This document shows positions 1-64,000 of a stretch of 64,000 nucleotides of DNA, in pieces. The notes below the pieces were generated by a model. That model was not told where the DNA came from. It saw only the letters and a program-made list of their open reading frames with translations, and made no database searches. Position 1 is the first letter of the stretch, and each line of letters begins with the position of its first letter. The translations under genes and the position numbers were made by a program. Where the stretch lies: the NCBI RefSeq assembly GCF_013410545.1, contig NZ_JACCFV010000001.1, positions 2,046,001 through 2,110,000 of the forward strand, read 5' to 3'. The stretch comes from Pseudoclavibacter chungangensis (GTDB taxonomy: Bacteria > Actinomycetota > Actinomycetes > Actinomycetales > Microbacteriaceae).

Positions 1-731
1 ACATAGGTGTAGGCGGCGAAGTGCGCCGTCACCAGCAGCACCACGACGACGAGGCCCGTGACCACGGCCGGACGCAGGAGCGGCCGGCTCGCGGAAATCG
101 CATGCGATGCACCGTCGCCGGCCGGTCGACGCAGCTTCGGCAACCCGAACAGCATCGCGAACGCGACCGCGAGCGCCAGCGCGGCGAGCGAACCGAAGGC
201 CACCCGCCAGCCGAACGCGTTGCCCACGAAGGTGCCCAGCGGCACGCCAAGCACCGAAGCGGACGCCACGCCGCTGACGGCGAACGAGACGGCGAGGGCG
301 GCATCACGCGGCGCGACGAGGCGGATGGCGACGGCCGACGCCAGGCCCCACACGACACCCATGCCGATGCCGAGGACGACTCGGGAGACCACGAGCACAC
401 CGAACCCGCCCGCGATCATGGTCAGCACGTTCCCGAGGGCGAGGACGAGCATGGCGGCCGCGAGCACCGTCCGGCGATCGAGGTCCCCGAGGAAGCGCGG
501 CGCGACCGGGGCGGTGACGGCGGAGGCGAGCCCCGTGACGGTCAGGCTCGTCCCCGCCGCCCCGGCGGAGATCCCGAGGCCGTCGGCCATCGGCGTGAGG
601 ACCCCGACCGGCAGCATCTCCGAGGTGACCACGATGAACGTCGCCAGCGTGACGACACCCACGGCCAGCCACTGCCGCGGGGTCGTCCGGTTCTCGTGGA
701 TCGAGGCAGAACGGGAATCAGCTGAGGTCAT
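1..731 (-). CDS. MFS transporter, DHA1-type (3' end outside window)
   Basis: The first about 243 residues of a drug:H+ antiporter-like major facilitator are present; the gene runs off the left edge. A short charged N-terminus is followed by hydrophobic helices. The loop after helix 2 carries a motif-A-like GDLDRRT, and the GIGMGVVWG stretch resembles the helix-4/5 motif of exporters. The ATG at 731 was chosen because the protein then begins just ahead of the first membrane helix. It is divergent from a LysR gene 96 bp away, the usual arrangement for a regulator controlling its exporter. The substrate cannot be told; arabinose-efflux (AraJ) and chloramphenicol-exporter (Cmx) relatives have this look. 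Confidence 0.85.
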   Translation of the reverse strand, partial: MTSADSRSASIHENRTTPRQWLAVGVVTLATFIVVTSEMLPVGVLTPMADGLGISAGAAGTSLTVTGLASAVTAPVAPRFLGDLDRRTVLAAAMLVLALGNVLTMIAGGFGVLVVSRVVLGIGMGVVWGLASAVAIRLVAPRDAALAVSFAVSGVASASVLGVPLGTFVGNAFGWRVAFGSLAALALAVAFAMLFGLPKLRRPAGDGASHAISASRPLLRPAVVTGLVVVVLLVTAHFAAYTY

Positions 732-780
732 GGATCCAAGCCCATCGCCCGACAGCGCTCGGAACAACAGCGATCTGCTC

Positions 781-811
781 ATCGATCGATGAGCACGACT
801 GATCGATCGAC
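781..811. promoter_or_regulatory. Candidate LysR operator (repeated ATCGATCGA palindromes)
   Basis: The divergent promoter holds a perfect 12-bp palindrome, CATCGATCGATG, and about 10 bp later a second GATCGATCGA block. Two phased half-sites near the start of a LysR gene are what the family usually binds (T-N11-A type sites). This is inference from position and symmetry only. Confidence 0.35.
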
Positions 812-827
812 GTGTACGCTCACACGC

Positions 828-1871
828 ATGGGCGGCGAGTACCCGACGATGCATCAGGCGAACATCCAACAGATCGAGTGCCTGATCACACTCGCCGACG
901 AGCTCCACTTCGGTCGCACCGCCGAGTGTCTGGGGTACTCGCAGTCCCGCGTCAGCCAGCTCGTCGCCGATCTCGAAGCGCGTGTGGGGGCGCGATTGGT
1001 CGAGCGCACGAGCCGCCGCGTCGCCCTCACCCGGGTCGGTGCGCAATTCGTGGACGAGGTCCGTCCTGCCTACCGTTCGCTCATGCGGACGTTCACCCGC
1101 GCACGCGAACGCGCGCTGCGCGGAGCGGTCGAAGAGCTGCGGATCGGGTTCACCGGCGTGATCTGCGAAGAGATCACGGGCGTCTTCCGCGCCCTGTACG
1201 AAGCGCACGGGATCGCGGTGCGCACCCACGACCTCCCGCTCGGCTCCCCCTTCGCCGCCGTGCTCGACGGCGAGGTCGATGCCGTGATCGCCGAGCTTCC
1301 CGTCCACGAACCCGAGCTGGTCGTCGGCTACCGCTTCCCACCCCAGGATCAACTCGTGGCGGTCGCGAGCGACCATCCCCTCGCGGCTCGGGACGCACTC
1401 GACGTCGAGGAACTCGCGGGTCTCGATCTGCTGCACCGGATCGGGGAGGCCCCGGACTACTGGAAGGCCGCCCGCACCCCACCGGCAACACCTCGCGGCG
1501 CGACGATCCACTCCACCATCGGGATCACCTCCATCCAGGAGGGCCTGGCACTCGCGGCCTCCGGGCGACAGGCACTGCTCACGTGTCGCCCCTTGGCCGA
1601 GCACCAGTCACGAACGGACCTTCGCTTCGTTCCCGTCCGTGGGCTCGAAGGCACAAGCCAGCTCGGTCTCGTCTGGCGCGGCGACTGCACGAGCCCCCAG
1701 CTGACCGCCCTGGCGCAATTGCTCGATGCCGACGACAGCGTCGATCGTCGGGCCGGCGCCCGGGTGGATCCGGTGCCGACCGAGCGCGAGCGGGCGACCC
1801 GCGCGCGGCGTGCCGGTCATCGGCCGCCCGCGTCACCGCACGTGGCCTCGACGTTCTCGACCGGGTCGTGA
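828..1871 (+). CDS. LysR family transcriptional regulator
   Basis: A 347-residue LysR protein. The winged HTH covers about residues 8-66 (the ECLITLADELHFGRTAECLG helix run followed by QSRVSQLVADLE), and a periplasmic-binding-protein-like effector domain follows. ATG 828 is used; ATG 849, in the same frame and nearer the usual LysR N-terminus, is an alternative. It probably controls the divergent MFS exporter. Its last about 18 residues lie beyond the effector fold, and this coding tail overlaps the 3' end of the convergent WYL regulator by 55 bp. Confidence 0.88.
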   Translation: MGGEYPTMHQANIQQIECLITLADELHFGRTAECLGYSQSRVSQLVADLEARVGARLVERTSRRVALTRVGAQFVDEVRPAYRSLMRTFTRARERALRGAVEELRIGFTGVICEEITGVFRALYEAHGIAVRTHDLPLGSPFAAVLDGEVDAVIAELPVHEPELVVGYRFPPQDQLVAVASDHPLAARDALDVEELAGLDLLHRIGEAPDYWKAARTPPATPRGATIHSTIGITSIQEGLALAASGRQALLTCRPLAEHQSRTDLRFVPVRGLEGTSQLGLVWRGDCTSPQLTALAQLLDADDSVDRRAGARVDPVPTERERATRARRAGHRPPASPHVASTFSTGS

Positions 1872-2869
1872 CGGGACGCGCCGGCCGTCCTGCCGGGGGT
1901 CCCGTCGCCGCCCCGATCGGTCGTCGCCACGGCGGCCGATGCCGCGAAGCTCGCCACGGCCTCGCGCCATGACGCGGGTTCGTCGACGGTGAAGGCGCAC
2001 TCGAGCCTGCTGAGGTGGAACAGGAGCCACTGCCAGGACTCGCATCGCAGCGTCACACGGGTGCGGCCCTCGTGGACCGCCTCGACGTCGATCGACTCGA
2101 AGGCCAGGGCCGCGACGACATGGTCGACGGGAGCCTCGACCGTGACGACGGCTTCGCGGGTCGAGCGCTTCGTGCCCGCTCTCACGAGATCGAGGGCCGT
2201 CTCGCTCGGCATCGGGCGCGGGCGGAACTCGGTCGTGCGCACGAACAACCCGGTCACGCGGTCCGTGCGGAACACCCGCCAGTCGTCCCGGTCCGAATCC
2301 CACGCGACGAGATACCAGCGCAGCAGGTGGTGCACCTGCGCGTGCGGTTCGACCCGCCGGTGCGACTCCCGATCACCACGGCGATAGTCGAACTCGATCT
2401 CCCGGTGTTCGTGGACGGCGGTGGCGATCCGCATGACGTCCGAGATGTCGACGGTCGGTGCCCGGAACGGCTCGACCTCGACCCCGCCCCGCACCGTGGC
2501 GGCGCGCGTCGCCAGGCGCGGCGGAAGCACCTGATCGAGCTTCCCATAGGCCCTCGTCATCGCCTCGCCGATGCTCCCGGGTCCCCCCGAATCGGCGCTC
2601 GCGCTCGCCGCGAGCACGAGCATGATCGCGACGACCTCGTCCTCGTCGAACATCAGCGGAGGAATGGCCCGTCCCGCGGCGAGCCCGTAGTGACCGCCCG
2701 GCCCGGGCGTGGCGGCGACGGGATAGCCGTACGCGCGGAGTCGGTCGATGTCGCGCCGCACCGTGCGCTCGCTCACGCCCAGCCGTTCGACGAGTTCGGC
2801 CCCCGTGAACCGCCGCTTGGTCTGCAGAAGGGCGAGCAGATCGAGCATCCGCCTCGTGACATCGGCCAT
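1817..2869 (-). CDS. YafY-type HTH/WYL-domain transcriptional regulator
   Basis: A 350-residue regulator. The N-terminal HTH_11 domain (about residues 1-55, with LGVSERTVRRDIDRL) is followed by a WYL domain (about 130-205) that contains the family signature as RWYLVAWD, then a C-terminal WCX-like extension. WYL domains sense ligands, often nucleotides or nucleic acids. ATG 2869 has GGGAG 10 nt upstream; an in-frame ATG at 2878 sits directly on that ribosome site and is less likely. It is divergent from the UvrA-like ATPase across 63 bp that contain a 16-bp palindrome, so it probably controls that gene. The C-terminal tail overlaps the LysR gene. Confidence 0.9.
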   Translation of the reverse strand: MADVTRRMLDLLALLQTKRRFTGAELVERLGVSERTVRRDIDRLRAYGYPVAATPGPGGHYGLAAGRAIPPLMFDEDEVVAIMLVLAASASADSGGPGSIGEAMTRAYGKLDQVLPPRLATRAATVRGGVEVEPFRAPTVDISDVMRIATAVHEHREIEFDYRRGDRESHRRVEPHAQVHHLLRWYLVAWDSDRDDWRVFRTDRVTGLFVRTTEFRPRPMPSETALDLVRAGTKRSTREAVVTVEAPVDHVVAALAFESIDVEAVHEGRTRVTLRCESWQWLLFHLSRLECAFTVDEPASWREAVASFAASAAVATTDRGGDGTPGRTAGASRHDPVENVEATCGDAGGR

Positions 2870-2898
2870 GCACGCCATGCTCCCATCGAATCCGGCCA

Positions 2899-2914
2899 GG
2901 ATCCGGCCGGATCC
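2899..2914. promoter_or_regulatory. 16-bp perfect palindrome in WYL/UvrA-like divergent promoter
   Basis: GGATCCGGCCGGATCC is self-complementary over all 16 bases and lies midway in the 63-bp gap between two divergent genes. It is the natural candidate operator for the WYL regulator. No binding motif is known to me for this subfamily. Confidence 0.45.
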
Positions 2915-2932
2915 CCGCATAGCGTCGGGACC

Positions 2933-5178
2933 ATGACCGAATCGACCATTCGTGTGCGTCACGCCGTGACCAACAACCTCGACCGACTCAATGTCGACAT
3001 CCGCCGGAACCGGCTCGTCGTCGTCGCCGGTGTCTCGGGCTCCGGGAAGTCCTCGCTCGTGTTCGACACGATCGCGGCCGAGGCCGGCGCCGAGCTCAAC
3101 GAGACCTACCCGCCGTTCACCCGCAACCGCTTGCCGAAGTGGACCCGGCCCGATGTCGGCAGCATCGACGGGCTCTCCCCCGTCATCGTCATCGACCAGC
3201 GGCGGCTCGGGGGGAACGCCCGTTCGACCGTCGGCACGATCACCGATGCGTGGACCTACCTGCGTCTCCTGTTCTCGCGACTCAGCGAGCCGTACGTCGG
3301 CGAGTCGACGGCGTTCTCCTTCAACGACCCATCGGGCATGTGCCCGAGCTGCTCGGGCATCGGTGATGTCGTCGCACCGGATGTGGGCACGTTCCTCGAC
3401 CTCGATCGTCGGCTCGACGAGGGCGCGATCCTGTTGCCGGGGTTCGGCGAGGGGCGGTACTGGTACCGGAAGTACGCCGACATCGGCGTCTTCGACGTCA
3501 CGACGCCGTTGCGCACCTGGCCACGGGCGCACCTCGACGCACTGCTCCACGGTGGGGAGTACGTGAACGCGCTGGGCGTCGAGGTCCCCAAGGACTACGA
3601 GGGTGTCGTCGAACGCTTCGAACGCATCTACCTGCGAACCGCCGACGACCTCTCCGAGCGCAAGCAGAAGACGATCGCCGCCTTCACCCACACGACGAGG
3701 TGCCCCGACTGCCTCGGTGAACGGCTGAACGAGGCCGCCCGGAACGCCACGGTGAACGGGCACACGATCGGGGATCTCGCGCACCTCGAGATCACCGAAC
3801 TCCGAGACGTCGTCGAACGGATCGACCGACCGCAGGTGCGCAGCGTCGTCGAGGCACTCCTCGCGCGACTCGACGCCATGAACGCCATCGGACTCGGGTA
3901 CCTGCATCTCGCCCGCGCGACCTCGTCGCTCTCCGGCGGTGAATCGCAACGCATCAAGGCGGTCAAACACCTCGGTTCGAGTCTGATCGAGATGCTCTAC
4001 GTATTCGACGAACCGACCGTCGGCCTCCACCCCCACGACGTCGACGCCATGGTCGACCTGCTCGTCCGTCTCCGTGATCGCGGGAACACCGTCCTCGTCG
4101 TCGAACACGATCCCGCGGTCATGGCCCGGGCCGACGAGATCATCGAGATCGGCCCCGGCCCGGGTCCCGCCGGCGGCCGCCTCGTCTTCCAGGGAAACTA
4201 CGACGAGCTGCTCGAATCCGACGGACCGACCGGCCGTGCGCTCCGTTCGCGGTTTCCCACGACCGCGGTGCCCCGGAATCCGTCCGGCGCGATGACGATC
4301 GCGAACGCGACGAGGAACAACCTCCGCGGCATCACGGTGGAGATCCCACGGACGGTGCTGACCGTGCTCACGGGGGTCGCGGGCTCGGGGAAGTCGAGCC
4401 TCGCGGCCGAAATCGTCGCCCGGTGCGGAGCGATCATGATCGACCAGCGTCCGGTCTCGGCGAATCGTCGATCGACGCCGATCACGTACACCGGTATCGC
4501 GCAGCCACTGCGGAAACACTTCTCGGCGCGCACCGGAGCGCCCGAGAGCCTCTTCGGCGCGAACGGCGACGGCGGCTGCCGACGTGCCGAGGGCTCGGCG
4601 TCGTCTACACCGATCTCGCGTTCATGGACGGGCAGGAGACGAGTTGCCCGAGCTGCGGCGGCACGCAGTTCAACGACGAGGCACGTGCGCACCTCGTCGA
4701 CGGACTGTCCATCGCCGACGTCGAGCGGCTCTCGATCACCGAGGCGATCGCGCGACTCGATGCTCCCGCGATCCGGTCGCGACTCGTGCACCTCGAGCGG
4801 GTCGGCCTCGGCTACCTCGCGCTCGGACAACCCCTCAATACGCTCTCGGGCGGCGAGGCACAGCGCGTGAAGATCGCCAAGGAACTGCGAGATGCCGACG
4901 AGCCGAGCGTCTACGTGCTCGACGAGCCGACGACGGGTCTCCACCCGAGCGACATCGCCCGCCTCGTGTCCGTACTCGACGACCTCGTCGAGCACGGACA
5001 CACCGTCGTCGTCATCGAGCACAACCTCGACGTGATCCGTCGCGCGGACTGGCTCATCGATCTCGGGCCGGGCCCCGGTCGTCACGGTGGACGCGTGCTG
5101 TACGCCGGCCGGGTCGACGGTATCGGCGACACGGCGACGGGGGACGCGCTGCGGGCGGACGCCGTGGCCCCCGTCTGA
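2933..5178 (+). pseudogene. UvrA-like ABC ATPase (UvrA2/DrrC-type), single-base frameshift
   Basis: A short UvrA paralogue of about 748 residues if the frame is restored; full UvrA is about 950. The first half has Walker A GVSGSGKSS (about residues 33-41), zinc-type CPSC and CPDC pairs, signature LSGGESQR and Walker B VFDEPTVGLH. The second half has Walker A GVAGSGKSS, a CPSCGG zinc pair, LSGGEAQR and VLDEPTTGLH. The reading frame breaks after ANGDGGC (about 4578-4581): the expected P-x-C continues in the next frame, which fits loss of one C from a CCC run. Without correction the product lacks the second signature and Walker B and should be inactive. Such paralogues are linked to resistance against DNA-binding drugs rather than general repair. 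A sequencing error remains possible. Confidence 0.85.
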
Positions 5179-5295
5179 CGCTCCCGAACCGTGTGACCGA
5201 CGGGCCGTCGCGCGACGGTCGACGCGCGCTCCGATGGGGCCACGGCGCTCAACGGGAACGCGGAGGAAGGGCGAGTCCGCTCGCCTCGGCGCTCC

Positions 5296-5877
5296 TCAGG
5301 CCGGCCGTTCTCGTGTGATGAGCTCGTGGGCGGTGGCGAGTGTGTGGATCGCGACGTCCGGAGCGACACGCACGAGGGCGAAGGCCGCCACGACCAGATC
5401 GGTCACGGCATCGGTCAGCCGGTCCGCGTCCGCAGCGGAGTCGTCGGCGAGGAATGCCCGAACGCCGTTGCCGATCGCGGCGTGCAGTTCGTTGCGGTAG
5501 TCGATGATCACCCGGGCGACGTCGCCGTCAGCGGCGAGTGGCGTGGCGGCGGCATTGACGAGGAGGCATCCGGGCGGACCCACCGCACGCGAGAACACGG
5601 CCCGGAGTCCGTCGAGGTAGTCCAGGATCGCTGCTCGGTCGACCGTCACCGACCGGAGCGGGCGCAACCGGGGGCGGACGACCTCGTCCAGATAGTTCTG
5701 AACGGCCGCATCGAAGAGTCCCCGTTTCGAGCCGAAGGTGTTGTAGATGCTCGACCGACTCAGCCCGGTCGCCCCCTCCAGCGTGGGAAGCGAGGCTCCG
5801 GCGTAGCCGTCACGCCAGAACACCTCGAGCGCCGAGCGCACCACCTCGTCCCGGTCGAAGGCCAGGGTTCGAACCAT
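5296..5877 (-). CDS. TetR/AcrR family regulator
   Basis: A 193-residue TetR protein with the N-terminal HTH (about residues 5-50, including TGLSRSSIYNTFGSK) and a ligand domain of the type seen in single-component repressors of membrane or redox proteins. ATG 5877 has GGAGG 8 nt upstream; an ATG at 5892 overlaps that ribosome site and is rejected. It is divergent from the DUF1304 gene, and the gap carries a long palindrome that should be its operator. TetR next to DUF1304 is a frequent pairing, which suggests direct control. Confidence 0.88.
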   Translation of the reverse strand: MVRTLAFDRDEVVRSALEVFWRDGYAGASLPTLEGATGLSRSSIYNTFGSKRGLFDAAVQNYLDEVVRPRLRPLRSVTVDRAAILDYLDGLRAVFSRAVGPPGCLLVNAAATPLAADGDVARVIIDYRNELHAAIGNGVRAFLADDSAADADRLTDAVTDLVVAAFALVRVAPDVAIHTLATAHELITRERPA

Positions 5878-5896
5878 GCCGAGCGCCTCCATTCCG

Positions 5897-5932
5897 TATC
5901 GTTCGGTTCAGTATATATTGAACTGATCGATA
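5897..5932. promoter_or_regulatory. TetR operator candidate: 36-bp imperfect palindrome
   Basis: The sequence reads outward symmetrically from TATATAT: inner arms GTTCA and TGAAC, outer arms TATCG and CGATA. It is AT-rich against its surroundings and lies where both divergent promoters must be, so bound TetR would block both genes. Confidence 0.65.
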
Positions 5933-5976
5933 CAGAACTGCATGCGGTCACCACCGCATCTCGAAAGGAATCCGCC

Positions 5977-6363
5977 ATGCTCATTGCCGGACTCGTCCTC
6001 GCGGGTCTCGCCGCGCTCGTCCACGTCTACATCTTCGTGCTCGAATCGTTGGCCTGGGCGGGTCCGCGCGCGCGGGCCACGTTCGGACACACGGCCGAGC
6101 AGGTGGAGGCGACGAGGGCGCTCGCGTTCAACCAGGGCTTCTACAACCTCTTCCTCGCCATCGCCGTCGTTCTCGGGATCGTGTTCGTCGCCGTCGGCCA
6201 GCTCGCGATCGGCGCGACCCTCGTGTTCGCCGGCGCCGGTTCGATGGCCGCCGCTGCGATCGTGCTGCTGCTTTCCAGCCCCGACAAGTCCGCCGCCGCG
6301 CTCAAGCAAGGACTCGTCCCGCTCCTGGGCGTCATCGCCCTCGCCCTCGGCCTCGTGCTCTGA
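5977..6363 (+). CDS. DUF1304 family small membrane protein
   Basis: A 128-residue protein with four hydrophobic helices and the DUF1304 signature stretch around HVYIFVLESLAW and FNQGFYNLFLA. An AAAGGAA ribosome site lies 6 nt before the ATG. The family is of unknown biochemical role and is commonly found next to TetR regulators and efflux genes. The divergent TetR and shared operator suggest that it is induced by a ligand. Confidence 0.85.
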   Translation: MLIAGLVLAGLAALVHVYIFVLESLAWAGPRARATFGHTAEQVEATRALAFNQGFYNLFLAIAVVLGIVFVAVGQLAIGATLVFAGAGSMAAAAIVLLLSSPDKSAAALKQGLVPLLGVIALALGLVL

Positions 6364-6591
6364 CCCCGACACGGGGCGAGCGGGACGAGCACCTCGGCAC
6401 GACTGCGTCCATCGACGCCCGGATTCCGTTCACCCGTCATCCCGGTGTCGACCGACCACCGACGACGTCGACACCGCCGGCGCGAAGCGCACCCTCTCTG
6501 AGACGGGCACCCGCCGCCCGTCAGCACACGCGCAACGGCTCCGGTCGGACGCGCGCGGCACGTACCACCGCGACCGGCGGCATCATCGTGA

Positions 6592-9477
6592 TCACCCCGA
6601 TCGACGCCGATCATCGACGCCGACAACCGCGTGGAGGACAGCCCTCATGGCGGGCGCCGCCGCGCACCACGAGAGCCCCTGATCGGCGCGTGACCCCATC
6701 GGGCACACGGAACCCGGGTGGCATTCGATGCGACACGAACGGGACCGGTGCGCGCTGCGCCTGCGCCACGAGACGCGGGCGCCCCGCTCGCTCATCCCGC
6801 GCTCACTCCACACGGCGACCGGTGGTCTCGCGGCGGCACCGTCGCCACGCTCGGGAACACCGTGCGCACTCGTCTCGCCGCCCTCCCCCGCCGAGCCGAT
6901 CGTGATGGTGCCGAGGAGGTCGGTGCGCAGCGGTGTCGTCCCCGCGGCGTCGAGCATCGCGAGCGCGGCGTCCGTCGGGTGTCCGTAGTCGTTCCCTGCG
7001 CCCGCCGAGACGACGCCGACGGTCGCCCCGATCGCCGCCGTGAGCGCCGCGGACTGATCGGCCGAGCCGTGATGCGACACCTTGAGGACGTCGGCCCCGA
7101 GCGCGACGGCGGAGTCGGCCAGGACGGCGTCCTGTTGCGGCTCGCCGAGATCGCCGAGCGCGACGAGCGACAGGCAGTCCGCGACACACGCCGAGGTCGG
7201 GTCGACCCGCACCGCGAGACTCGACGCGTTGCCCTCCCGCGCCGAGGGGCCACTCTCCGCCTTCGGCCAGAGGACGCGCCACGACGTGTCGCCGAACGCG
7301 AACGACGCACCCGCGGCGAGCGGCCGGACCACCGCGCCGTGGGACGCGAGTCGTGTGACGATGCCCTCGCTCGCCGCCTCACGGGTATCGGGCACCGCGA
7401 CCTCCGCGACGCGTCCCGCGAGCGAGTCCGCGGCGCCGACATGATCGTGATCGAAGTGCGAGAGCACGAGCAGATCGACCCGATCGACCCCGAACAGGTC
7501 GAGGCACCGATCGAGCAGCACGTCGTCCGCACCGGTGTCGATGAGCGCGATGCGCTCGGCCGCCCGGACGAGCAGGGCATCCCCCTGACCGACGTCGCAC
7601 GCCGCGAACCGCCACGTCGTCGGCCGCGACAGCCGCTCGTGCAGGCCGCCGCCGAGCGACAGGCCGCTCCACAGCACGAGGACGAGCACCGTGATGCCAC
7701 CGACGGCGAGCCGGAGTCGACGCAGCGGTGCCTCCCGCGCCCGCGTTCCCACGAGCGCGGCGACACCGAGCAGGAGCGCGGCGAACGACACCGCGCCGGC
7801 CACGCCCGGCAGCCACGGCCAGCTCGCCCCGGGCCACGACGCGACGGCGGTCGCGACCATGCCAATCCACTGCGCCGGGAGCCATGCGAGCCACAGCACC
7901 GGTGCCGCCACGGCCGGCGACGCACCCCCGACGAGGCACGCGAGCAGGCCGAGCACGGTCGCGATCGGCGCCGCCGGCGCGGCGAGCAGGTTCGCGACGA
8001 CCCCGTACACGGGCACGCTCGGCTCGAGCAGGAGCAGCACTGGCTGACAGCACAGCTGCGCCGCGACGGGCACCGCGATCGCGGCCGCGACGGGACGCGG
8101 CACGACCCGCGTGAGCCGTTCCGCGAGGGGCCCGGCCACGACGACGAGCCCCGCCGTCGCCGACACGGACAGCGCGAACCCGGCATCACGAGCGAGCCCC
8201 GGATCGACCGCGAGCAGCACGATGACGGCGAGCGCGAGCAGCGGCACGCCCGCCGGGCGACGGCCGAACGACCCCGCGGCGAGCACGACGGACGCCATGA
8301 CCGCCGCCCGCACGACACTGCCCTCCGGCGTGACGAGTAATACGAACACCGCGAGCGCGAGGGCAGCCGCCGCGACACGGATGCCACGTCGTACCCCGAG
8401 CGCGCGGCCGACGAGCAGGACCGCGGCGACGACGATCGCGCAATTGGAGCCGGACACCGCGGTGAGATGCGCGAGCGACGACGTCTTCATGTCCGCGTCC
8501 AGTGCCGTGGGCACGCCTCTCGTGTCGCCGACCGCGAGTCCCGGGAGCAGTGCACCGCCCACACCGGGCAGTGCACTCGCGGCCCCGACGAACCGGGTGC
8601 GCAGGGTGTCCGTCCCCGCGAGAAGCCCGCCGGGCGGTGCGCGCACCAAGGCCGTCGCGTCCGCGAACAGGAGCGCGGACACGTCGTCGCCGGGATCGGT
8701 CGCCCGCAGCCGTCCCTCGACCGCGACGGACGAGCCGATGCCCGGGGCACCCCCGTCCGCGTTCGGCTCGATCGTGCCGAAGACGAGGACGGGTGCCTCG
8801 ATCGGAACGGCGACATCGTCGACGATCAGGCGTGTGGTGCGCACCTCGAACCGCGCCTCGTCCCGGGGCCGTGTCCCGTCGCCCTCGGACGCCCCTTCCG
8901 CCGCGGTCCCGTCGAGCGCCGCCGGCGGGACGAGCCCCGTGATGACCCCCTCGATCCGGACCGTCCCCGCGTCCGCGGCCGCGAGCAGCACGGTCGGCCT
9001 CGTCCGGGCGGCGTCGAGGGCCGCCGCCGCGGCCACGAGCGCGACGACGGCGGCCACGAGACCGCCCACGGCCACGAGCTCCCGCACCGGGCGACGGAAC
9101 CGCGCACGCCCGCCCGTCCGGGCACCGTCGTCGTTCGGCGAGGCCCGTCTCGTCGCTCGACGGAACGCTCCGTCCCGATCTCGCCCCGCGCGACGGACGT
9201 GCATCACGACGACGAGTGCACTCGAACCGATCGCCGCGAAAGACGCGACGAGTGCGGCCGCTCCGGCCGCGTCCGATCGACCTGCCACGAGGAACGCCGT
9301 GAGCCAGGCCGCGACCGCGGGAGCGACGAGCCGGAGGTCGTGCACGGGCGTCCGTGGCCGCTGTCGCGCCGCCGCGTCCCCGGTACCGGCCGACGTCGGA
9401 CGCGCGTTCGCGAGGTGTCGGCGCGCCGCCCTCGCACCGGGTTCGTCGCGAGCTCCGACGTGCCGCATCGCGTGCAC
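6592..9477 (-). CDS. comEC: ComEC/Rec2 competence DNA channel protein
   Basis: A 961-residue polytopic protein. It has N-terminal membrane helices, an OB-like soluble region, a central Competence domain (HLTAVSGSNCAIV is the typical core motif), more helices, and a C-terminal metallo-beta-lactamase domain with HFDHDH at residues 674-679. In competent bacteria it translocates single-stranded DNA across the membrane. A GTG start 2 nt after the comEA stop gives translational coupling; an in-frame ATG follows 3 codons later. The domain normally ends near PVAVWSERG, but about 70 extra Arg/Ala-rich residues follow with no earlier stop. The neighbour holA, often found downstream in related genomes, is absent here. 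Confidence 0.92.
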   Translation of the reverse strand: MHAMRHVGARDEPGARAARRHLANARPTSAGTGDAAARQRPRTPVHDLRLVAPAVAAWLTAFLVAGRSDAAGAAALVASFAAIGSSALVVVMHVRRAGRDRDGAFRRATRRASPNDDGARTGGRARFRRPVRELVAVGGLVAAVVALVAAAAALDAARTRPTVLLAAADAGTVRIEGVITGLVPPAALDGTAAEGASEGDGTRPRDEARFEVRTTRLIVDDVAVPIEAPVLVFGTIEPNADGGAPGIGSSVAVEGRLRATDPGDDVSALLFADATALVRAPPGGLLAGTDTLRTRFVGAASALPGVGGALLPGLAVGDTRGVPTALDADMKTSSLAHLTAVSGSNCAIVVAAVLLVGRALGVRRGIRVAAAALALAVFVLLVTPEGSVVRAAVMASVVLAAGSFGRRPAGVPLLALAVIVLLAVDPGLARDAGFALSVSATAGLVVVAGPLAERLTRVVPRPVAAAIAVPVAAQLCCQPVLLLLEPSVPVYGVVANLLAAPAAPIATVLGLLACLVGGASPAVAAPVLWLAWLPAQWIGMVATAVASWPGASWPWLPGVAGAVSFAALLLGVAALVGTRAREAPLRRLRLAVGGITVLVLVLWSGLSLGGGLHERLSRPTTWRFAACDVGQGDALLVRAAERIALIDTGADDVLLDRCLDLFGVDRVDLLVLSHFDHDHVGAADSLAGRVAEVAVPDTREAASEGIVTRLASHGAVVRPLAAGASFAFGDTSWRVLWPKAESGPSAREGNASSLAVRVDPTSACVADCLSLVALGDLGEPQQDAVLADSAVALGADVLKVSHHGSADQSAALTAAIGATVGVVSAGAGNDYGHPTDAALAMLDAAGTTPLRTDLLGTITIGSAGEGGETSAHGVPERGDGAAARPPVAVWSERGMSERGARVSWRRRSAHRSRSCRIECHPGSVCPMGSRADQGLSWCAAAPAMRAVLHAVVGVDDRRRSG

Positions 9478-9479
9478 GG

Positions 9480-10805
9480 TCAGACCGTCACGAGCGCTTC
9501 GAGTTCCGCGAACGTGGCCTCACCGATGCCCGACACCTGCAGCAGTTCGTCCACGCTCGTGAATCCGCCGTGCTCCTCGCGGTAGGCGATGATGCGGCCG
9601 GCGATGGCCTCACCGACCCCGGGGAGCTCCTGGAGCTCGTCCGAGCTCGCCGTGTTGAGATTCACGAGCGAGGTCGCGCCGTCCGGCGCGGCGTGCTCCG
9701 GCGGCGCTGCCTCCCCGAGCACCGGCACGCGGATCTGCTCCCCGTCGACGATCGGACGGGCCAGGTTGAGCGCTTGCTCGTCGGCCCCCTCGGCGAACCC
9801 ACCGGCCGCCTGAACCGCGTCGAGGACGCGCGAACCGTCGGCGAGCTCATGGACTCCGGGTGCGAGCACGGCGCCGGAGACGTGCACGATCAGGCTCGCG
9901 CTCGCGGTCACCGACGGTTCGGCGTTCGCGGTGCCGTCGGCGGGAGCGGCCTCGACGGGCGACTCCCCCGCCGCCGTCGTCATCGGCTCGACGACGCTCG
10001 TCGTCCCGGGGCGGAGCGCCGTGAGCAGGACCGTGGCCGCGAGCGCGACGAGCACGAGCACGACGGCCGCGCCGACACCGACGCGCCATCGCGGCCCCCG
10101 GTCGGGGCCGAGCAGCGAACGAAGGTTCCGTTCGTCGACCCGTCGCTCGAGCGAACCCTGCTCACGTGCCCGAGCGCCACGGCGGCCCGCGTGCCCGTGA
10201 CGTTCGTCGTGATCGTCGTACGCCTCGTCGGGCTCGTCCTCGTCCAGTCCGAACGTGTCGTCGTGGTGCCACGCGTCGGACTCCTCGCCGTCGAGGTGAT
10301 CGGCGGGATACCAGAGGTCGGCGTCGTCGTCGAGTCGGTCAGCGACGTCGTCGTCGAGTCGATCCCCGTCGGGATCGTCGTCGAGGGCCCGACGGTCGCC
10401 CGGTCGCGCCCGAGCGGGCGTCGTGCTCGACGCGCCACGACGGGCGTCCGGCTCCGAGAACCGACGCGTTTCCGCCGCCTCGTCGGACCACAGCGGGCCC
10501 GTCCGACGGGACGCGATCGGTGGTTCGTCGTGTTCGTGGTGCCCCCGCGCCGATGCATCACGGCTCGGTCGGTGCCGCGTCGCCGAGTTGTATGCCGATC
10601 CGTCGGGGCCCGAGCTCGACGATCGGTGCTCGCGGCCGTCGTCACCCGCACCGGTCACCCCGCGAAGGCGCTCGAGTCCACTCGCCGCCGGACGCGCCCA
10701 CGCGCTCGTCGACTCGGCGCGGTTCCACGGCACCGCCGTCGCGCGTCCGCGCCGCTCGGAGCCGCTCGCGGCGGCTCCACCCGTCTCGTCTCTCGTCCCG
10801 ATCAC
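9480..10805 (-). CDS. comEA: ComEA family DNA-binding protein with long acidic N-terminal region
   Basis: The C-terminal part is typical ComEA: a membrane helix at about 242-264, an SLBB domain (304-362, SLIVHVSGAVLAPGVHEL), and a helix-hairpin-helix DNA-binding module (380-441, with VNLNTASSDELQELPGVGEA). The protein binds incoming DNA at the cell surface and hands it to ComEC, encoded immediately downstream. The first about 235 residues are low-complexity and strongly charged (Asp/Arg), far longer than usual; the GTG start at 10805 may be upstream of the true one. Comparison with relatives would settle the N-terminus. Confidence 0.88.
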   Translation of the reverse strand: MIGTRDETGGAAASGSERRGRATAVPWNRAESTSAWARPAASGLERLRGVTGAGDDGREHRSSSSGPDGSAYNSATRHRPSRDASARGHHEHDEPPIASRRTGPLWSDEAAETRRFSEPDARRGASSTTPARARPGDRRALDDDPDGDRLDDDVADRLDDDADLWYPADHLDGEESDAWHHDDTFGLDEDEPDEAYDDHDERHGHAGRRGARAREQGSLERRVDERNLRSLLGPDRGPRWRVGVGAAVVLVLVALAATVLLTALRPGTTSVVEPMTTAAGESPVEAAPADGTANAEPSVTASASLIVHVSGAVLAPGVHELADGSRVLDAVQAAGGFAEGADEQALNLARPIVDGEQIRVPVLGEAAPPEHAAPDGATSLVNLNTASSDELQELPGVGEAIAGRIIAYREEHGGFTSVDELLQVSGIGEATFAELEALVTV

Positions 10806-10922
10806 GACGGCGACGCTATGAGGCGCCCCGCCCGAACGTCCCCGATGATCGACTCCGCTGTGGAGGACGCGGCCGTCCCCAGGTCGACCGCAACCACGTC
10901 GCTCCGTCGACGGACGCGGCCA

Positions 10923-11444
10923 CTACCGCGGCTCGTCGACGGTGTCCCGGTGCAGGGAGCGCGCACCGCGCCGCGAACGCCAGAGGCCGATCAGGAGTGT
11001 CGCGCCCCAGAGCGCGAAGAGCGGATCCCACAACAGCGCGTGGCCGAGCAGGGCCGCCCGATCGACGGGCCCGTCCGGAACGATCCACCCGAGCAGCACG
11101 GCGGCGCTCGGGATGATCCCGCTCACGCCGTAGACGACGAGCCCCGCACCTCCGAGCCACGAGAGGGCGCGCCAGAACCGACGCCACGGGAGGCCGCGTT
11201 CGGCAAGCACGGGAATCCACGCCGCCGCGAGCTTCACCGTCGCGACGACACTCAGGAGCAGCGTCACGCCTCCCGGCATCGCCCGGGCCGCCTCGACCGC
11301 GCTCGTCCCGACGGTCGAGAGCAGGAACTCGCTGCCCGCTGCCCACCAGATGCTCGGCAGCGCATGCAGCGTGCCGAGGACGGCGGCGATCAGCAGGAAC
11401 ACACGTCCGCGCCCGTCCGACCGGCTCCCCACTCCCACCGACAT
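10923..11444 (-). CDS. DUF3995-like four-helix membrane protein
   Basis: A 173-residue integral membrane protein with four predicted helices and the TLHALPSIWWAAGSEFLL stretch near the N-terminus, resembling DUF3995. It lies between comEA and leuS on the same strand but is separated from both by about 90-120 bp. The role is unknown. Confidence 0.75.
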   Translation of the reverse strand: MSVGVGSRSDGRGRVFLLIAAVLGTLHALPSIWWAAGSEFLLSTVGTSAVEAARAMPGGVTLLLSVVATVKLAAAWIPVLAERGLPWRRFWRALSWLGGAGLVVYGVSGIIPSAAVLLGWIVPDGPVDRAALLGHALLWDPLFALWGATLLIGLWRSRRGARSLHRDTVDEPR

Positions 11445-11534
11445 GCCGCGACCATAGCGGGCCCGGCTCCGGGCGTGCCGGGCCGTCGCCGATCACCGGG
11501 AGTCGCCTCGAAGGGCGACACATCCCGCCCGGCG

Positions 11535-14084
11535 TCAGCCCTTGACGGCGAAGTTCACGAGCTTGGGTGCCCGCACGATGACCTTCACGATCTCCTTGTC
11601 ACCGATCGCCCGGACGACGTTCGCGCTCTCGCGCGCGAGCTTCTCGAGCTCCCCGTCGCCGATCGAGGGCGACACCTGGAGCACGTCGCGGACCTTGCCG
11701 TTGACTTGCACGACCGCCTTCGCCTGCTCCTCGCGCAGCAGCGACGGGACCGGCTCGGGCCACTTCACGAGTGCGACCCCCGGCTCGTGGCCGAGCTTCT
11801 CCCACATGTCCTCGGCCGTGTACGGCGCGAACAGGTCGAGCACGACCGTGATCGCCTCGGCCGCCTCACGCACGGCGGGGTCGCCGGCGCCGGGGCCCGA
11901 GTCGATCGCCTTGCGCACCGCGTTCGTGAGCTCCATGAGCTTCGCGATGACGACGTTGAACTTGAACGACGACGCGAGGGGCCCGACCTCCGAGAGGAAG
12001 CGGTGCACCTGACGCCGCAGCGCGAGATCGCCGCGCTGCACGTCGGCACCCGGCTCGCTCGTCACGTCGTTCGCGACGCGCCACGCGCGCGCGAGGAACT
12101 TCACGCTCCCCGCGACCGACACGTCGGCCCAGTCGACGTCGTCCTCGGGCGGCGAGGCGAACATCATCGTGAGTCGCACGGCGTCGACGCCGTACGTCTC
12201 GAGCTCCTCCGAGAGCTTGACGACGTTGCCCTTGGACTTCGACATCTTCGTGCCGTCCATGATGACCATGCCCTGGTTGAGCAGGGCCGAGAACGGCTCG
12301 GAGAACGTCACGTAGCCGAGGTCGTAGAGGACCTTCGTGATGAACCGCGCGTACAGCAGGTGCAGGATCGCGTGCTCGACACCGCCGATGTACTGGTCGA
12401 TGGGGGCCCACTTCTCGGCCTCGGCCGGGTCGAACGCCTGCGTGTCGTCCTTCGGCGACAGGAACCGCAGGAAGTACCACGACGAGTCGACGAACGTGTC
12501 CATCGTGTCGGCGTCGCGCTGCATGGGCGCGCCCGTCGTCGGGTCGGTCGCGGCCATCCACGCCGCGTCGCCCCCGAGCGGGGAGGTGCCGCGGGGACGC
12601 AGGTCGAGGCCCTCCGCATCGGGCAGCAGCACGGGCAGCTGGTCCTCGGGGACGGGCACCTCGACGCCGTCGGCGCCGTGCAGGATCGGGATCGGCGTCC
12701 CCCAGTACCGCTGACGCGAGATGAGCCAGTCGCGCAGTCGGTAGTTCTTCGCCGGGCGCCCCGTGCCGCGCTCCTCGAGGATCTCGATCGCACGCGTGAT
12801 CGCGTTCCGCTTCGACAGACCGTCGAGCGGTCCCGAGTTCGTGAGCCGTCCCTCCCCCGTGAGTGCCTCGCCCGTGACCGAGGGGTGCAGGTCCTCGAAC
12901 TCGGGCAGCGAGCCGTCCTCGGGGATGACGGGGATGACGCCCGTGACGGGCTGGGTCGTGTCGACGACGACGCGCACCGGCAGGTCGAAGGCGCGGGCGA
13001 AATCGAGGTCGCGCTGATCGTGCGCCGGAACGGCCATGATCGCGCCGTGACCGTAGTCGGCGAGCACGTAGTCCGCGGCCCACACGGGCAGGCGCTCACC
13101 GTTCAGCGGGTTGACGGCGTAGCGCTCGAGGAACAGCCCCGTCTTCGGCCGCTCGGTCGACTGCCGGGCGATCGAATCCAGCGAACGGACCTCGTCGAGG
13201 TAGCTCGCGAAACGCTCCCGCGTCGCCGCCGAGGCGTCCGCGGCGAGCTCGGCCGCGAGATCGCTCTCGGGCGCGACGACCATGAACGTCGCGCCGTACA
13301 GCGTGTCCGGTCGCGTCGTGAAGACGGTGACCTTCTCGTCACGCCCCTCGATCTCGAAGTCGACATCGGCACCGAGCGAACGGCCGATCCAGTTGCGCTG
13401 CATCGTCAGCACCTTCGCGGGCCAGTGGCCCTCGAGCTGGTTCAGGTCGTCGAGCAGACGGTCCGCGTAGTCCGTGATCTTGAAGTACCACTGATTGAGC
13501 TTCTTCTTCGTGACGACCGCGCCGCAGCGCTCGCAGTGGCCGTCGACGACCTGCTCGTTCGCGAGCACCGTCTGGTCGTTCGGGCACCAGTTCACGTCCG
13601 AGAACTTGCGGTACGCGAGCCCCTCCTCGTACATCTTCAGGAACAGCCACTGGTTCCAGCGGTAGTACTCGGGGTCCGAGGTGTGGATGACGCGGTCCCA
13701 GTCGAAGCTCACGCCGTAGCGGCGCATGCTCTCGCGCTGCTGCGCGATGTTCGCATAGGTCCAATCGCGCGGGTCGCCACCGTTCTTGATGGCGGCGTTC
13801 TCGGCCGGCAGGCCGAACGAGTCCCAGCCGATCGGGTGCAGCACGTTGAAGCCGCGGTGGCGCCAGAAGCGGGCGGCGGCATCGCCGAGCGCGTACTGCT
13901 CGGCGTGCCCCATGTGCAGATCGCCCGAGGGGTAGGGGAACATGTCGAGGACGTACTTGCGCGGGCGCGTGTCGCCCGGCACCGAGGAGTCGAAGAGTCG
14001 CAGCTCGTCCCACACGGGTGCCCACTTCCGCTCCAGGGCGCGGAAGTCGTAGTCCTGGGTGTTCTCGTCACGCTCGGTGGTCAC
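11535..14084 (-). CDS. leuS: Leucyl-tRNA synthetase
   Basis: A full-length class I leucyl-tRNA synthetase of about 850 residues. The HIGH box appears as HMGH, the KMSKS loop as KMSKSKG, and the zinc module has CERC. A CP1 editing domain and the C-terminal anticodon-binding and LeuRS-specific parts are present. It charges tRNA-Leu in the cytosol. GTG 14084 ([14 protein letters not shown]) is preferred because AAGGA lies about 11 nt upstream; an in-frame ATG four codons earlier directly abuts that site. Confidence 0.96.
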
Positions 14085-14322
14085 GGTGCAGTTCATCCTT
14101 CGACGGCGGCTCGGCGACGCCTTCGCGGCAACGCCCCGGCGACGGCACGGGAACGGCCGACGCAACTTTCCCAGCGTACTCGCACGAGCGGTGGCGGGGC
14201 GTCGCCGGAACGTGACCGGCGGGCCGCCCGCGGGCCGCGGATGCGAGCGCCACTCGACTCCGTCGTGACGCGCCCGCCCCGCACCCGGATCGGGCCCAGG
14301 ACCACGCGCGTAGCCTTACCGC

Positions 14323-15237
14323 ATGCTCGACGGCGTCCTCGACACCATCCTCGGCACGATCCGCGACCTCGACCCGGTCGTCCGCACCGTCGCCGCCGGG
14401 ATCGCGATCCTGCTCGAGACGAGCATCCTCATCGGACTCGTCGTGCCCGGCGACACGATCGTGCTCGTCGCCGCGACGGGCGTCGTCGGCCCCGTCCAGT
14501 GGCTCTCCATGATCGCCGCCGTCATCGTCGGCGCGCTGTGCGGCGAGAGCATCGGCTTCCTCATCGGACGCTTCTTCGGCCCACGCATCAGGGACTCGCG
14601 GCTCGGTCGAAGACTCGGTGAGCACCGATGGCGCATCGCCGAACGCTTCGTCGAGCGTCGCGGCGGCGTCGCCGTCTTCGTGTCGCGGTTCGTGCCCGTC
14701 CTGCACTCGCTCGTTCCGCTCACGGTCGGCATGAGTTCGATGTCGTACCGCACGTTCATCGCCTGGACGCTCCCGGCGTGCGCGCTCTGGTCGAGCGTCT
14801 ACGTGTCGGTCGCGGCGACCGCGGCGCTCAGCTACGACGAGATCTCCCGCAGCCTGCACATCGGCGGCTACGTGTTCGTGGGCATCATCATCGTGTTCGT
14901 CGTCGTGGTCTGGGCCGGCAAGAAGCTGCTGCAGCGCCTCCTGCACCACGAGCTGCAGGACCCGGGCGCGACGGCGCACGACGTCCCCGACGACACCGGC
15001 GCGACGGCCGACACGGCACCGGCGCGCGGGACGGACCTCGACGCGCGACGGACCGACGAGACGGCGTCCGCCCCACTCGAGATCGACTCACGGCAGATCG
15101 GGGTCGACGCGCGGCAGGACCGCGACGAGCAGTCGGCACCCGGTACGGACGACCTCGAGGCCGACACGGCCGGGGAGTCGCACGGGAGCGAGGGCACCGC
15201 GACGAACGCGCGATCGAGCGGGCGACGCCGGGCGTAG
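14323..15237 (+). CDS. DedA family (SNARE-associated/VTT) membrane protein
   Basis: A 304-residue protein whose first about 215 residues form a DedA/VTT domain: the ETSILIGLVVPGDTIV re-entrant segment, the FGPRIR loop, and VFVSRFVPVLHSLVPLTVGM with the family's key Arg and Pro. DedA proteins move or scramble lipid carriers such as undecaprenyl phosphate or phosphatidylethanolamine. About 90 residues of acidic, Ala/Asp-rich cytoplasmic tail follow and carry no recognisable fold. It is divergent from leuS across 238 bp. Confidence 0.9.
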   Translation: MLDGVLDTILGTIRDLDPVVRTVAAGIAILLETSILIGLVVPGDTIVLVAATGVVGPVQWLSMIAAVIVGALCGESIGFLIGRFFGPRIRDSRLGRRLGEHRWRIAERFVERRGGVAVFVSRFVPVLHSLVPLTVGMSSMSYRTFIAWTLPACALWSSVYVSVAATAALSYDEISRSLHIGGYVFVGIIIVFVVVVWAGKKLLQRLLHHELQDPGATAHDVPDDTGATADTAPARGTDLDARRTDETASAPLEIDSRQIGVDARQDRDEQSAPGTDDLEADTAGESHGSEGTATNARSSGRRRA

Positions 15238-15271
15238 GCCGGGACGGCCGGGCGTCGGCGATCGGACCATT

Positions 15272-15305
15272 GTCGGGACAGGTCGGGACGGGTCGGGACG
15301 GGTCG
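15272..15305 (+). repeat. Decamer tandem repeat (GTCGGGACRG), 3.4 copies
   Basis: Three complete copies of a 10-bp unit and a partial fourth lie between two convergent genes. This is a short simple repeat; no function is evident. Confidence 0.6.
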
Positions 15306-15356
15306 ACACCGACCGAGCTTCCGAGCCACGCGTGCGCGCCGGGCGTGCGCGCCGCG

Positions 15357-16640
15357 TCACGATCGGAGCTCCGGTGCAGGACGTGCGCCTCGCCACAACA
15401 GGGTGACGGCGATCGCCAGGACGACCATGACACCGGACAGCACCGTGGTGAGCGTCCAGCCGAACCACCCGATCCCGGCCGCGCCGAACGCGGTTCCGAG
15501 GCTGCCACCGATGAAGTACGCGAGCATGTATCCGCTGTTGAAACGGGCGGGGGCCGCGGGGTCGATGTCGAGGACGGTGCTCTGATTCGCGACCTGCGCG
15601 GCGAACAGCCCCGCATCGAACACGGCGAGACAGATCATCGTCGCGGCCATGCCGGGGAGGACGAACCCGAGCGGGATCACGGCGGCGAGCGCCAGGACCA
15701 ATCCCGTGAGGACGACCCTGCGGGCACCGACCCGGTCGGTCCGACGCCCGGCGATCGGCGTCGCGACGAGGCCGGAGAGTCCGGCCAGCGCATACAGCCC
15801 GACCTGTTCCGAGGTCGCGGCGTACGGGGGCTGGACGAGCGTCACCGCGAGCCCCGACCAGACGGCGCAGAACGCGAAGAACCAGCTCGCGCCGCGGATC
15901 GCGGCGATGCGGAGCGCCGGATGACGGACGAAGAGTCCCGGAACGGAGCGGAGCGTTGCGAGGTAGCCCGTCATGGGCGCGGTTCGCGGCGCCTTCGGGA
16001 TCAGCATCAGGCAGCCGAGCCCGAACACGGCGCAGGCCACGGCGAAGCAGCGCAACATGACGTCCCACCCGAGCGCCTCGGCGAGCGATCCGCCGACGAC
16101 CCTCCCCGCGAGGATGCCGACCGAGATGCCCGCAGTGACCACCCCGAGGGTCGTCGCGCGCCGGAGCGGCTCGGCGAGCCGTCCGACGAGCGTGGTCATG
16201 CCCGCGCCGACCACCGAACACGCACCGGTCACGGCGACGAGCAGCGCCAGCTGCGACGCGCTGACGACCAGGGAACTCAACATCAGACCGGATGCGAGCA
16301 CCGCGAACTGGAGGCAGAGCACCAGGCGAGGTAGACATCGATCGACCAGCGGAACGATGACGGCCAGGCCGATCATGTAGCCGATCGGGCCCCACGCCAG
16401 TGCGATGCCGATGTCGGGGACCGCTGTGCCGATCGATGCGGCGACGTCGCCCACCGCGGGCTGGAGGACGTAGATCGTCGAGGTTCCCAGTGCCGCGGCC
16501 GCCGTCATGAACAGCACGACGAAGCCGCCGAGTCCGGTGACGCCCCGTCCTGCCTCCGCCGACGAGCCGTGCGTGTCCGCCTCGAATCGATCTGCACCCA
16601 GGACCGGGTCGGAGTCCTCGTCCCGTCGTTCCTCGTTCAT
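15357..16640 (-). CDS. MFS transporter
   Basis: A 427-residue major facilitator with 12 hydrophobic helices. It has a central pair of arginine-rich loops (AGRRTDRVGARR is motif-A-like in the second half) and a hydrophilic N-terminus of about 30 residues. ATG 16640 is preferred over an upstream ATG at 16703 because the latter lies beyond the divergent promoter region. The divergent GlxA-type regulator 71 bp away probably controls it. The substrate cannot be inferred; small-molecule efflux is likely. Confidence 0.88.
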   Translation of the reverse strand: MNEERRDEDSDPVLGADRFEADTHGSSAEAGRGVTGLGGFVVLFMTAAAALGTSTIYVLQPAVGDVAASIGTAVPDIGIALAWGPIGYMIGLAVIVPLVDRCLPRLVLCLQFAVLASGLMLSSLVVSASQLALLVAVTGACSVVGAGMTTLVGRLAEPLRRATTLGVVTAGISVGILAGRVVGGSLAEALGWDVMLRCFAVACAVFGLGCLMLIPKAPRTAPMTGYLATLRSVPGLFVRHPALRIAAIRGASWFFAFCAVWSGLAVTLVQPPYAATSEQVGLYALAGLSGLVATPIAGRRTDRVGARRVVLTGLVLALAAVIPLGFVLPGMAATMICLAVFDAGLFAAQVANQSTVLDIDPAAPARFNSGYMLAYFIGGSLGTAFGAAGIGWFGWTLTTVLSGVMVVLAIAVTLLWRGARPAPELRS

Positions 16641-16680
16641 GAGGTCCAATGTCGTCCGGGTCGGCCGACATGACGAGAGT

Positions 16681-16709
16681 CCGAAATGACACCAATGGTA
16701 CATTTTCGG
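16681..16709. promoter_or_regulatory. Inverted repeat in MFS/GlxA divergent promoter
   Basis: CCGAAATG and CATTTTCGG face each other across 12 bp immediately upstream of the AraC-type gene. The arms differ by one A. This is a plausible operator for the divergent regulator; assignment is by position only. Confidence 0.4.
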
Positions 16710-16711
16710 TC

Positions 16712-17683
16712 ATGTCGCAGACGATCGCACTCGCCCTCAGCCCCGGGGTCCCGCTGTTCGAACTCGCCGGGCCGTGCGGGATCTTCGGCGTCGACCGCAG
16801 CGACCTCACCGGCACCGACTGGTATCGATTCATCGTGTGCGGCCCACCCGCGGCCGCCGTCGATCAGTGGTTCACCGCCACCACCCCGTACACCTATGAC
16901 GACCTCGCGGCAGCGGACACCGTCATCGTCCCCGCGTGTCATGACGCCGCGCTCACACCCGACCCGGATCTCGTCGAGGCGATCCGGGACGCATCGTCCC
17001 GCGGCGCACGCATCGCATCGATCTGCACGGGCGCCTTCGTGCTCGCCGCCGCCGGCGTGCTGGACGGACGCACCGCCACGACGCACTGGCTCCACGCGCG
17101 AACGCTCGCCGAACGACACCCCCTCGTGACGGTCGATCCCGACCCGCTGTACATCGACCACGGCGACGTCCTGACCTCAGCCGGAAAATCCGCGGGAATC
17201 GACCTCTGCCTCCACCTCGTTCGGACCGACTACGGTGCCCGCGTGGCCAACGACGTGGCTCGACGACTCGTGAGCGCACCCCACCGCGAGGGGAACCAGC
17301 GACAGTACGTGGATCCCGTCACGCTCCCCCCGACGAGCGACGACCTCCGGGAAACCCTCGACTGGGCGATCGCCCACCTCGATCGACCCATCACCGTCGA
17401 CGAGCTCGCCCGGCGGGCGCACGTCAGCGCCCGAACCCTGCACCGACAGTTCCACCGGCGCATGGGAACCAACCCGCTGGAGTGGCTGAACACCCAGCGG
17501 GTACGCCGAGCACAGCACCTTCTCGAAGTGTCCGACCACACCATCGACCGCATCGCCGAGGAAAGTGGCTTCGGGAGCGCGATCACACTCCGACGTCATA
17601 TGCACAGTGCACTCGGCACGACGCCCGACACCTACCGGCGGACCTTCGGTCGACGTGACGCGCGACGCACGCAACACGCCTGA
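16712..17683 (+). CDS. GlxA-type AraC family regulator (DJ-1/PfpI + HTH_18)
   Basis: A 323-residue protein. The N-terminal DJ-1/PfpI-like domain (about 1-170) has the nucleophile-elbow motif ASICTGAF near residue 104. The C-terminal AraC HTH (about 215-315) includes ITVDELARRAHVSARTLHR and RIAEESGFGS. In this family the DJ-1 domain usually serves as a sensor and is not catalytic. It is divergent from the MFS gene it probably regulates. Confidence 0.9.
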   Translation: MSQTIALALSPGVPLFELAGPCGIFGVDRSDLTGTDWYRFIVCGPPAAAVDQWFTATTPYTYDDLAAADTVIVPACHDAALTPDPDLVEAIRDASSRGARIASICTGAFVLAAAGVLDGRTATTHWLHARTLAERHPLVTVDPDPLYIDHGDVLTSAGKSAGIDLCLHLVRTDYGARVANDVARRLVSAPHREGNQRQYVDPVTLPPTSDDLRETLDWAIAHLDRPITVDELARRAHVSARTLHRQFHRRMGTNPLEWLNTQRVRRAQHLLEVSDHTIDRIAEESGFGSAITLRRHMHSALGTTPDTYRRTFGRRDARRTQHA

Positions 17684-17755
17684 GCGGCATCGACACACGC
17701 CGCACTCGGCTCTCGCGTCACCTCCGTGGCGCGGACGATCTCACGACCGGAACGG

Positions 17756-18442
17756 CTACGCCGCGGCGCGGGCCTCGAAACGCTCGGTCACGAGATCGAT
17801 CGCCGTCGAGCTCGCACCGCGTGCGATCGCGAGGAGACGTTCGTCGCCGGCCCGGGCGCCGACGAACGCCCGCTCGACGAGCTGATGGACGAGGACCGTC
17901 ACGACGCCGACGTCGTCCGCGAGCGCGTTCCTGGCGTCGTCGTCCACCGTGAAGCGCTCGGCGACATCGTGCGCGATCTGCTCGCGCGGGCTCCGGTCGG
18001 TCCGCAGTGCCGGCCCCACGAGCTGCTGCTCGCCCTCGTGCAGGGGTGTGTCGAGGGTGTTGTCGAAGCCGATCGCCGACCAGCCCGGCTCGTCCCGATA
18101 CCGCTCGATGAAACGCTCCGTCATCGTCTCGAGCGTGGCCCGGAGGCCGGCGGTCCCGTCGGACACCGACTCGAGTGCCGCGCTCACGTCGCCGTGCACG
18201 GCGGTCGCGTGCCGCAGCGCGAGTCCGCGGAGCACCGCGATGCGGTCCGGGAAATAGCGATAGAGCGTGCCGATCGCAGCCCCCGCACGCTCCGCGACGA
18301 GATTCGTCGTCAGCCGCTCGACCCCCACCTCCGCGACCACATCGGCTGTGGCGTCGAGCAGGGCATGAAGACGGGCGGTGCTCCTCGCTTGGATGGGCTC
18401 GGTGCGTAGCGACACGGGGGTCTCCTCGGTGTGATGGTGCAT
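17756..18442 (-). CDS. TetR family regulator
   Basis: A 228-residue TetR protein: HTH at about 15-65 (LTTNLVAERAGAAIGTLYRY) and a C-terminal TetR_C domain with QIAHDVAERF. It stands alone between a convergent AraC gene and the SRAP gene. No partner gene or palindrome could be tied to it, so its target is unknown. The 245 bp upstream of it contain unusually AT-rich stretches and no gene. Confidence 0.85.
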   Translation of the reverse strand: MHHHTEETPVSLRTEPIQARSTARLHALLDATADVVAEVGVERLTTNLVAERAGAAIGTLYRYFPDRIAVLRGLALRHATAVHGDVSAALESVSDGTAGLRATLETMTERFIERYRDEPGWSAIGFDNTLDTPLHEGEQQLVGPALRTDRSPREQIAHDVAERFTVDDDARNALADDVGVVTVLVHQLVERAFVGARAGDERLLAIARGASSTAIDLVTERFEARAAA

Positions 18443-18687
18443 GGGGGGAGGAAGCAGACGCCCGAAGACGCCATGGGGAGACTCCGATCATCGGATCGGG
18501 GACAGGCACGGCGACCCCACCGTCGTCCGACGGCGAATCACCTTACAATTCATGGATCGTAGCGCGCCACGAGTACCGCAAACGCTGAAAAAGCCTGATT
18601 ACACGGTTATTTATCTCGAGTCACGTAACTCGGCGCACTCTCGGCTGTTTCTTGGACCGAGCCCACGAGCGAGCGTAGGGTCGGAGC

Positions 18688-19425
18688 ATGTGTGGACGTT
18701 TCGTCGTCGCCCGGGCCTCGAGCGAGCTCGTCGCGGAGCTCGACATCGACGAGGTCGGCGACGACCTCCCGGACCCCTCGTGGAACATTCCGCCGACGAG
18801 TCGCATCGCGATCGTCGCCGACACCCTCCCGCGCGGGAACGACGCGCCCGACGCGCAGATCACCCGTCGCCTCGAGGCCGCCTCGTGGGGACTCGTCCCT
18901 ATCTGGGCGAAGGACCCCTCGGTCGGCGTCCGGGCATTCAACGCCCGCAGCGAGACCGCGGCCGACAAGCCGACCTTCCGCGCCGCCGTCGCGAAGCGTC
19001 GCGCGATCGTGCCCGCCTCGGGCTACTACGAGTGGCGGAAGCACCCCGACGGCTCGAAGCAGCCCTTCTACATCCACCCGAGCGACGGCCCGCTCCTGTT
19101 CGCCGGCCTCTACGAGTGGTGGCGCCCGCCGGGCGCCGGCCCCGACGAGCCCTGGTCGCTCAGCGCGACGATCCTCACGCGCCCATCGGCCGGCCCGCTC
19201 GCCACGATCCACGACCGCATGCCCGTCTTCGTCGACCCGGACGAGGTGACGAGCTGGCTCGACCCGCGGGTTCGCGGCGACGGGCACCTCGTCGCCGACA
19301 TCGCCGACCGCGGTGCGATCGTCGCCGAGCGCCTCGAGCACGTCGCGGTCGACCCTCGCGTCGGGAACGTGCGCGTCGACGACCCGACCCTCATCGAGCC
19401 GATCGCGGAGGCCGACCCCACCTGA
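18688..19425 (+). CDS. yedK: SRAP/YedK-HMCES abasic-site crosslinking protein
   Basis: A 245-residue SRAP protein. The catalytic Cys2 follows the initiator Met (MCGRFV). The NARSET loop, GYYEW and HDRMP motifs supply the Asn, Glu and His of the active site. YedK covalently shields abasic sites in single-stranded DNA and prevents strand breaks during replication. The start is fixed because Cys2 must be exposed. It heads a stretch with dnaE2, consistent with a damage-tolerance block, though no LexA box is seen in front of this gene. Confidence 0.95.
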   Translation: MCGRFVVARASSELVAELDIDEVGDDLPDPSWNIPPTSRIAIVADTLPRGNDAPDAQITRRLEAASWGLVPIWAKDPSVGVRAFNARSETAADKPTFRAAVAKRRAIVPASGYYEWRKHPDGSKQPFYIHPSDGPLLFAGLYEWWRPPGAGPDEPWSLSATILTRPSAGPLATIHDRMPVFVDPDEVTSWLDPRVRGDGHLVADIADRGAIVAERLEHVAVDPRVGNVRVDDPTLIEPIAEADPT

Positions 19426-19477
19426 ACCGAACGACCTCACCCGACCCCACCTGAACCGAACGACCTCACCCGACCCC
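19412..19477 (+). repeat. 29-bp tandem repeat spanning the yedK stop codon
   Basis: Two exact copies of a 29-bp unit (19412-19440 and 19441-19469) are followed by the first 8 bases of a third. The stop codon of yedK lies in the first copy, so the second looks like a recent tandem duplication that did not alter the protein. Confidence 0.8.
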
Positions 19478-19513
19478 CTGCACGTGTGGCGCACGACCTG
19501 CGAGGATGTCGGG

Positions 19514-20749
19514 GTGTCAGCGAACAGGTCCCTCCTGCGTCTCCTCGGGCGTCTCATGACGAAGTTCCCCCCGATCCGGTCCATCATCGACAACGCGGCC
19601 CGCATCGAGGACCGGGTTCGCCTCACGCGCGTCTCCACCGTGCGACGACGCGGGCACGTGACGATCGTCGAGCCCTACACGGCATACGGCTCGACCTCGT
19701 GGGTCCGCGTGCTCGCACGCGTGCAGATCGTGCCGCCACCCGGCCGACGACTGCGCGTGTTCGCGCGTCGCCGGGAGAGCGAGCGACGCGTGCGCGGCTG
19801 GCGCAGCTTCACACGAATCTCGGTTGGCCGGGTTCCCGCGACCGTCATCATCGACGGGGTCAGACACCGCGTGACGGCCGACCGCGGCGGCGTCATCGAC
19901 GTGAACCTGCCCGCGAACCTCGCACCGGGCTGGCGGGAGATCTCCTTCGAGAGCTTCGACGGCCGCATCACCCAGGCACCCGCGTTCATCGTGGACGACG
20001 CGCAGCGCACGGGACTCGTCTCGGACATCGACGACACGGTCATGGTGACGGCGCTCCCCCGCCCGCTGCTCGCCGCGTGGAACACCTTCGTCCTCGACGA
20101 GCACGCCCGCACACCCACGCCGGGCATGAACGTGTTCTACGACCGACTCCTGCGCACCCTCGGCTACGAGTCGGCCCCGACGCTGTACCTCTCGACCGGT
20201 CCGTGGAACGTCGCCCCCACGCTCGCCCGGTTCCTCGGCCGCAACCTCTACCCTGCGGGGCCCCTGCTCCTCACCGACTGGGGCCCGACCCCGAACCGCT
20301 TCTTCCGCTCCGGCTTCGACCACAAGGTGGCGAACCTCGAACGGCTCGCGCGCGAATTCCCCCACATCCGCTGGGTGCTCGTCGGTGACGACGGTCAGCA
20401 CGACGAGGAGATCTACGGCCGCTTCGCCACCGCGCACCCCGAGAACGTGCTCGCGATCGCGATCCGTGAACTGTCGACGAGCGAGGCCGTCCTCGCGGGC
20501 GGCCGCGTCGCCTCGTCGAAGTGGCAGGCCGACTCGGGCGTCCCGTGGGTGTACGGCCCCGACGGTGCCGCGCTCGCCGCACGACTCCACGAGGCGGGCA
20601 TCCTCCAGGAGTCCGCCGAGCGCTCACGCGCCGAGACCCTCCTCACCGAGTACCGCGAGGAGGTCGCCGAGCGCGACGAGTTCATCCGCACCGACGGCCG
20701 AGCGGGCGACCTCGAGGACGACGAGACGCCCGCCCTTCGGGAGCACTGA
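19514..20749 (+). CDS. App1-like phosphatidate phosphatase domain protein (DUF2183)
   Basis: A 411-residue protein with a DUF2183/App1 catalytic domain in its second half. The HAD-type motif I is VSDIDDTVMVT, and YLSTGPWN and LVGDDGQHDEEIY are the further family motifs. Yeast App1 dephosphorylates phosphatidate; bacterial homologues are presumed lipid phosphatases. GTG 19514 has GAGG 8 nt upstream and gives a natural N-terminus. A basic segment around 70-90 could contact membrane or nucleotide. Confidence 0.88.
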   Translation: MSANRSLLRLLGRLMTKFPPIRSIIDNAARIEDRVRLTRVSTVRRRGHVTIVEPYTAYGSTSWVRVLARVQIVPPPGRRLRVFARRRESERRVRGWRSFTRISVGRVPATVIIDGVRHRVTADRGGVIDVNLPANLAPGWREISFESFDGRITQAPAFIVDDAQRTGLVSDIDDTVMVTALPRPLLAAWNTFVLDEHARTPTPGMNVFYDRLLRTLGYESAPTLYLSTGPWNVAPTLARFLGRNLYPAGPLLLTDWGPTPNRFFRSGFDHKVANLERLAREFPHIRWVLVGDDGQHDEEIYGRFATAHPENVLAIAIRELSTSEAVLAGGRVASSKWQADSGVPWVYGPDGAALAARLHEAGILQESAERSRAETLLTEYREEVAERDEFIRTDGRAGDLEDDETPALREH

Positions 20750-20852
20750 CCACACCCTCACGACACGCCGACGCGCCCGTTCCGTTCCGGGCGACACGGC
20801 GGTGCCGCCGCCCTCGACTGTCGATTCCCCGCCCCGGCGTCTACACTTCGAT

Positions 20853-20868
20853 TCGAACATTTCTTCGA
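20853..20868. promoter_or_regulatory. LexA (SOS) box upstream of DUF6504-dnaE2
   Basis: TCGAACATTTCTTCGA matches the actinobacterial SOS box (TCGAAC-N4-GTTCGA) at 11 of 12 defined positions. It lies 31 bp before the DUF6504 start. LexA would repress the operon until DNA damage. Confidence 0.75.
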
Positions 20869-20899
20869 ACCGCGAGGTGTCCCAGCACAGGAGGCGACG

Positions 20900-21223
20900 A
20901 TGGAGGTCGGCGAGGCGGTCGATGTGGAGCTCTCCCCCGACGGGGCTCCCATTCGCTTCGAGTGGCGTCGGATCATGTACGGGGTCATCTCGACCCCCGA
21001 ACCGTGGCTCGGACGGAGCGAGTGGTGGCGCCAGGTACCCCGCGCCCCGCGCGACGCCGACGGGCCCGGGTTCGAGCTCGAGCTGTGGCGCGTCGACGCC
21101 GTGCCGCTCGCCGCGGGCGGGCCACGCATCGACGGCACGTTCGACCTGCTGCGCGCCGCCGACGGCACGTGGACGGTCACCCGTGCCTGGAGCGATGAGC
21201 TCGACGCCCGATTGTTCGCGTAG
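20900..21223 (+). CDS. DUF6504 family protein
   Basis: A 107-residue protein matching the small DUF6504 family that accompanies mutasome genes (imuB/dnaE2) in actinobacteria. An AGGAGG ribosome site precedes the ATG. It is followed 7 bp later by dnaE2 and preceded by an SOS box, so it is a damage-induced partner. The biochemical role is unknown; no catalytic motif is visible. Confidence 0.8.
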   Translation: MEVGEAVDVELSPDGAPIRFEWRRIMYGVISTPEPWLGRSEWWRQVPRAPRDADGPGFELELWRVDAVPLAAGGPRIDGTFDLLRAADGTWTVTRAWSDELDARLFA

Positions 21224-21230
21224 GTGCGCC

Positions 21231-24200
21231 GTGCGTTCCGATTTCGTGCATCTTCACGTCGCCTCCGCCTTCTCCGCCCACCACGGCACCGCCTGGCCCG
21301 AACAGCTCGTCGAGGCCGCTGCCGTCGAGGGCGCACCGGCCGCCGCCATCACCGACCGGGACGGTCTCTACGGCGCGATCCGGCACGTCCGGGCCTGCCT
21401 CGAGGCCGGGATCGCCCCGATCGTCGGGGTCGATCTCGCGCTCGTCCCGACGCGCCGCCAGCGTGACCGCACCCGCTCCACCGATCCCGATCCGCTCCCC
21501 GAGCCACCCGAGCAGGCTCGCGTCACGGTGCTCGCCCACGGACACACCGACGGCGCGGGGTGGGCGGGTCTGTGCCGGCTCGTCTCCGCGGCCCACGCCC
21601 CGCGTCGCGGCGAGACGGCACGCTCCGCCGCGGGCAGCGCGAACCGTGCGGTCGGCGTCTCCCGGGAGCGCTTCTCACCGTTCCTCCTCGGCGAGGACGG
21701 CCCGATCGGCACCCTCCTGCTCGGCCCCGTGTCCGATGTCGGTCTCGCGGTCGCCGCGGGCGATGCCGCGGGCGCGGAACGCCTCCTCCGCCACTACGCG
21801 ACGCTCCTGCCCGGCGCGCTCGCGGTCGAGATCGTCTGCCATCTCACGGAGCCCGGCCGGCCCGGCAGCCTGCGGCATGCGACCCGCATGCTCGAGCTCG
21901 CCGACGCCTGCCGCGTCCCCGCGGTCCTCACGAACCAGGTGCGCTACCTCCGCCCCGACGACGCGGTCACGGGCGATGTGCTCGACGCCGCGAGCACCCT
22001 GCAGCCGCTCGGCGGCTTCGAGGGGCAACCGAACGCGCAGGCCTGGCGCAAGCCCGTCGAACTCATGCGGACCGTCGCGGAGCTCGTCACGAGCCACTCC
22101 ACACTCGGCCGCTCCGGAGCCGAGCAGCTGCTCTCCGCGACGGCACGGCTCGCGGAGCGGTGCGTCCTCGACCCCGTCACCGATCTGCACTGGCGCGAGC
22201 CGAAGGTGCCCGAGCCCGAGGTGATCGGCCTCACGGGCGATCCCGATCGAGCGCTCTGGCAGCGCTGCGAGACCGCCCTCGGCGAACGCTTCGGCCACCT
22301 CGCGGAGCGGGCGCGCGAGGACGCCTTCCGTCGCATGCGCGACGAACTCTGCACGATCCAGGACTTCGGCTTCGCCACCTACTTCCTCACCGTCGCCGAC
22401 GTCACCGACCTGATCCGGAGCATGGGCATCCGCAACCAGGCCCGCGGTTCCGGCGCGGGGAGCCTCGTCAACTACCTCCTGCGGGTCTCGAACGTGAACC
22501 CGCTCGAACACGATCTGCTCTTCGAGCGATTCCTCGGGCGAGCGCGCTCGACGCTGCCCGACATCGACGTCGACGTCGAGTCGGCGCGACGTCACGAGGT
22601 CTACCGGGCGATCTTCGACCGCTACGGCTCCGAGCGCGTCACACTCCTGTCGATGCAGTCCACCTACCGCGCCCGCGGTGCCGTCCGCGACGCGGGCCTC
22701 GCGCTCGGCCTCGACGACGCACAGATCGATCTCGTCGCGAAGCAGCTGTGGCGCTTCGACGCGCGCCACTTCCGGGAGGCCCTCGGCGAGAAACCCGAGC
22801 TGCGCGAGCTCGCGGAGCTCATCGGCGACGACCGGGCACTCGACCTGCTCGTCGATCTCACGGAGCGCCTCGACCGGCTCCCCCGCCACATCTCCATGCA
22901 CCCGTGCGGCGTGCTGCTCGGGAACGCCGGCCTGCTCTCCGTCACCCCCGTGCAGCCGAGCGGCATGGGACTGCCCATGAGCCAGTTCGACAAGGACGAC
23001 ATCGACGACGCCGGCCTCCTCAAGCTCGACGTACTCGGCGTGCGCATGCAATCGACCCTCGCGTACGCGGTCGGCGAGATCGAGCGCGTCCACGGCCCGA
23101 GCGCGGCGCTCGCGGGCGGGTTGCCCGTCGATGCCCGCTACGTCACGCCGTCCGGGCACGTCCACCTCGACGAGGTCCCCCACGACGACGAGCCGACGTT
23201 CGAGCACATCCGCTCGACGCACACGCTCGGCATGTTCCAGATCGAGTCCCCCGGGCAGCGGGAACTCATCGGCAAGATGCAGCCGGACGAGTACGAGGAC
23301 CTCATCGCCGACATCTCGCTGTTCCGCCCCGGCCCGATGAAGGGCAACATGGTGGCGCCGTTCCTCGACGTCAAGCACGGTCTCGCCTCGCCCGACTACC
23401 TGCACGAGAACTTCCGCCCCTTCCTGCGGGAGACGTACGGGGTCGTGATCTACCACGAGCAGGTGCTCCGCATCCTGCACGCCTGCATGGGCATCGACCT
23501 CGCCGAGGCCGACGAGCTGCGTCGCCTCATGGAGAAGCGCGGCGAGGGCATCGAGGCGCGCTTCCGCCGCGAGACGGCCGCGAACCGCGACGAGCGGGGC
23601 CGTCGGCGCTACACCGACGCCGACATCGATCGCATCTGGAACGTCCTGAAGGGCTTCGGCTCGTTCGGGTTCTGCAAGGCACACGGTGCTGCGTTCGCCC
23701 TGCCGACGTGGCAGAGCGCCTGGCTCAAGACGCACTACCCGGCCGAGTTCTTCGCGGGCATCCTCACGCACGACCCGGGCATGTACCCGAAGCGGCTGCT
23801 GCTCGGCGACGCCCGGCGCATGGGGATCCCGATCCTCCCGCTCGACGTGAACCGCTCCACCGACGAGTACCGCGTCGAGCGCCTCCGCGACTCCGCGCCG
23901 GGGGCGGCGACGGAGCCGGGCGACCTCGGGATCCGGCTCTCGCTCGCCGATGTGCAGGGCATCACGATGGCCGAGACCGAGCGCATCCTCGCCGAACGCC
24001 CGTACACCTCGATCGGCGACTTCGCCGAGCGCGCCCGACCCTCCCGCCGACTGCTCGAACGCCTCGCCCTCGTCGGAGCCTTCGACGCGCTCGAGGCCGC
24101 ACGGGTCTCGACGATCCCGCCCGAGCAGGGCGGCAGGGCGAGGCCGAGCCGCGCCGACCTCGTCGCCTACGTGCGCGAACTCTCCCGCGCCCGACGCCCA

Positions 24201-24737
24201 CACCATCGGCACGAGGAGGAGCCCGAGCTCCCGATGCTCTTCGACGTGCACCCGGAGGTCGAGCCGCTCCTGCCCGAGCCCGATGCCCGTGCGCGGGTGC
24301 TCGACGAGCTCGACGTGCTGCAACTCGACCTGTCGGAGCACGTCATCGACAGCTACCGGCCGATGCTCGACGAGTTCGGCGTGACCCGCGCGGGCGATCT
24401 GCTGCGCATGCGGGGTGGCGCCGACGTCGTCGTCGCGGGCGTTCGCGTCGCGACACAGACCCCGCCCATGCGAACGGGCAAGCGGGTCGTGTTCATCAGC
24501 GTCGACGACGGCACGGGCTGTGCCGACGCCACGTTCTTCGAGGACGCCCAGGAGCAGTCGGGCCCGCTCCTGTTCGGGACGAAGCTGCTGATGATCAGCG
24601 GCACCGTGCGCCGCACGGGCGAGCGCGGCGTCTCGGTGCAGGCGGAGCGCGCGTGGGACCTCAAGCAGTTGTGGGCCCAGTGGAGTGCGACGAGACAGAA
24701 CGGGATCGCCCCCGAGTCGCTCGGCGAGACGGCCTGA
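21231..24737 (+). CDS. dnaE2: Error-prone DNA polymerase III alpha subunit
   Basis: A 1168-residue C-family polymerase. It has an N-terminal PHP domain (HLHVASAFSAHHG), a palm with catalytic acids in PDIDVDVES, fingers, a tandem HhH region and a C-terminal OB fold (VVVAGVRVATQT). It is longer than most DnaE2 proteins, mainly from a loop near residues 80-150. DnaE2 carries out translesion synthesis and damage-induced mutagenesis together with ImuA'/ImuB. Neither of those genes is in this window. The start is GTG 21231, with AGGTG shortly upstream. Confidence 0.95.
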   Translation: MRSDFVHLHVASAFSAHHGTAWPEQLVEAAAVEGAPAAAITDRDGLYGAIRHVRACLEAGIAPIVGVDLALVPTRRQRDRTRSTDPDPLPEPPEQARVTVLAHGHTDGAGWAGLCRLVSAAHAPRRGETARSAAGSANRAVGVSRERFSPFLLGEDGPIGTLLLGPVSDVGLAVAAGDAAGAERLLRHYATLLPGALAVEIVCHLTEPGRPGSLRHATRMLELADACRVPAVLTNQVRYLRPDDAVTGDVLDAASTLQPLGGFEGQPNAQAWRKPVELMRTVAELVTSHSTLGRSGAEQLLSATARLAERCVLDPVTDLHWREPKVPEPEVIGLTGDPDRALWQRCETALGERFGHLAERAREDAFRRMRDELCTIQDFGFATYFLTVADVTDLIRSMGIRNQARGSGAGSLVNYLLRVSNVNPLEHDLLFERFLGRARSTLPDIDVDVESARRHEVYRAIFDRYGSERVTLLSMQSTYRARGAVRDAGLALGLDDAQIDLVAKQLWRFDARHFREALGEKPELRELAELIGDDRALDLLVDLTERLDRLPRHISMHPCGVLLGNAGLLSVTPVQPSGMGLPMSQFDKDDIDDAGLLKLDVLGVRMQSTLAYAVGEIERVHGPSAALAGGLPVDARYVTPSGHVHLDEVPHDDEPTFEHIRSTHTLGMFQIESPGQRELIGKMQPDEYEDLIADISLFRPGPMKGNMVAPFLDVKHGLASPDYLHENFRPFLRETYGVVIYHEQVLRILHACMGIDLAEADELRRLMEKRGEGIEARFRRETAANRDERGRRRYTDADIDRIWNVLKGFGSFGFCKAHGAAFALPTWQSAWLKTHYPAEFFAGILTHDPGMYPKRLLLGDARRMGIPILPLDVNRSTDEYRVERLRDSAPGAATEPGDLGIRLSLADVQGITMAETERILAERPYTSIGDFAERARPSRRLLERLALVGAFDALEAARVSTIPPEQGGRARPSRADLVAYVRELSRARRPHHRHEEEPELPMLFDVHPEVEPLLPEPDARARVLDELDVLQLDLSEHVIDSYRPMLDEFGVTRAGDLLRMRGGADVVVAGVRVATQTPPMRTGKRVVFISVDDGTGCADATFFEDAQEQSGPLLFGTKLLMISGTVRRTGERGVSVQAERAWDLKQLWAQWSATRQNGIAPESLGETA

Positions 24738-24761
24738 TCGGCTCTCGCGCCACGGATCCGC

Positions 24762-25400
24762 TCACTCGGCGAGCACGCTCGCGGTGTCGCTGACGCGCGC
24801 GAAGCCGCCCGCGGCGAGGTTCACGGCGGTGGTGCGGGCGAGTTCCGCGGCGGGCACGTGCGTCCGTCCGAGGCCGGGGACGTCGGCCACGAGGTCGAAC
24901 GTCGTCGTCGCATCGAGCACAACCGTCACGTCGTAGCCGAGATTGCCGCCCATGCGTGCCGTCGTCTCGACGCACATGTTCGTCTGGATCCCGCAGAGGA
25001 CGAGCCGCGAGAGGCCCGCGCCACGGAGCCACACGTCGAGCGACGGCTCGCCCAGGAAGGCGGAGTTCACGTGCTTCACGACGAGCAGATCGGCCGCCGC
25101 GTCCGCCACCGCCGGAACGAGGGCGTTGCCCGGACCGGACGGGTGCAGCGGGGACGCGGGATCCCTGGAATCGTGTCGGACGACGACGACCGGGCCGCGG
25201 TCGCGGGCGGCCCAGTCCGCGAGCAGCCGGGACACGTGGTTCACCGCGTCGTTCGGCATGCCGCTCCCCCAGTACGCCGCGTCCTCGAAGCCCGTCTGGA
25301 CATCGATGACCACGAGCACCGTGTCGCCGTGGGACGATTCCTCGCCGGACGTGGCCTCGTTCCGCATCGCGTCGTCGTTCCGCTTCGCTTCGTCGTTCAT
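24762..25400 (-). CDS. Isochorismatase-family cysteine hydrolase
   Basis: A 212-residue cysteine hydrolase. The catalytic Asp is in VVIDVQTGF, the Lys in VVKHVNSAF, and the Cys in GIQTNMCVETTAR, with the usual cis-peptide region before it. Members hydrolyse amides such as nicotinamide or ureidoacrylate, or vinyl ethers. The first about 25 residues are charged and not part of the fold. The divergent GlxA-type regulator 70 bp away suggests substrate-induced expression. The exact substrate is unknown. Confidence 0.9.
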   Translation of the reverse strand: MNDEAKRNDDAMRNEATSGEESSHGDTVLVVIDVQTGFEDAAYWGSGMPNDAVNHVSRLLADWAARDRGPVVVVRHDSRDPASPLHPSGPGNALVPAVADAAADLLVVKHVNSAFLGEPSLDVWLRGAGLSRLVLCGIQTNMCVETTARMGGNLGYDVTVVLDATTTFDLVADVPGLGRTHVPAAELARTTAVNLAAGGFARVSDTASVLAE

Positions 25401-25470
25401 GCCTCCATCCCAGCGCCTCGGCGCACGCACGAACACCGGCCCGAAGTGCGGGTTCCGATAAGATCGCGCC

Positions 25471-26472
25471 ATGTTGATCGCGATCCTCGTCCTCGACGGG
25501 ATGCGGGCATTCGACGTCACGGCGACGCTCGAGGTGTTCGCCGACGACCGTCGGGACCGGGGCGTCCCGCGCGACGAGGTCGTCGCCGTCTCGCCCGAGC
25601 CCGCACCGCGGCTCGAGCACGGACTGCGCATCGACGTGGCGCCGCTCGGCGCCGCCCACGGCGCGGACCTCGTGATCGTGCCCGGCTTCGTGGACCCGCT
25701 CGCGGCGCTCGGGCCGGACCGGGACGCCTCCGTCGCCGCCGCGCTCGAGGCCCTCGTGCACCTGCACGACGCCGGTGCACGACTCGCGTCACTGTGCACG
25801 GGCGTGTTCCTGCTCGCACGCACGGGCCTCCTCGACGGACGGACCGCGACGACGCACTGGCGCTCCCTCGCGCACCTGCGCGAACGGCATCCGGCCGTCC
25901 GCGTCGATCCGGACGTCCTCTACACGCACGACCCCGAACGACGCGTGTGGACGTCCGCGGGCGTCACGGCCGGCATCGACGCGTGCCTCGCGATCCTCGC
26001 CGATGTCCACGGGGCGAGCGCCGCGGCGGCCGTCGCCAGGTCCCTCGTGCTCCCCGGCGTCCGGTCGGGCGGCCAGGCCCAGTTCGTACCGCCCCGCTAC
26101 CGGCCGGACGAGCTCGGCGGCGCCGAGTTCGAGCACCTGCGCGCCATGGTGCGGGGCCGCCTGCAGGAGTCGTGGCCGCTCGAGGCGCTCGCGCGGGTGG
26201 CAGGGCTCTCGCCGCGCACGCTGCAGCGCCGATTCCGCGCCGAGACCGGCCTCACACCGGGTCGCTGGCTCATCAGGGAACGCGTCGTCGAAGCGCAGGA
26301 ACTCCTCGAGCGGACGGCGCTTCCCGTCGAGCTCGTCGCCGCACGCGTCGGCTTCTCGAGCGCGGACCTTCTGCGCAAGCACTTCACCGCCACGGGAGCG
26401 GGCTCGCCGTCCGCCTACCGACGGCGTTTCGCCCGGGCCGCGACGTCCTCCCCACCGGATCGCTCCGGCTGA
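25471..26472 (+). CDS. GlxA-type AraC family regulator (DJ-1/PfpI + HTH_18)
   Basis: A 333-residue regulator. Its DJ-1/PfpI-like domain carries the elbow SLCTGVFLLARTG, and the AraC HTH contains PLEALARVAGLSPRTLQRRF and VELVAARVGFSSADLLRKHF. It is divergent from the isochorismatase gene and probably controls it. Its final about 19 residues overlap, antisense, the end of the convergent hydrolase gene (58 bp). Confidence 0.9.
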   Translation: MLIAILVLDGMRAFDVTATLEVFADDRRDRGVPRDEVVAVSPEPAPRLEHGLRIDVAPLGAAHGADLVIVPGFVDPLAALGPDRDASVAAALEALVHLHDAGARLASLCTGVFLLARTGLLDGRTATTHWRSLAHLRERHPAVRVDPDVLYTHDPERRVWTSAGVTAGIDACLAILADVHGASAAAAVARSLVLPGVRSGGQAQFVPPRYRPDELGGAEFEHLRAMVRGRLQESWPLEALARVAGLSPRTLQRRFRAETGLTPGRWLIRERVVEAQELLERTALPVELVAARVGFSSADLLRKHFTATGAGSPSAYRRRFARAATSSPPDRSG

Positions 26473-27998
26473 TCGACGGCCCCTCCCGCCTCCGCTCGAC
26501 GCCACGCGCCGCGCTCCGGTCGCACACGTTCGGCACCGTCGGTGCCGACGAGCCGGACCGCCCGCTCGATCTCGTCGTGCAGGAGCGCCGAGCCGAGGAT
26601 GCGGAAGTGACCCGAGAGCGGGACCTCGCGATCGTCCGCCGCGCCGGGCAGCCGGGAGGGGCTCGGGATGTGCGGATCGAAGGTCGGCCAGATCGACACG
26701 ATGCGCCCGTTCGTGGTGTCGCTCCAGCCGAGCGAGCGGATGATCCGGCTCGACGGCGAGAACTCCCGGATCGATGCGGCCGTGAAGAGCCTCGCGTACT
26801 CGGACCCGCTGAACGGCGTCGCGACGGCGACGAGACCGCGGACCCGAGCCGCCCCGCGCGGGTCGAGGAGCACCGACTTGCCGATGAGCCCGCCCTTGCT
26901 GTGTGCGACGATCACGACGTCCCGGAGCCCGAGCCGTTCGAGCGCCTCGACGACGATGCGCCCCTGCGCGGCGATGTCCTGCATGTTGAAGCCGAGTTCG
27001 GGGACGACGTGGACGGCATGGCCGAGTCGATGCAACCGGTCGCCGATCCCGCGGAGCATCGGCCAGCGCTCCAGCACACCCGGCAGCAGGACGACGGGCG
27101 GCAGCGCCGGGTCGCCCCGCTCCCAGCGTCGGAGCCTCCCACGATCGGGTGCGAAGCTGCGCAGGTGCCAGCCGACCGCGAAGCCGTAGTCGCGCGCGAT
27201 GTCCTGCAGACGCCCGTGGAGGCGTCGGAGCAGTGGTTCGTCCGGCGCCTCGTACCGCTCGGGCAGATCGAGCGCCTGCGCGAGCTCGTACGCGACGCGC
27301 GTGTGGGTCTCGCGCCGCCCGAGCAGCCCGAAGTGTCCGACGCGATCGACGTCGTCGTTGCGTGCGCTCGCGAGACGATTGCTGCGGCCCAGCACCTGGT
27401 CGAGGGTCGAACCGAGATTGAGGATCCGATCGTCCGCCGCGTCGTGCCGCGCGAGCACGATCGTCTGCCTGCTCGAGGGGCGCATGTCGATCACCTCGAC
27501 GTCGCTCACGAGGTTGCTGAGCTGGAAGCCGCGGAACGGTGCCGCGAGCGAGACGAGGCCGAGCACCCGGTCCTCGGGCTTCGCGAGCAGCAGCACCCCC
27601 TTGCCGACGAGACCCCCCTTGCTGTGCGCGATGAGGACGACGTCGCCGAGATCGTTCGCGCGGAGGTCGTCGAGCACGCGACGGGCGAGCGTCTCGGCGG
27701 ACTCCCGATTGCGGTGCAGCGTGGGAACGACGTGCACGGGATACCCGATCGCGTTGAGGTGCCGCAGGATCGGGTGCAGGAAGTCCCAGCGCTCCCAGAG
27801 TCCGCCGAGGGGCACGATCGTCGGGTAGCCCGGCGCGCCGCGGCGGAGGCGGGGCGCATCGGGCGGCGCGAGGGTGCTCCGCACGTGTCGATAGGCCGAC
27901 AGCATGAAGTCGTTGACGATCCCGAGTCCGACGGCCGCGATCACGAGCGGCCACTGACCGGGGCGGAAGTCCGGGAACGCGCGCTCGCTCGGTGGCAT
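26415..27998 (-). CDS. Internally duplicated alpha/beta hydrolase (two lipase-like domains)
   Basis: A 527-residue protein built from two homologous alpha/beta-hydrolase halves. Half 1 (about 55-250) has nucleophile Ser126 in AHSKGG, half 2 (about 298-500) Ser367 in the same AHSKGG. Both are preceded by YPVHVVPTL / HAVHVVPEL and followed by AAPF.G / ATPF.G, a downstream Asp (STLD / PTFD) and a GHF motif that could supply the His. Each half therefore seems to keep a full triad. A hydrophobic segment near 16-36 may anchor it to the membrane. The C-terminal 50 residues are polar. A Tag-like gene ends 7 bp upstream, implying co-transcription. Carboxylesterase or lipase activity is probable but not proven. 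Confidence 0.82.
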   Translation of the reverse strand: MPPSERAFPDFRPGQWPLVIAAVGLGIVNDFMLSAYRHVRSTLAPPDAPRLRRGAPGYPTIVPLGGLWERWDFLHPILRHLNAIGYPVHVVPTLHRNRESAETLARRVLDDLRANDLGDVVLIAHSKGGLVGKGVLLLAKPEDRVLGLVSLAAPFRGFQLSNLVSDVEVIDMRPSSRQTIVLARHDAADDRILNLGSTLDQVLGRSNRLASARNDDVDRVGHFGLLGRRETHTRVAYELAQALDLPERYEAPDEPLLRRLHGRLQDIARDYGFAVGWHLRSFAPDRGRLRRWERGDPALPPVVLLPGVLERWPMLRGIGDRLHRLGHAVHVVPELGFNMQDIAAQGRIVVEALERLGLRDVVIVAHSKGGLIGKSVLLDPRGAARVRGLVAVATPFSGSEYARLFTAASIREFSPSSRIIRSLGWSDTTNGRIVSIWPTFDPHIPSPSRLPGAADDREVPLSGHFRILGSALLHDEIERAVRLVGTDGAERVRPERGAWRRAEAGGAVDQPERSGGEDVAARAKRRR

Positions 27999-28005
27999 GT
28001 ACCGA

Positions 28006-28497
28006 TTATGGCGCCGCGGTGGCCAGGCGTTCGCCCCGGCCCGTCCATTCGACGAGTGCGTGTGCGACGACCGGCCCGACGAATCGGAATCCGTGCCCGC
28101 GCAGCACACGTGCGAGCTCGACCGACTCGACGGACCGCCGACCGCCCGTCCCCGGCAGGACGGTGAGCACCGTTCCCCGGGGAACGACGCCGTCCACGAG
28201 GCCCGAAAGCCCACCCGCCACACGCAGCGACAGCACCGTCCGAGCGTTGTGGACGGCCGCCTCGACCTTCCGCCGGTTCCGGATCATGCCGGGCCGGTGC
28301 AGTGCGACATCGACCTCGGCAGCCCCGAACGCCGCGAGCCGCACCGCGTCGAACCCCGCGAGCGCATCACGCAGCACGTCACGCCGCTCGAGCACGAGCC
28401 GCCACGACAGCCCGGCCTGGAACCCGAGCAGGACGAGCGCCTCGAACAGTTCCCGTTCGTCATCGGCACCGTCGTGTCCGTCCGTCCTCGACCCCAT
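28006..28497 (-). CDS. Tag-like (3-methyladenine glycosylase I family) protein lacking catalytic and zinc residues
   Basis: A 163-residue protein clearly related to Tag: LFEALVLLGFQAGLSWRLVL, then HRPGMIRNRRKVEAAVHNAR and GFRFVGPVVAHALV align along the E. coli enzyme. It begins where Tag residue about 27 would be, so the RCxW and YHD.EWG segments are missing. The catalytic Glu (CLEGQQAGLSW in E. coli) is Leu here, and the C-terminal zinc His and Cys are absent. No upstream in-frame sequence restores the N-terminus. It is probably not a glycosylase; a DNA-binding or decaying paralogue is more likely. It overlaps no other gene and precedes the duplicated hydrolase by 7 bp. Confidence 0.75.
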   Translation of the reverse strand: MGSRTDGHDGADDERELFEALVLLGFQAGLSWRLVLERRDVLRDALAGFDAVRLAAFGAAEVDVALHRPGMIRNRRKVEAAVHNARTVLSLRVAGGLSGLVDGVVPRGTVLTVLPGTGGRRSVESVELARVLRGHGFRFVGPVVAHALVEWTGRGERLATAAP

Positions 28498-28559
28498 CGC
28501 GGCCCCCTCCGTCGTCCTCCGATCCTGCCGCGCACGACCGGTCCGGGCCGCACGGACAA

Positions 28560-28597
28560 CGACGGGCTGTGGAGGAGTGCTCCTCCACAGCCCGTCG
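28560..28597 (-). terminator. Strong hairpin terminator after carbonic anhydrase gene
   Basis: A perfect 17-bp stem with a GTGC loop starts 14 bp past the stop of the beta-carbonic anhydrase gene. No U tract follows, as is common in high-GC actinobacteria. Confidence 0.85.
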
Positions 28598-28611
28598 GGC
28601 GACGCGGTGGC

Positions 28612-29118
28612 TCAGGCGGCGTCGGCCGTGCGCGAGACCTCGCGGAGTTCACCCGTCTCGACGTCGAAGACGAAGCCGCGCACGTTGTCGGTGTGGGCGA
28701 CGAACGGGCTCTGCGTGATGCGCCGGATGGACTCCCGAACGCTCACGTCGACGTCACGGAACGACTCCGCCTTCCAGTGCGCACGCGCGCCGGTCTCGGC
28801 GAGCAGACGCTCGTCGAACTCGTCCTCCGTGAACGTCGAGAGGCCGCAGTTCGTGTGGTGGATGAGCAGGATCGCCTCGGTCCCGAGCATGCGCTGCGAG
28901 ATCGTGAGCGAGCGGATCACGTCGTCGGTGATGACGCCGCCCGCGTTCCGGATGATGTGCGCTTCACCGAGATCGAGACCGAGCATGGCGAAGATGTCGA
29001 GCCGCGAGTCCATGCAGGCGACGACGGCGAGTCGCTTCGACGGTCGGAGCGGCTTGTCCCCCGTGTAGCTCGCGACGTACTCGTGATTGTGCTCCAGCAG
29101 CTCGTCGATGACGCTCAT
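28612..29118 (-). CDS. Beta-class carbonic anhydrase
   Basis: A 168-residue beta-carbonic anhydrase. The zinc ligands are in VACMDSRLD (Cys and the Asp-Arg dyad) and in HHTNCG (His and Cys). The enzyme interconverts CO2 and bicarbonate in the cytosol and supplies carboxylases. It is of the short type, without N- or C-terminal extensions. A strong hairpin follows the gene, and the HtaA-domain gene lies 70 bp upstream on the same strand. Confidence 0.94.
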   Translation of the reverse strand: MSVIDELLEHNHEYVASYTGDKPLRPSKRLAVVACMDSRLDIFAMLGLDLGEAHIIRNAGGVITDDVIRSLTISQRMLGTEAILLIHHTNCGLSTFTEDEFDERLLAETGARAHWKAESFRDVDVSVRESIRRITQSPFVAHTDNVRGFVFDVETGELREVSRTADAA

Positions 29119-29188
29119 CCGTGTGCTCCTCCTCCGGGCCGGCCGCGTCGGGGATGGCGGTCTCGGCCGTGCGACTCACAGTCTAGGC

Positions 29189-29692
29189 TCACCCTCGCCA
29201 GTCGCCCGCCGCAGGCAGGAGCGAGAGGGAGAGCGGCTCGAACTCCGTGTAGGCGGGGTACGCCCCGCCGAACGTGTCGGCGCCCGCGCTCGTGAGGGTC
29301 ACGGGCACGGCGACCCAGTCGAGGGCTCCGTCGTCGCGGCGGAAGGCACCGCCGAGCTGCAGCGTCGCGAGCTCGACGAGGTCGCCGTGCAGATCGTGCA
29401 CGTGCAGGGACGCTCCGTGGTCGCCGAAGTGCACCTCCGGTTCGCCGAGCACGACGTCGAGGTGGCCGGCGTGCGCCCGGAACCTGAGGCGACCACCGAA
29501 GCACGCGACGCCCGTCGGTGAGACGGGATCGAGCACCGCGTCGTCCGCGGTGCGCGGGAAGACGAAGCCGTCGTCGCTCGCCTCGACGCCCTCGCTCGCC
29601 TCGACCGAGCCGCCGGACCGGCGGACGTAGTCGATGAACGAGTCCTTGACGCCCCAGCGGAGTCCACCGTTCCCCTCGATGTCGTTCGTCAT
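29189..29692 (-). CDS. HtaA-domain protein without signal peptide
   Basis: A 167-residue protein made of a single HtaA domain, starting with LRWGVKDSFIDYVRRSGG and continuing through FGGRLRFRAHAGHLDV, the usual core. Characterised HtaA proteins of corynebacteria bind haem on the cell surface and have a signal peptide. Here the domain starts at residue 10 with no signal sequence or membrane helix, so the protein should be cytosolic. Haem binding is unproven: Tyr and His candidates exist in the right regions. Confidence 0.82.
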   Translation of the reverse strand: MTNDIEGNGGLRWGVKDSFIDYVRRSGGSVEASEGVEASDDGFVFPRTADDAVLDPVSPTGVACFGGRLRFRAHAGHLDVVLGEPEVHFGDHGASLHVHDLHGDLVELATLQLGGAFRRDDGALDWVAVPVTLTSAGADTFGGAYPAYTEFEPLSLSLLPAAGDWRG

Positions 29693-29837
29693 GTCAGCAC
29701 GCTAGCGAACCGGGCTCGGCGCGGCCGACACGTGACCGTCGTGGCGCCGCTCGGTCGCGCGTGCGCGCGTGTCCACCCCGCCGCCGGGTCCACTCGAACG
29801 ACCGCCCGATGCGGACCGCTCGATAGGATCACTGGTC

Positions 29838-30434
29838 ATGCCCAAGATCGTCGACCACGACGCTCGTCGGCGCGAGATCGTGCGCGCGACGTGGCGGCTC
29901 GTCGCCCGCAAGGGCATCCGGGCGACGACGATGCGCGAGATCGCGCGCGAGGCGGGATTCGCGAACGGCGCGCTCTCGCCCTACTTCGCGAACAAGGACG
30001 CGATCGTGATGGCCGCGTTCACCCACGTGTTCGAGACGGCGGACGGCCGCATCGAGGTGTCGACGCGCGACCGGCGCGGGCTCGACGCCCTCCGACGGGC
30101 GATCTTCGAGGTGCTCCCCCTCGACGAGGAGCGGCGCCTCGAGGCGCGCATCGTCGTCCCGTTCTGGGAGGAGGCGCTCACCGACGGTGCGAAGCGCGAT
30201 CTGCACGCGACGACGGGGAGCGCGTGGCGTAGCCGCTTCGCGACCCACCTGCGCGAGGCGGTCGTCGACGGTGATCTCGACGCGACGCTCGACGTCAATG
30301 CGGCCGCCGACGTGCTGTTCGTGTTCGCGATGGGCACGCAGACGCAGGTCGTGCTCGAGCCGGAACGCTACTCGGCGGAACGGCTCGAGGCACTCGTCGA
30401 CGCGTTCGTCGACCGGCTGCGCACCGAGCGCTGA
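29838..30434 (+). CDS. TetR family regulator
   Basis: A 198-residue TetR protein with HTH about residues 8-55 (TTMREIAREAGFANGALSPYF) and a BetI-like C-terminal domain. ATG 29838 is used because an upstream ATG at 29769 would add a proline-rich stretch with no homology. It is divergent from the HtaA gene (145 bp) and convergent, with a 67-bp coding overlap, to the FAD/NAD-binding gene. Confidence 0.87.
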   Translation: MPKIVDHDARRREIVRATWRLVARKGIRATTMREIAREAGFANGALSPYFANKDAIVMAAFTHVFETADGRIEVSTRDRRGLDALRRAIFEVLPLDEERRLEARIVVPFWEEALTDGAKRDLHATTGSAWRSRFATHLREAVVDGDLDATLDVNAAADVLFVFAMGTQTQVVLEPERYSAERLEALVDAFVDRLRTER

Positions 30435-32422
30435 GCGCGGGCCTGCGCGAGCAGATCGGCCGCGACCGCGTCGGTCTCGACGAGCATCGTCGCGCGCGTG
30501 CCCGGCATGGGGCTGATGAGCGTGTCGCGGCGGCTCGTCGCGAGCGGGACGCCGATCAGCCGGATGCGCTCGTCGGTCGTGCCGTCGCCGTGGACGATGC
30601 GGCTCGTCACCGGATCCACGTCGACCGCGCTCGTCGGGACGCGGCCGCCGAGCCCGCTGACGCGCGCGAACGGACGAGCCCGCCCGTCCTCGACGAGCCG
30701 CCGCAGCAGCTCGTCGCGGGTCGTCCGGACGTCGTGCGGCCGCACCCATGCGTCGATGAGGACCGGAGCGGTGACGGGCTCGGCCTCGACGTCGGGCGAG
30801 GACATGACGAACCGTCCGGTCGCCTCGTCGATGTCGACGATCGGTCGCGGGCCGACGAAGGTGACAAGCCCCGCGTCGACGAGCGCGAGCAGCTCCCGGA
30901 TCCGCTGGGCCGGCGGGCCCGAGCCGGCGAGGTTGCCGATCTGCATGAACTCGTGCAGCGGCCCCGCCGCGTCCTCCGCATCGAGACCGTCGAACGCCGC
31001 GACGCGGGACACGGCGGCCCGGGCCGAGGCGAGTGACCACAGGCCGACCTTGATCGGCGAGTCGTGCCCCCGTTCGGCCTCGACGAGATCGGCGCGCAGC
31101 CGCGCGACGATCTCGTCGTGCAGGGCGTCGGACGAGGCGAACCGTCCCGCCGGGAGCGTCGTCGCCGCGACCGGATCGAATCGGTCGGCCGCGTCCGGGA
31201 CGACGTCTCGCAGCGCCCGGTCGAGCTCGTCGAGGTCGTCGGCCCGCGACTCGACGATCCCGAGGACGACCTCGAGGGGTGCCGTGAACGCGGCGGGGTT
31301 CGTCCGGTGCAGCGTCGCGTAGTAGGCGTCGAGTGCGTCGCGTCGCAGGGCGGGCCGGAGATCCCGCACGAAGTCGACGGTGCCGTGGAGCCGCGGCACG
31401 ACGGCCCGCAGGCGCTCGTGTCCGCCCGCGGGCGGCAGGCTCCCGTAGCGCGATTTCGCGCGGAACGGCAGGCCCCTGCCGGAGGCCGCGTGGAATCGGG
31501 GCTCGCGGCCGCTCGGCACGTAGACGGACGCCCCGTCGGTGCCGAGTTCGTGCCGTCCCCCGCGGCCGACGGTCAGGAGTGTCACGGTGTCGAAGAAGCC
31601 CATACCGAGGCCCCGGACGAGCACGTCGACACCGTCGGGGACGCGCTCGACGGGCTGGTCGATGGGACTCGCGGGTTCGATCCACACCGCACCGCTCCCC
31701 CGCGCGCGGTCGCGGAGCGCCGCATCGGCCGGGCTCGGCGCACTCGGGAGCCACCCCTGCGCGAGCACGACGGCGTCGGCAACGAGGCGCGCGCCGTCGT
31801 CGAGCTCCACGACGTCGACGTGCCCCGCGGGTTCGATCCCCACGGCGCGTGCCCGGTGCACGTGGACGCTCGACGCCGACGGGAGAGCGGCGGTCGCCCG
31901 GTCGAGGGCCCATTCGAGGTAGGCGCCGTAGAGCGCGCGCGAGGCGTGGCTGTCGAGCTCGACGGCCGCGAGTTCGTCGAGGAAACCACCGGGCGCGACG
32001 AGTGCGGCGGACGGCGGTCGCTCGGCGAACGTGGCCCGCACCGCCGGATCGATCGATCGCAGTCGGCTCGCGTGCTCGTCGCCGAGTCGCGGTGGCGCGA
32101 GATGCTCGACCACGAGGTCGGCCCACTCGAGCAGGGTGGGCCCCGCGACGACGGGCAGCACCGCCTCGGTCGTCTGCTCCGTGAAGAGCGTGACGGCACC
32201 CGCGTACGTGTTCATGTTGAGCTCGCGGGACTGGTCGGTGCGCCACACCTCGCCCGCGCCGGCCGGCGCCGGGTCGACGAGGTGGATCTCGATCTCGGGC
32301 GCATCGCCCCCGAGACCACCGGCCGCGATCCGCTCGACGATCGAGACGCCGCGCGGCCCCGCACCGACGACGACCACGCGGAACGGGACGGGAGCCTCCG
32401 TGCTCGTGTCCGTCGATCCCAT
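30368..32422 (-). CDS. FAD/NAD(P)-binding protein (FAD_NAD_binding_9 type)
   Basis: A 684-residue flavoprotein-like protein. The dinucleotide-binding motif VVVVGAGPRGVSIVERI lies near residues 15-31, and a second nucleotide fold feature, RGLGMGFFDTV, near 260. Such large proteins are predicted amine/lysine N-oxygenase-like oxidoreductases found mostly in actinobacteria, and their substrates are unknown. ATG 32422 has GGAGG 7 nt upstream. The last about 22 residues are Ser/Arg-rich and overlap the TetR gene on the other strand. Confidence 0.85.
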   Translation of the reverse strand: MGSTDTSTEAPVPFRVVVVGAGPRGVSIVERIAAGGLGGDAPEIEIHLVDPAPAGAGEVWRTDQSRELNMNTYAGAVTLFTEQTTEAVLPVVAGPTLLEWADLVVEHLAPPRLGDEHASRLRSIDPAVRATFAERPPSAALVAPGGFLDELAAVELDSHASRALYGAYLEWALDRATAALPSASSVHVHRARAVGIEPAGHVDVVELDDGARLVADAVVLAQGWLPSAPSPADAALRDRARGSGAVWIEPASPIDQPVERVPDGVDVLVRGLGMGFFDTVTLLTVGRGGRHELGTDGASVYVPSGREPRFHAASGRGLPFRAKSRYGSLPPAGGHERLRAVVPRLHGTVDFVRDLRPALRRDALDAYYATLHRTNPAAFTAPLEVVLGIVESRADDLDELDRALRDVVPDAADRFDPVAATTLPAGRFASSDALHDEIVARLRADLVEAERGHDSPIKVGLWSLASARAAVSRVAAFDGLDAEDAAGPLHEFMQIGNLAGSGPPAQRIRELLALVDAGLVTFVGPRPIVDIDEATGRFVMSSPDVEAEPVTAPVLIDAWVRPHDVRTTRDELLRRLVEDGRARPFARVSGLGGRVPTSAVDVDPVTSRIVHGDGTTDERIRLIGVPLATSRRDTLISPMPGTRATMLVETDAVAADLLAQARAQRSVRSRSTNASTSASSRSAE

Positions 32423-32600
32423 AGCTCCGCCTCCGCTCTCTCGGCGCCACGACACCGGGCGCGACCCGGCACCGAGTCCGTTCCGGGCGCCGAGTCCATT
32501 CAAGACGTCCGACACGGTGGCGTCGAATCGACGCGAGCGTCGCGGTGCCCGCACCGACGCGCGGCGTCATCTTCGGCGCACCGTTCGCGTGCCCCGCCGC

Positions 32601-33197
32601 TCAACCGCGGCCGAGGTCGAGGTCGATTCGGTCGGCGATCGCCCGCAGCCGCGCGACGTGGGCCGCCCAGGAGCCGCCGTCGCGTGGGGGCAGATTGCGC
32701 GCGTCCGGGAGCATGCCGCGCGCGCCGTCGATCCCCTCGCGCAGAACGTCCGCCTGCCCGGCGTGCCTCGCTTCGTCGGCGATGACGTGTACGAGGATCC
32801 GCAGGAGCGTCGTCGCGGCGCGCTCCTCGGGCCACCACGGCACGCGTCCCGTGGCGTGCAGCGGGAGTTCGTCGATCGTCGCGTCCGCGTGGGCCCAGGC
32901 GCGGTCGGCGAACGCGAGGACGTCGAGCATCGTCTCGTCCTCCGCGGCGAACATGTCCCCGTCGGGTTCCGCCCCGTCGGCGTACCAGGGGATCTCGAAG
33001 GGTGCAGGCCGGCCGAAGACGAGGCCGAAGTACTCCGACTCGATGGAGGCGGTGTGCTTCACGAGCCCGAGCAGATTCGTCCCGGAGGAGGTTCGCGGAC
33101 GTCTCGCGTCGGCCTCGCCGAGCCCCTCGAGCTTCCACAGCAGCGCCTCGCGCTGCGACCGGAGCGTGCGGTGCAACGCGGCCTTCGTGTCGTCCAT
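32601..33197 (-). CDS. DinB-like (DUF664) metal-binding four-helix protein
   Basis: A 198-residue protein of the DinB/YfiT-like superfamily, DUF664 branch. His residues that form the metal site are visible in LVKHTASIESEYF and HVIADEARHAGQAD. Relatives include thiol-dependent transferases that use mycothiol or bacillithiol; the substrate here is unknown. It is followed by the AEC transporter gene upstream on the same strand, but the 104-bp gap makes an operon uncertain. Confidence 0.88.
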   Translation of the reverse strand: MDDTKAALHRTLRSQREALLWKLEGLGEADARRPRTSSGTNLLGLVKHTASIESEYFGLVFGRPAPFEIPWYADGAEPDGDMFAAEDETMLDVLAFADRAWAHADATIDELPLHATGRVPWWPEERAATTLLRILVHVIADEARHAGQADVLREGIDGARGMLPDARNLPPRDGGSWAAHVARLRAIADRIDLDLGRG

Positions 33198-33301
33198 GGG
33201 CGGATGCTAGCGAGGCGGTCCGAGCGTGCCCGGGGACCGCGATGTGTGCTCGGAGGCTCGCCGGTGCGCCGCTCGCGGGTAACGGGTGGACGAGGGCGGG
33301 G

Positions 33302-34249
33302 TCACGGGTGGACGAGGAAGGTGACCGCGAAGACGACGGGAACGCTCAGGACCGTCGTGAGGAGGATCGACTCGCGCGCGAGCTTCTCACCCGTGCCGTA
33401 CTCCGAGGCGTACGTGAAGATGTTCTGCGCGGCGGGCAGCGCCGCCGTCACGACGACCGCGAGGAGCGTGTGCCCGGTGATGCCGAAGACGTGGACGGCG
33501 AGCAGCCACGCGACGACCGGGTGCACGAAGGACTTGAGGATCGTCGAGAGCAGCACCTGTCCCCGTTCCGGGCCGCTGAACGGGACCGAACTGTCCCGCA
33601 GCGACATCCCGAACGCGAGCAGGACCGCCGGCACGCTCATGGCACCGATCAGTTCGATCGGCGCCATGACGAACGAGGGAACCGCGAAACCGGGGACGAC
33701 GATCCCGAGCACCCCGCAGGCGAGTCCCGACAGCGAGCCGATGACGATGGGGTTGCGGAACGGTCGGAGCGCATAGTGCCACCAGCGCGACGCACGCGCC
33801 GAACGGTCGCTCGTCGCGATGTCGAGCAGCGCCATGAGGATCGGATTCATGATGAGCTGCTGCACGAGCATGACGGGCGCGACGAGGGTCGCGTCGCCGA
33901 GCACGTAGACCGCGATGGGGATGCCGAGGTTGCCGGAGTTCACGTAACTCGACACCATCGCGCCGACGGTCCCCGGCCCGAGCCCCCACCGTCGGATCGC
34001 CGCGATCGTGCCGTACAGCCCCGCCATCACGAGCATCGCGACGGCCGTGACCGTGAACTGCGCGGAGAAGAGCGACACGAGGTCGGCCTCGGCGAGCAAC
34101 TGGAACATGAGCGCGGGCGTCGCGACCCAGAACGCGAGTTTCGTGAGGACGGAGCGGCCGTTCTCGCCGAGCCAGCGCGTGCGCCCCAGGACCACGCCGA
34201 CGCCGATGATGACGCCGATGACCGTGAACCCCTGCAGCACGCCGATCAT
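33302..34249 (-). CDS. AEC family (auxin efflux carrier-like) transporter
   Basis: A 315-residue membrane protein with about 10 helices in the AEC pattern: GFTVIGVIIGVGVVLGRTR at the N-terminus, SSYVNSGNLGIPIAVYVLG (Asn-Gly crossover motif) in the first half and TAALPAAQNIFTYA in the second. These carriers export or exchange organic acids such as malate. ATG 34249 follows a GGAGGGAG ribosome site. No adjacent regulator is apparent. Confidence 0.9.
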   Translation of the reverse strand: MIGVLQGFTVIGVIIGVGVVLGRTRWLGENGRSVLTKLAFWVATPALMFQLLAEADLVSLFSAQFTVTAVAMLVMAGLYGTIAAIRRWGLGPGTVGAMVSSYVNSGNLGIPIAVYVLGDATLVAPVMLVQQLIMNPILMALLDIATSDRSARASRWWHYALRPFRNPIVIGSLSGLACGVLGIVVPGFAVPSFVMAPIELIGAMSVPAVLLAFGMSLRDSSVPFSGPERGQVLLSTILKSFVHPVVAWLLAVHVFGITGHTLLAVVVTAALPAAQNIFTYASEYGTGEKLARESILLTTVLSVPVVFAVTFLVHP

Positions 34250-34388
34250 GTCCCGCTCCCTCCGCGCCCGCGGCGGGCACCGATCGAGTGTATTGGCGCA
34301 CGGAGCGCCGCCTCGATCATCGCGCCGTCGGTCGCCGACGGGGTCGCCGCCGTGGGCCACCCCGATCACCGGGGTGGGGCGGGGCCGT

Positions 34389-34929
34389 TCAGCCGAGGTC
34401 GACGGACCCGAGCGCCGCGAGGTCACGGAACCCCGAACCGTGCCACACGAGCGGATCGCGTTCGTCCGCCGTCGCCACCCGGTGCACCCTGAGCAGGCCC
34501 ATGAGGTGATCTCCCGCCCGGAACTCCTCGTGCAACGAGACCTCGAACCAGCTCGATGCCGCCGTGAGGAACAGGGCCGTGCTCGCCGTGCTCGACCGCC
34601 ACGTCGTCGAAGCGTGCGGCGCGGTCCTTGCCGGCGAGCTGGCGAACGAGCGGACCCTGCCCAGCGGCGAACACCGAGACACCGAACCGTTCCGCGTCAC
34701 GCAGGAGCGGCCAGGTCTCCGAGTTCTCCTGCACGGCGACCGCCACGAGGGGTGGATCGAGGGAAACGCCCACCATGAACGACGAGGCGACGAGTGCGTG
34801 CTCGATGCCGTCGATCTCGGCCGCGTGCACGGAGACGCCCGTCGGGAATCGTCCGAAGGCGCGTCGGAGCGCGAACTGGTCGTCGTCGTGCGAGACGAGT
34901 CGCAACCCGTCCGAAACCTTTGTCGTCAT
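34389..34929 (-). pseudogene. Flavin reductase-domain protein, frameshifted
   Basis: The N-terminal two thirds (FALRRAFGRFPTGVSVHA, SSFMVGVSLDPPLVAVAV) and the C-terminal third (SSWFEVSLHEEFRAGDHLMG) of a flavin-reductase/FMN-binding split-barrel protein lie in different frames. The break is at about 34574-34579, within or just after a tandem GAGCACGGC pair, and needs one extra or two missing bases. Restored length is about 180 residues, normal for NADH:flavin oxidoreductases that serve two-component monooxygenases. ATG 34929 has AAGGGG upstream. As read, the protein would lack the half that holds the flavin ring. A sequencing error is possible. Confidence 0.8.
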
Positions 34930-35538
34930 GAACGTCCCCTTCACTGTCCTGTCGTGGTCCGTCATCCATCCGGATTCGGCGGAGCCCGATGAAACGTCGG
35001 CCGGAGGCCGTCGATCCGTCGACATCATCGGTTCCGGCGCGGACGCCGGGGCCGGCGTCGATGCCGCAGTAAGTGTGCCTCACGGTGGTGCGAATCGCAG
35101 CGGTCCGGTATGTCACCGCGCGTAACAGCGCGCGTCCGCACGGCCCCGTGCCGATCGCCTCCGTGACCGACCGTGGCCGCGTACATCGGGCCGGACACCG
35201 CCCGTCGTCCCACCGCCCGACACGAATGACGGACCCGACGAGAATCCGCATTCACCGAAGTGACGATGAATCGCGTTCCGCTTTTCGTTTCCCACCATTC
35301 CTGCCCCTGCGGATACGACTTCCGATCGACCCTGATGTAGAATCGCTCCGCGCACTCCACCCGTTCGAGTTCCATACACCCCAACCCTCTTTCACGTTCT
35401 TCCGGTAGTCCGGGCGTTCATGAGGGTCAATCGCCCAGCGAATTCCCGGGCAAGATCGAATGCATTTGCACCTCCGGACATCTCCCCGTACCCTTTCCCT
35501 ATCTGCATCCATGTTCCAAGGCAACAGAAGGAAGTACC
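34930..35538. other. Non-coding region upstream of lsr2
   Basis: This 609-bp gap carries no convincing gene. Its right half is distinctly less GC-rich than the window and holds candidate promoter elements for lsr2: TAGAAT at 35338-35343 could be a -10 box. The left part holds the presumed promoter of the frameshifted flavin reductase. A high AT content just before lsr2 would suit binding of Lsr2 itself (autoregulation), which is inference. Confidence 0.5.
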
Positions 35539-35883
35539 GTGGCACGTAAAGTCGTTTATCAGCTCGTCGACGACATCGACCAGACCCCGCTCGACGAGGG
35601 TGAGGGCGAGACGGTTCGCTTCTCGCTCGACGGCAACGATTACGAGATCGATCTCTCGTCGGATCACGCGAAACTGCTCCGCGCCGGTCTCGAGAAGTAC
35701 GTCGACGCGGCCCGCGTCGTCTCGCGGACGAAGTCGGGCCGTTCGAGCTCGAACTCGCGCGTCCCGAAGCGCGACCTCAGCGCGATCCGCGCGTGGGCGT
35801 CGGCGAACGGCCACAAGGTCTCCGACCGCGGTCGGATCCCGAACGCCGTCGTCGAGGCGTACGACGCGGCGAACGGTCGCTGA
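35539..35883 (+). CDS. lsr2: Lsr2 nucleoid-associated protein
   Basis: A 114-residue H-NS-like protein of actinobacteria. The N-terminal dimerisation domain starts KVVYQLVDDIDQTPLDEGE. The C-terminal DNA-binding domain has AIRAWASANGHKVSDRGRIP, where the RGR hook enters the minor groove of AT-rich DNA. It silences AT-rich, often foreign, genes and organises the nucleoid. The start is GTG 35539 with AGAAGGAAG in front. Only one copy is in this window. Confidence 0.97.
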   Translation: MARKVVYQLVDDIDQTPLDEGEGETVRFSLDGNDYEIDLSSDHAKLLRAGLEKYVDAARVVSRTKSGRSSSNSRVPKRDLSAIRAWASANGHKVSDRGRIPNAVVEAYDAANGR

Positions 35884-35907
35884 GCGGCGCGCGACGAACA
35901 CACGAAT

Positions 35908-35945
35908 GACGGAGCGGGGCGGCCATGTGGCCGCCCCGCTCCGTC
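35908..35945. terminator. Bidirectional terminator between lsr2 and aminotransferase
   Basis: A perfect 17-bp stem with an ATGT loop lies between the two convergent stop codons (25 bp past lsr2, 15 bp past the aminotransferase). It can serve both transcripts. Confidence 0.85.
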
Positions 35946-35959
35946 GTTCGCGCCTGTCG

Positions 35960-37186
35960 TCAGGCGAGCGTGGCGACCGCCTCGGCGATCGCGCGCGCGC
36001 CCGCCTCTATCTGCTCCTCGCTCGTCGCGATCGAGGTGCGGAAGAACGCGTCGCTGCCGTACGCGGCGCCCTGGATGACGGCCACGCGCGCCTCGTCGAG
36101 GAGCCACATCGTCACGTCCTGATCCGACGTGAGCACGGTGCCACCCGCGGTCCGCCTGCCGATGAGTCCGGAGCAGTCGACGAACACGTAGAACCCGCCG
36201 TCCGGGACGATCGGCCGGAGTCCGTCGATCTCTCCGAAGCGGTCGACCGCGAGGTCCCGCCTCGACCGGTACCGCGCGACGCTCTCCGTGATGAACGACT
36301 GATCGCCCGTCAGCGCGACCACCGCGGCCGCCTGGCTCACGGACGACGGACAGGACGAACTCTGCGACTGGAGGATGTTGATGGCCCGCACGAGCCCGGG
36401 AGCGCCGACGCCGTATCCGAGGCGCCACCCCGTCATCGCGTACGACTTGGAGACGCCGTTGACGGTGAGGACGCGGTCGCGAACGCGCCCCGCCGCCGCC
36501 ACGAACGGCACGAAGGGCCGCCCCGTGAAGCCGATCTCGTCGTAGATCTCGTCGGCGAGCACCCACACGTCCGGGAACGCCTCGAGGACCTCGACGAGCC
36601 CCTCGATCTCGGCGCGCGTGTAGACCGCGCCCGTCGGGTTCCCGGGGGCGTTCACGACCACCCACCGCGTCCGCGGCGTGATCGCCGCGCGGAGCGCCTC
36701 CGGTGTGAGCTTGAACCCGGTCGCCTCGGCGGTGTCGACGATCACAGGCGTGCCGTCGTTCGCGAGCACCATGTCCGGATACGAGACCCAGTACGGGGAC
36801 GGGACGATGACCTCGTCGCCCGGGTCGAGGGTCGCGGCGAAGGCCATGTAGATGACCTGTTTGCCGCCCCCGCCGACCGCGATCGACGCGTCGTCGAACT
36901 CGATGCCGCTCGCGCGCAGCATGCGCGCTCGGATCGCCGCCCGTAGTTCGGGCGTCCCGTTGACGGCCGTGTACTTCGTCCGGCCCGCCTCGATCGCGGC
37001 GATGCCCGCGTCCTTCACGTTGCGGGGGGTGTCGAAGTCGGGCTCGCCGATCGTGAGGTCGATGATCGGTGTCCCCGCGGCCCGGAGCTCCCGGACGCGG
37101 TTCGCCGCGAGTGTGCTCGGCGACTCCCTGATGCGCGCCACCCGCGCCGAGGGGCGGAACGCCGCCGTGTTCGTGACGCCGCTCAT
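35960..37186 (-). CDS. Class I/II PLP-dependent aminotransferase, last gene of pxp operon
   Basis: A 408-residue fold-type I aminotransferase. The PLP lysine lies in VSKSYAMTGWRLGY, the Asn/Tyr pocket in NAPGNPTG and ADEIYDEI, and the carboxylate-binding Arg near FFRTSIA. It resembles aspartate aminotransferase subgroup Ib. The ATG overlaps the RraA stop (ATGA), so it is translated with the operon. In this setting it may convert an amino acid released by the Pxp complex into a 2-oxo acid. Its own substrate preference cannot be read from the sequence. Confidence 0.9.
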   Translation of the reverse strand: MSGVTNTAAFRPSARVARIRESPSTLAANRVRELRAAGTPIIDLTIGEPDFDTPRNVKDAGIAAIEAGRTKYTAVNGTPELRAAIRARMLRASGIEFDDASIAVGGGGKQVIYMAFAATLDPGDEVIVPSPYWVSYPDMVLANDGTPVIVDTAEATGFKLTPEALRAAITPRTRWVVVNAPGNPTGAVYTRAEIEGLVEVLEAFPDVWVLADEIYDEIGFTGRPFVPFVAAAGRVRDRVLTVNGVSKSYAMTGWRLGYGVGAPGLVRAINILQSQSSSCPSSVSQAAAVVALTGDQSFITESVARYRSRRDLAVDRFGEIDGLRPIVPDGGFYVFVDCSGLIGRRTAGGTVLTSDQDVTMWLLDEARVAVIQGAAYGSDAFFRTSIATSEEQIEAGARAIAEAVATLA

Positions 37187-37932
37187 CGCGCCCCGAGCCC
37201 CTGCTCGGGGTCGACGTCGTCCAGATCGGTCGTCAGGCCCTTCGCGCGGAGGACGTCGTGAAGACCGCAGAGATCGATCGTCGTGCCACCGGCGTGGTAG
37301 CGCGCGATGAGGTCGGCCTCCTTCCGGTCACGTTCCTCCGACAGCTCGGCGACGATGTCGGCCTCGTCCCGTCGGACGACGACGATGCCGTCGGCGTCAC
37401 CCTTGACGATGTCGCCGGGTTCGATGCGTTGTCCGCCGAACACGAGCGGCTGGTTGATGTGCCCGAGCGTCTCCTTGACCGTGCCCGAGATCGACACGGA
37501 CCCGGAGAAGACCGGCAGCCCGAGCTCTCGGAGTTCCCTCGTGTCACGCACGCCGCTGTCCGTCACGAGCGCCGCGATCCCCTTCGCGGCGCACGCGTTG
37601 CCGAGGACGTCCCCGAACGTCCCGGCCTGCGCGAACGCTCCGGCCGAGACGATGAGGACGTCACCGGGCTGTGCGAAGTGGATCGCGACCTGGAGCATGA
37701 GGTTGTCGCGCGGCGCGCAGACGACGGTGAAGGCCGAACCGACGAACGAGCTCTCGCGGTCGATGGGCGTGATGTTCGAGGCGACGGCCCCACGTCGGCC
37801 CTGCGCCTCGTGGATGGTCGCGGCCGTGTACCTGCCGATGCGCTCGATCTGCTCGGGACGAGCGCGCTCGATGCGGGTCGTCACGTGCGGCGGGATCCGC
37901 AGGGTCGCGTCGGTGTGTGCGGTGGGGGTCAT
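37183..37932 (-). CDS. RraA-like aldolase/decarboxylase (HMG/CHA aldolase family)
   Basis: A 249-residue RraA-fold protein. Metal- and substrate-binding motifs of the 4-hydroxy-4-methyl-2-oxoglutarate aldolase family are present: FGDVLGNACAAKGIAALVTD, then SGVRDTREL with the Arg-Asp pair, and PGDIVKGDADGIVVV. Such enzymes cleave 4-hydroxy-2-oxo acids to pyruvate and a second oxo acid, or decarboxylate oxaloacetate. It has an N-terminal extension of about 30 residues. The gene overlaps the SDR gene and the aminotransferase gene by 4 bp each. Confidence 0.88.
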   Translation of the reverse strand: MTPTAHTDATLRIPPHVTTRIERARPEQIERIGRYTAATIHEAQGRRGAVASNITPIDRESSFVGSAFTVVCAPRDNLMLQVAIHFAQPGDVLIVSAGAFAQAGTFGDVLGNACAAKGIAALVTDSGVRDTRELRELGLPVFSGSVSISGTVKETLGHINQPLVFGGQRIEPGDIVKGDADGIVVVRRDEADIVAELSEERDRKEADLIARYHAGGTTIDLCGLHDVLRAKGLTTDLDDVDPEQGLGAR

Positions 37933-38687
37933 GCGTCTTCTCTCCTGTCGAACGTGAGGCCGCCGGGCACCTGGAAGGTCGGCGTGACCTCGATGAGGCC
38001 GAAGTTCACGTGGCCGGGGGCGGCGACGACGAAGTCCACGGTGCGGACGATGTCCTCGGTCGTGAGCGACTCGTACCCCTCGTAGTAGGTCGCCCACGCC
38101 TCGGCCATCGCCTCGGGCGTCCCGCCGAGGTTCCGGCCGAAGATCTCCGTCTCCACACGCCCCGGGCAGATCTCCGTCACCCGGATACGGCGTCCGAGGA
38201 CGTCGTTGCGGAGCTGACGGGACACCTGGGACAGCGCGGCCTTCGTCGCGTGATAGGCCGTGTGGCCGAAGAAGTTGTACCGACCGGCGATGCTCGTGAT
38301 GTTCACGACGTGGCCACGATCCCGCTCCACCATGCCCGGCAACAGGAGGCGTGCGAGGTGCAGCACGGCGCGGAGGTTCACGTCGACCATCGCGTCGATC
38401 ACGCCGCGTGAGGCGTCGAGCACATTGCCCGTCGCGCTCACGCCAGCGTTGTTGACGAGGACGTCGATCTCGAGTGCCCCGAGTTCGCGCTCCAGCGCGT
38501 CGACATCGGCGAGGTCGACGACGTGCGGGATCGCGCCGGTCTCGGCGGCGAGGGCGGCGAGCCGCTCCTCGTCGCGGGCGACGGCGTACACCTCGAGGCC
38601 CGCCTCGGTGAGCCTGCGCACGATCGCGGCGCCCATCCCCGTCGAGGCGCCCGTCACGAGGGCCGTGCGGTAGTCGCTGTAGGTCAT
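37929..38687 (-). CDS. Short-chain dehydrogenase/reductase (YdfG-like)
   Basis: A 252-residue classical SDR. It has cofactor motif TGASTGMGAA, NNAG, catalytic Ser in ITSIAG and YxxxK in YHATKAA. ARDEER after beta-2 suggests NADP preference. The nearest type is YdfG-like 3-hydroxy acid dehydrogenase. It is coupled by ATGA to the aldolase gene and lies 31 bp after the MHS transporter gene, the only real gap in the operon. Likely role: oxidation of a hydroxy group in the pathway intermediate. Confidence 0.9.
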   Translation of the reverse strand: MTYSDYRTALVTGASTGMGAAIVRRLTEAGLEVYAVARDEERLAALAAETGAIPHVVDLADVDALERELGALEIDVLVNNAGVSATGNVLDASRGVIDAMVDVNLRAVLHLARLLLPGMVERDRGHVVNITSIAGRYNFFGHTAYHATKAALSQVSRQLRNDVLGRRIRVTEICPGRVETEIFGRNLGGTPEAMAEAWATYYEGYESLTTEDIVRTVDFVVAAPGHVNFGLIEVTPTFQVPGGLTFDRREDA

Positions 38688-38718
38688 TGCTGCGTCCTGA
38701 TCCTTTCGGTTCGATCGG

Positions 38719-40050
38719 TCATTCGTCGCGGAGCGGCTCGTGTGCTCGATCGGTCACCGTGAGCACGGCGACGAGGGTTCCGATCGAGGTGAGGACGACG
38801 TAGTACGCGGGCATGAAGCTGTTGTGCGTCAGGCCGATGAGCCACGTCATGAGCAGCGGCGCGGTGCCGCCGAACAGCGCGGACGAGATGTTGTAGCCGA
38901 GGCCGTAGGCGCTGTACCGGATCCTCGTGGGGAACAGCTCGACGATCATGATGTGGATCACCGCGGTGTGGCCCGCGAACACGACCGCCATGAGGCAGGC
39001 GCCGAGGATCGCGAGGCCGAGTTCCCCCGTGATGATGAGCGCGTAGGCGGGGATCGCGATGACGGCCATGAGCACGGCCGCCCAGGCCATGATGCGCTTG
39101 CGCCCGAACCGGTCGGACATCGCACCCGCGATCGGGACGGCGATGCAGATCGCGACGAGGCTCGTCGCCGTGACGATGAGCGCGGTTCCGATCGAGAAGC
39201 CGATCGCATCGCTCTTCAGGAATGTCGGCATGTACGAGAAGATCACGTAGTAGCCGGCCCCGTTCATGAGGGGCACGAACAGCGCGAGCAGCATCGCCTT
39301 GCGGTGTTCGGGCGTCGAGAACGCTTCCTTGATGGGGTTGCGGGAGAGCCGGTCCTCCTCCTGCAGCTTCTTGAAGTTCGGGGTGTCGTCGAGCGACTTG
39401 CGGATGTAGAACCCGACGAGCCCGAGCGGCACTGCGACGAGGAAGGGGATGCGCCACGCCCATGCGCCAAAGCCGCCGGCGCCGATCGCGTCCGCCGTGA
39501 GCCAGGGTGACATGCCGAACGCGACGAGGGTGCCCGTGAGGAGTGCGGCGAACGATGCGACCTGCGCGAGGCTCGTGTTGAGGCCGCGGCGGTTGGGTGC
39601 CGAGTGCTCGGCGAGGAACGTCATCGCGCCGGCCGCCTCGCCGCCGACGGAGAGGCCCTGCAGCATCCGGAACAGCACGAGCAGGACGGGCGCCGCCACA
39701 CCGATGACGGCGTACGGTGGCAGGAGCCCGATGCCCGCCGTCGCGACGCTGATGAGCATGATGACGGCGACGAGCATGCGCTGTCGGCCGAAGCGATCGC
39801 CGAGGACACCGAAGATGACGGCGCCGAGCGGGCGGACGAAGAAGGAGACGGCGTAGCCGGCGAAGACGAAGACGAGTGCCCCCGTCTCGTCACCGGCGGG
39901 GAAGAAGACGATCGCGAGCGTGCTCGCCATGAAGGCGAAGATGCCGTTGTCGTACAGTTCGACGAAGATTCCGATACAGCCGGCCACGAGGATCCGGCGC
40001 TTGCTCGGCGGCTGCTTCGTTGCAGCGGCCGACGTCGCGGGTGCGGTCAT
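38719..40050 (-). CDS. MHS family MFS transporter (proline/betaine/shikimate type)
   Basis: A 443-residue metabolite:H+ symporter. It starts with GCIGIFVELYDNGIFAF (the Glu/Asp-Tyr-Asp of the MHS family) and carries RPLGAVIFGVLGDRFGRQRML in the first loop and LFPTRIRYSAYGLGYNIS, the typical helix-10 segment. MHS symporters import small organic acids and zwitterions such as proline, betaine, alpha-ketoglutarate and shikimate. The start overlaps the pxpC stop. It should import the operon's substrate. Confidence 0.92.
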   Translation of the reverse strand: MTAPATSAAATKQPPSKRRILVAGCIGIFVELYDNGIFAFMASTLAIVFFPAGDETGALVFVFAGYAVSFFVRPLGAVIFGVLGDRFGRQRMLVAVIMLISVATAGIGLLPPYAVIGVAAPVLLVLFRMLQGLSVGGEAAGAMTFLAEHSAPNRRGLNTSLAQVASFAALLTGTLVAFGMSPWLTADAIGAGGFGAWAWRIPFLVAVPLGLVGFYIRKSLDDTPNFKKLQEEDRLSRNPIKEAFSTPEHRKAMLLALFVPLMNGAGYYVIFSYMPTFLKSDAIGFSIGTALIVTATSLVAICIAVPIAGAMSDRFGRKRIMAWAAVLMAVIAIPAYALIITGELGLAILGACLMAVVFAGHTAVIHIMIVELFPTRIRYSAYGLGYNISSALFGGTAPLLMTWLIGLTHNSFMPAYYVVLTSIGTLVAVLTVTDRAHEPLRDE

Positions 40051-41081
40051 GAGATGCCCTCCGGTGATGGGGTGGAACTCGGGGTGAAGGTGGACCCCCG
40101 GGCGACGAGCTGTGTCGCTCCGAGGTGGGTGTAGACGGTCTCGACGCGACGACGCAGGTCGTCGAGCCGGTCCCGCCACTCGTGCAGCGACTCCTGCGCC
40201 CGTTCGACCGTCGTGTGTCGGAACCGGATGCGCTCTCCCGGTCGCACTTGACCGAGATCGTCGAGGGAGAGGGGCGTGACGACGGCGAGGACGGGGTACC
40301 CCGCCGTGACGCCGCGGCCGCGGTGCAGCACGAGCAGTTCGTCGCCGGGCGGCACCTCGACGGCGCCGACCGGGACGCCTCGCGAGAGCACCTCGCCGCC
40401 CCCTCGCCGCACGGGCAGCGCGCCCGTGAGCCGGAGGCCGATGTGGTTGCTCTTCGCGGAGACGGTGTAGGGGTCGTGGACGAGGCGGGCGTCGGTGCCC
40501 GCGAACTCGTCCACGTCGGGACCGTCGGTGATGTGGATGACGGCTTCGCCGCCCATGTGGGGCACGAGGACACCGAGGTTGAACAGCGACATGTCGAAGA
40601 AGGGGTTGACGACGGGGTCGACCGCCTCCCCCACGACGAGTTCGCTCCCCGGCCGGAGCGAGGTGCCGAACCCCGCGACCGTGTCCGGTGCGCAGCTTCC
40701 GAGCAGCATCGGCACCTCGAACGCGCCGTGGGCGCTCAGGTAGGTTCGCAGCCCGGCCGCCATCTCGACGATCTCCATCCGCTGTCCGGCACACAGCGAG
40801 ATGGGCTCCCACATCGGGCGCTCGACGTCGTCGACGACGACGACGACGGGGGCGCCGGTGACCGCGACGAGCAGGTTCGTGGCCGCGACGAAGACGAAGT
40901 CGGACGCCGTGATCTCGACGAGCGGCGCGCGCTCGTCGTTCGCGACGAGGATGTTCGCGACGCGGGCGGAGTACTGGTCGAGCGCCCCGTTGACCGGGAG
41001 CCCGACGGCCGGGCCGCGCTCGCGTCCGAGGTCGGTGACGGCGGCGACGACGGCGCGCTCCACCACGATGCCGCCGCTCAT
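40047..41081 (-). CDS. pxpC: 5-oxoprolinase-like subunit C (biotin-dependent carboxyltransferase/KipA family)
   Basis: A 344-residue KipA/PxpC/AHS2 domain protein: VVERAVVAAVTDLGRERG, then VPVNGALDQYSARVANILV and GYPVLAVVTP, all typical. In the E. coli/B. subtilis type, PxpC with PxpB and PxpA performs ATP-dependent ring opening of 5-oxoproline. A C-terminal about 60-residue tail is helical and polar. The gene overlaps pxpB and the transporter by 4 bp. KipA relatives also belong to urea and allophanate systems, so the substrate is an inference. Confidence 0.88.
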   Translation of the reverse strand: MSGGIVVERAVVAAVTDLGRERGPAVGLPVNGALDQYSARVANILVANDERAPLVEITASDFVFVAATNLLVAVTGAPVVVVVDDVERPMWEPISLCAGQRMEIVEMAAGLRTYLSAHGAFEVPMLLGSCAPDTVAGFGTSLRPGSELVVGEAVDPVVNPFFDMSLFNLGVLVPHMGGEAVIHITDGPDVDEFAGTDARLVHDPYTVSAKSNHIGLRLTGALPVRRGGGEVLSRGVPVGAVEVPPGDELLVLHRGRGVTAGYPVLAVVTPLSLDDLGQVRPGERIRFRHTTVERAQESLHEWRDRLDDLRRRVETVYTHLGATQLVARGSTFTPSSTPSPEGIS

Positions 41082-41803
41082 GCCGCGACCGCCTCGAGCG
41101 GGTGACCCCGCAGCGCCTCGAAGCGCTCGTCGTCGATGCGTTCGAAGCGGATCGTGTCGCCCGGCCGGTACGGGACGAGCGGCTCGCGCGTGAGGTCGAG
41201 GATACGCAGCGGGGTGCTGCCGATCCCGGACCAACCGCCCGGTGCGGTCGCCGGGGCGACGGTCGCCTGGCGCCCCGCGACGGAGACGATGCCGGCCGGC
41301 ACGCTCGTGCGTGGGCTCGCGAGCCGTGGGACCGGGACGGGGAAGGCCGGCCCGTCGAGCATCGGAGACCCGCCGGGTGCACCGAGGCAACGCACCGTGT
41401 AGAGCGGCTCGAGGTGCAGCCGGATGACGTCCTCGGCCGCGAGTCCGGTGAGGTGGGCGACGCGGTCGAGGTCCGGTCCGAGTTCCCCGCCGTAGCGCAC
41501 CGGGACGACGAAGTGACGGGGGTGGTCGTGCAGGGGGCGATCGGCGTCGAGGCCCGCCAGCGTGGATTCGATGGTGCCGGTCAGCTCGGCGGCGGTGATC
41601 GCGAACGGGTCGTACTCGACGAGCACCGACTCGTACGTGGGGACGCAACCGATGAGGCCCGACGTCCCGCTCCGTGCGAGTGCGTCGGCGAGCAGGTGCA
41701 CGGTGCGCCAATCGCGCTCGCGGTCGCCCGAATCGCTGCTCACGCGGATCGCCGCGGCTCCCGAGCCCGCGATGCGGACGTGGGCCGGGTCGACGGCACT
41801 CAT
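41078..41803 (-). CDS. pxpB: 5-oxoprolinase-like subunit B (KipI/AHS1 family)
   Basis: A 241-residue AHS1/KipI-domain protein. Conserved features are HFVVPVRYGGELGPDLDRVA, GCVPTYESVLVEYDP and LASPRTSVPAGIVSVAGRQA, the last with the Pro/Gly/Ser cluster of the active region. PxpB pairs with PxpC to phosphorylate and open cyclic amides. Its stop overlaps the pxpC start; its start overlaps the pxpA stop. Confidence 0.9.
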   Translation of the reverse strand: MSAVDPAHVRIAGSGAAAIRVSSDSGDRERDWRTVHLLADALARSGTSGLIGCVPTYESVLVEYDPFAITAAELTGTIESTLAGLDADRPLHDHPRHFVVPVRYGGELGPDLDRVAHLTGLAAEDVIRLHLEPLYTVRCLGAPGGSPMLDGPAFPVPVPRLASPRTSVPAGIVSVAGRQATVAPATAPGGWSGIGSTPLRILDLTREPLVPYRPGDTIRFERIDDERFEALRGHPLEAVAA

Positions 41804-42567
41804 CGTCGTCGCTCCGGTGCCGCGACCTCGACGCCCGCGGCGACGAGCTCGTCGCGCAGCCGCTGCGCGAGGCGGACCGCGCCCGCGTTGTCGCCGTGCA
41901 GGAGCACGGAGTCCACCGTGACGGGAAGCGTTCGGCCGGTGCGGCTCTCGATGGTCCCGTCGAGGACCATGCGCACGGTGCGCGCGGCGATCTCGTCCTC
42001 GTCGTGGATGACGGCTCCCGCCTCCGAGCGGGGAACGAGCGTGCCGTCGTCCTCGTACGCGCGGTCGGCGATACCGATCACACCGATCTGCAGGTCGGCC
42101 TCGCTCGCCGCGTCGGCGAGGCAGCCGTCCTGGACGAGCACGCGCAGTTCGGGATCGACGACGAGGACGGCCGCCACGACGGCACGGGCGTAGTCCTCAC
42201 GCACCGCGACGAGGTTCCCGAGCCGACCGTGCGGTGCGATGTGCGCCACACGTGTTCCGTGCGCGGTCGCGAACGCCTGCAGCGCACCGAGTTGGTAGAT
42301 CACGTCGGTGCGGACCTCGTCGCCCGTCAGGTCCATCGCCCGCCGGCCGAAACCGACGAGGTCGGGGAAACTCGGGTGGGCGCCGACGTGCACGCCGCGC
42401 TCGACGCACTTCGCCACCGTGCGGTCCATGATGCGGGGATCGCCGGCGTGGAAGCCGCAGGCGATGTTCGCCGAGGTGACGATGTCGAGGAGCGCGTCGT
42501 CGTCGCCCATCTTCCAATCGCCGAATCCCTCGCCGAGGTCCGCAACGAGATCGATTCGTCGTGCCAT
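41800..42567 (-). CDS. pxpA: 5-oxoprolinase-like subunit A (LamB/YcsF family), divergent active-site loop
   Basis: A 255-residue LamB/YcsF protein and the first gene of the operon. Family motifs are DLGEGFGDWKMGDD, ANIACGFHAGDP, GAHPSFPDLVGFGRRAM and ADRAYEDDGTLVPRS. Two usually fixed segments differ: DLNADLGEG is DLVADLGEG, and VKPHGxLYN is IAPHGRLGN, losing the Lys and Tyr next to the His. This hints at a substrate other than plain 5-oxoproline. The promoter is in the 188-bp gap shared with the LacI gene. Confidence 0.88.
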   Translation of the reverse strand: MARRIDLVADLGEGFGDWKMGDDDALLDIVTSANIACGFHAGDPRIMDRTVAKCVERGVHVGAHPSFPDLVGFGRRAMDLTGDEVRTDVIYQLGALQAFATAHGTRVAHIAPHGRLGNLVAVREDYARAVVAAVLVVDPELRVLVQDGCLADAASEADLQIGVIGIADRAYEDDGTLVPRSEAGAVIHDEDEIAARTVRMVLDGTIESRTGRTLPVTVDSVLLHGDNAGAVRLAQRLRDELVAAGVEVAAPERRR

Positions 42568-42707
42568 GTCGGCTCTCCTTGCTCACGTCATCGGGTGCAG
42601 GACATGCTTCGCCGCACCGGATCCCTGCGCCAGCGCTTTGCCGTGTTCGTGCCGAGCGGGTTCGCGACACGGCGGGTTCCCGGGCGACGCGACCACGGGG
42701 TGTGCGA

Positions 42708-42732
42708 GTCGTGGCAAAATTCTTGCCACGAC
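42708..42732. promoter_or_regulatory. LacI-family operator: perfect 25-bp palindrome
   Basis: Arms GTCGTGGCAA and TTGCCACGAC are exact complements across a 5-bp AATTC spacer. The site lies 23 bp before the lacI start and 141 bp upstream of pxpA, where it can control the regulator and the divergent operon. The TGGCAA...TTGCCA core is typical of LacI/PurR-type operators. Confidence 0.8.
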
Positions 42733-42755
42733 GACCGCACGAAAGGAATCAACCG

Positions 42756-43772
42756 ATGGCCATGCCCGCCCGGCGCGTCCGACGGCGAGTCACCCTCACC
42801 GACATCGCCGACGCGTGCGGTGTCGCGCCGTCGACGGTGTCGCGCGCCCTGTCGAATCCGAATCGCGTGAGCCCCCAGATGTACGAGCGCGTCGTCCGCA
42901 AGGCGCGCGAACTCGGCTACGCGAGCGCGATGATCCCCGCGTCGAGGACCCGGACGACCCGCGGGACGATCGCGCTCGTCGTCCCCAACCTCACGAATCC
43001 GTTCAATCTCGACCTGATCCGCGGCTGTCAAGCACGCGCCCAGGCGGGCGGTTTCCTGCTGCTGCTCGTGACGAGCGACGACTCCGAGGAGGTCGAGGGC
43101 GAGCTGCTGTCAGAGCTGTCGGACGCGGTGGACGGCATCGTCGTGGCCTCACCGCGGGCCCCGGACGCCGTCCTCGAGCGCGTTGCGGACCGTGTTCCGC
43201 TCGTCGCGCTCAATCGCGAGGCGGGTGCGCTCTCCGGCGTCGTGATCGACACGCCCGTCGGGCTCGTGAGCGCACTCGACTATCTCGTGAGTCTCGGCCA
43301 CACGCACATCGCCTACGTGCGCGGTCCGGGCTCGTCCTGGCTGGATCGGGTGCGCTTCGGTGCGCTCAAGGAGGCCGCGGATCGGGCCGCCGTGTGCCTC
43401 CTGCCGGTCGGCGCGTTCCGGCCGACGCTCGCGGCGGGCGCGGCGGCGGCCGACGCCGTCGCGCTCGCAGACGTCACCGCCGCGATCTTCTTCAACGACG
43501 CGCTCGCGATCGGCGCGCTCATGCGCTTCGCAGCGAGGGGCGTCGCGGTCCCGGACGATCTCAGCGTCATCGGCTGCGACGACATCTTCGGGGCGTCGTT
43601 CACCTCGCCACCGCTCACGACCGTGAGCGCCTCGGGCGAGCAGGCCGGGCGCGCGACGATGGACCTGCTGCTCGGACGTTTCACCACGAAGGACCGCAGT
43701 CGCCGCATGGACCACCTACCGAGCCAGCTCACCGTCCGCGAGTCGACCGGCAGGGTACCCCCGTCCCGCTGA
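42756..43772 (+). CDS. LacI family transcriptional regulator of the pxp operon
   Basis: A 338-residue LacI protein. The HTH (about 10-60) reads VTLTDIADACGVAPSTVSRALSNP, with the hinge helix following. The effector domain has IALVVPNLTNPF, and PDDLSVIGCDDIFGASFTSP at the dimer interface. The ATG has AAGGA 8 nt upstream. It is divergent from pxpA with a perfect palindrome between, so control of the operon by an imported or derived effector is likely. Confidence 0.93.
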   Translation: MAMPARRVRRRVTLTDIADACGVAPSTVSRALSNPNRVSPQMYERVVRKARELGYASAMIPASRTRTTRGTIALVVPNLTNPFNLDLIRGCQARAQAGGFLLLLVTSDDSEEVEGELLSELSDAVDGIVVASPRAPDAVLERVADRVPLVALNREAGALSGVVIDTPVGLVSALDYLVSLGHTHIAYVRGPGSSWLDRVRFGALKEAADRAAVCLLPVGAFRPTLAAGAAAADAVALADVTAAIFFNDALAIGALMRFAARGVAVPDDLSVIGCDDIFGASFTSPPLTTVSASGEQAGRATMDLLLGRFTTKDRSRRMDHLPSQLTVRESTGRVPPSR

Positions 43773-43804
43773 GCGCGGGGCCGTTCACGCCCGGGGTGAG
43801 CACC

Positions 43805-45127
43805 TCAGTACCACGTCGAAAGCCACGGTGTCCGTGCCGGTCGGAACAGGCGGTCCGCGACGGCCGCGTCGCCCGCTGCGCGCGGCGTGATCCGGCCGGC
43901 CCGAACGAGCGTCTCGGCGGTCACCGTGCCGAGCACGAGCGAGCCCAGTTCGGCCACGTCGAGTTCGAGCACGGGCGTCGCGTGCGGCACGGCGTCGAGG
44001 CGCGTGACGACCCCGGTGCCTGCCTCGTCGGCGACGAGCAACCAGGTGCCGGCGGCGAACCCGAGCGAATCCGCGACATCGAGGACGATGCGGCCGGACG
44101 CCGCGTAGTCCCGTCCGCCGAGCACGGCGGGGACATCGAGGACGCGGAGCCACTCGTGATCGATGACCCGCTCGGTGACCGCGCGGAAGTCCCCGATCAT
44201 CCAGCGCAGCGGCTCGCCGGGCGCACGCACCTCCACCGAGACACTCTCGACGAGATCGAGCTCGAGGAAGTAGCGCCAGAGGGCCGCGTACGCCTCGTCG
44301 TCGACCGTGACGAGCGCCTCGATCTCGACGGTGTGCTTCGTGAAGTCGTGTTCGTTCGCGCGGAGCCGATAGACCGCGACGCCCGTCACCTCAGCGTCGG
44401 CGGAGGCGTAGCGGACGCTCCGGATCGGTGCCGTCTTGGCTGGGTCCCCGACCGCGCCCGTCATGCGGGCCCAGAGCGCCGGGTAGGCGTTCGTGTCGCC
44501 CGGTACCTGCAGCCGGGCACGGTCGTGGAGCGTCGCGAGCAGCGCCGCGGCGTCCTGTGGCGTGACGTGATCGATGCGCCCCGGCGCGACGGGTCCCCGC
44601 CACGTCGCACGCGCGGTCTCGACCTGGTACGTCGCACCGAGCGTCGCCGGGCCGAATCCGAATCGGCCGTAGATCGTCGACTCCGAGACCGTGAGCATCG
44701 CGGCCGCGAGGCCCGCCGCGGCGGCCGTGCGGAGTTCGCCCTCGAGCAGGTTGCGTGCGATACCGCGGCGACGGTGGGTGGGCGATACACTCACCTCGGA
44801 GACGGCCCACGACTCGATCGTCCGGCCGGGCGAGAGCGTGATCTCGCCGATCCACGACGCGACGGTCGCGACGGGATCGATCGGGACGGGGGCCGTGTCG
44901 TCCCAGACCCCGGTGATGCGCCGTTCCGCGAGCGCCTCACGCGTTCTCGCGAGCGCGGCCGCGTCGTCCCGCTCGCCGTGGAATCCACGCGAGACCGCCT
45001 GCAACCAGGCGTCGAACGTCGTCTCGTCGGCGACGTCGACGAGCCCGTATCGGAGCCCGGTATCGGCGAGACGTGTGGCCGACCGTTCGTCGATCGGAAT
45101 GGTCTTCGAGCGTTCGCTGCGATCCAT
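43805..45127 (-). CDS. Eis-like GNAT N-acetyltransferase
   Basis: A 440-residue protein of the Eis type: an N-terminal GNAT domain (VSVSPTHRRRGIARNLLEGEL is the acetyl-CoA loop), a second GNAT-like domain (Acetyltransf_9), and a C-terminal SCP2-like domain ending WLSTWY, where the free C-terminal carboxylate normally acts in catalysis. Mycobacterial Eis acetylates amines, including aminoglycosides and lysines. Many actinobacterial relatives have unknown substrates. It is convergent to lacI, with a 32-bp gap. Confidence 0.92.
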   Translation of the reverse strand: MDRSERSKTIPIDERSATRLADTGLRYGLVDVADETTFDAWLQAVSRGFHGERDDAAALARTREALAERRITGVWDDTAPVPIDPVATVASWIGEITLSPGRTIESWAVSEVSVSPTHRRRGIARNLLEGELRTAAAAGLAAAMLTVSESTIYGRFGFGPATLGATYQVETARATWRGPVAPGRIDHVTPQDAAALLATLHDRARLQVPGDTNAYPALWARMTGAVGDPAKTAPIRSVRYASADAEVTGVAVYRLRANEHDFTKHTVEIEALVTVDDEAYAALWRYFLELDLVESVSVEVRAPGEPLRWMIGDFRAVTERVIDHEWLRVLDVPAVLGGRDYAASGRIVLDVADSLGFAAGTWLLVADEAGTGVVTRLDAVPHATPVLELDVAELGSLVLGTVTAETLVRAGRITPRAAGDAAVADRLFRPARTPWLSTWY

Positions 45128-45208
45128 TCCGCCAGCATACGGCCCGTCGACGACGCCACGGAGCGAGCTGCGCCGTGCGCCACCCGCCCCGTGGGACCGC
45201 GCGAGACG

Positions 45209-46600
45209 TCAGCGCGTCCCGGTGTCGGCTCCCCCGGTCGTGAGCGCGGCCGGCTCCTCCGCGGGCCCGTGGTCGTCGCCCGCGAACGTCGATTCGTCGA
45301 ACGGCAGCTCGCCGCCGAGGACGGCCTTCGCGCGCTCGGCGTCGAACTGCTTCGTCCACGTCCCGATGAGGATGGTGGCGATCGCATTGCCCGAGAAGTT
45401 CGTGATGGCGCGCCCCTCCGACATGAACCGGTCGATTCCCACGATGACGCCGACACCGTTCACGAGGTCCGGTCGGTACGCCTGCAGACCCGCCGCGAGT
45501 GTCGCGAGGCCGGCGCCGGTCACACCCGCCGCGCCCTTCGAGGCGATGATCATGAAGACGAGCAGGCCGATCTGCTCACCGATCGACATGGGCTGCCCCA
45601 TGCCCGTCGCGATGAACAGCGACGCCATCGTGAGGTAGATCGCGGTGCCGTCGAGGTTGAACGAGTAGCCGGTCGGGACCGTGATGCCCACGACGGGCTT
45701 CGAGACGCCGAGGTGCTCCATCTTCGCGATGAGTCGCGGCAGCGCCGACTCGGAGGAGGACGTGCCGACGATGAGCAGGTACTCGCGTCCGAGGTACTTG
45801 ATGAGGCTGAACACGTTGATGCGTGTCACGGCGTACAGGAGCGTTCCCAGCAGGACGACCACGAACAGGAAGCACGTGATGTAGAAGGCGATCATGAGCA
45901 GACCGAGCCCCCAGATCGCCGCCACGCCGGTCTTGCCGACGACGGCTGCGATCGCGCCGAACGCGCCGATGGGTGCGAGCCAGAGGATCATGCCGAGGAC
46001 ACGGAACACGAGGGTCTGCAGGTGACGGATCCCCGTCATGATCGGCTTGCCCTTGTCGCCGAGCCCCTGCAGCGCGAAGCCGACGAGGAGCGCGATGAAG
46101 AGCACCTGGAGGACGCTCTCGCCCGTGAACGCCGAGAAGAACGTGTCGGGGATGATGCCGAGCACGAAGTCGGTCGTGTGCGACGCCTCACCCTCGACCT
46201 CGTAGCTCGAGCCCGACATGTTCAGGCCCTCGCCGGGGTGGATGATGTTGCCGACGACGAGGCCGATGCCGAGCGCGAACGTCGACATGAGCATGAAGTA
46301 TCCGAGCGCGAGTCCGCCGATCTTGCCGACCGTCGCGGCCTTCGCGATCGAGCCGACGCCGATCACGATCGTGCAGAAGATGATCGGGGCGATCATCATC
46401 TTGATGAGGGCGACGAATCCCTTTCCGAGCGGTTCGAGTCCCTGCGCGAACTCGGGTGCCGCGAGTCCCACCACGATGCCGAGCAGCACCGCGATGATCA
46501 CCGACACGTAGAGCCACGTGTGCTTGTCCCAGCCGCGGATCCCCCGCTTGCGTTCGTCGTGTGTCGCGGGGGTCGTTCCCCTGCCGTTCGAAAGAGCCAT
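45209..46600 (-). CDS. dctA: C4-dicarboxylate:cation symporter
   Basis: A 463-residue DAACS-family symporter. The re-entrant loop motif SSSESALPRL, the NLDGTAIY segment and GKxAAGVTG equivalent (SKGAAGVTGAG) are present. It imports succinate, fumarate and malate. ATG 46600 was chosen over an in-frame ATG 49 codons upstream that extends into the promoter. The polar, acidic C-terminal tail of about 35 residues is not conserved. The divergent CitA/DcuS-type two-component genes presumably control it. Confidence 0.93.
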   Translation of the reverse strand: MALSNGRGTTPATHDERKRGIRGWDKHTWLYVSVIIAVLLGIVVGLAAPEFAQGLEPLGKGFVALIKMMIAPIIFCTIVIGVGSIAKAATVGKIGGLALGYFMLMSTFALGIGLVVGNIIHPGEGLNMSGSSYEVEGEASHTTDFVLGIIPDTFFSAFTGESVLQVLFIALLVGFALQGLGDKGKPIMTGIRHLQTLVFRVLGMILWLAPIGAFGAIAAVVGKTGVAAIWGLGLLMIAFYITCFLFVVVLLGTLLYAVTRINVFSLIKYLGREYLLIVGTSSSESALPRLIAKMEHLGVSKPVVGITVPTGYSFNLDGTAIYLTMASLFIATGMGQPMSIGEQIGLLVFMIIASKGAAGVTGAGLATLAAGLQAYRPDLVNGVGVIVGIDRFMSEGRAITNFSGNAIATILIGTWTKQFDAERAKAVLGGELPFDESTFAGDDHGPAEEPAALTTGGADTGTR

Positions 46601-46634
46601 CGTCGCCTCCGTGGTCGAAACATCGTTGTCCGGT

Positions 46635-46653
46635 CGATCGGCCCGGCCGATCG
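46635..46653. promoter_or_regulatory. 19-bp perfect palindrome in dctA/sensor kinase divergent promoter
   Basis: CGATCGGCC and GGCCGATCG are complementary around a central C. It lies 35 bp before the dctA start. It is a candidate site for the response regulator encoded downstream of the kinase. Confidence 0.45.
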
Positions 46654-46795
46654 TTCCCCTCCACCTTGCGCGCCCGACGTCGCGGCGCGACGCTTGTGGT
46701 CCTATTGGTCTCGGTACGATGGAGTCCGACGGCGCCGATGCCGACACGCCCGGAACCGCGCCGGATGCCGATCGGTGTGGCGCCGGGGAGGAGCG

Positions 46796-48064
46796 ATGGA
46801 CCGACGGGGCCGTGCGAGCGCCGCGTCACGCGCGTTCGCCGCCGTGACGGCGTCGGTGCTCGTGGTCGGCGTCCTCGTCGGCGCACTTCTCGTCGTCGAT
46901 GCGCAACGAACGGCCCATCACGAGGCCGAGACGGTCTCGCGCGCGGTCGCGGAGTCGATCGTCGCGATGCCGCTCGTCGCGGAGGCGCTCATGGCACCCG
47001 GTGCGACCGAGCGGCTGCAACCCATCACCGACGACATCCTCGCGGACGCGTCGGTCGACTTCATCACGATCATGACGCCGGACGGGATCCGCGTCACGCA
47101 CCCCGACGTGACCCGCATCGGGTTGCGCTATCTCGGCACCGTCCCCGACGCACCGGTCCCGCTCACGGAGGAGTACACGGGGACGCTCGGGGCGTCCGTG
47201 CGGACGATCGTCCCCGTCGTGTCCGACGGGGCGCTCGTGGGGTGGGTTGCCGCGGGCGTCACGCTCGGGAGCATCACGACCGACCTCGCGCTGCCGAGAT
47301 TCCCGTTCGTCGTCGGGGTCGCGCTCACGATCGTCGCCGCGGGGATCGCGGGGGCCGTCCTCGCACGTCGGTTCATGCGCCAGGTCGCCGGCGACCTGCC
47401 CGCGGACCGGATCCGCGACGCCGTGTCGTCGTACGAATCCGTTCGGACGCTCAGCCAGGCGATGCGCGCGCAGACCCACGAGCACGGGAATCGGCTCCAC
47501 ACGGCGGTCGCGCTCCTCGAACTGGGGCGGACGACGGAGGCGATCGCCATCCTCACCGAGACTTCACGCCGGAGCCAGGCGCTCCTCGACCGGATCGATG
47601 TGCCCGCCCACATCGATCCGGCGGTGACCGCACTCCTCATGGGCAAGGCGTCGCAGGCGCGCGAACTCGGCATCGAGTGGACCGTCGAGATCGATCCCGA
47701 CGCCCCGCCCACGGGTCTCGGATCGGTCGATCTCGTCTCCGTCCTCGGCAACCTCATCGACAACGCGCTCGACGCCGCCGCGAGCGGTCGCGAGCCGCGC
47801 TGGGTCGACGCATCGCTCGAGCGTGGGACCAGCGGCGAACTGCGGATCGTCGTGTCCGACAGCGGCGACGGCGTCCCCGACGAGTTCACCACTCGGGTGT
47901 TCGAGGAGGGGTTCTCGACGAAGCCGGTGGGAGGACTCGGGCGCGGGGTCGGCCTTCCCCTCGTGCGCTCCATCGTGGATGCGGCGCACGGCTCGATCGA
48001 GCTCGCCCCCGATGCGCCGACGACGTTCACGGTGCACCTCCCCGCCGCGGAGGCATCGGCATGA
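46796..48064 (+). CDS. CitA/DcuS-type sensor histidine kinase lacking the PAS domain
   Basis: A 422-residue membrane kinase. TM1 is about residues 15-36. A periplasmic sCACHE-like domain (37-168) contains THPDVTRIGLRY, resembling the carboxylate-sensing motif of CitA/DcuS. TM2 is about 170-190. The phosphoacceptor is His228 in THEHGNRLH, and a HATPase has NLIDNALDAA and GLGRGVGLPLV. CitA-type kinases normally have a PAS domain between TM2 and the His helix; here only about 35 residues join them. GGGGAGGAG precedes the ATG. It overlaps the response regulator by 4 bp. Confidence 0.9.
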   Translation: MDRRGRASAASRAFAAVTASVLVVGVLVGALLVVDAQRTAHHEAETVSRAVAESIVAMPLVAEALMAPGATERLQPITDDILADASVDFITIMTPDGIRVTHPDVTRIGLRYLGTVPDAPVPLTEEYTGTLGASVRTIVPVVSDGALVGWVAAGVTLGSITTDLALPRFPFVVGVALTIVAAGIAGAVLARRFMRQVAGDLPADRIRDAVSSYESVRTLSQAMRAQTHEHGNRLHTAVALLELGRTTEAIAILTETSRRSQALLDRIDVPAHIDPAVTALLMGKASQARELGIEWTVEIDPDAPPTGLGSVDLVSVLGNLIDNALDAAASGREPRWVDASLERGTSGELRIVVSDSGDGVPDEFTTRVFEEGFSTKPVGGLGRGVGLPLVRSIVDAAHGSIELAPDAPTTFTVHLPAAEASA

Positions 48065-48753
48065 TCGACGTCCTGCTCGTCGACGACGAGGCGCTCACGC
48101 TCGAGCTGCACCGCAGCTACGTCGAGCGTGTCGACGGGTTCCGCGTCGTGGCGGAGTGCAGCGGTGCACGCTCGGCCGTGGATCACGTGCTGCGCGCGCC
48201 GGGCGGTGCCGGGATCGACCTCGTGCTGCTCGACATGACGATGCCCGACGGGACGGGACTCGACGTGCTGCGGCATCTGCGCTCGCGCGCGTCCGCGGTC
48301 GACGTCATCGCACTGACCGGCGTGCGCGATGCCGATGTCGTTCGCCAGTTCGTGGCCCTCGGCGCCGCGCACTACCTCGTGAAGCCGTTCACCTTCGCGG
48401 TGTTCCGTGAGCGGCTCGAACAGTACCGCGACTTCCGCTCGCGGGCGAGCGCGGCCGCGGGCGCGGCGACGCAGGAGGAGATCGACGCGATGCTCGGCGC
48501 GCTCCGACCCGCCGGCTCCGGCTCGCTCCCGAAGGGGCTTTCGACCGATTCCCTCGCGCTCGTCTCCGAGGCGGTCCGGACCCACGAGGCGCTCTCGGCG
48601 AGCGAGGTCGCCACGCTGCTCGGCATCTCGCGTGTCACCGCTCGCCGCTATCTCGAATTCCTCGCCGACTCCCGGCGCGTGGAGCGGGGATCCCGCTACG
48701 GCACCGGCGGACGCCCCCAATCGGAGTATCGCTGGCGCGACCGACCGCGGTGA
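48061..48753 (+). CDS. CitB/DcuR-type response regulator
   Basis: A 230-residue response regulator. The receiver has VDDE, phosphoacceptor Asp58 in LLDMTMPDG, Thr in IALTG and Lys in LVKPF. A C-terminal winged HTH (about 165-230, LSASEVATLLGISRVTARRYLEFL) is of the DcuR/CitB type. The start codon overlaps the kinase stop. Together they should sense extracellular C4-dicarboxylate and activate dctA. Confidence 0.92.
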   Translation: MIDVLLVDDEALTLELHRSYVERVDGFRVVAECSGARSAVDHVLRAPGGAGIDLVLLDMTMPDGTGLDVLRHLRSRASAVDVIALTGVRDADVVRQFVALGAAHYLVKPFTFAVFRERLEQYRDFRSRASAAAGAATQEEIDAMLGALRPAGSGSLPKGLSTDSLALVSEAVRTHEALSASEVATLLGISRVTARRYLEFLADSRRVERGSRYGTGGRPQSEYRWRDRPR

Positions 48754-48769
48754 TCGTGAACCGGTCGAT

Positions 48770-49237
48770 TCAGCGCTCGTCCGCCGCGCGGCGCTGCCAG
48801 GCGCGACGGAGCGCACGCACGCCCTGTGCGAGCGCGCGCAGGTCGTCGTCGTCGAGGTCACCCAGCAGGTCGTACGCGTGGTCGCGGAGGCCGCCGACCA
48901 GTCCGTAGACCCGTTCGGCGACGACGGTCGGCTCGAGGCGCCGCACGCGGCGATCGTCGGGCGATTCGACGCGCGTCAGGTAGTCGAGTTCGACGAGCCG
49001 ATCGACGGTGGCGGAGACGGTGGGGGCCGTCACGTGGAGCGCGTCGGCGAGTTCACGGCCGGTCGAGGCGACGCCGCTCGTGACGAGCAGGACCACCTTC
49101 AGTTGATGGATCGTCAGATCGAGCTCGACGAGCTCGTCGAGGTGTCTGATCGCGAGCAGTTCGGCGACGGCGCGACGGTCCCCGCACACCTGGGTGATCG
49201 CCGTGTCCCGGTCGACGGTGCTCGACTTCTCAGCCAT
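48770..49237 (-). CDS. MarR family regulator
   Basis: A 155-residue MarR protein: LTIHQLKVVLLVTSG, then the recognition helix TGRELADALHVTAPTVSATVDRLVE and the wing YLTRVESPDDRRVRRL. ATG 49237 is used; a GTG at 49258 in the same frame would place the start inside a palindrome that is a likely operator. It is divergent from a small gene of unknown function. Confidence 0.86.
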   Translation of the reverse strand: MAEKSSTVDRDTAITQVCGDRRAVAELLAIRHLDELVELDLTIHQLKVVLLVTSGVASTGRELADALHVTAPTVSATVDRLVELDYLTRVESPDDRRVRRLEPTVVAERVYGLVGGLRDHAYDLLGDLDDDDLRALAQGVRALRRAWQRRAADER

Positions 49238-49257
49238 GTCGCTTAGCGTATCAGTCA

Positions 49258-49268
49258 CTAATCATTAG
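49258..49268. promoter_or_regulatory. MarR operator candidate (CTAAT-C-ATTAG)
   Basis: This perfect 11-bp palindrome, AT-rich against its surroundings, lies between two divergent genes just before the MarR start. A degenerate repeat, CCTAACTAAAT, follows to the right. Confidence 0.5.
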
Positions 49269-49296
49269 CTATGTCCTAACTAAATGGGGTGCATCC

Positions 49297-49608
49297 ATGA
49301 ACGACACGATCGACCGCCAGGGGGCGGCACGGGACGAGAACGAGTGCGCGACGATCGTGCAGGACGAGGTGTGGTGCCTCGTGCGACCGGGACGAGCATC
49401 CCGCGACGAGGCCGTCGCCCTTCTCGAGGACGGTGCGCGCGTGGGCATCATCGCCGACGACGTCGAGCCGCTCGCGACGCTCGTCGCGGTGTACTACGAC
49501 CGCATCCTCCCGGTCGAGACGAACGTCCGGGACACCGATGCCGTCGAACGCGGCATCGCACTCGCTCGCGAGCACTTCGGCTGGATCGACCGACTCCGCA
49601 CGCCCTGA
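49297..49608 (+). CDS. Hypothetical protein, 103 residues
   Basis: A small soluble protein with a helical/strand pattern and no family I recognise. The EVWCLVRPGRASRDEAVALLEDGARVGIIADD stretch is the most regular part. Codon use is like that of neighbouring genes, and its ATG lies downstream of the MarR promoter region. It is probably controlled by that MarR protein. Confidence 0.65.
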   Translation: MNDTIDRQGAARDENECATIVQDEVWCLVRPGRASRDEAVALLEDGARVGIIADDVEPLATLVAVYYDRILPVETNVRDTDAVERGIALAREHFGWIDRLRTP

Positions 49609-49726
49609 CCGGCGACGACGTCGGGGCGTGTGCCGAAACGGGGCGACACACGCGGAAGCTGTCATGTCCTGACATTAGGATGACGGAGGGCCCGTTCCGG
49701 GCCCGACGAATCCGACGGGAGCCGAC

Positions 49727-50803
49727 ATGACCACACCCTCCGAACGCACCCGACCGGTCCGCATCGGTCTCGTCGGTTACGGCGCCGGTGGCCGTCGGTT
49801 CCACGCCCCGTACATCGCCGCGGCCACGGGCGTCGAACTCGCGGGCGTCGTCACGAGGTCCCCCGGACGACGCGCCGAGGTCGAGGCCGACTTCCCCGGA
49901 GTGCCCGTCTACGACTCGCTCGCCGCGCTCGTCGAGGGTGAGCGGGCCGGGCACGGCATCGATGCCGTCACGATCACGACGCCGCCCACGACGCGGCGCG
50001 AACTCGTCCTCGAGGCCCTCTCGCTCGGCGTCGACGTCGTCGCCGACAAGCCCTTCGCCCCGACCCCGGCCACCGCGGTGGAGCTCCGCGACGCGGCCGC
50101 GGCGGCCGGCAGGACCCTCGCTGTCTACCACAACCGACGGTGGGACCCGGACGTCCGCACCATCCGCGACCTGCTCGACGCCGGCGACCTCGGGACGATC
50201 CGTCGGTTCCACTCACGCTACGACCTCGACGAGCCCGGCTCCCTCGAGGGCGGGCCCGGCGGTGGCCTCCTGCGCGACCTCGGGAGCCACCTCGTCGACC
50301 AGGCCCTGTGGTTGTTCGGCCCCGCGACGCGCGTCTTCGCCCGCCTCGATCCCGCGGACACCCCGGAGGGCCCGACCGACGAAGGATTCGTCATCACGAT
50401 CGAGCACGCCGACGGGACCGACTCCCACCTGAGCGCGAGCAAGCGCAACCGCCTCCAGGCGCGCGAGTTCCGCCTGTACGGTGCGGACGGCTCCTACACA
50501 GCATCGACGACCGACGTGCAGACCGTTCGCATCGACGCGGGTGAGCGTCCCGCGCACGATCCGTCCGAGTGGGCACACGAACCGGAACACGCCTGGGGCG
50601 TCCTCACCACGGCGGCGGGCGCACGACGCGTGCCGTCCTCGCGCGGCTCGTACGTCGACTACTACGAGCAGTTCGCCGCCGCCGTGCGCGGCGAGGCGGA
50701 CGCGCCCGTCTCCGCCGACGACGCCGTGGCCGTCATCGAGGTCCTCGACGCCGCACGGCGCAGCGACGAGATCGGTGCCGTCGTCGATCTCGGGGAACGC
50801 TGA
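49727..50803 (+). CDS. Gfo/Idh/MocA family oxidoreductase
   Basis: A 358-residue NAD(P)-dependent oxidoreductase. The Rossmann motif is GLVGYGAGGRRFHAPYI. The catalytic Lys of the family sits in VVADKPFAPT, and the C-terminal domain has GGGLLRDLGSHLVDQAL. Members act on sugars, inositols or related alcohols. No transport or sugar genes flank it, so the substrate is open. The upstream gap contains a 15-bp palindrome-like TGTCATGTCCTGACA that could be an operator. Confidence 0.9.
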   Translation: MTTPSERTRPVRIGLVGYGAGGRRFHAPYIAAATGVELAGVVTRSPGRRAEVEADFPGVPVYDSLAALVEGERAGHGIDAVTITTPPTTRRELVLEALSLGVDVVADKPFAPTPATAVELRDAAAAAGRTLAVYHNRRWDPDVRTIRDLLDAGDLGTIRRFHSRYDLDEPGSLEGGPGGGLLRDLGSHLVDQALWLFGPATRVFARLDPADTPEGPTDEGFVITIEHADGTDSHLSASKRNRLQAREFRLYGADGSYTASTTDVQTVRIDAGERPAHDPSEWAHEPEHAWGVLTTAAGARRVPSSRGSYVDYYEQFAAAVRGEADAPVSADDAVAVIEVLDAARRSDEIGAVVDLGER

Positions 50804-50813
50804 GCCCGATCCG

Positions 50814-51911
50814 TCAGCTCGCCGTCAACAGGATGACGGCGAGTGCCGTCACGGTGACGACGATCCAGAGCAGGCCACCCAGCAGGAGCGGACGGAGGCC
50901 GGCCGTGCGGAACGCCGCCAGGTCGACCGACAGGCCGATGCCCGCCATCGCCGTGGCGATGAGGAACACCGAGACGGTGCCGGCGGACACCGCGACGGGG
51001 TCGGGGACCGCACCGAGCGTTCGCAGCAGGGACGCGACGAGGAAGCCGACGAGGAACCACGGGACGAGTCCCACGACCCCGCTCGCGGTGAGCGTCGTCG
51101 CCGACCCGCCGTCCCGGCGCTCGCGCCGCGCGGTGCGGACCGCGAGGCCGACGCTGATCGGGATGATCATGAGCGTCCGCACGAGCTTGACGACGACGGC
51201 GAACGAGAGCGCCGCCGAACCGTAGATCGCCGCCGTGGCGACGACCGACGACGTGTCGTTCACCGCCGTCCCGGCGAACAGACCGAACGCATGCTGATCG
51301 AGACCCGCGAGGTGCCCGATCCAGGGGAACAGCAGCACGGCCGCGACGTTGAACAGGAAGATCGTCGAGACGGCGTAGGCGATCGCGGTGCTCGACGCGC
51401 CGATGACGGGCGCGACGGCAGCGATCGCCGAGGCCCCGCAGATCCCGGTGCCGACACCGATGAGGGTCGTCAGTTCGCCGTCGACGCGCATCGCCCGTCC
51501 GAGGAGCCACGCGGTGACGAGGCAGACGACGAGTGTCGTCACCATGACGGGGAACGATTCGACGCCCACGCTCACGACCTCTCCGAGCGAGAGCTGCGTT
51601 CCGAGGAGGACGACCGCGGCCTGCAGCACACGTTTGCCCGCGAAGCCGATCCCGGGGGCGAGGACGGACGCCGGACGCCGGACGATCGCGACCACGGCCC
51701 CCAGGACGACCGCCGGCATGGCGCTCCCGAGGACGGGCACGAACGACCCGACGAGCGTCGCGATCGCCGCGATCGCGAGGCAGACCGCGAGGCCGGGTAC
51801 GAGCGCCGCGGTTCGCCGGGCCGCCGAGGGCGGTGACTCCCCCGCACCCGGACGGGTCTCGTGATCGGGTTCCGGATCGTCCGGACCCGCGGGCAGACCG
51901 TGCTGGGACAT
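50814..51911 (-). CDS. YeiH/UPF0324 family putative sulfate exporter
   Basis: A 365-residue membrane protein with about 10 helices. UPF0324 motifs include ICGASAIAAVAPVIGA, GTAVNDTSSVVATAAIYG and ATAMAGIGLSVDLAAFRT. The family is annotated as putative sulfate/thiosulfate exporters, with little direct proof. The polar N-terminus of about 30 residues is cytosolic. The stop is 10 bp from the convergent Gfo gene. Confidence 0.88.
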   Translation of the reverse strand: MSQHGLPAGPDDPEPDHETRPGAGESPPSAARRTAALVPGLAVCLAIAAIATLVGSFVPVLGSAMPAVVLGAVVAIVRRPASVLAPGIGFAGKRVLQAAVVLLGTQLSLGEVVSVGVESFPVMVTTLVVCLVTAWLLGRAMRVDGELTTLIGVGTGICGASAIAAVAPVIGASSTAIAYAVSTIFLFNVAAVLLFPWIGHLAGLDQHAFGLFAGTAVNDTSSVVATAAIYGSAALSFAVVVKLVRTLMIIPISVGLAVRTARRERRDGGSATTLTASGVVGLVPWFLVGFLVASLLRTLGAVPDPVAVSAGTVSVFLIATAMAGIGLSVDLAAFRTAGLRPLLLGGLLWIVVTVTALAVILLTAS

Positions 51912-52027
51912 GCTCCCTATCGTACTCGGGCCCGTCGATTCGGTCGTCGACGACACGCGTTCGTCCCGGAGGAAGCGCCCGGCCGATCGGCTGCGCGAGA
52001 ATCCCGTCGTCCGCGCATGGTGTCGTC

Positions 52028-52411
52028 GTGGTAGCTGCGACACCGGCCCCTGGGCCGCTCACGACGAGCGAGGCGATGCGACTCTCCTCGCTCATCGACC
52101 GCTGTCGCGATCGCTCCGGCCTCCTCGGCACCTCGCAGGACCCTCGGGCCGTCGCGTCGCGTCGTGCGCTCTTCCGCGTGGTCGACTCCCCCACCGCCCG
52201 CAACTGGGACGCCGCATCTCGCGTCGTCGTCGCGCTGCGTGCGGACGGACGTCCCGTCTCGCTCTGGACGGCGCTCGTCGAGACCGTCGACTACCCCGTC
52301 ATGCACCATGTGCCGGGCACGCCCTGGCGCACGCTCCCGACGAGGAGCGAACTCCTCGACACGATCATCGTGTGTGCGCTTCGCGCCGAGAGCCTCGACG
52401 CTCCCCTCTGA
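52028..52411 (+). CDS. Hypothetical protein, about 127 residues
   Basis: This open frame has gene-like codon use and a coherent sequence (RALFRVVDSPTARNWD, VDYPVMHHVPGTPW). It probably encodes a small soluble protein of unknown family. GTG 52028 is the most upstream plausible start; an ATG in EAMRLSSL is another. No ribosome site is obvious, so the start and even the gene are uncertain. The stop lies 9 bp from the convergent sigma-factor gene. Confidence 0.5.
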   Translation: MVAATPAPGPLTTSEAMRLSSLIDRCRDRSGLLGTSQDPRAVASRRALFRVVDSPTARNWDAASRVVVALRADGRPVSLWTALVETVDYPVMHHVPGTPWRTLPTRSELLDTIIVCALRAESLDAPL

Positions 52412-52420
52412 CGACCGCGA

Positions 52421-53917
52421 TCAATCGCACTCGTCCCACGGCCAGGGCCACGAACCGCCGTCACAGTGACCGGGCGTCCCGGTCGGCGTCGGGTCCGGGC
52501 CGTCGGTCGGGGTCGGGTCGTCCGTCGACCCGGGGTCGTCGGTCGGGGTCGGGTCGTCCGTCGACCCGGGGTCGTCCGTCGGGTCCGGCGAACCGGGCGA
52601 AGTCCCGGGCGGCGTCGACGTGGACGGGCCGGGCAGCCCCGGCGAGTTCGAGCCGGGCGGCACGACGGGATTCCCCGACGGCGGCCGCCCCGGCGAGGTC
52701 GGCGGGGCCGCGGGGTCGTCGGCCGGTGGCGCGGTCGGGTCCGAGGAGTCCTCGGGGACTGCCGGCGACGACGACGGCGTGGTGGCCGGCGCCGTCGCGG
52801 GCGGTGCCGACGACCCGCTGCCGCCGCCCGATCCCCCGCTCGACGAGTCGTCCCCCTCGGCGCTCTCGGCCTGCTCGGACGATGCGTCCGCACCACCCGC
52901 GATCGCGGGGACCACCCAGAACGCCGCCGTCCCGGCCACGAGGATCGCCGCGACGGCGCCGACGGCCCAGACCGGCGCACCACCGATCACGGACATGATC
53001 GCGGCACCGACGGCGGCCGCGCCGCCGACGGCCGGCGCGCTGGACGGGGAGCCGCCCGTGCCGCCCGGCGACGCCGTGCTCGCCTGCGCGGCACCCGCAC
53101 CGGAGGCCGACGCGAGCCCCGCGCCGAGCGCCGCGGCCGCCGATGTCCCGACCGTCGCCGGGAAGATGACCGCCCGGAGCGCGGCACCGATGTCGCGGAG
53201 CGAGACGACCGCCGCGTCGCAGGACTCGCACGTCTCGAGGTGCTTCTCGACCCGGGTGCTCTCCTTGATCGTGAGCCCGTCACGCACGTACGCGCCGAGC
53301 TTCGACGAGATGCGCCGGCAGTCGAGTCGCACGGGCTCCGCGACGTGCTGCTGGAGGTAACGGCGCTTGAGGCCCTCGCGAGCGCGACCGAGCAGCGACG
53401 AAACGGCGTTCGGAGTGAGTTCGAGGAGCGGTGCGGCGTCGGCGACGTCCAACTGCTCGACCTCGACGAACCAGAGCGCGTTCTGCCAGCTGCTCGGCAG
53501 CCCCAGGAACGCACCACCGATCGTCGTCTGGTCGAGCGACTCCTCGATGACGGAATAGTCGTCGACGCTCGGGACGTCGAACGGTTCGAACGAGTCCACG
53601 TCGATCGTCGAGGACTCGCGTTTCGAGAGCGCCGCCGCAGCGTTCCGGACCGCGGCGTACAGGTAGGGCCGCATCGCGACGTGTGGTCCGGCGCCGGCCT
53701 TGAGCGCCGCGAACGTGCTCGTGAATCCCTCTTCGACGAGGTCCTCCGCCGCCGGGCGCCGACCTCGCGTCAGGGAGAGTGCCAACCTCGTGGCCGCGTC
53801 GTAGTGCCGCCGGTACAGTTCCGCGAACGCCTCGGCGTCGCCGGTCTCGCGCACCTCGCGGAGCAGCGCCGCCTCTTCCGACGCCAGCTCGTCCGCCGGC
53901 GACCATGCCGTACTCAT
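52421..53917 (-). CDS. ECF sigma factor fused to zinc-finger anti-sigma and membrane anchor
   Basis: A 498-residue fusion. Sigma region 2 (about 25-100, FAELYRRHYDAATRLAL and DLVEEGFTSTF) and region 4 (130-190, LLELTPNAVSSLLGRAREGL) come first. A ZAS-type zinc module then follows: Cys200, His226, Cys230 and Cys233. A flexible Ala/Gly region leads to one membrane helix (about 314-339), and a Pro/Ser/Thr/Asp-rich outer tail of about 155 residues ends in WPWPWDEC with two Cys. The tail contains a 12-residue repeat (DDPGSTDDPTPT) twice. Such fusions, known from ECF52/ECF53-like groups, probably stay at the membrane until proteolysed. No separate anti-sigma gene is present. The promoter motif is unknown. 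Confidence 0.88.
   Translation of the reverse strand: MSTAWSPADELASEEAALLREVRETGDAEAFAELYRRHYDAATRLALSLTRGRRPAAEDLVEEGFTSTFAALKAGAGPHVAMRPYLYAAVRNAAAALSKRESSTIDVDSFEPFDVPSVDDYSVIEESLDQTTIGGAFLGLPSSWQNALWFVEVEQLDVADAAPLLELTPNAVSSLLGRAREGLKRRYLQQHVAEPVRLDCRRISSKLGAYVRDGLTIKESTRVEKHLETCESCDAAVVSLRDIGAALRAVIFPATVGTSAAAALGAGLASASGAGAAQASTASPGGTGGSPSSAPAVGGAAAVGAAIMSVIGGAPVWAVGAVAAILVAGTAAFWVVPAIAGGADASSEQAESAEGDDSSSGGSGGGSGSSAPPATAPATTPSSSPAVPEDSSDPTAPPADDPAAPPTSPGRPPSGNPVVPPGSNSPGLPGPSTSTPPGTSPGSPDPTDDPGSTDDPTPTDDPGSTDDPTPTDGPDPTPTGTPGHCDGGSWPWPWDECD
52502..52573 (-). repeat. 36-bp tandem repeat in the sigma-factor fusion's outer tail
   Basis: Two near-identical 36-bp units encode the repeated DDPGSTDDPTPT in the extracellular tail. 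Such in-frame units can change number by slippage, so tail length may vary between strains. Confidence 0.75.
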
Positions 53918-54039
53918 CCCGCGCCCCCTCGGCTCAGTTCATCGCTCGCAGCGCCCTCAGCGCGTCACGACCGACTCCCAGCCGGTCCCCTGCATTCCCA
54001 TGGTAACCGGAGCGCGACTCAGGATCCACGCTGCGGTCC

Positions 54040-54064
54040 CCCCGGGCGTCACGAACGCCCGGGG
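54040..54064 (-). terminator. Hairpin terminator after the sigma-like operon
   Basis: CCCCGGGCGT and ACGCCCGGGG pair across 5 bases, 31 bp after the stop of the sigma-like gene. No U tract follows. Confidence 0.65.
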
Positions 54065-54089
54065 AGCTCATCCGCCCGGGGAGCTCATC
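54056..54089 (+). repeat. 17-bp tandem duplication beside terminator
   Basis: The unit CGCCCGGGGAGCTCATC occurs twice, back to back, directly between the terminator stem and the preceding gene. The right arm of the terminator is inside the first copy. Confidence 0.7.
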
Positions 54090-54095
54090 CGATCG

Positions 54096-55199
54096 TCAGA
54101 CCGGCGAATCGGTCGTCTTCGTCGACGCTCCCCGCCGGTTCGCGGCGTTGACCGCCGAGGTCCAGAGCCGCTCGGCCTCCCCGGGATTGCGTTCGAGCGC
54201 GGCGGCGATGAGGTCGCGCTGCGCCATGGTGCACTCCCCGAACGGCGCGAACAGCGCCTCGGTCGTCCGTTCGTCGGATTCACCGTCGAGATACTCGGCG
54301 GCGATCGACGCGAGCCGACCGCGGACGACGGCCTTCACCGCCGTCACCTCGCGCGGGCCGAGCGAGGCCGCGGCCGCATCCGGCAGGCCGAGCGCCTGGG
54401 CGAACAGGCTCCACGCGCGTCGACGGCGTTCGACGGCACCCATCTGCGCCTGCGTCAGGCGCTCCGCGAGCGCCTCCGCGGCCTCGTCACGCGAATCCGC
54501 GTCGCGCACCTGCTCGGGCGTCGCGTCGCCCACCCGATCCGTGGGATCCGCGAGCGCGGGTTCGACGGCGTCGTCCCCGCACCACCGCTCGTCGAACGAC
54601 ACGTGCGGCGTGAGCGAGATGCGATGGAAGTCCGGCGCCGGACGGTGCTCGGGGTCGTGCCACCCGGCGCGGACACCGTCCGCGATCACGTCCTCTTCGA
54701 CGCGCGAGGGCATGCGACCCTTGACCTGCAGGAACTCGTCCACGAGCCCGAGGTACACGCGACGTCCCGCGAAGGACTCGTAGCGGACGTCGGCGGGCAG
54801 GTGCCACCGGGACGCGAGCTTCGTCACGCGGTCGACGATGAGCTTCTCGTTCGGCGTCCGCCCCCCACGCTCGTTGTGGGCCTCGAGCAGTCCGAAATAG
54901 GCCTCCTGCACGATGTCGTCGACGTCGTCGCGGGTGAAGGCGCGTCGCCCGACGAGCCGCATCGCGCGACGTCGCGCGAAGTGCAGCAGGTTCTCGGGCG
55001 AGTCCTGGGCGGCCGGCCCCGCGTCGATGCGCGCGGGCGCGGCCTCGACCACCGGGTCGAGGTGGGCGATCGAATCGATCGCGGACGTCCGTCGGACGTC
55101 CGTCGGGTCGTCGGGACGCACGTGGTCGGCAGCGCCGGGCCGGGTGCCGATCGTGGGCTGGTCAAAACCGCTCATACAAGTGAGGAGTCGATCCCCCAT
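54096..55199 (-). CDS. Sigma-70 region 2-like protein of unknown function
   Basis: A 367-residue protein. The segment LLHFARRRAMRLVGRRAFTRDDVDDIVQEAYFGLLEA matches sigma-70 region 2, including the DDIVQEA core-binding helix. No region 4 (-35 recognition HTH) is clear, and the rest (EKLIVDRVTKLASRWH, VRYESFAGRRVYLGLVDEFL, and a C-terminal helical part) matches nothing I know. It may bind RNA polymerase without classic promoter recognition. The start is uncertain: ATG 55175 is an alternative and neither has a good ribosome site. It is the third gene of an operon that starts with the DnaQ-like pseudoenzyme. Confidence 0.7.
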   Translation of the reverse strand: MGDRLLTCMSGFDQPTIGTRPGAADHVRPDDPTDVRRTSAIDSIAHLDPVVEAAPARIDAGPAAQDSPENLLHFARRRAMRLVGRRAFTRDDVDDIVQEAYFGLLEAHNERGGRTPNEKLIVDRVTKLASRWHLPADVRYESFAGRRVYLGLVDEFLQVKGRMPSRVEEDVIADGVRAGWHDPEHRPAPDFHRISLTPHVSFDERWCGDDAVEPALADPTDRVGDATPEQVRDADSRDEAAEALAERLTQAQMGAVERRRRAWSLFAQALGLPDAAAASLGPREVTAVKAVVRGRLASIAAEYLDGESDERTTEALFAPFGECTMAQRDLIAAALERNPGEAERLWTSAVNAANRRGASTKTTDSPV

Positions 55200-55229
55200 G
55201 CGGATCGCACGCAGATCCGAGGCATTCAG

Positions 55230-55697
55230 CTAACTCTCAGGAAACTCGACCGGCACGCTCCAGCGCTCGACCGAGGGAACCTCGTCCCACGGGATCCGCC
55301 ACGCGCGCGGTGGCGCTTCGGTGATGCCCTGGCAACCGGTCGTGAGCCGACAGGCGACCGGTACCTCACCCGCAACGATGTCGTAGGCGCCGCAGAGGGG
55401 ACAGCGCCGCAGATTCGCCTCCGCGCGCGTGGGCAGCCTCCGCAGGAGACGGAGGTTCCGGTCGATGATCTCGACCTGCCGCCCCGTGAGTCGATGGCGC
55501 GCGGCGAACTGCAGCGCTAGATCGTCGCCCGACTCGAGGACGTCGAGCAGTTCACCGAACGTGGACGTGCCGCTCGACTCGAGCAATCCCTGCACGACCG
55601 CGCCGATGGCGACGAGCGTGTCCCCCTCGGGCGTGAGGATGCCCATGACGGTGGCACCTTCGCCGTGCTGCCGGTGACGCATCGTGGCGGTGTTCAT
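55230..55697 (-). CDS. Zinc-ribbon-like hypothetical protein
   Basis: A 155-residue protein with a helical N-terminal half (FGELLDVLESGDDLALQFA, TGRQVEIIDRNLRLLRRLPT) and a C-terminal zinc-ribbon-like segment with CPLC then, 17 residues later, CRLTTGC. AGGAGG lies 7 nt before the ATG, and the start overlaps the upstream DnaQ-like stop by 4 bp. It has a nucleic-acid-binding look; no family is recognised. Confidence 0.75.
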   Translation of the reverse strand: MNTATMRHRQHGEGATVMGILTPEGDTLVAIGAVVQGLLESSGTSTFGELLDVLESGDDLALQFAARHRLTGRQVEIIDRNLRLLRRLPTRAEANLRRCPLCGAYDIVAGEVPVACRLTTGCQGITEAPPRAWRIPWDEVPSVERWSVPVEFPES

Positions 55698-56422
55698 CTC
55701 GAGGCCTCCTCGCGCGTCGGGAGCACCGGCCACGACGCCGCGGCGCGGGCATCGGAACGGGCGCCGAGTTCCCACTCGGCCGTCGTTCGGTGGATGTCGA
55801 GCAGCGACCCGGTGCCGTGCCCGATCTCGCCCGCGAAGCGATCGAGCAGCGTCCAGGCGAGGAGGCCCGCGACGACGACACCGAACAGTGGCCCGTGCGC
55901 GTTCGCCCGATCGACGGGGATGCCGTGGCTGCTCGCGGTCTCCACGAGCCGGCGGGAGCCGCTGCGGAAGGGGTCGACGGCCTTGTCGATCGCGAACGGG
56001 TCGATCACCGGCGCGGGTGTCGCCGGGTGCACCGCATGTCGCCGCGCCTCGCGGTCGATCACCGTGAACGGGCGCGCCGCGTGGAAGGCCACGACGGGAA
56101 GTCCTGCATCGAAGCGCTCGCGGAGCGCCTCCACGATCTGCACGATCGCGTCCCCACCGTCGTCGAGCCGTTCGTCAGGCCGCTCGCCACCGAGTCGGAC
56201 GACGTTGGACTCGGCGGCGCCGATCGGCTCGCCCGGCTCGACCCGCCAGCGACGGACCGCGTGCACCCGCCCGTCGCGTCCGACATCGGCGAGCACCGCC
56301 GATTCGATGCGTCCCTGCTCGACGTCGAGCGCGGACGACTTGACGTCGAGCACGGTGAGCGAATGCAGGTCGCTCAGCGTGGGGACCCCGCGTCCTCGCG
56401 GCGGAAACGTCGTGACGTTCAC
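55694..56422 (-). CDS. DnaQ-fold exonuclease homologue with lost catalytic acids
   Basis: A 242-residue protein that aligns along actinobacterial DNA polymerase III epsilon-like exonucleases (about 230-250 residues). The usual DTETTG is DVKSSA (Asp kept, Glu to Lys), AAFDLTLLDRE is AARPFTVIDRE (Asp to Pro), and HxAxxD is HGPLFG (Asp to Gly). The fold markers VIDPFAIDKAVDPFRSGSRR and LLDIHRTTAEW are retained. Three of four metal-binding acids are gone, so it should not cut DNA and may act as a binding or scaffold protein. GTG 56422 has AGGAG 7 nt upstream. It is the first gene of a three-gene operon. Confidence 0.82.
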   Translation of the reverse strand: MNVTTFPPRGRGVPTLSDLHSLTVLDVKSSALDVEQGRIESAVLADVGRDGRVHAVRRWRVEPGEPIGAAESNVVRLGGERPDERLDDGGDAIVQIVEALRERFDAGLPVVAFHAARPFTVIDREARRHAVHPATPAPVIDPFAIDKAVDPFRSGSRRLVETASSHGIPVDRANAHGPLFGVVVAGLLAWTLLDRFAGEIGHGTGSLLDIHRTTAEWELGARSDARAAASWPVLPTREEASR

Positions 56423-56471
56423 GGACCACTCCTCTTCGTTCCGGCAGATCGCCCCTCGCGTCGGGCGACTC

Positions 56472-56511
56472 GTCACCACCGCCCATGCCCGGATCGGACC
56501 GAACCTGCGCA
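56472..56511. repeat. 40-bp element, copy 1 (upstream of DnaQ-like operon)
   Basis: It reads GTCACCAC-N4-CATG-N18-TGCGCA on the plus strand. It aligns without gaps to two more copies; the fixed ends and CATG are identical, and the middle keeps CGGA and GAA. It lies 50 bp before the GTG start of the DnaQ-like gene, a promoter or operator position. Confidence 0.7.
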
Positions 56512-56583
56512 AACGGACGAACACCGACGCGTCGTCGTTCCGCCCACGCGTCCGGCGGTCCCCGCGGTCGCGGGAGGGTGCGC

Positions 56584-56616
56584 GGCCGCCGCGCCGAAGA
56601 GCTCGGCGCGGCGGCC
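56584..56616. terminator. Strong hairpin between element copies 1 and 2
   Basis: A perfect 14-bp GC-only-like stem (GGCCGCCGCGCCGA and its complement) with an AGAGC loop. Either strand could use it; it fits the end of a short leftward transcript from copy 2. No U tract. Confidence 0.6.
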
Positions 56617-56725
56617 CGACCATCGTGCGCACCGCCCGGGGGAAGCGGGGCACGACTGGTCGGCCCCGCGTGGAGACCTGCGGGGGGCGACCGGGTGCCG
56701 TGTCACTGGGGGTTCGCGACGACCC

Positions 56726-56765
56726 GTCACCACTCCCCATGGACGGACGGCGAAGAAGTTGCGCA
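56726..56765. repeat. 40-bp element, copy 2
   Basis: Same architecture as copies 1 and 3. Over the 29 bases starting at CATG it matches copy 3 at 26. On the minus strand it is followed by a C-rich stretch of about 110 nt and then the hairpin at 56584-56616. Confidence 0.75.
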
Positions 56766-56986
56766 CCGACCGGCGCGGCCCCGCGACCGCGGCGTTCCGG
56801 CGGACGACGCGGGTTCGTGCGTGCCGACCGAGGACGAGGACGGTGTATGCGCTCCGTCGGCGATCGGGAGGGGCGGGGCACCGGGGCGTCGAGCGCGTCG
56901 CATGTCGCGTCACGGAGCGCCGCCGTGCACCGGGGGGAGGTCCGGCGGCCCATCCGCATCGCGCCCGTCGGCGATCCGGCGGAGGG

Positions 56987-57090
56987 ACCGGTATCGCGCG
57001 GGGGGTCGCGATACCGGTTCAACTCGTCCGCATCGACGATCGCGCCGACGGTTCCGACCGTTCGCCTCCGGGGGGAAGAGACGTTCTCCG
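56987..57090 (-). ncRNA. Candidate 6C-type small RNA
   Basis: Read leftward, it has two stem-loops each with six C in the loop: CGTCTCT / GGAGGCG around TCCCCCC (about 57066-57086), and a perfect 12-bp stem ACCGGTATCGCG / CGCGATACCGGT around ACCCCCCG (56987-57018). Two hairpins with runs of at least six C in their loops define the 6C RNA of actinobacteria. The 40-bp element copy 3 lies immediately upstream. It is called from structure alone; the exact ends are unknown and the genomic neighbours differ from the mycobacterial locus. Confidence 0.5.
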
Positions 57091-57130
57091 GTCACCACCA
57101 CTCATGCACGGACGTCGAAGAACTTGCGCA
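57091..57130. repeat. 40-bp element, copy 3 (upstream of 6C-like RNA)
   Basis: Ungapped match to the other copies. Relative to leftward transcription it directly precedes the 6C-like RNA and so may be its promoter or a regulator site. It is 217 bp from the thiolase start on the other side. Confidence 0.75.
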
Positions 57131-57347
57131 CACGATGTCGGTCGGATCGTTCGAGCGGTCGGAATCGGCGTCGGACGGTGCGCCGGTCGGGATCCGCACC
57201 CGGGCGGCCGGCGAGCGCCCGGGCCGCGTCACGGTGCCCTCGAGGCCGACCGGACCCCGCCGGTCCACGATGCGCGAGCTACACTGCTCGGCACCGACGA
57301 GCATCGCCGCCCCGGCCGGTTCGTCGCCGGACGAAGGAGACGACGAG

Positions 57348-58532
57348 ATGACGAACGCGCTCATCGCGGGCGTCGGCACGGTGCCGTTCCGCACGCCGCG
57401 CACGAGCGATCCGTACGACGTCATGGCCGAAGGTGCGGTCCGCGCGGCGCTCGCGGATGCCGGCGTCGACCTCGCCGACGTCCAGCAGAGCTATGTCGGC
57501 TACGTCTACGGCGATTCGACATCCGGGCAGCGCGCCCTGTATCGCGTGGGCCGGACGGGTGCCCCGATCATCAACGTCGACAACAACTGCGCCACGGGAT
57601 CGACGGCCCTGTGGCTCGCACGACAGGCGATCGAGAGCGGCGACGCGGACTGCGTGCTCGCCCTCGGCTTCGAGCAGATGCAGCGCGGTGCACTCGTCGA
57701 GCACTGGGCGGACCGCCCCGGGCCGCTCGCCGATTTCGTCGCCCGTGCGGACGACGAGTTCGGACCGGACGACGTTCCCATGGCCGTGAAACTGTTCGGC
57801 GGTGCGGGCCGCGAGTACCAGGAGCGGCACGGCACCGACGACCGCACGTTCGCCGCGATCACCGTCAAGTCACGACGTCACGCGGCCGCGAACCCCATCG
57901 CCGTGTTCCGCGAACCCGTGACGGTGGAGGAGGTCCTCGCGTCGGGTGAGGTGTTCGCACCGCTCACGCGCCTGCAGTGCTGTCCGCCGACGTGCGGGGC
58001 GGCAGCGGCGATCCTCGTCTCCCCCGCGTTCGCCCGCTCGCGGGGGCTCGATGCCGGCGTGCGGATCGTCGCGCAGGCGATGGCGACCGATCGGGACTCG
58101 ACGTTCGAGGGCGATCTCGCGCAACTCGTGGGTGCCGACCTCACGGCCGACGCGGCCGCGCAGGTCGCCGAGGCCTCGGGTGTCGACCTCGCCGAGGTGC
58201 CCGTCGTCGAATTGCACGACTGCTTCACCACGAACGAACTCCTGAGCTACGAGGCACTCGGGCTCACCCCGCCGGGGACCGCCGAGCGCTTCGTGCTCGA
58301 CGGCGAGAACACGTACGGCGGCCGCGTCGTCACGAACCCGTCCGGCGGGCTCCTCTCCAAGGGGCACCCGCTCGGCGCGACGGGTCTGGCCCAGTGCGCC
58401 GAGCTCGTCCAGCAGCTGCGCGGTGAAGCGGGCGAGCGCCAGGTCGAGGGCGCGACGCTCGCGCTGCAACACAACATCGGGCTGGGCGGCGCCGCAGTCG
58501 TGACCCTCTACGAGCGATCCCCCACCCCGTGA
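57348..58532 (+). CDS. SCP-x/lipid-transfer-type thiolase
   Basis: A 394-residue thiolase of the SCP-x/sterol-carrier type. The acyl-accepting Cys is in DNNCATGSTAL, the His in VELHDCFTTNELL, and the C-terminal motif is GGLLSKGHPLGATGLAQ. It would cleave 3-oxoacyl-CoA of fatty acid or sterol-like side chains; non-catalytic relatives also exist. GAAGGAG precedes the ATG. No beta-oxidation partners are adjacent. Confidence 0.92.
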   Translation: MTNALIAGVGTVPFRTPRTSDPYDVMAEGAVRAALADAGVDLADVQQSYVGYVYGDSTSGQRALYRVGRTGAPIINVDNNCATGSTALWLARQAIESGDADCVLALGFEQMQRGALVEHWADRPGPLADFVARADDEFGPDDVPMAVKLFGGAGREYQERHGTDDRTFAAITVKSRRHAAANPIAVFREPVTVEEVLASGEVFAPLTRLQCCPPTCGAAAAILVSPAFARSRGLDAGVRIVAQAMATDRDSTFEGDLAQLVGADLTADAAAQVAEASGVDLAEVPVVELHDCFTTNELLSYEALGLTPPGTAERFVLDGENTYGGRVVTNPSGGLLSKGHPLGATGLAQCAELVQQLRGEAGERQVEGATLALQHNIGLGGAAVVTLYERSPTP

Positions 58533-58596
58533 CCCCCTGACCGCCTGACCGCTCGCCCACCCGCCCCCCGCCCCCGCGATCTCTCTCCCCCCAAGA

Positions 58597-58653
58597 GTTC
58601 CGGGCGAAATCTGGGGTTCCGGGTGCCCCGGAACCCCAGATTTCGCCCGGAAC
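58597..58653. terminator. 27-bp perfect inverted repeat between thiolase and ramB
   Basis: Two 27-base arms (start GTTCCGGGCGAAATCTGGGG) are exact complements separated by a 3-base TGC turn. It stands between convergent stops and can terminate both transcripts. It is much longer than other hairpins here. Confidence 0.85.
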
Positions 58654-58688
58654 GCGGAGGGTCGGTGCTCGCGGTCGGCGCTCGCGCG

Positions 58689-60158
58689 TCAGGGGTGGGG
58701 GGTCGCGTGGCGGTCGAGGAAGTCGTAGACCTCGACCTTGTCGACGCCCGTCGTCGAGCCGTCGGGCATCGCCGCGAGCAGTGACGCGTTGAGGCGCGCG
58801 CTCGGCCACGCCTTGCCCTCCCAGTACGCGGTCGACTTCCCGGACGGCTCGCGGCAGCACGACGGATCGGGGCAGCGCGAGGGCAGCCGGCGCTTCGTGT
58901 CGCGCCCGCGGAACCACTTCGCCTCCGCGAAGTTCGTGCCGACGCTCACCGAGAAGTCACCGCTCGTCGACGACTCGATGCGTGACGTGCACCAGAACGT
59001 GCCCGACGGCTTGTCCGTGTACTGGTGGTACGGGCTCAGACGGTCCTCGACCTCGAACACCTGCCGCGCACTCCACCACCGGCACACCTGCTGCCCCTCG
59101 ACCGCACCGAGCACGTCGGTCGGGAACTGCACCTCGTCGTTCGCGTAGGCCTTCGAGATCGCGCCGCTCGCGTGCACCTTCACGAAGTGCACGGGGATGC
59201 CGAGGTGCCGCGTCGCGAGGTTCGTGAACCGGTGGGCCGCCGTCTCGTAGCTCACGGCGAAGTGATCGCGCAGGTCCTCGACGGAGAGCTCCCGCGCGGC
59301 CTTCGCCTCCGTCAGGTACTCGAGTGCGCTCGCCTGCGGGACGAGCAGCGCGCCCGCGAGGTAGTTCGTCTCCACGCGCTGCCGGAGCAGATCGCCGAAG
59401 TCGTGCGGCTCCGGACTGTCGAGCACGTGCGCGGCGAGTGCCTGCAGGAGCGCCGAGCGCGCATCGGTGCCGGGCTGGCGGATCGGGAGGTAGATGCGGT
59501 GGTTGCGGTGATCGGCGATGCTGCGCGTCGTCGCGGGCAGATCCCCCACGTAGTGGAGCGTGAAGCCGAGGTGCGCGGCGAGCTCGGAGGTCGCGCGCTG
59601 CGAGAGCGGACCGCCGCGGTGACCGATCGCGGCGAGGAGCTCGGCGGCGGCGTGCTCGAGATCCTCGTAGTAGTTGTCGCGGGCGCGCTGCTCCGCACGC
59701 AGCTCGGCGTTCGCGCGCCGGGCCTGCTCGGGTGTCGCGGCGCGCTGTTCGTGCAACCGCTCGAGCTCACCGTGCAGCGTGAGGATCGTCTCGATCGCCG
59801 CGTCGCTCAGGCTCTTGCGAACGGGGAGCGCGGGGAGGTCGAGGGAACTGTAGAGCGGGCTGCGCTGCGCGCGCTCGAGCTCGATCTCGAGCTCGTCGCG
59901 GCGCGAGAGCGCCTCGGGCTCGAGGAGCGCGTCGAGGGTCGTGTCGAGCGCGCGGGCGAGCCGCTGCAACTCGGCGAGCTTGAGCTCGCGCTTCCCGTTC
60001 TCGATGACGGAGACCTGCGAGGCGGCACGTCCGATCGCGTCGCCGAGTTCGCCGACGGTCATCCCGCGGTCGACCCGGAGCCGACGCACGCGTCGTCCGA
60101 TGGTGAGTGAATCGAGCACGTCCTCATCGTCACCCGCGAGGGTCCGTCGTCCTGCCAT
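58689..60158 (-). CDS. ramB: RamB-like regulator of acetate metabolism/glyoxylate shunt
   Basis: A 489-residue protein: XRE HTH (about 25-85, [32 protein letters not shown]), a long helical spacer, an ImmA/IrrE-like region ([18 protein letters not shown]) and the DUF2083 C-terminal cysteine-containing domain (CPDPSCCRE). This order is that of RamB/ScfR-type short-chain fatty acid regulators. RamB of Corynebacterium glutamicum represses aceA and aceB, and here it is divergent from them across 135 bp. ATG 60158 was chosen over an upstream ATG at 60176. Confidence 0.93.
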
Positions 60159-60195
60159 GCCACGAGCCTGCCACACCCGATCATTCTGCGGATCA

Positions 60196-60233
60196 GAAAA
60201 ACGTGCATATTTCTATCCACTTTCTTGCGAAGA
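60196..60233. promoter_or_regulatory. Candidate RamB sites in ramB-aceA gap
   Basis: The AT-rich part of the divergent gap holds ACTTTCTTGCGAAGA (60219-60233) and AAAAACGTGCATATTTC, both distantly like the published RamB box with TTTGCAAA. The match is loose. Confidence 0.3.
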
Positions 60234-60293
60234 ACCGGTCCGATTCGGCGCATGCTCATTGCAGGCCACGTGAAAGACGCGAAGGAGCAGCAC

Positions 60294-61610
60294 ATGACCG
60301 ACACGCAGAACCTCCCCGGCACGCAGACGCAGACCGCCGCAGAGCTCGAGCTCGAGTGGGCGACGGACCCCCGCTGGGCGAACGTCAAGCGCGACTACAC
60401 CGCCGAGGACGTCATCGCCCTGCGAGGTCCGGTCCGCGAGGAGCAGACGCTCGCGAAGCGCGGCGCCGAACAGCTGTGGGATCTGATCCAGCGCAACGAC
60501 GAGGACCCGGAGAAGTGGGTGTACGCGCTCGGTGCCCTCACCGGCAACCAGGCCGTGCAGCAGGTGCGCGCGGGCCTCGAGGCCATCTACCTCTCGGGTT
60601 GGCAGGTCGCGGCCGACGCGAACCTCTCGGGCCAGACCTACCCCGACCAGAGCCTCTACCCGGCGAACTCGGTTCCGGCCGTCGTCCGTCGCATCAACAA
60701 CGCCCTGCTGCGCGCCGCGCAGATCGAGTTCGCCGAGGGCGGCGAGACGTCCCGCGAGTGGACGGTGCCGATCGTCGCCGACGCCGAGGCCGGCTTCGGC
60801 GGCCCCCTCAACGCCTACGAGCTCATGCACGGCATGATCCAGGCGGGTGCGGCGGGCGTGCACTGGGAGGACCAGCTCGCCTCGGAGAAGAAGTGCGGCC
60901 ACATGGGCGGCAAGGTGCTCGTCCCCACGGGGCAGCACATCCGCACGCTCAACGCCGCGCGCCTCGCCGCAGACGTCGTCGGCACGCCGTCGCTCGTCAT
61001 CGCCCGCACCGACGCGCTCGCCGCGACCCTGCTGACGAGCGACAACGACGAGCGTGACCGCCCGTTCCTCACGGGCACGCGCACCGCCGAGGGCTTCTAC
61101 GACGTGCAGAACGGGATCGAGCCGGTCATCGCCCGCGGTCACGCGTACGCGCCGTACGCCGACCTCATCTGGGTCGAGTCGTCGGAGCCCGACCTCGAGC
61201 TCGCCCGCCGCTTCGCGGAGAGCATCCACTCGGAGTTCCCCGAGCAGAAGCTCGCCTACAACTGCTCGCCGAGCTTCAACTGGAAGCGCCACCTCGACGA
61301 CGACACGATCGCGAAGTTCCAGCGCGAGCTGTCGGCGATGGGCTATGCGTTCCAGTTCATCACCCTCGCGGGCTTCCACGCCCTGAACTACTCGATGTTC
61401 GACCTCGCGAGCGGCTACCGCGACCGGCAGATGTCGGCCTACGTCGAGCTGCAGGAGGCCGAGTTCGCCGCCGAATCGCGCGGCTACACGGCCACGAAGC
61501 ACCAGGCCGAGGTCGGCACCGGCTACTTCGACCGGATCGCGACCGCCCTCAACCCGTCGAGCGCGACGCTCGCGCTCGTGGGCTCGACCGAGTCCGAACA
61601 GTTCCACTGA
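60294..61610 (+). CDS. aceA: Isocitrate lyase
   Basis: A 438-residue isocitrate lyase, the short actinobacterial type. The catalytic loop is [16 protein letters not shown] with the Cys nucleophile; other active-site segments are [25 protein letters not shown] and YNCSPSFNW. It splits isocitrate into succinate and glyoxylate. GAAGGAG precedes the ATG. aceB follows 29 bp downstream, forming the glyoxylate-shunt operon under RamB. Confidence 0.97.
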
Positions 61611-61639
61611 TTCCCGCACCATCCGAAAGGTGAACGACG

Positions 61640-63322
61640 ATGACCACCACGTTGACGGCCGGGTCCGAGAGCACGCCCCGGCCCGAGCCCCGCCCCGCCG
61701 GACGCATCGAGGTGCGCGGCGACATGCACGACCGGTTCGACGAGATCCTCTCGCCCGCGGCACTCGACTTCATCGCCGAGCTGCACGACCGGTTCATGAA
61801 CCGCCGCGAGGAGCAGCTCGTCGCGAACGCCGAGCGGTTCCGAGCGATCGACGCCGGCGCCGACCCCGCCTTCCCGCGGGAGACCGCCTCGATCCGACGC
61901 GACCCCACGTGGCGCGTCGCCGGCGCGGGGCCCGGCCTCGAGGACCGCCGGATCGAGATCACCGGTCCGACCGACCGCAGGTCGACGGTCGAGGCGCTCA
62001 ACTCCGGGGCGAAGGTGTGGCTGGCCGACCACGAGGACGCGCTCAGCCCGACCTGGTCGAACGTCATCGACGGACAGCTCAACCTCGCCGACGCGATCCG
62101 GCGGCGCATCGACTTCGTGTCGGAGGACGGGACGGCGCACACGCTCGGCGAGCACACGCCGACGATCGTGTTCCGCCCTCGCGGCTGGCACCTCGACGAG
62201 CGGCACCTCCGCTACGTCGACGCCGCGGGACGCCCGCGTCCCGCCTCGGCCTCGCTCGTCGACTACGGCCTGTACCTGTTCCACAACGCCCACGAGCTCG
62301 TCTCGCGGGGCGCCGGCCCGTACTTCTACCTGCCCAAGCTCGAGAGCCGCCACGGTGCGCGCCTGTGGGACGACGTCTTCTCGTTCAGCGAGCGGGCGAT
62401 CGGGCTCCCCCACGGCACGATCCGGGCGACCGTGCTCATCGAGACCATCACGGCGGCGTTCGAGATGGACGAGATCCTGTACGAGCTGCGCGATCACTGT
62501 GCGGGCCTCAACGCGGGCCGCTGGGACTACCTGTTCAGCATCATCAAGAACTACCGCAACCGCGGTCGCTCGTTCCTCCTCCCCGACCGGGGGCAGATGA
62601 ACATGACGGTGCCGTTCATGCGGGCGTACACCGAACTGCTCGTCGCGACGTGCCACAAGCGCGGCGCGCACGCGATCGGCGGGATGAGCGCGTTCATCCC
62701 GAACCCCGACGACGAGGCGCGGACCACCGCGGCACTCGAGCAGGTCGCGATCGACAAGCGCCGTGAGGCGTCGGACGGGTTCGACGGCAGCTGGGTCGCG
62801 CACCCCGGGCTCATCGAGACGGCCTGTGCCGAGTTCGACGCGGTCCTCGGAGAGCGGCCGAACCAGCTCGACCGACTGCGCGACGACGTCTCGGTGACGG
62901 GCTCGCAGCTCATCGACTTCCGCATCCCCGACGGCACCGTCACGGTGGCGGGCATCCGCGAGAACGTGTCGGCCTCGCTGCGCTACCTCGACAGCTGGTT
63001 GCGAGGCACCGGCGCGGTACCGATCGACGACCTCCTGGAGGACGTGTCGACGGCGGAGATCTCCCGCTGCCAGCTCTGGCAGTGGATCCAGCAGGGGGCG
63101 CTGACCGACGACGGTCTGCCCGTGGTGCGCGAGCGGGTCGAGTGGATCATCGACCGCACGCTCGGCGAACTGCCCCGGACCGGAACCGACCGACTCGACG
63201 ACGCGGCCGAGCTGCTTCGCGAGATGGTGCTCGGTGATTCGTTCCCCCGATTCCTCACCCTGGGCGCCTACGAACGGCACCTCGACGAGTCCCGCCGAGG
63301 AGTGGCGACCCGAGCGGCGTGA
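61640..63322 (+). CDS. aceB: Malate synthase A
   Basis: A 560-residue malate synthase of the A type. Conserved segments include TVEALNSGAKVWLADHEDAL, PKLESRHGARLWDDVFSF, RATVLIETITAAFEMDEIL, and the C-terminal acid motif DLLEDVSTAEISRCQLWQW. It condenses glyoxylate with acetyl-CoA. It is co-transcribed with aceA, and a strong hairpin follows. Confidence 0.97.
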   Translation: MTTTLTAGSESTPRPEPRPAGRIEVRGDMHDRFDEILSPAALDFIAELHDRFMNRREEQLVANAERFRAIDAGADPAFPRETASIRRDPTWRVAGAGPGLEDRRIEITGPTDRRSTVEALNSGAKVWLADHEDALSPTWSNVIDGQLNLADAIRRRIDFVSEDGTAHTLGEHTPTIVFRPRGWHLDERHLRYVDAAGRPRPASASLVDYGLYLFHNAHELVSRGAGPYFYLPKLESRHGARLWDDVFSFSERAIGLPHGTIRATVLIETITAAFEMDEILYELRDHCAGLNAGRWDYLFSIIKNYRNRGRSFLLPDRGQMNMTVPFMRAYTELLVATCHKRGAHAIGGMSAFIPNPDDEARTTAALEQVAIDKRREASDGFDGSWVAHPGLIETACAEFDAVLGERPNQLDRLRDDVSVTGSQLIDFRIPDGTVTVAGIRENVSASLRYLDSWLRGTGAVPIDDLLEDVSTAEISRCQLWQWIQQGALTDDGLPVVRERVEWIIDRTLGELPRTGTDRLDDAAELLREMVLGDSFPRFLTLGAYERHLDESRRGVATRAA

Positions 63323-63368
63323 GCGGCCGCCGGCGCGATCCGCCGGCGTCACGTCGGGTGAGTACACG

Positions 63369-63404
63369 CGGTGCCCGACCGGAACGGCTTCCGGTCGGGC
63401 ACCG
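63369..63404 (+). terminator. Hairpin terminator after aceB
   Basis: A 16-bp perfect stem (GGTGCCCGACCGGAA and complement, plus a closing C-G) with a CGGC loop. It ends the aceA-aceB transcript and lies between convergent genes, so it may also serve the lipase gene. Confidence 0.8.
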
Positions 63405-63488
63405 TCGTGTTCGCACGCACCGGCGCGGCCACTGCAACGCCGAGCGCGCTCGGCGGCCGGGGTGCGCCGGCCGAACGGGCTCGGCGGC

Positions 63489-64000
63489 TCAACAGTTCGC
63501 GGGCGCCTGCCCGAGCGTCACCGCATCGGCCCACGCGAACAGGTCGTCGATGAGGGGCGAGCCCTCGGCGATGACGCCCATGTGGCTGCGTCCCTCGTAC
63601 TCGTGGACCTCGACCGTCCGATCGGCGGCGCACAGCTCGGCGGCGAGGGTGCGTTGCAGCTCGATCGGGATGACCTCGTCGTCGGTGCCCTGCCCGAGGA
63701 AGAGCGGTGCGGGCACGATCCCGTCGGCGCGGTTCTGCGCGAGCCGGTCGTGCGTCGGCCCCTCGGACACGTCGATCCGGTACAGGGGCGCGTCCCACGA
63801 CAGCGAGGCACCGACGAGGACGGAGACGAGCGTCGGCGCCTCAATCACGCAGCGGCTCGCGAACGCCTCGACGATGCCGTGCCCCGCGGGGTGCACGGTC
63901 GCGTCGAGCTCCACATCGGGGTACGCCTCCGCGTAGGGCACGAGCACGAGCGAGGTGACGAGCGAGGCGAGCGGGCTCGGGTCACCCGTCGTGATGCGAC
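63489..64000 (-). CDS. Secretory lipase family protein (5' end outside window)
   Basis: Only the C-terminal about 170 residues are in the window. The SPLASLVTSLVLVPYAEAYPD stretch begins the LIP-family C-terminal region, followed by GQGTDDEVIP with the likely catalytic Asp and RSHMGVIAEGSP with the His. The nucleophile Ser would be further upstream. Relatives are secreted triacylglycerol lipases; the signal peptide cannot be checked. The family assignment rests on this half only. Confidence 0.75.
   Translation of the reverse strand, partial: RITTGDPSPLASLVTSLVLVPYAEAYPDVELDATVHPAGHGIVEAFASRCVIEAPTLVSVLVGASLSWDAPLYRIDVSEGPTHDRLAQNRADGIVPAPLFLGQGTDDEVIPIELQRTLAAELCAADRTVEVHEYEGRSHMGVIAEGSPLIDDLFAWADAVTLGQAPANC

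Follow-up and report, generated by a model that had tools for sequence, protein, structure and literature searches.

Across a 925-bp interval with divergent genes on either side, three 40-bp elements (E1 to E3) were found to alternate with a pair of perfect hairpins (T1 and T2; order E1 T1 E2 T2 E3). The elements are probably functional DNA sites. We tentatively read them as promoter-operator sites acting leftward, E1 for the neighbouring operon and E2 and E3 for short RNAs. The interval belongs to a window of 64,000 nucleotides of Pseudoclavibacter chungangensis (contig NZ_JACCFV010000001.1, positions 2,046,001 to 2,110,000), and coordinates below are those of the window. The interval contains the following features:

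56472-56511, minus strand (inferred orientation): element E1; read leftward, the GTG start of the DnaQ-like gene lies 49 bp downstream
56584-56616, no strand assigned: perfect hairpin T1 with 14-bp arms and a 5-nt loop, lacking a T run; a probable terminator
56726-56765, minus strand (inferred orientation): element E2; read leftward, followed after 109 bp by hairpin T1
56987-57018, no strand assigned: perfect hairpin T2 with 12-bp arms and an 8-nt loop, lacking a T run; a probable terminator
57091-57130, minus strand (inferred orientation): element E3; read leftward, followed after 72 bp by hairpin T2
57280-57285, plus strand: TACACT, a possible thiolase -10; no other TANNNT hexamer occurs in the interval on either strand

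The flanking gene starts used were 56422 (DnaQ-like, leftward) and 57348 (thiolase, rightward). The codon model favoured starts further inside the interval (56524 and 57135); start 56422 was retained because the homologue P0002 begins at the same place.

In the alignment all three elements were written on the plus strand, without gaps, where they carry the pattern GTCACCAC-N4-CATG-N18-TGCGCA. The original prediction of three ungapped copies sharing these blocks at fixed spacing was confirmed by both coordinates and alignment. A total of 26 of the 40 columns are invariant, arranged in blocks with fixed spacing, and read as minus strand TGCGCA-N2-TTC-N7-TCCG-N2-CATG-N1-G-N2-GTGGTGAC. The block centres lie 10 and 23 bp apart, and thus roughly on one helix face. 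Comparing the copies pairwise over 40 columns, 28 identities were found for E1/E2, 34 for E2/E3 and 29 for E1/E3. When the interval was shuffled 100 times, the best 40-bp pair had on average 26.2 and at most 32 identities, so that a pair alone is only moderately above chance. It is the triple, not any pair, that stands out. Outside the element edges 1-11 matches per 20 bp were counted in register, no better than background. As the in-register similarity ends at the 40-bp edges, selection on the site accounts for the copies better than would a larger unit that was recently duplicated, and an in-register duplication of this kind was not seen beyond 40 bp. For other segments of the interval, 5 of 30 comparisons were equalled by at most 10 of 200 simple shuffles, indicating some further weak repetition.

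The search pattern GTCACCAC-N4-CATG-N18-TGCGCA had been defined on E1 to E3 themselves. Allowing up to 3 mismatches, it was found at 3 places in the window, all exact (E1 to E3), compared to a mean of 0.10 in window shuffles, where 3 places were reached in 0 of 100. A search of the whole 3.99-Mb genome, proposed along with the original prediction, returned exact matches only at E1 to E3. With up to 3 mismatches it gave 9 places, the 3 exact ones and 6 with 2-3 mismatches, and the reversed control pattern gave 2. A sequence profile scored E1 to E3 at E 2.2e-9 to 2.9e-8. The best match in the rest of the genome was at E 0.31 (150 of 511 first-look candidates scored), and the next match in the window alone, unfiltered, at E 0.031 (35769-35799). 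No further convincing copy was found in the 3.99-Mb genome. Among 136 intergenic stretches (130 bp to 4 kb; 464-kb sample), a triple of at least 26 columns occurred in 2 only, namely in this interval (26) and in a 46-bp tandem array elsewhere (28), the next best value being 19. The gap of this tandem array (L102, 15519-15917) also has a long perfect hairpin. When coding DNA was taken in as well, 26 columns were reached in 14 of 487 tiles (925 bp each), the top six of them in one repetitive stretch. The three-copy feature is real and unusual.

That the elements alternate with perfect hairpins, as had been claimed, was borne out, with 14/14 and 12/12 arm positions paired; with the flanking starts used, the stretch is also gene-free. 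Using 500 shuffles of the interval, two such perfect hairpins were obtained in 0 and one in 7. A T-run terminator was found nowhere in the interval (0 sites), and T1 and T2 have the perfect GC-rich stem (14/14 and 12/12 pairs) and short loop of a U-less intrinsic terminator. For Streptomyces clavuligerus, the excerpt of PMC8269248 describes stem-loop transcript ends without a U tract, for which intrinsic or Rho-dependent termination is possible. Perfect GC-rich hairpins without T run were found at many gene ends of the present genome. The window contains 7 perfect hairpins with arms of at least 11, four near gene ends, T1 and T2, and one in a gene which by eye resembles a histidine kinase. Analyzing 464 kb (a 400-kb sample of this genome plus the window), 46 perfect hairpins with arms of at least 12 were identified, 2 of them called inside genes and 39 assignable to a gap (at least 10 bp) with a called gene on either side. 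Gap classes are approximate because genes were called by a simple codon model, and repeated hairpin families stayed in the counts: the 46 convergent gaps contained 15 hairpins, the two sets of tandem gaps (102 and 79) 10 and 11, respectively, and the 55 divergent gaps 3. Most hairpins of this survey sit at the ends of genes. Per kb of gap this amounts to 1.84 for convergent, 0.38 and 0.66 for tandem and 0.16 for divergent gaps. The only 3 hairpins of divergent gaps were T1, T2 and a member of a repeated hairpin family. Two such families of long perfect intergenic hairpins, with the cores GGGGTTCCGGG and GCCGGGTTGTTGCTACCGGGCCC, were seen in the genome (L086, L088, L095, L096, L097, L102; window 58597-58653), and a relative of the GGGGTTCCGGG family sits between the thiolase and RamB-like genes.

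Neither T1 nor T2 stands at the end of a called gene. Both are placed like the terminators of this genome, which makes short untranslated transcripts likely. We are rather confident that T1 and T2 are transcription terminators, and most likely they end short transcripts that begin inside the interval. The symmetry of the hairpins holds no information on direction. Between element and hairpin, folding is hardly better than in shuffled sequence, with z values of -1.72 (leftward strand) and -2.22 (other strand) for E2-T1 and of -0.19 and +0.95, respectively, for E3-T2.

Read leftward, the geometry agrees with the original prediction: E3 and E2 each come before a hairpin, and E1 before the DnaQ-like gene. 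At 72 and 109 bp from the hairpins and 49 bp from the operon, all elements stand at a suitable distance, which fits promoter-operator sites served by one factor. Accordingly placed, E1 to E3 would be protein-binding DNA sites, most likely promoter-operators acting leftward. E1 would control the operon for the DnaQ-like, Zn-ribbon-like and sigma-like proteins, E2 would start a non-coding RNA of ~150 nt ending at T1, and E3 one of ~110 nt ending at T2. A single factor may act on all three elements; the adjacent ECF-type protein or one of the operon's own products is a possible candidate. The position of the conserved GTGGTGAC would be around the start site, the arrangement of an operator that overlaps a promoter. 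Protein binding, the promoter as opposed to an operator-only role, the leftward direction and the factor are all what we infer. For the direction, leftward appears somewhat the better choice; for promoters versus operators only, the scales are about level.

The promoter step is the weak point, with the consensus fit absent and GTGGTGAC conserved at the start site. Conservation of 8/8 bases around a transcription start site is unusual. A promoter-like spacing had been proposed for the elements, with the remark that CATG is not a normal -10; the distance of 18 bp from TGCGCA to CATG on the minus strand stood. Hexamers of the sigma-70-type -35/-10 kind were not found at the elements, and to our knowledge TGCGCA-N18-CATG fits no known promoter consensus, ECF consensus included. 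Scanning the interval for sigma-70-type promoters gave 0 sites compared to 0.1 in shuffles, a comparison of low power. TANNNT was not found on the minus strand of the whole interval, which means little because such a hexamer was also missing within 150 bp of 18 out of 30 gene starts examined in the window. TACACT, an actinobacterial-type -10 hexamer, is oriented right for the thiolase and lies 68 bp upstream of it. In the literature we found nothing on Microbacteriaceae start sites or on repeated promoters with small RNAs, and absence from print is not claimed.

Leader peptides and a structured RNA were considered and rejected. The rightward peptides MPGSDRTCA, MDGRRRSCA and MHGRRRTCA look conserved, but their frames lack a nearby stop; leftward, the frames differ between the copies and the E3 frame soon stops. 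The window gave no Rfam match at gathering score (7 matches, all below gathering scores), and the fold was poorly kept across the copies: in the three sequences, 8/14 predicted pairs of the minus-strand fold were broken in at least one copy, and 2/10 of the plus-strand fold, the energy of which is only -2.5.

The genes on both sides of the interval are:

52421-53917, minus strand: ECF-type sigma region 2 fused to zf-HC2, 178 bp past the operon; may be a unit of its own
54096-55175, open to 55199, minus strand: weakly sigma-like protein, 359 aa from an inner start
55230-55697, minus strand: Zn-ribbon-like protein, 155 aa, Cys pattern by eye; overlaps the end of the DnaQ-like gene
55694-56422, minus strand: DnaQ-like protein, 242 aa; first gene of the leftward operon
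57348-58532, plus strand: thiolase / lipid-transfer protein, PRK08256 family; right-hand divergent neighbour

The DnaQ-like protein matched NCBIfam PRK07942.1 at E 3.3e-28 with 99 bits, below the cut-off of 186. In what we take to be the catalytic positions of a DEDDh exonuclease (DxE, Asp, His, last Asp), this protein (P0001) and the two homologues nearest to it (P0002, P0003) have DVK for DxE, Pro/Gln for the second Asp and Gly for the last Asp. The first catalytic Asp is retained in P0001, P0002 and P0003, the His in P0001 and P0002. With several catalytic residues replaced, the protein does not have the residues of an active DnaQ-type (DEDDh) exonuclease and, by its sequence, is probably a kept but inactive one. 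The Zn-ribbon-like protein had no Pfam match. The sigma-like protein matched Pfam Sigma70_r2 at E 0.01, below the cut-off, and a search with it found 3 proteins, itself included. Its structure model is of low confidence (mean pLDDT 53), and no solved relative was found. The ECF-type/zf-HC2 fusion protein has 498 aa and a long Pro/Ser/Thr-rich tail. For the thiolase there was no match at E 1e-60 in 9 other genomes of the genus.

Homologues of the operon proteins were found in pairs on metagenome contigs of equal size, from which the same contig was deduced: DnaQ-like and Zn-like (P0002/P0041; 1453), Zn-like and sigma-like (P0042/P0039; 3204) and DnaQ-like and sigma-like (P0003/P0038; 6068). These three pairs on matching contigs point to conservation of the operon. 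Three megaplasmids of Arthrobacter/Pseudarthrobacter encode weak relatives of both the Zn-like and the sigma-like protein, ~2-2.6 kb from each other, and in the two regions viewed (L082, L104) the Zn-like gene comes after a DEAD/DEAH or SNF2-related helicase gene. A literature search yielded nothing on inactive DnaQ with sigma factors and nothing relevant on the megaplasmid clusters, from which no absence is claimed.

Conservation of the three copies in related genomes, expected under the original prediction, was not found in a test of low power. With up to 3 mismatches, the 25-base pattern was present in 0/198 other family genomes (199 including its own) and in 0/395 other genomes of an order sample overlapping the family (396 including its own). 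Using the profile under strict filters (16 candidates scored per genome where listed), nothing above chance was found in 397 other family genomes. An E of at most 0.1 was reached in 10 of 398 family genomes, its own included, and the best other E of 0.0117 is not above chance because so many genomes were scanned. Conservation is hardly tested by these numbers, because the sigma-like gene of the operon was found in only 6 of the 397 other family genomes, all at 23-34% identity. Upstream of the distant sigma-like relatives the element was not found. Two of these upstream stretches were checked for repeats: L033 had none, and L034 had other two-copy repeats of 24-51 nt with 71-88% identity. In a DNA search of the interval in 40 genomes, its own included, the top two hits elsewhere were 45 bp (E 2.4e-7) and 64 bp long (E 7.5e-7); both lie under long open frames and cover no whole element. 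Among plasmids the DNA search gave no match. Viral sequences had 0 exact matches to the 25-base pattern and 1 to an 18-base pattern, in a 744-aa ORF of a viral contig, which was taken as chance. No relatives were found in genome contigs and viral contigs. The proposal of co-regulated short transcripts feeding into the operon is partly supported: geometry and terminator-like hairpins make short transcripts likely, whereas conservation did not come in support.

Other readings account for part of these data. The elements might be operators only, which bind a repressor or activator of one or both divergent genes, the hairpins serving as insulators between the two sides or ending transcripts from other, unrecognised promoters. 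Three sites between divergent genes, with three fixed blocks roughly on one helix face, would suit such a role, and the -10-like TACACT may serve the thiolase. However, two terminators between divergent genes suggest starts inside the interval, where no other start signal is visible, and we consider operators only to be possible, on the unlikely side. The alternation with the hairpins would be explained equally well by a rightward array, in which E1 leads to T1, E2 to T2 and E3 to the thiolase with spacings of 72, 221 and 217 bp. Yet the thiolase has its own -10-like hexamer at 68 bp, far closer than E3, and by eye no rightward -35/-10 pair at promoter spacing was present in all three copies; a rightward array is improbable. 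There is also a slim chance that the elements have no function and arose by decay from a small element of the mobile or repeated kind, as copies were found in one genome and one stretch only. Against decay speak the missing in-register similarity outside the 40 bp and the conserved blocks, which kept constant spacing while the bases between them diverged.

A regulator is encoded close by, a RamB/PrpR-like protein (58689-60158) with isocitrate lyase and malate synthase alongside, and the elements could be its sites, with the thiolase in its regulon. E1 to E3 contain TTTGCGCA, GTTGCGCA and CTTGCGCA, which match 7, 6 and 6 of 8 positions of TTTGC(A/G)AA, as this motif appears in the excerpt of PMC6765138; TTTGCGCA, of E1 on the minus strand, runs past the element edge. 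However, the best score of 7/8 was equalled in 15 of 100 interval shuffles and 6/8 in 88 of 100, and the 13-bp RamB motif AA/GAACTTTGCAAA, from the excerpt of PMC4448153, reached 9/13 in the interval and also in 13 of 100 shuffles. These borrowed motifs do not discriminate, because the ramB/isocitrate lyase gap scored 9/13 and 7/8 and thus no better than the interval. Of 30 loci (L041-L070, drawn from the 131 of 150 genomes with a match), 26 have the sequence TTCT-N6..10-AGAA upstream of this regulator, compared to a shuffle mean of 0.3 and largest value of 3, the sequence having been chosen from the same loci. It is absent from the interval, where about none is expected by chance. As a motif of the region upstream of the RamB-like gene (60159-60293 in the window), it is a possible operator of that regulator. 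The link of the elements to the RamB/PrpR-like regulator is unsupported, and we give it a small chance.

The reading as leftward promoter-operator sites can be extended to an autoregulated operon of an undescribed sigma-like protein with megaplasmid relatives, with its private promoter in three copies, one serving the operon itself and two serving short terminated RNAs that act as decoy promoters or operon regulators. We regard this extension as a long shot. If the elements are promoters, a single mapping experiment would reveal a new promoter class with a likely factor, and two short RNAs beside an operon with a DnaQ-like protein lacking several catalytic residues. An operator-only role would make them a local regulatory array of the ordinary kind. 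The hairpin survey further suggests that, in GC-rich genomes, unannotated transcripts can be flagged by perfect U-less hairpins in divergent gaps.

Compared to known systems, T1 and T2 resemble the U-less stem-loop ends of high-GC actinobacteria, as described in the excerpt of PMC8269248, in being perfect, GC-rich and without T run; they differ in lying between divergent genes, with no called gene ending at them. With RamB/PrpR boxes the elements share a RamB/PrpR-like gene nearby and TGCGCA (TTGCGCA in two copies), but they differ by their length of 40 bp with further fixed blocks. ECF sigma factor operons can have autoregulated promoters. Unlike these, the elements have conserved bases extending past the -10 and are without other copies in the genome; like them, they have a sigma-type gene near, repeated upstream sites and blocks at about -35/-10 spacing.
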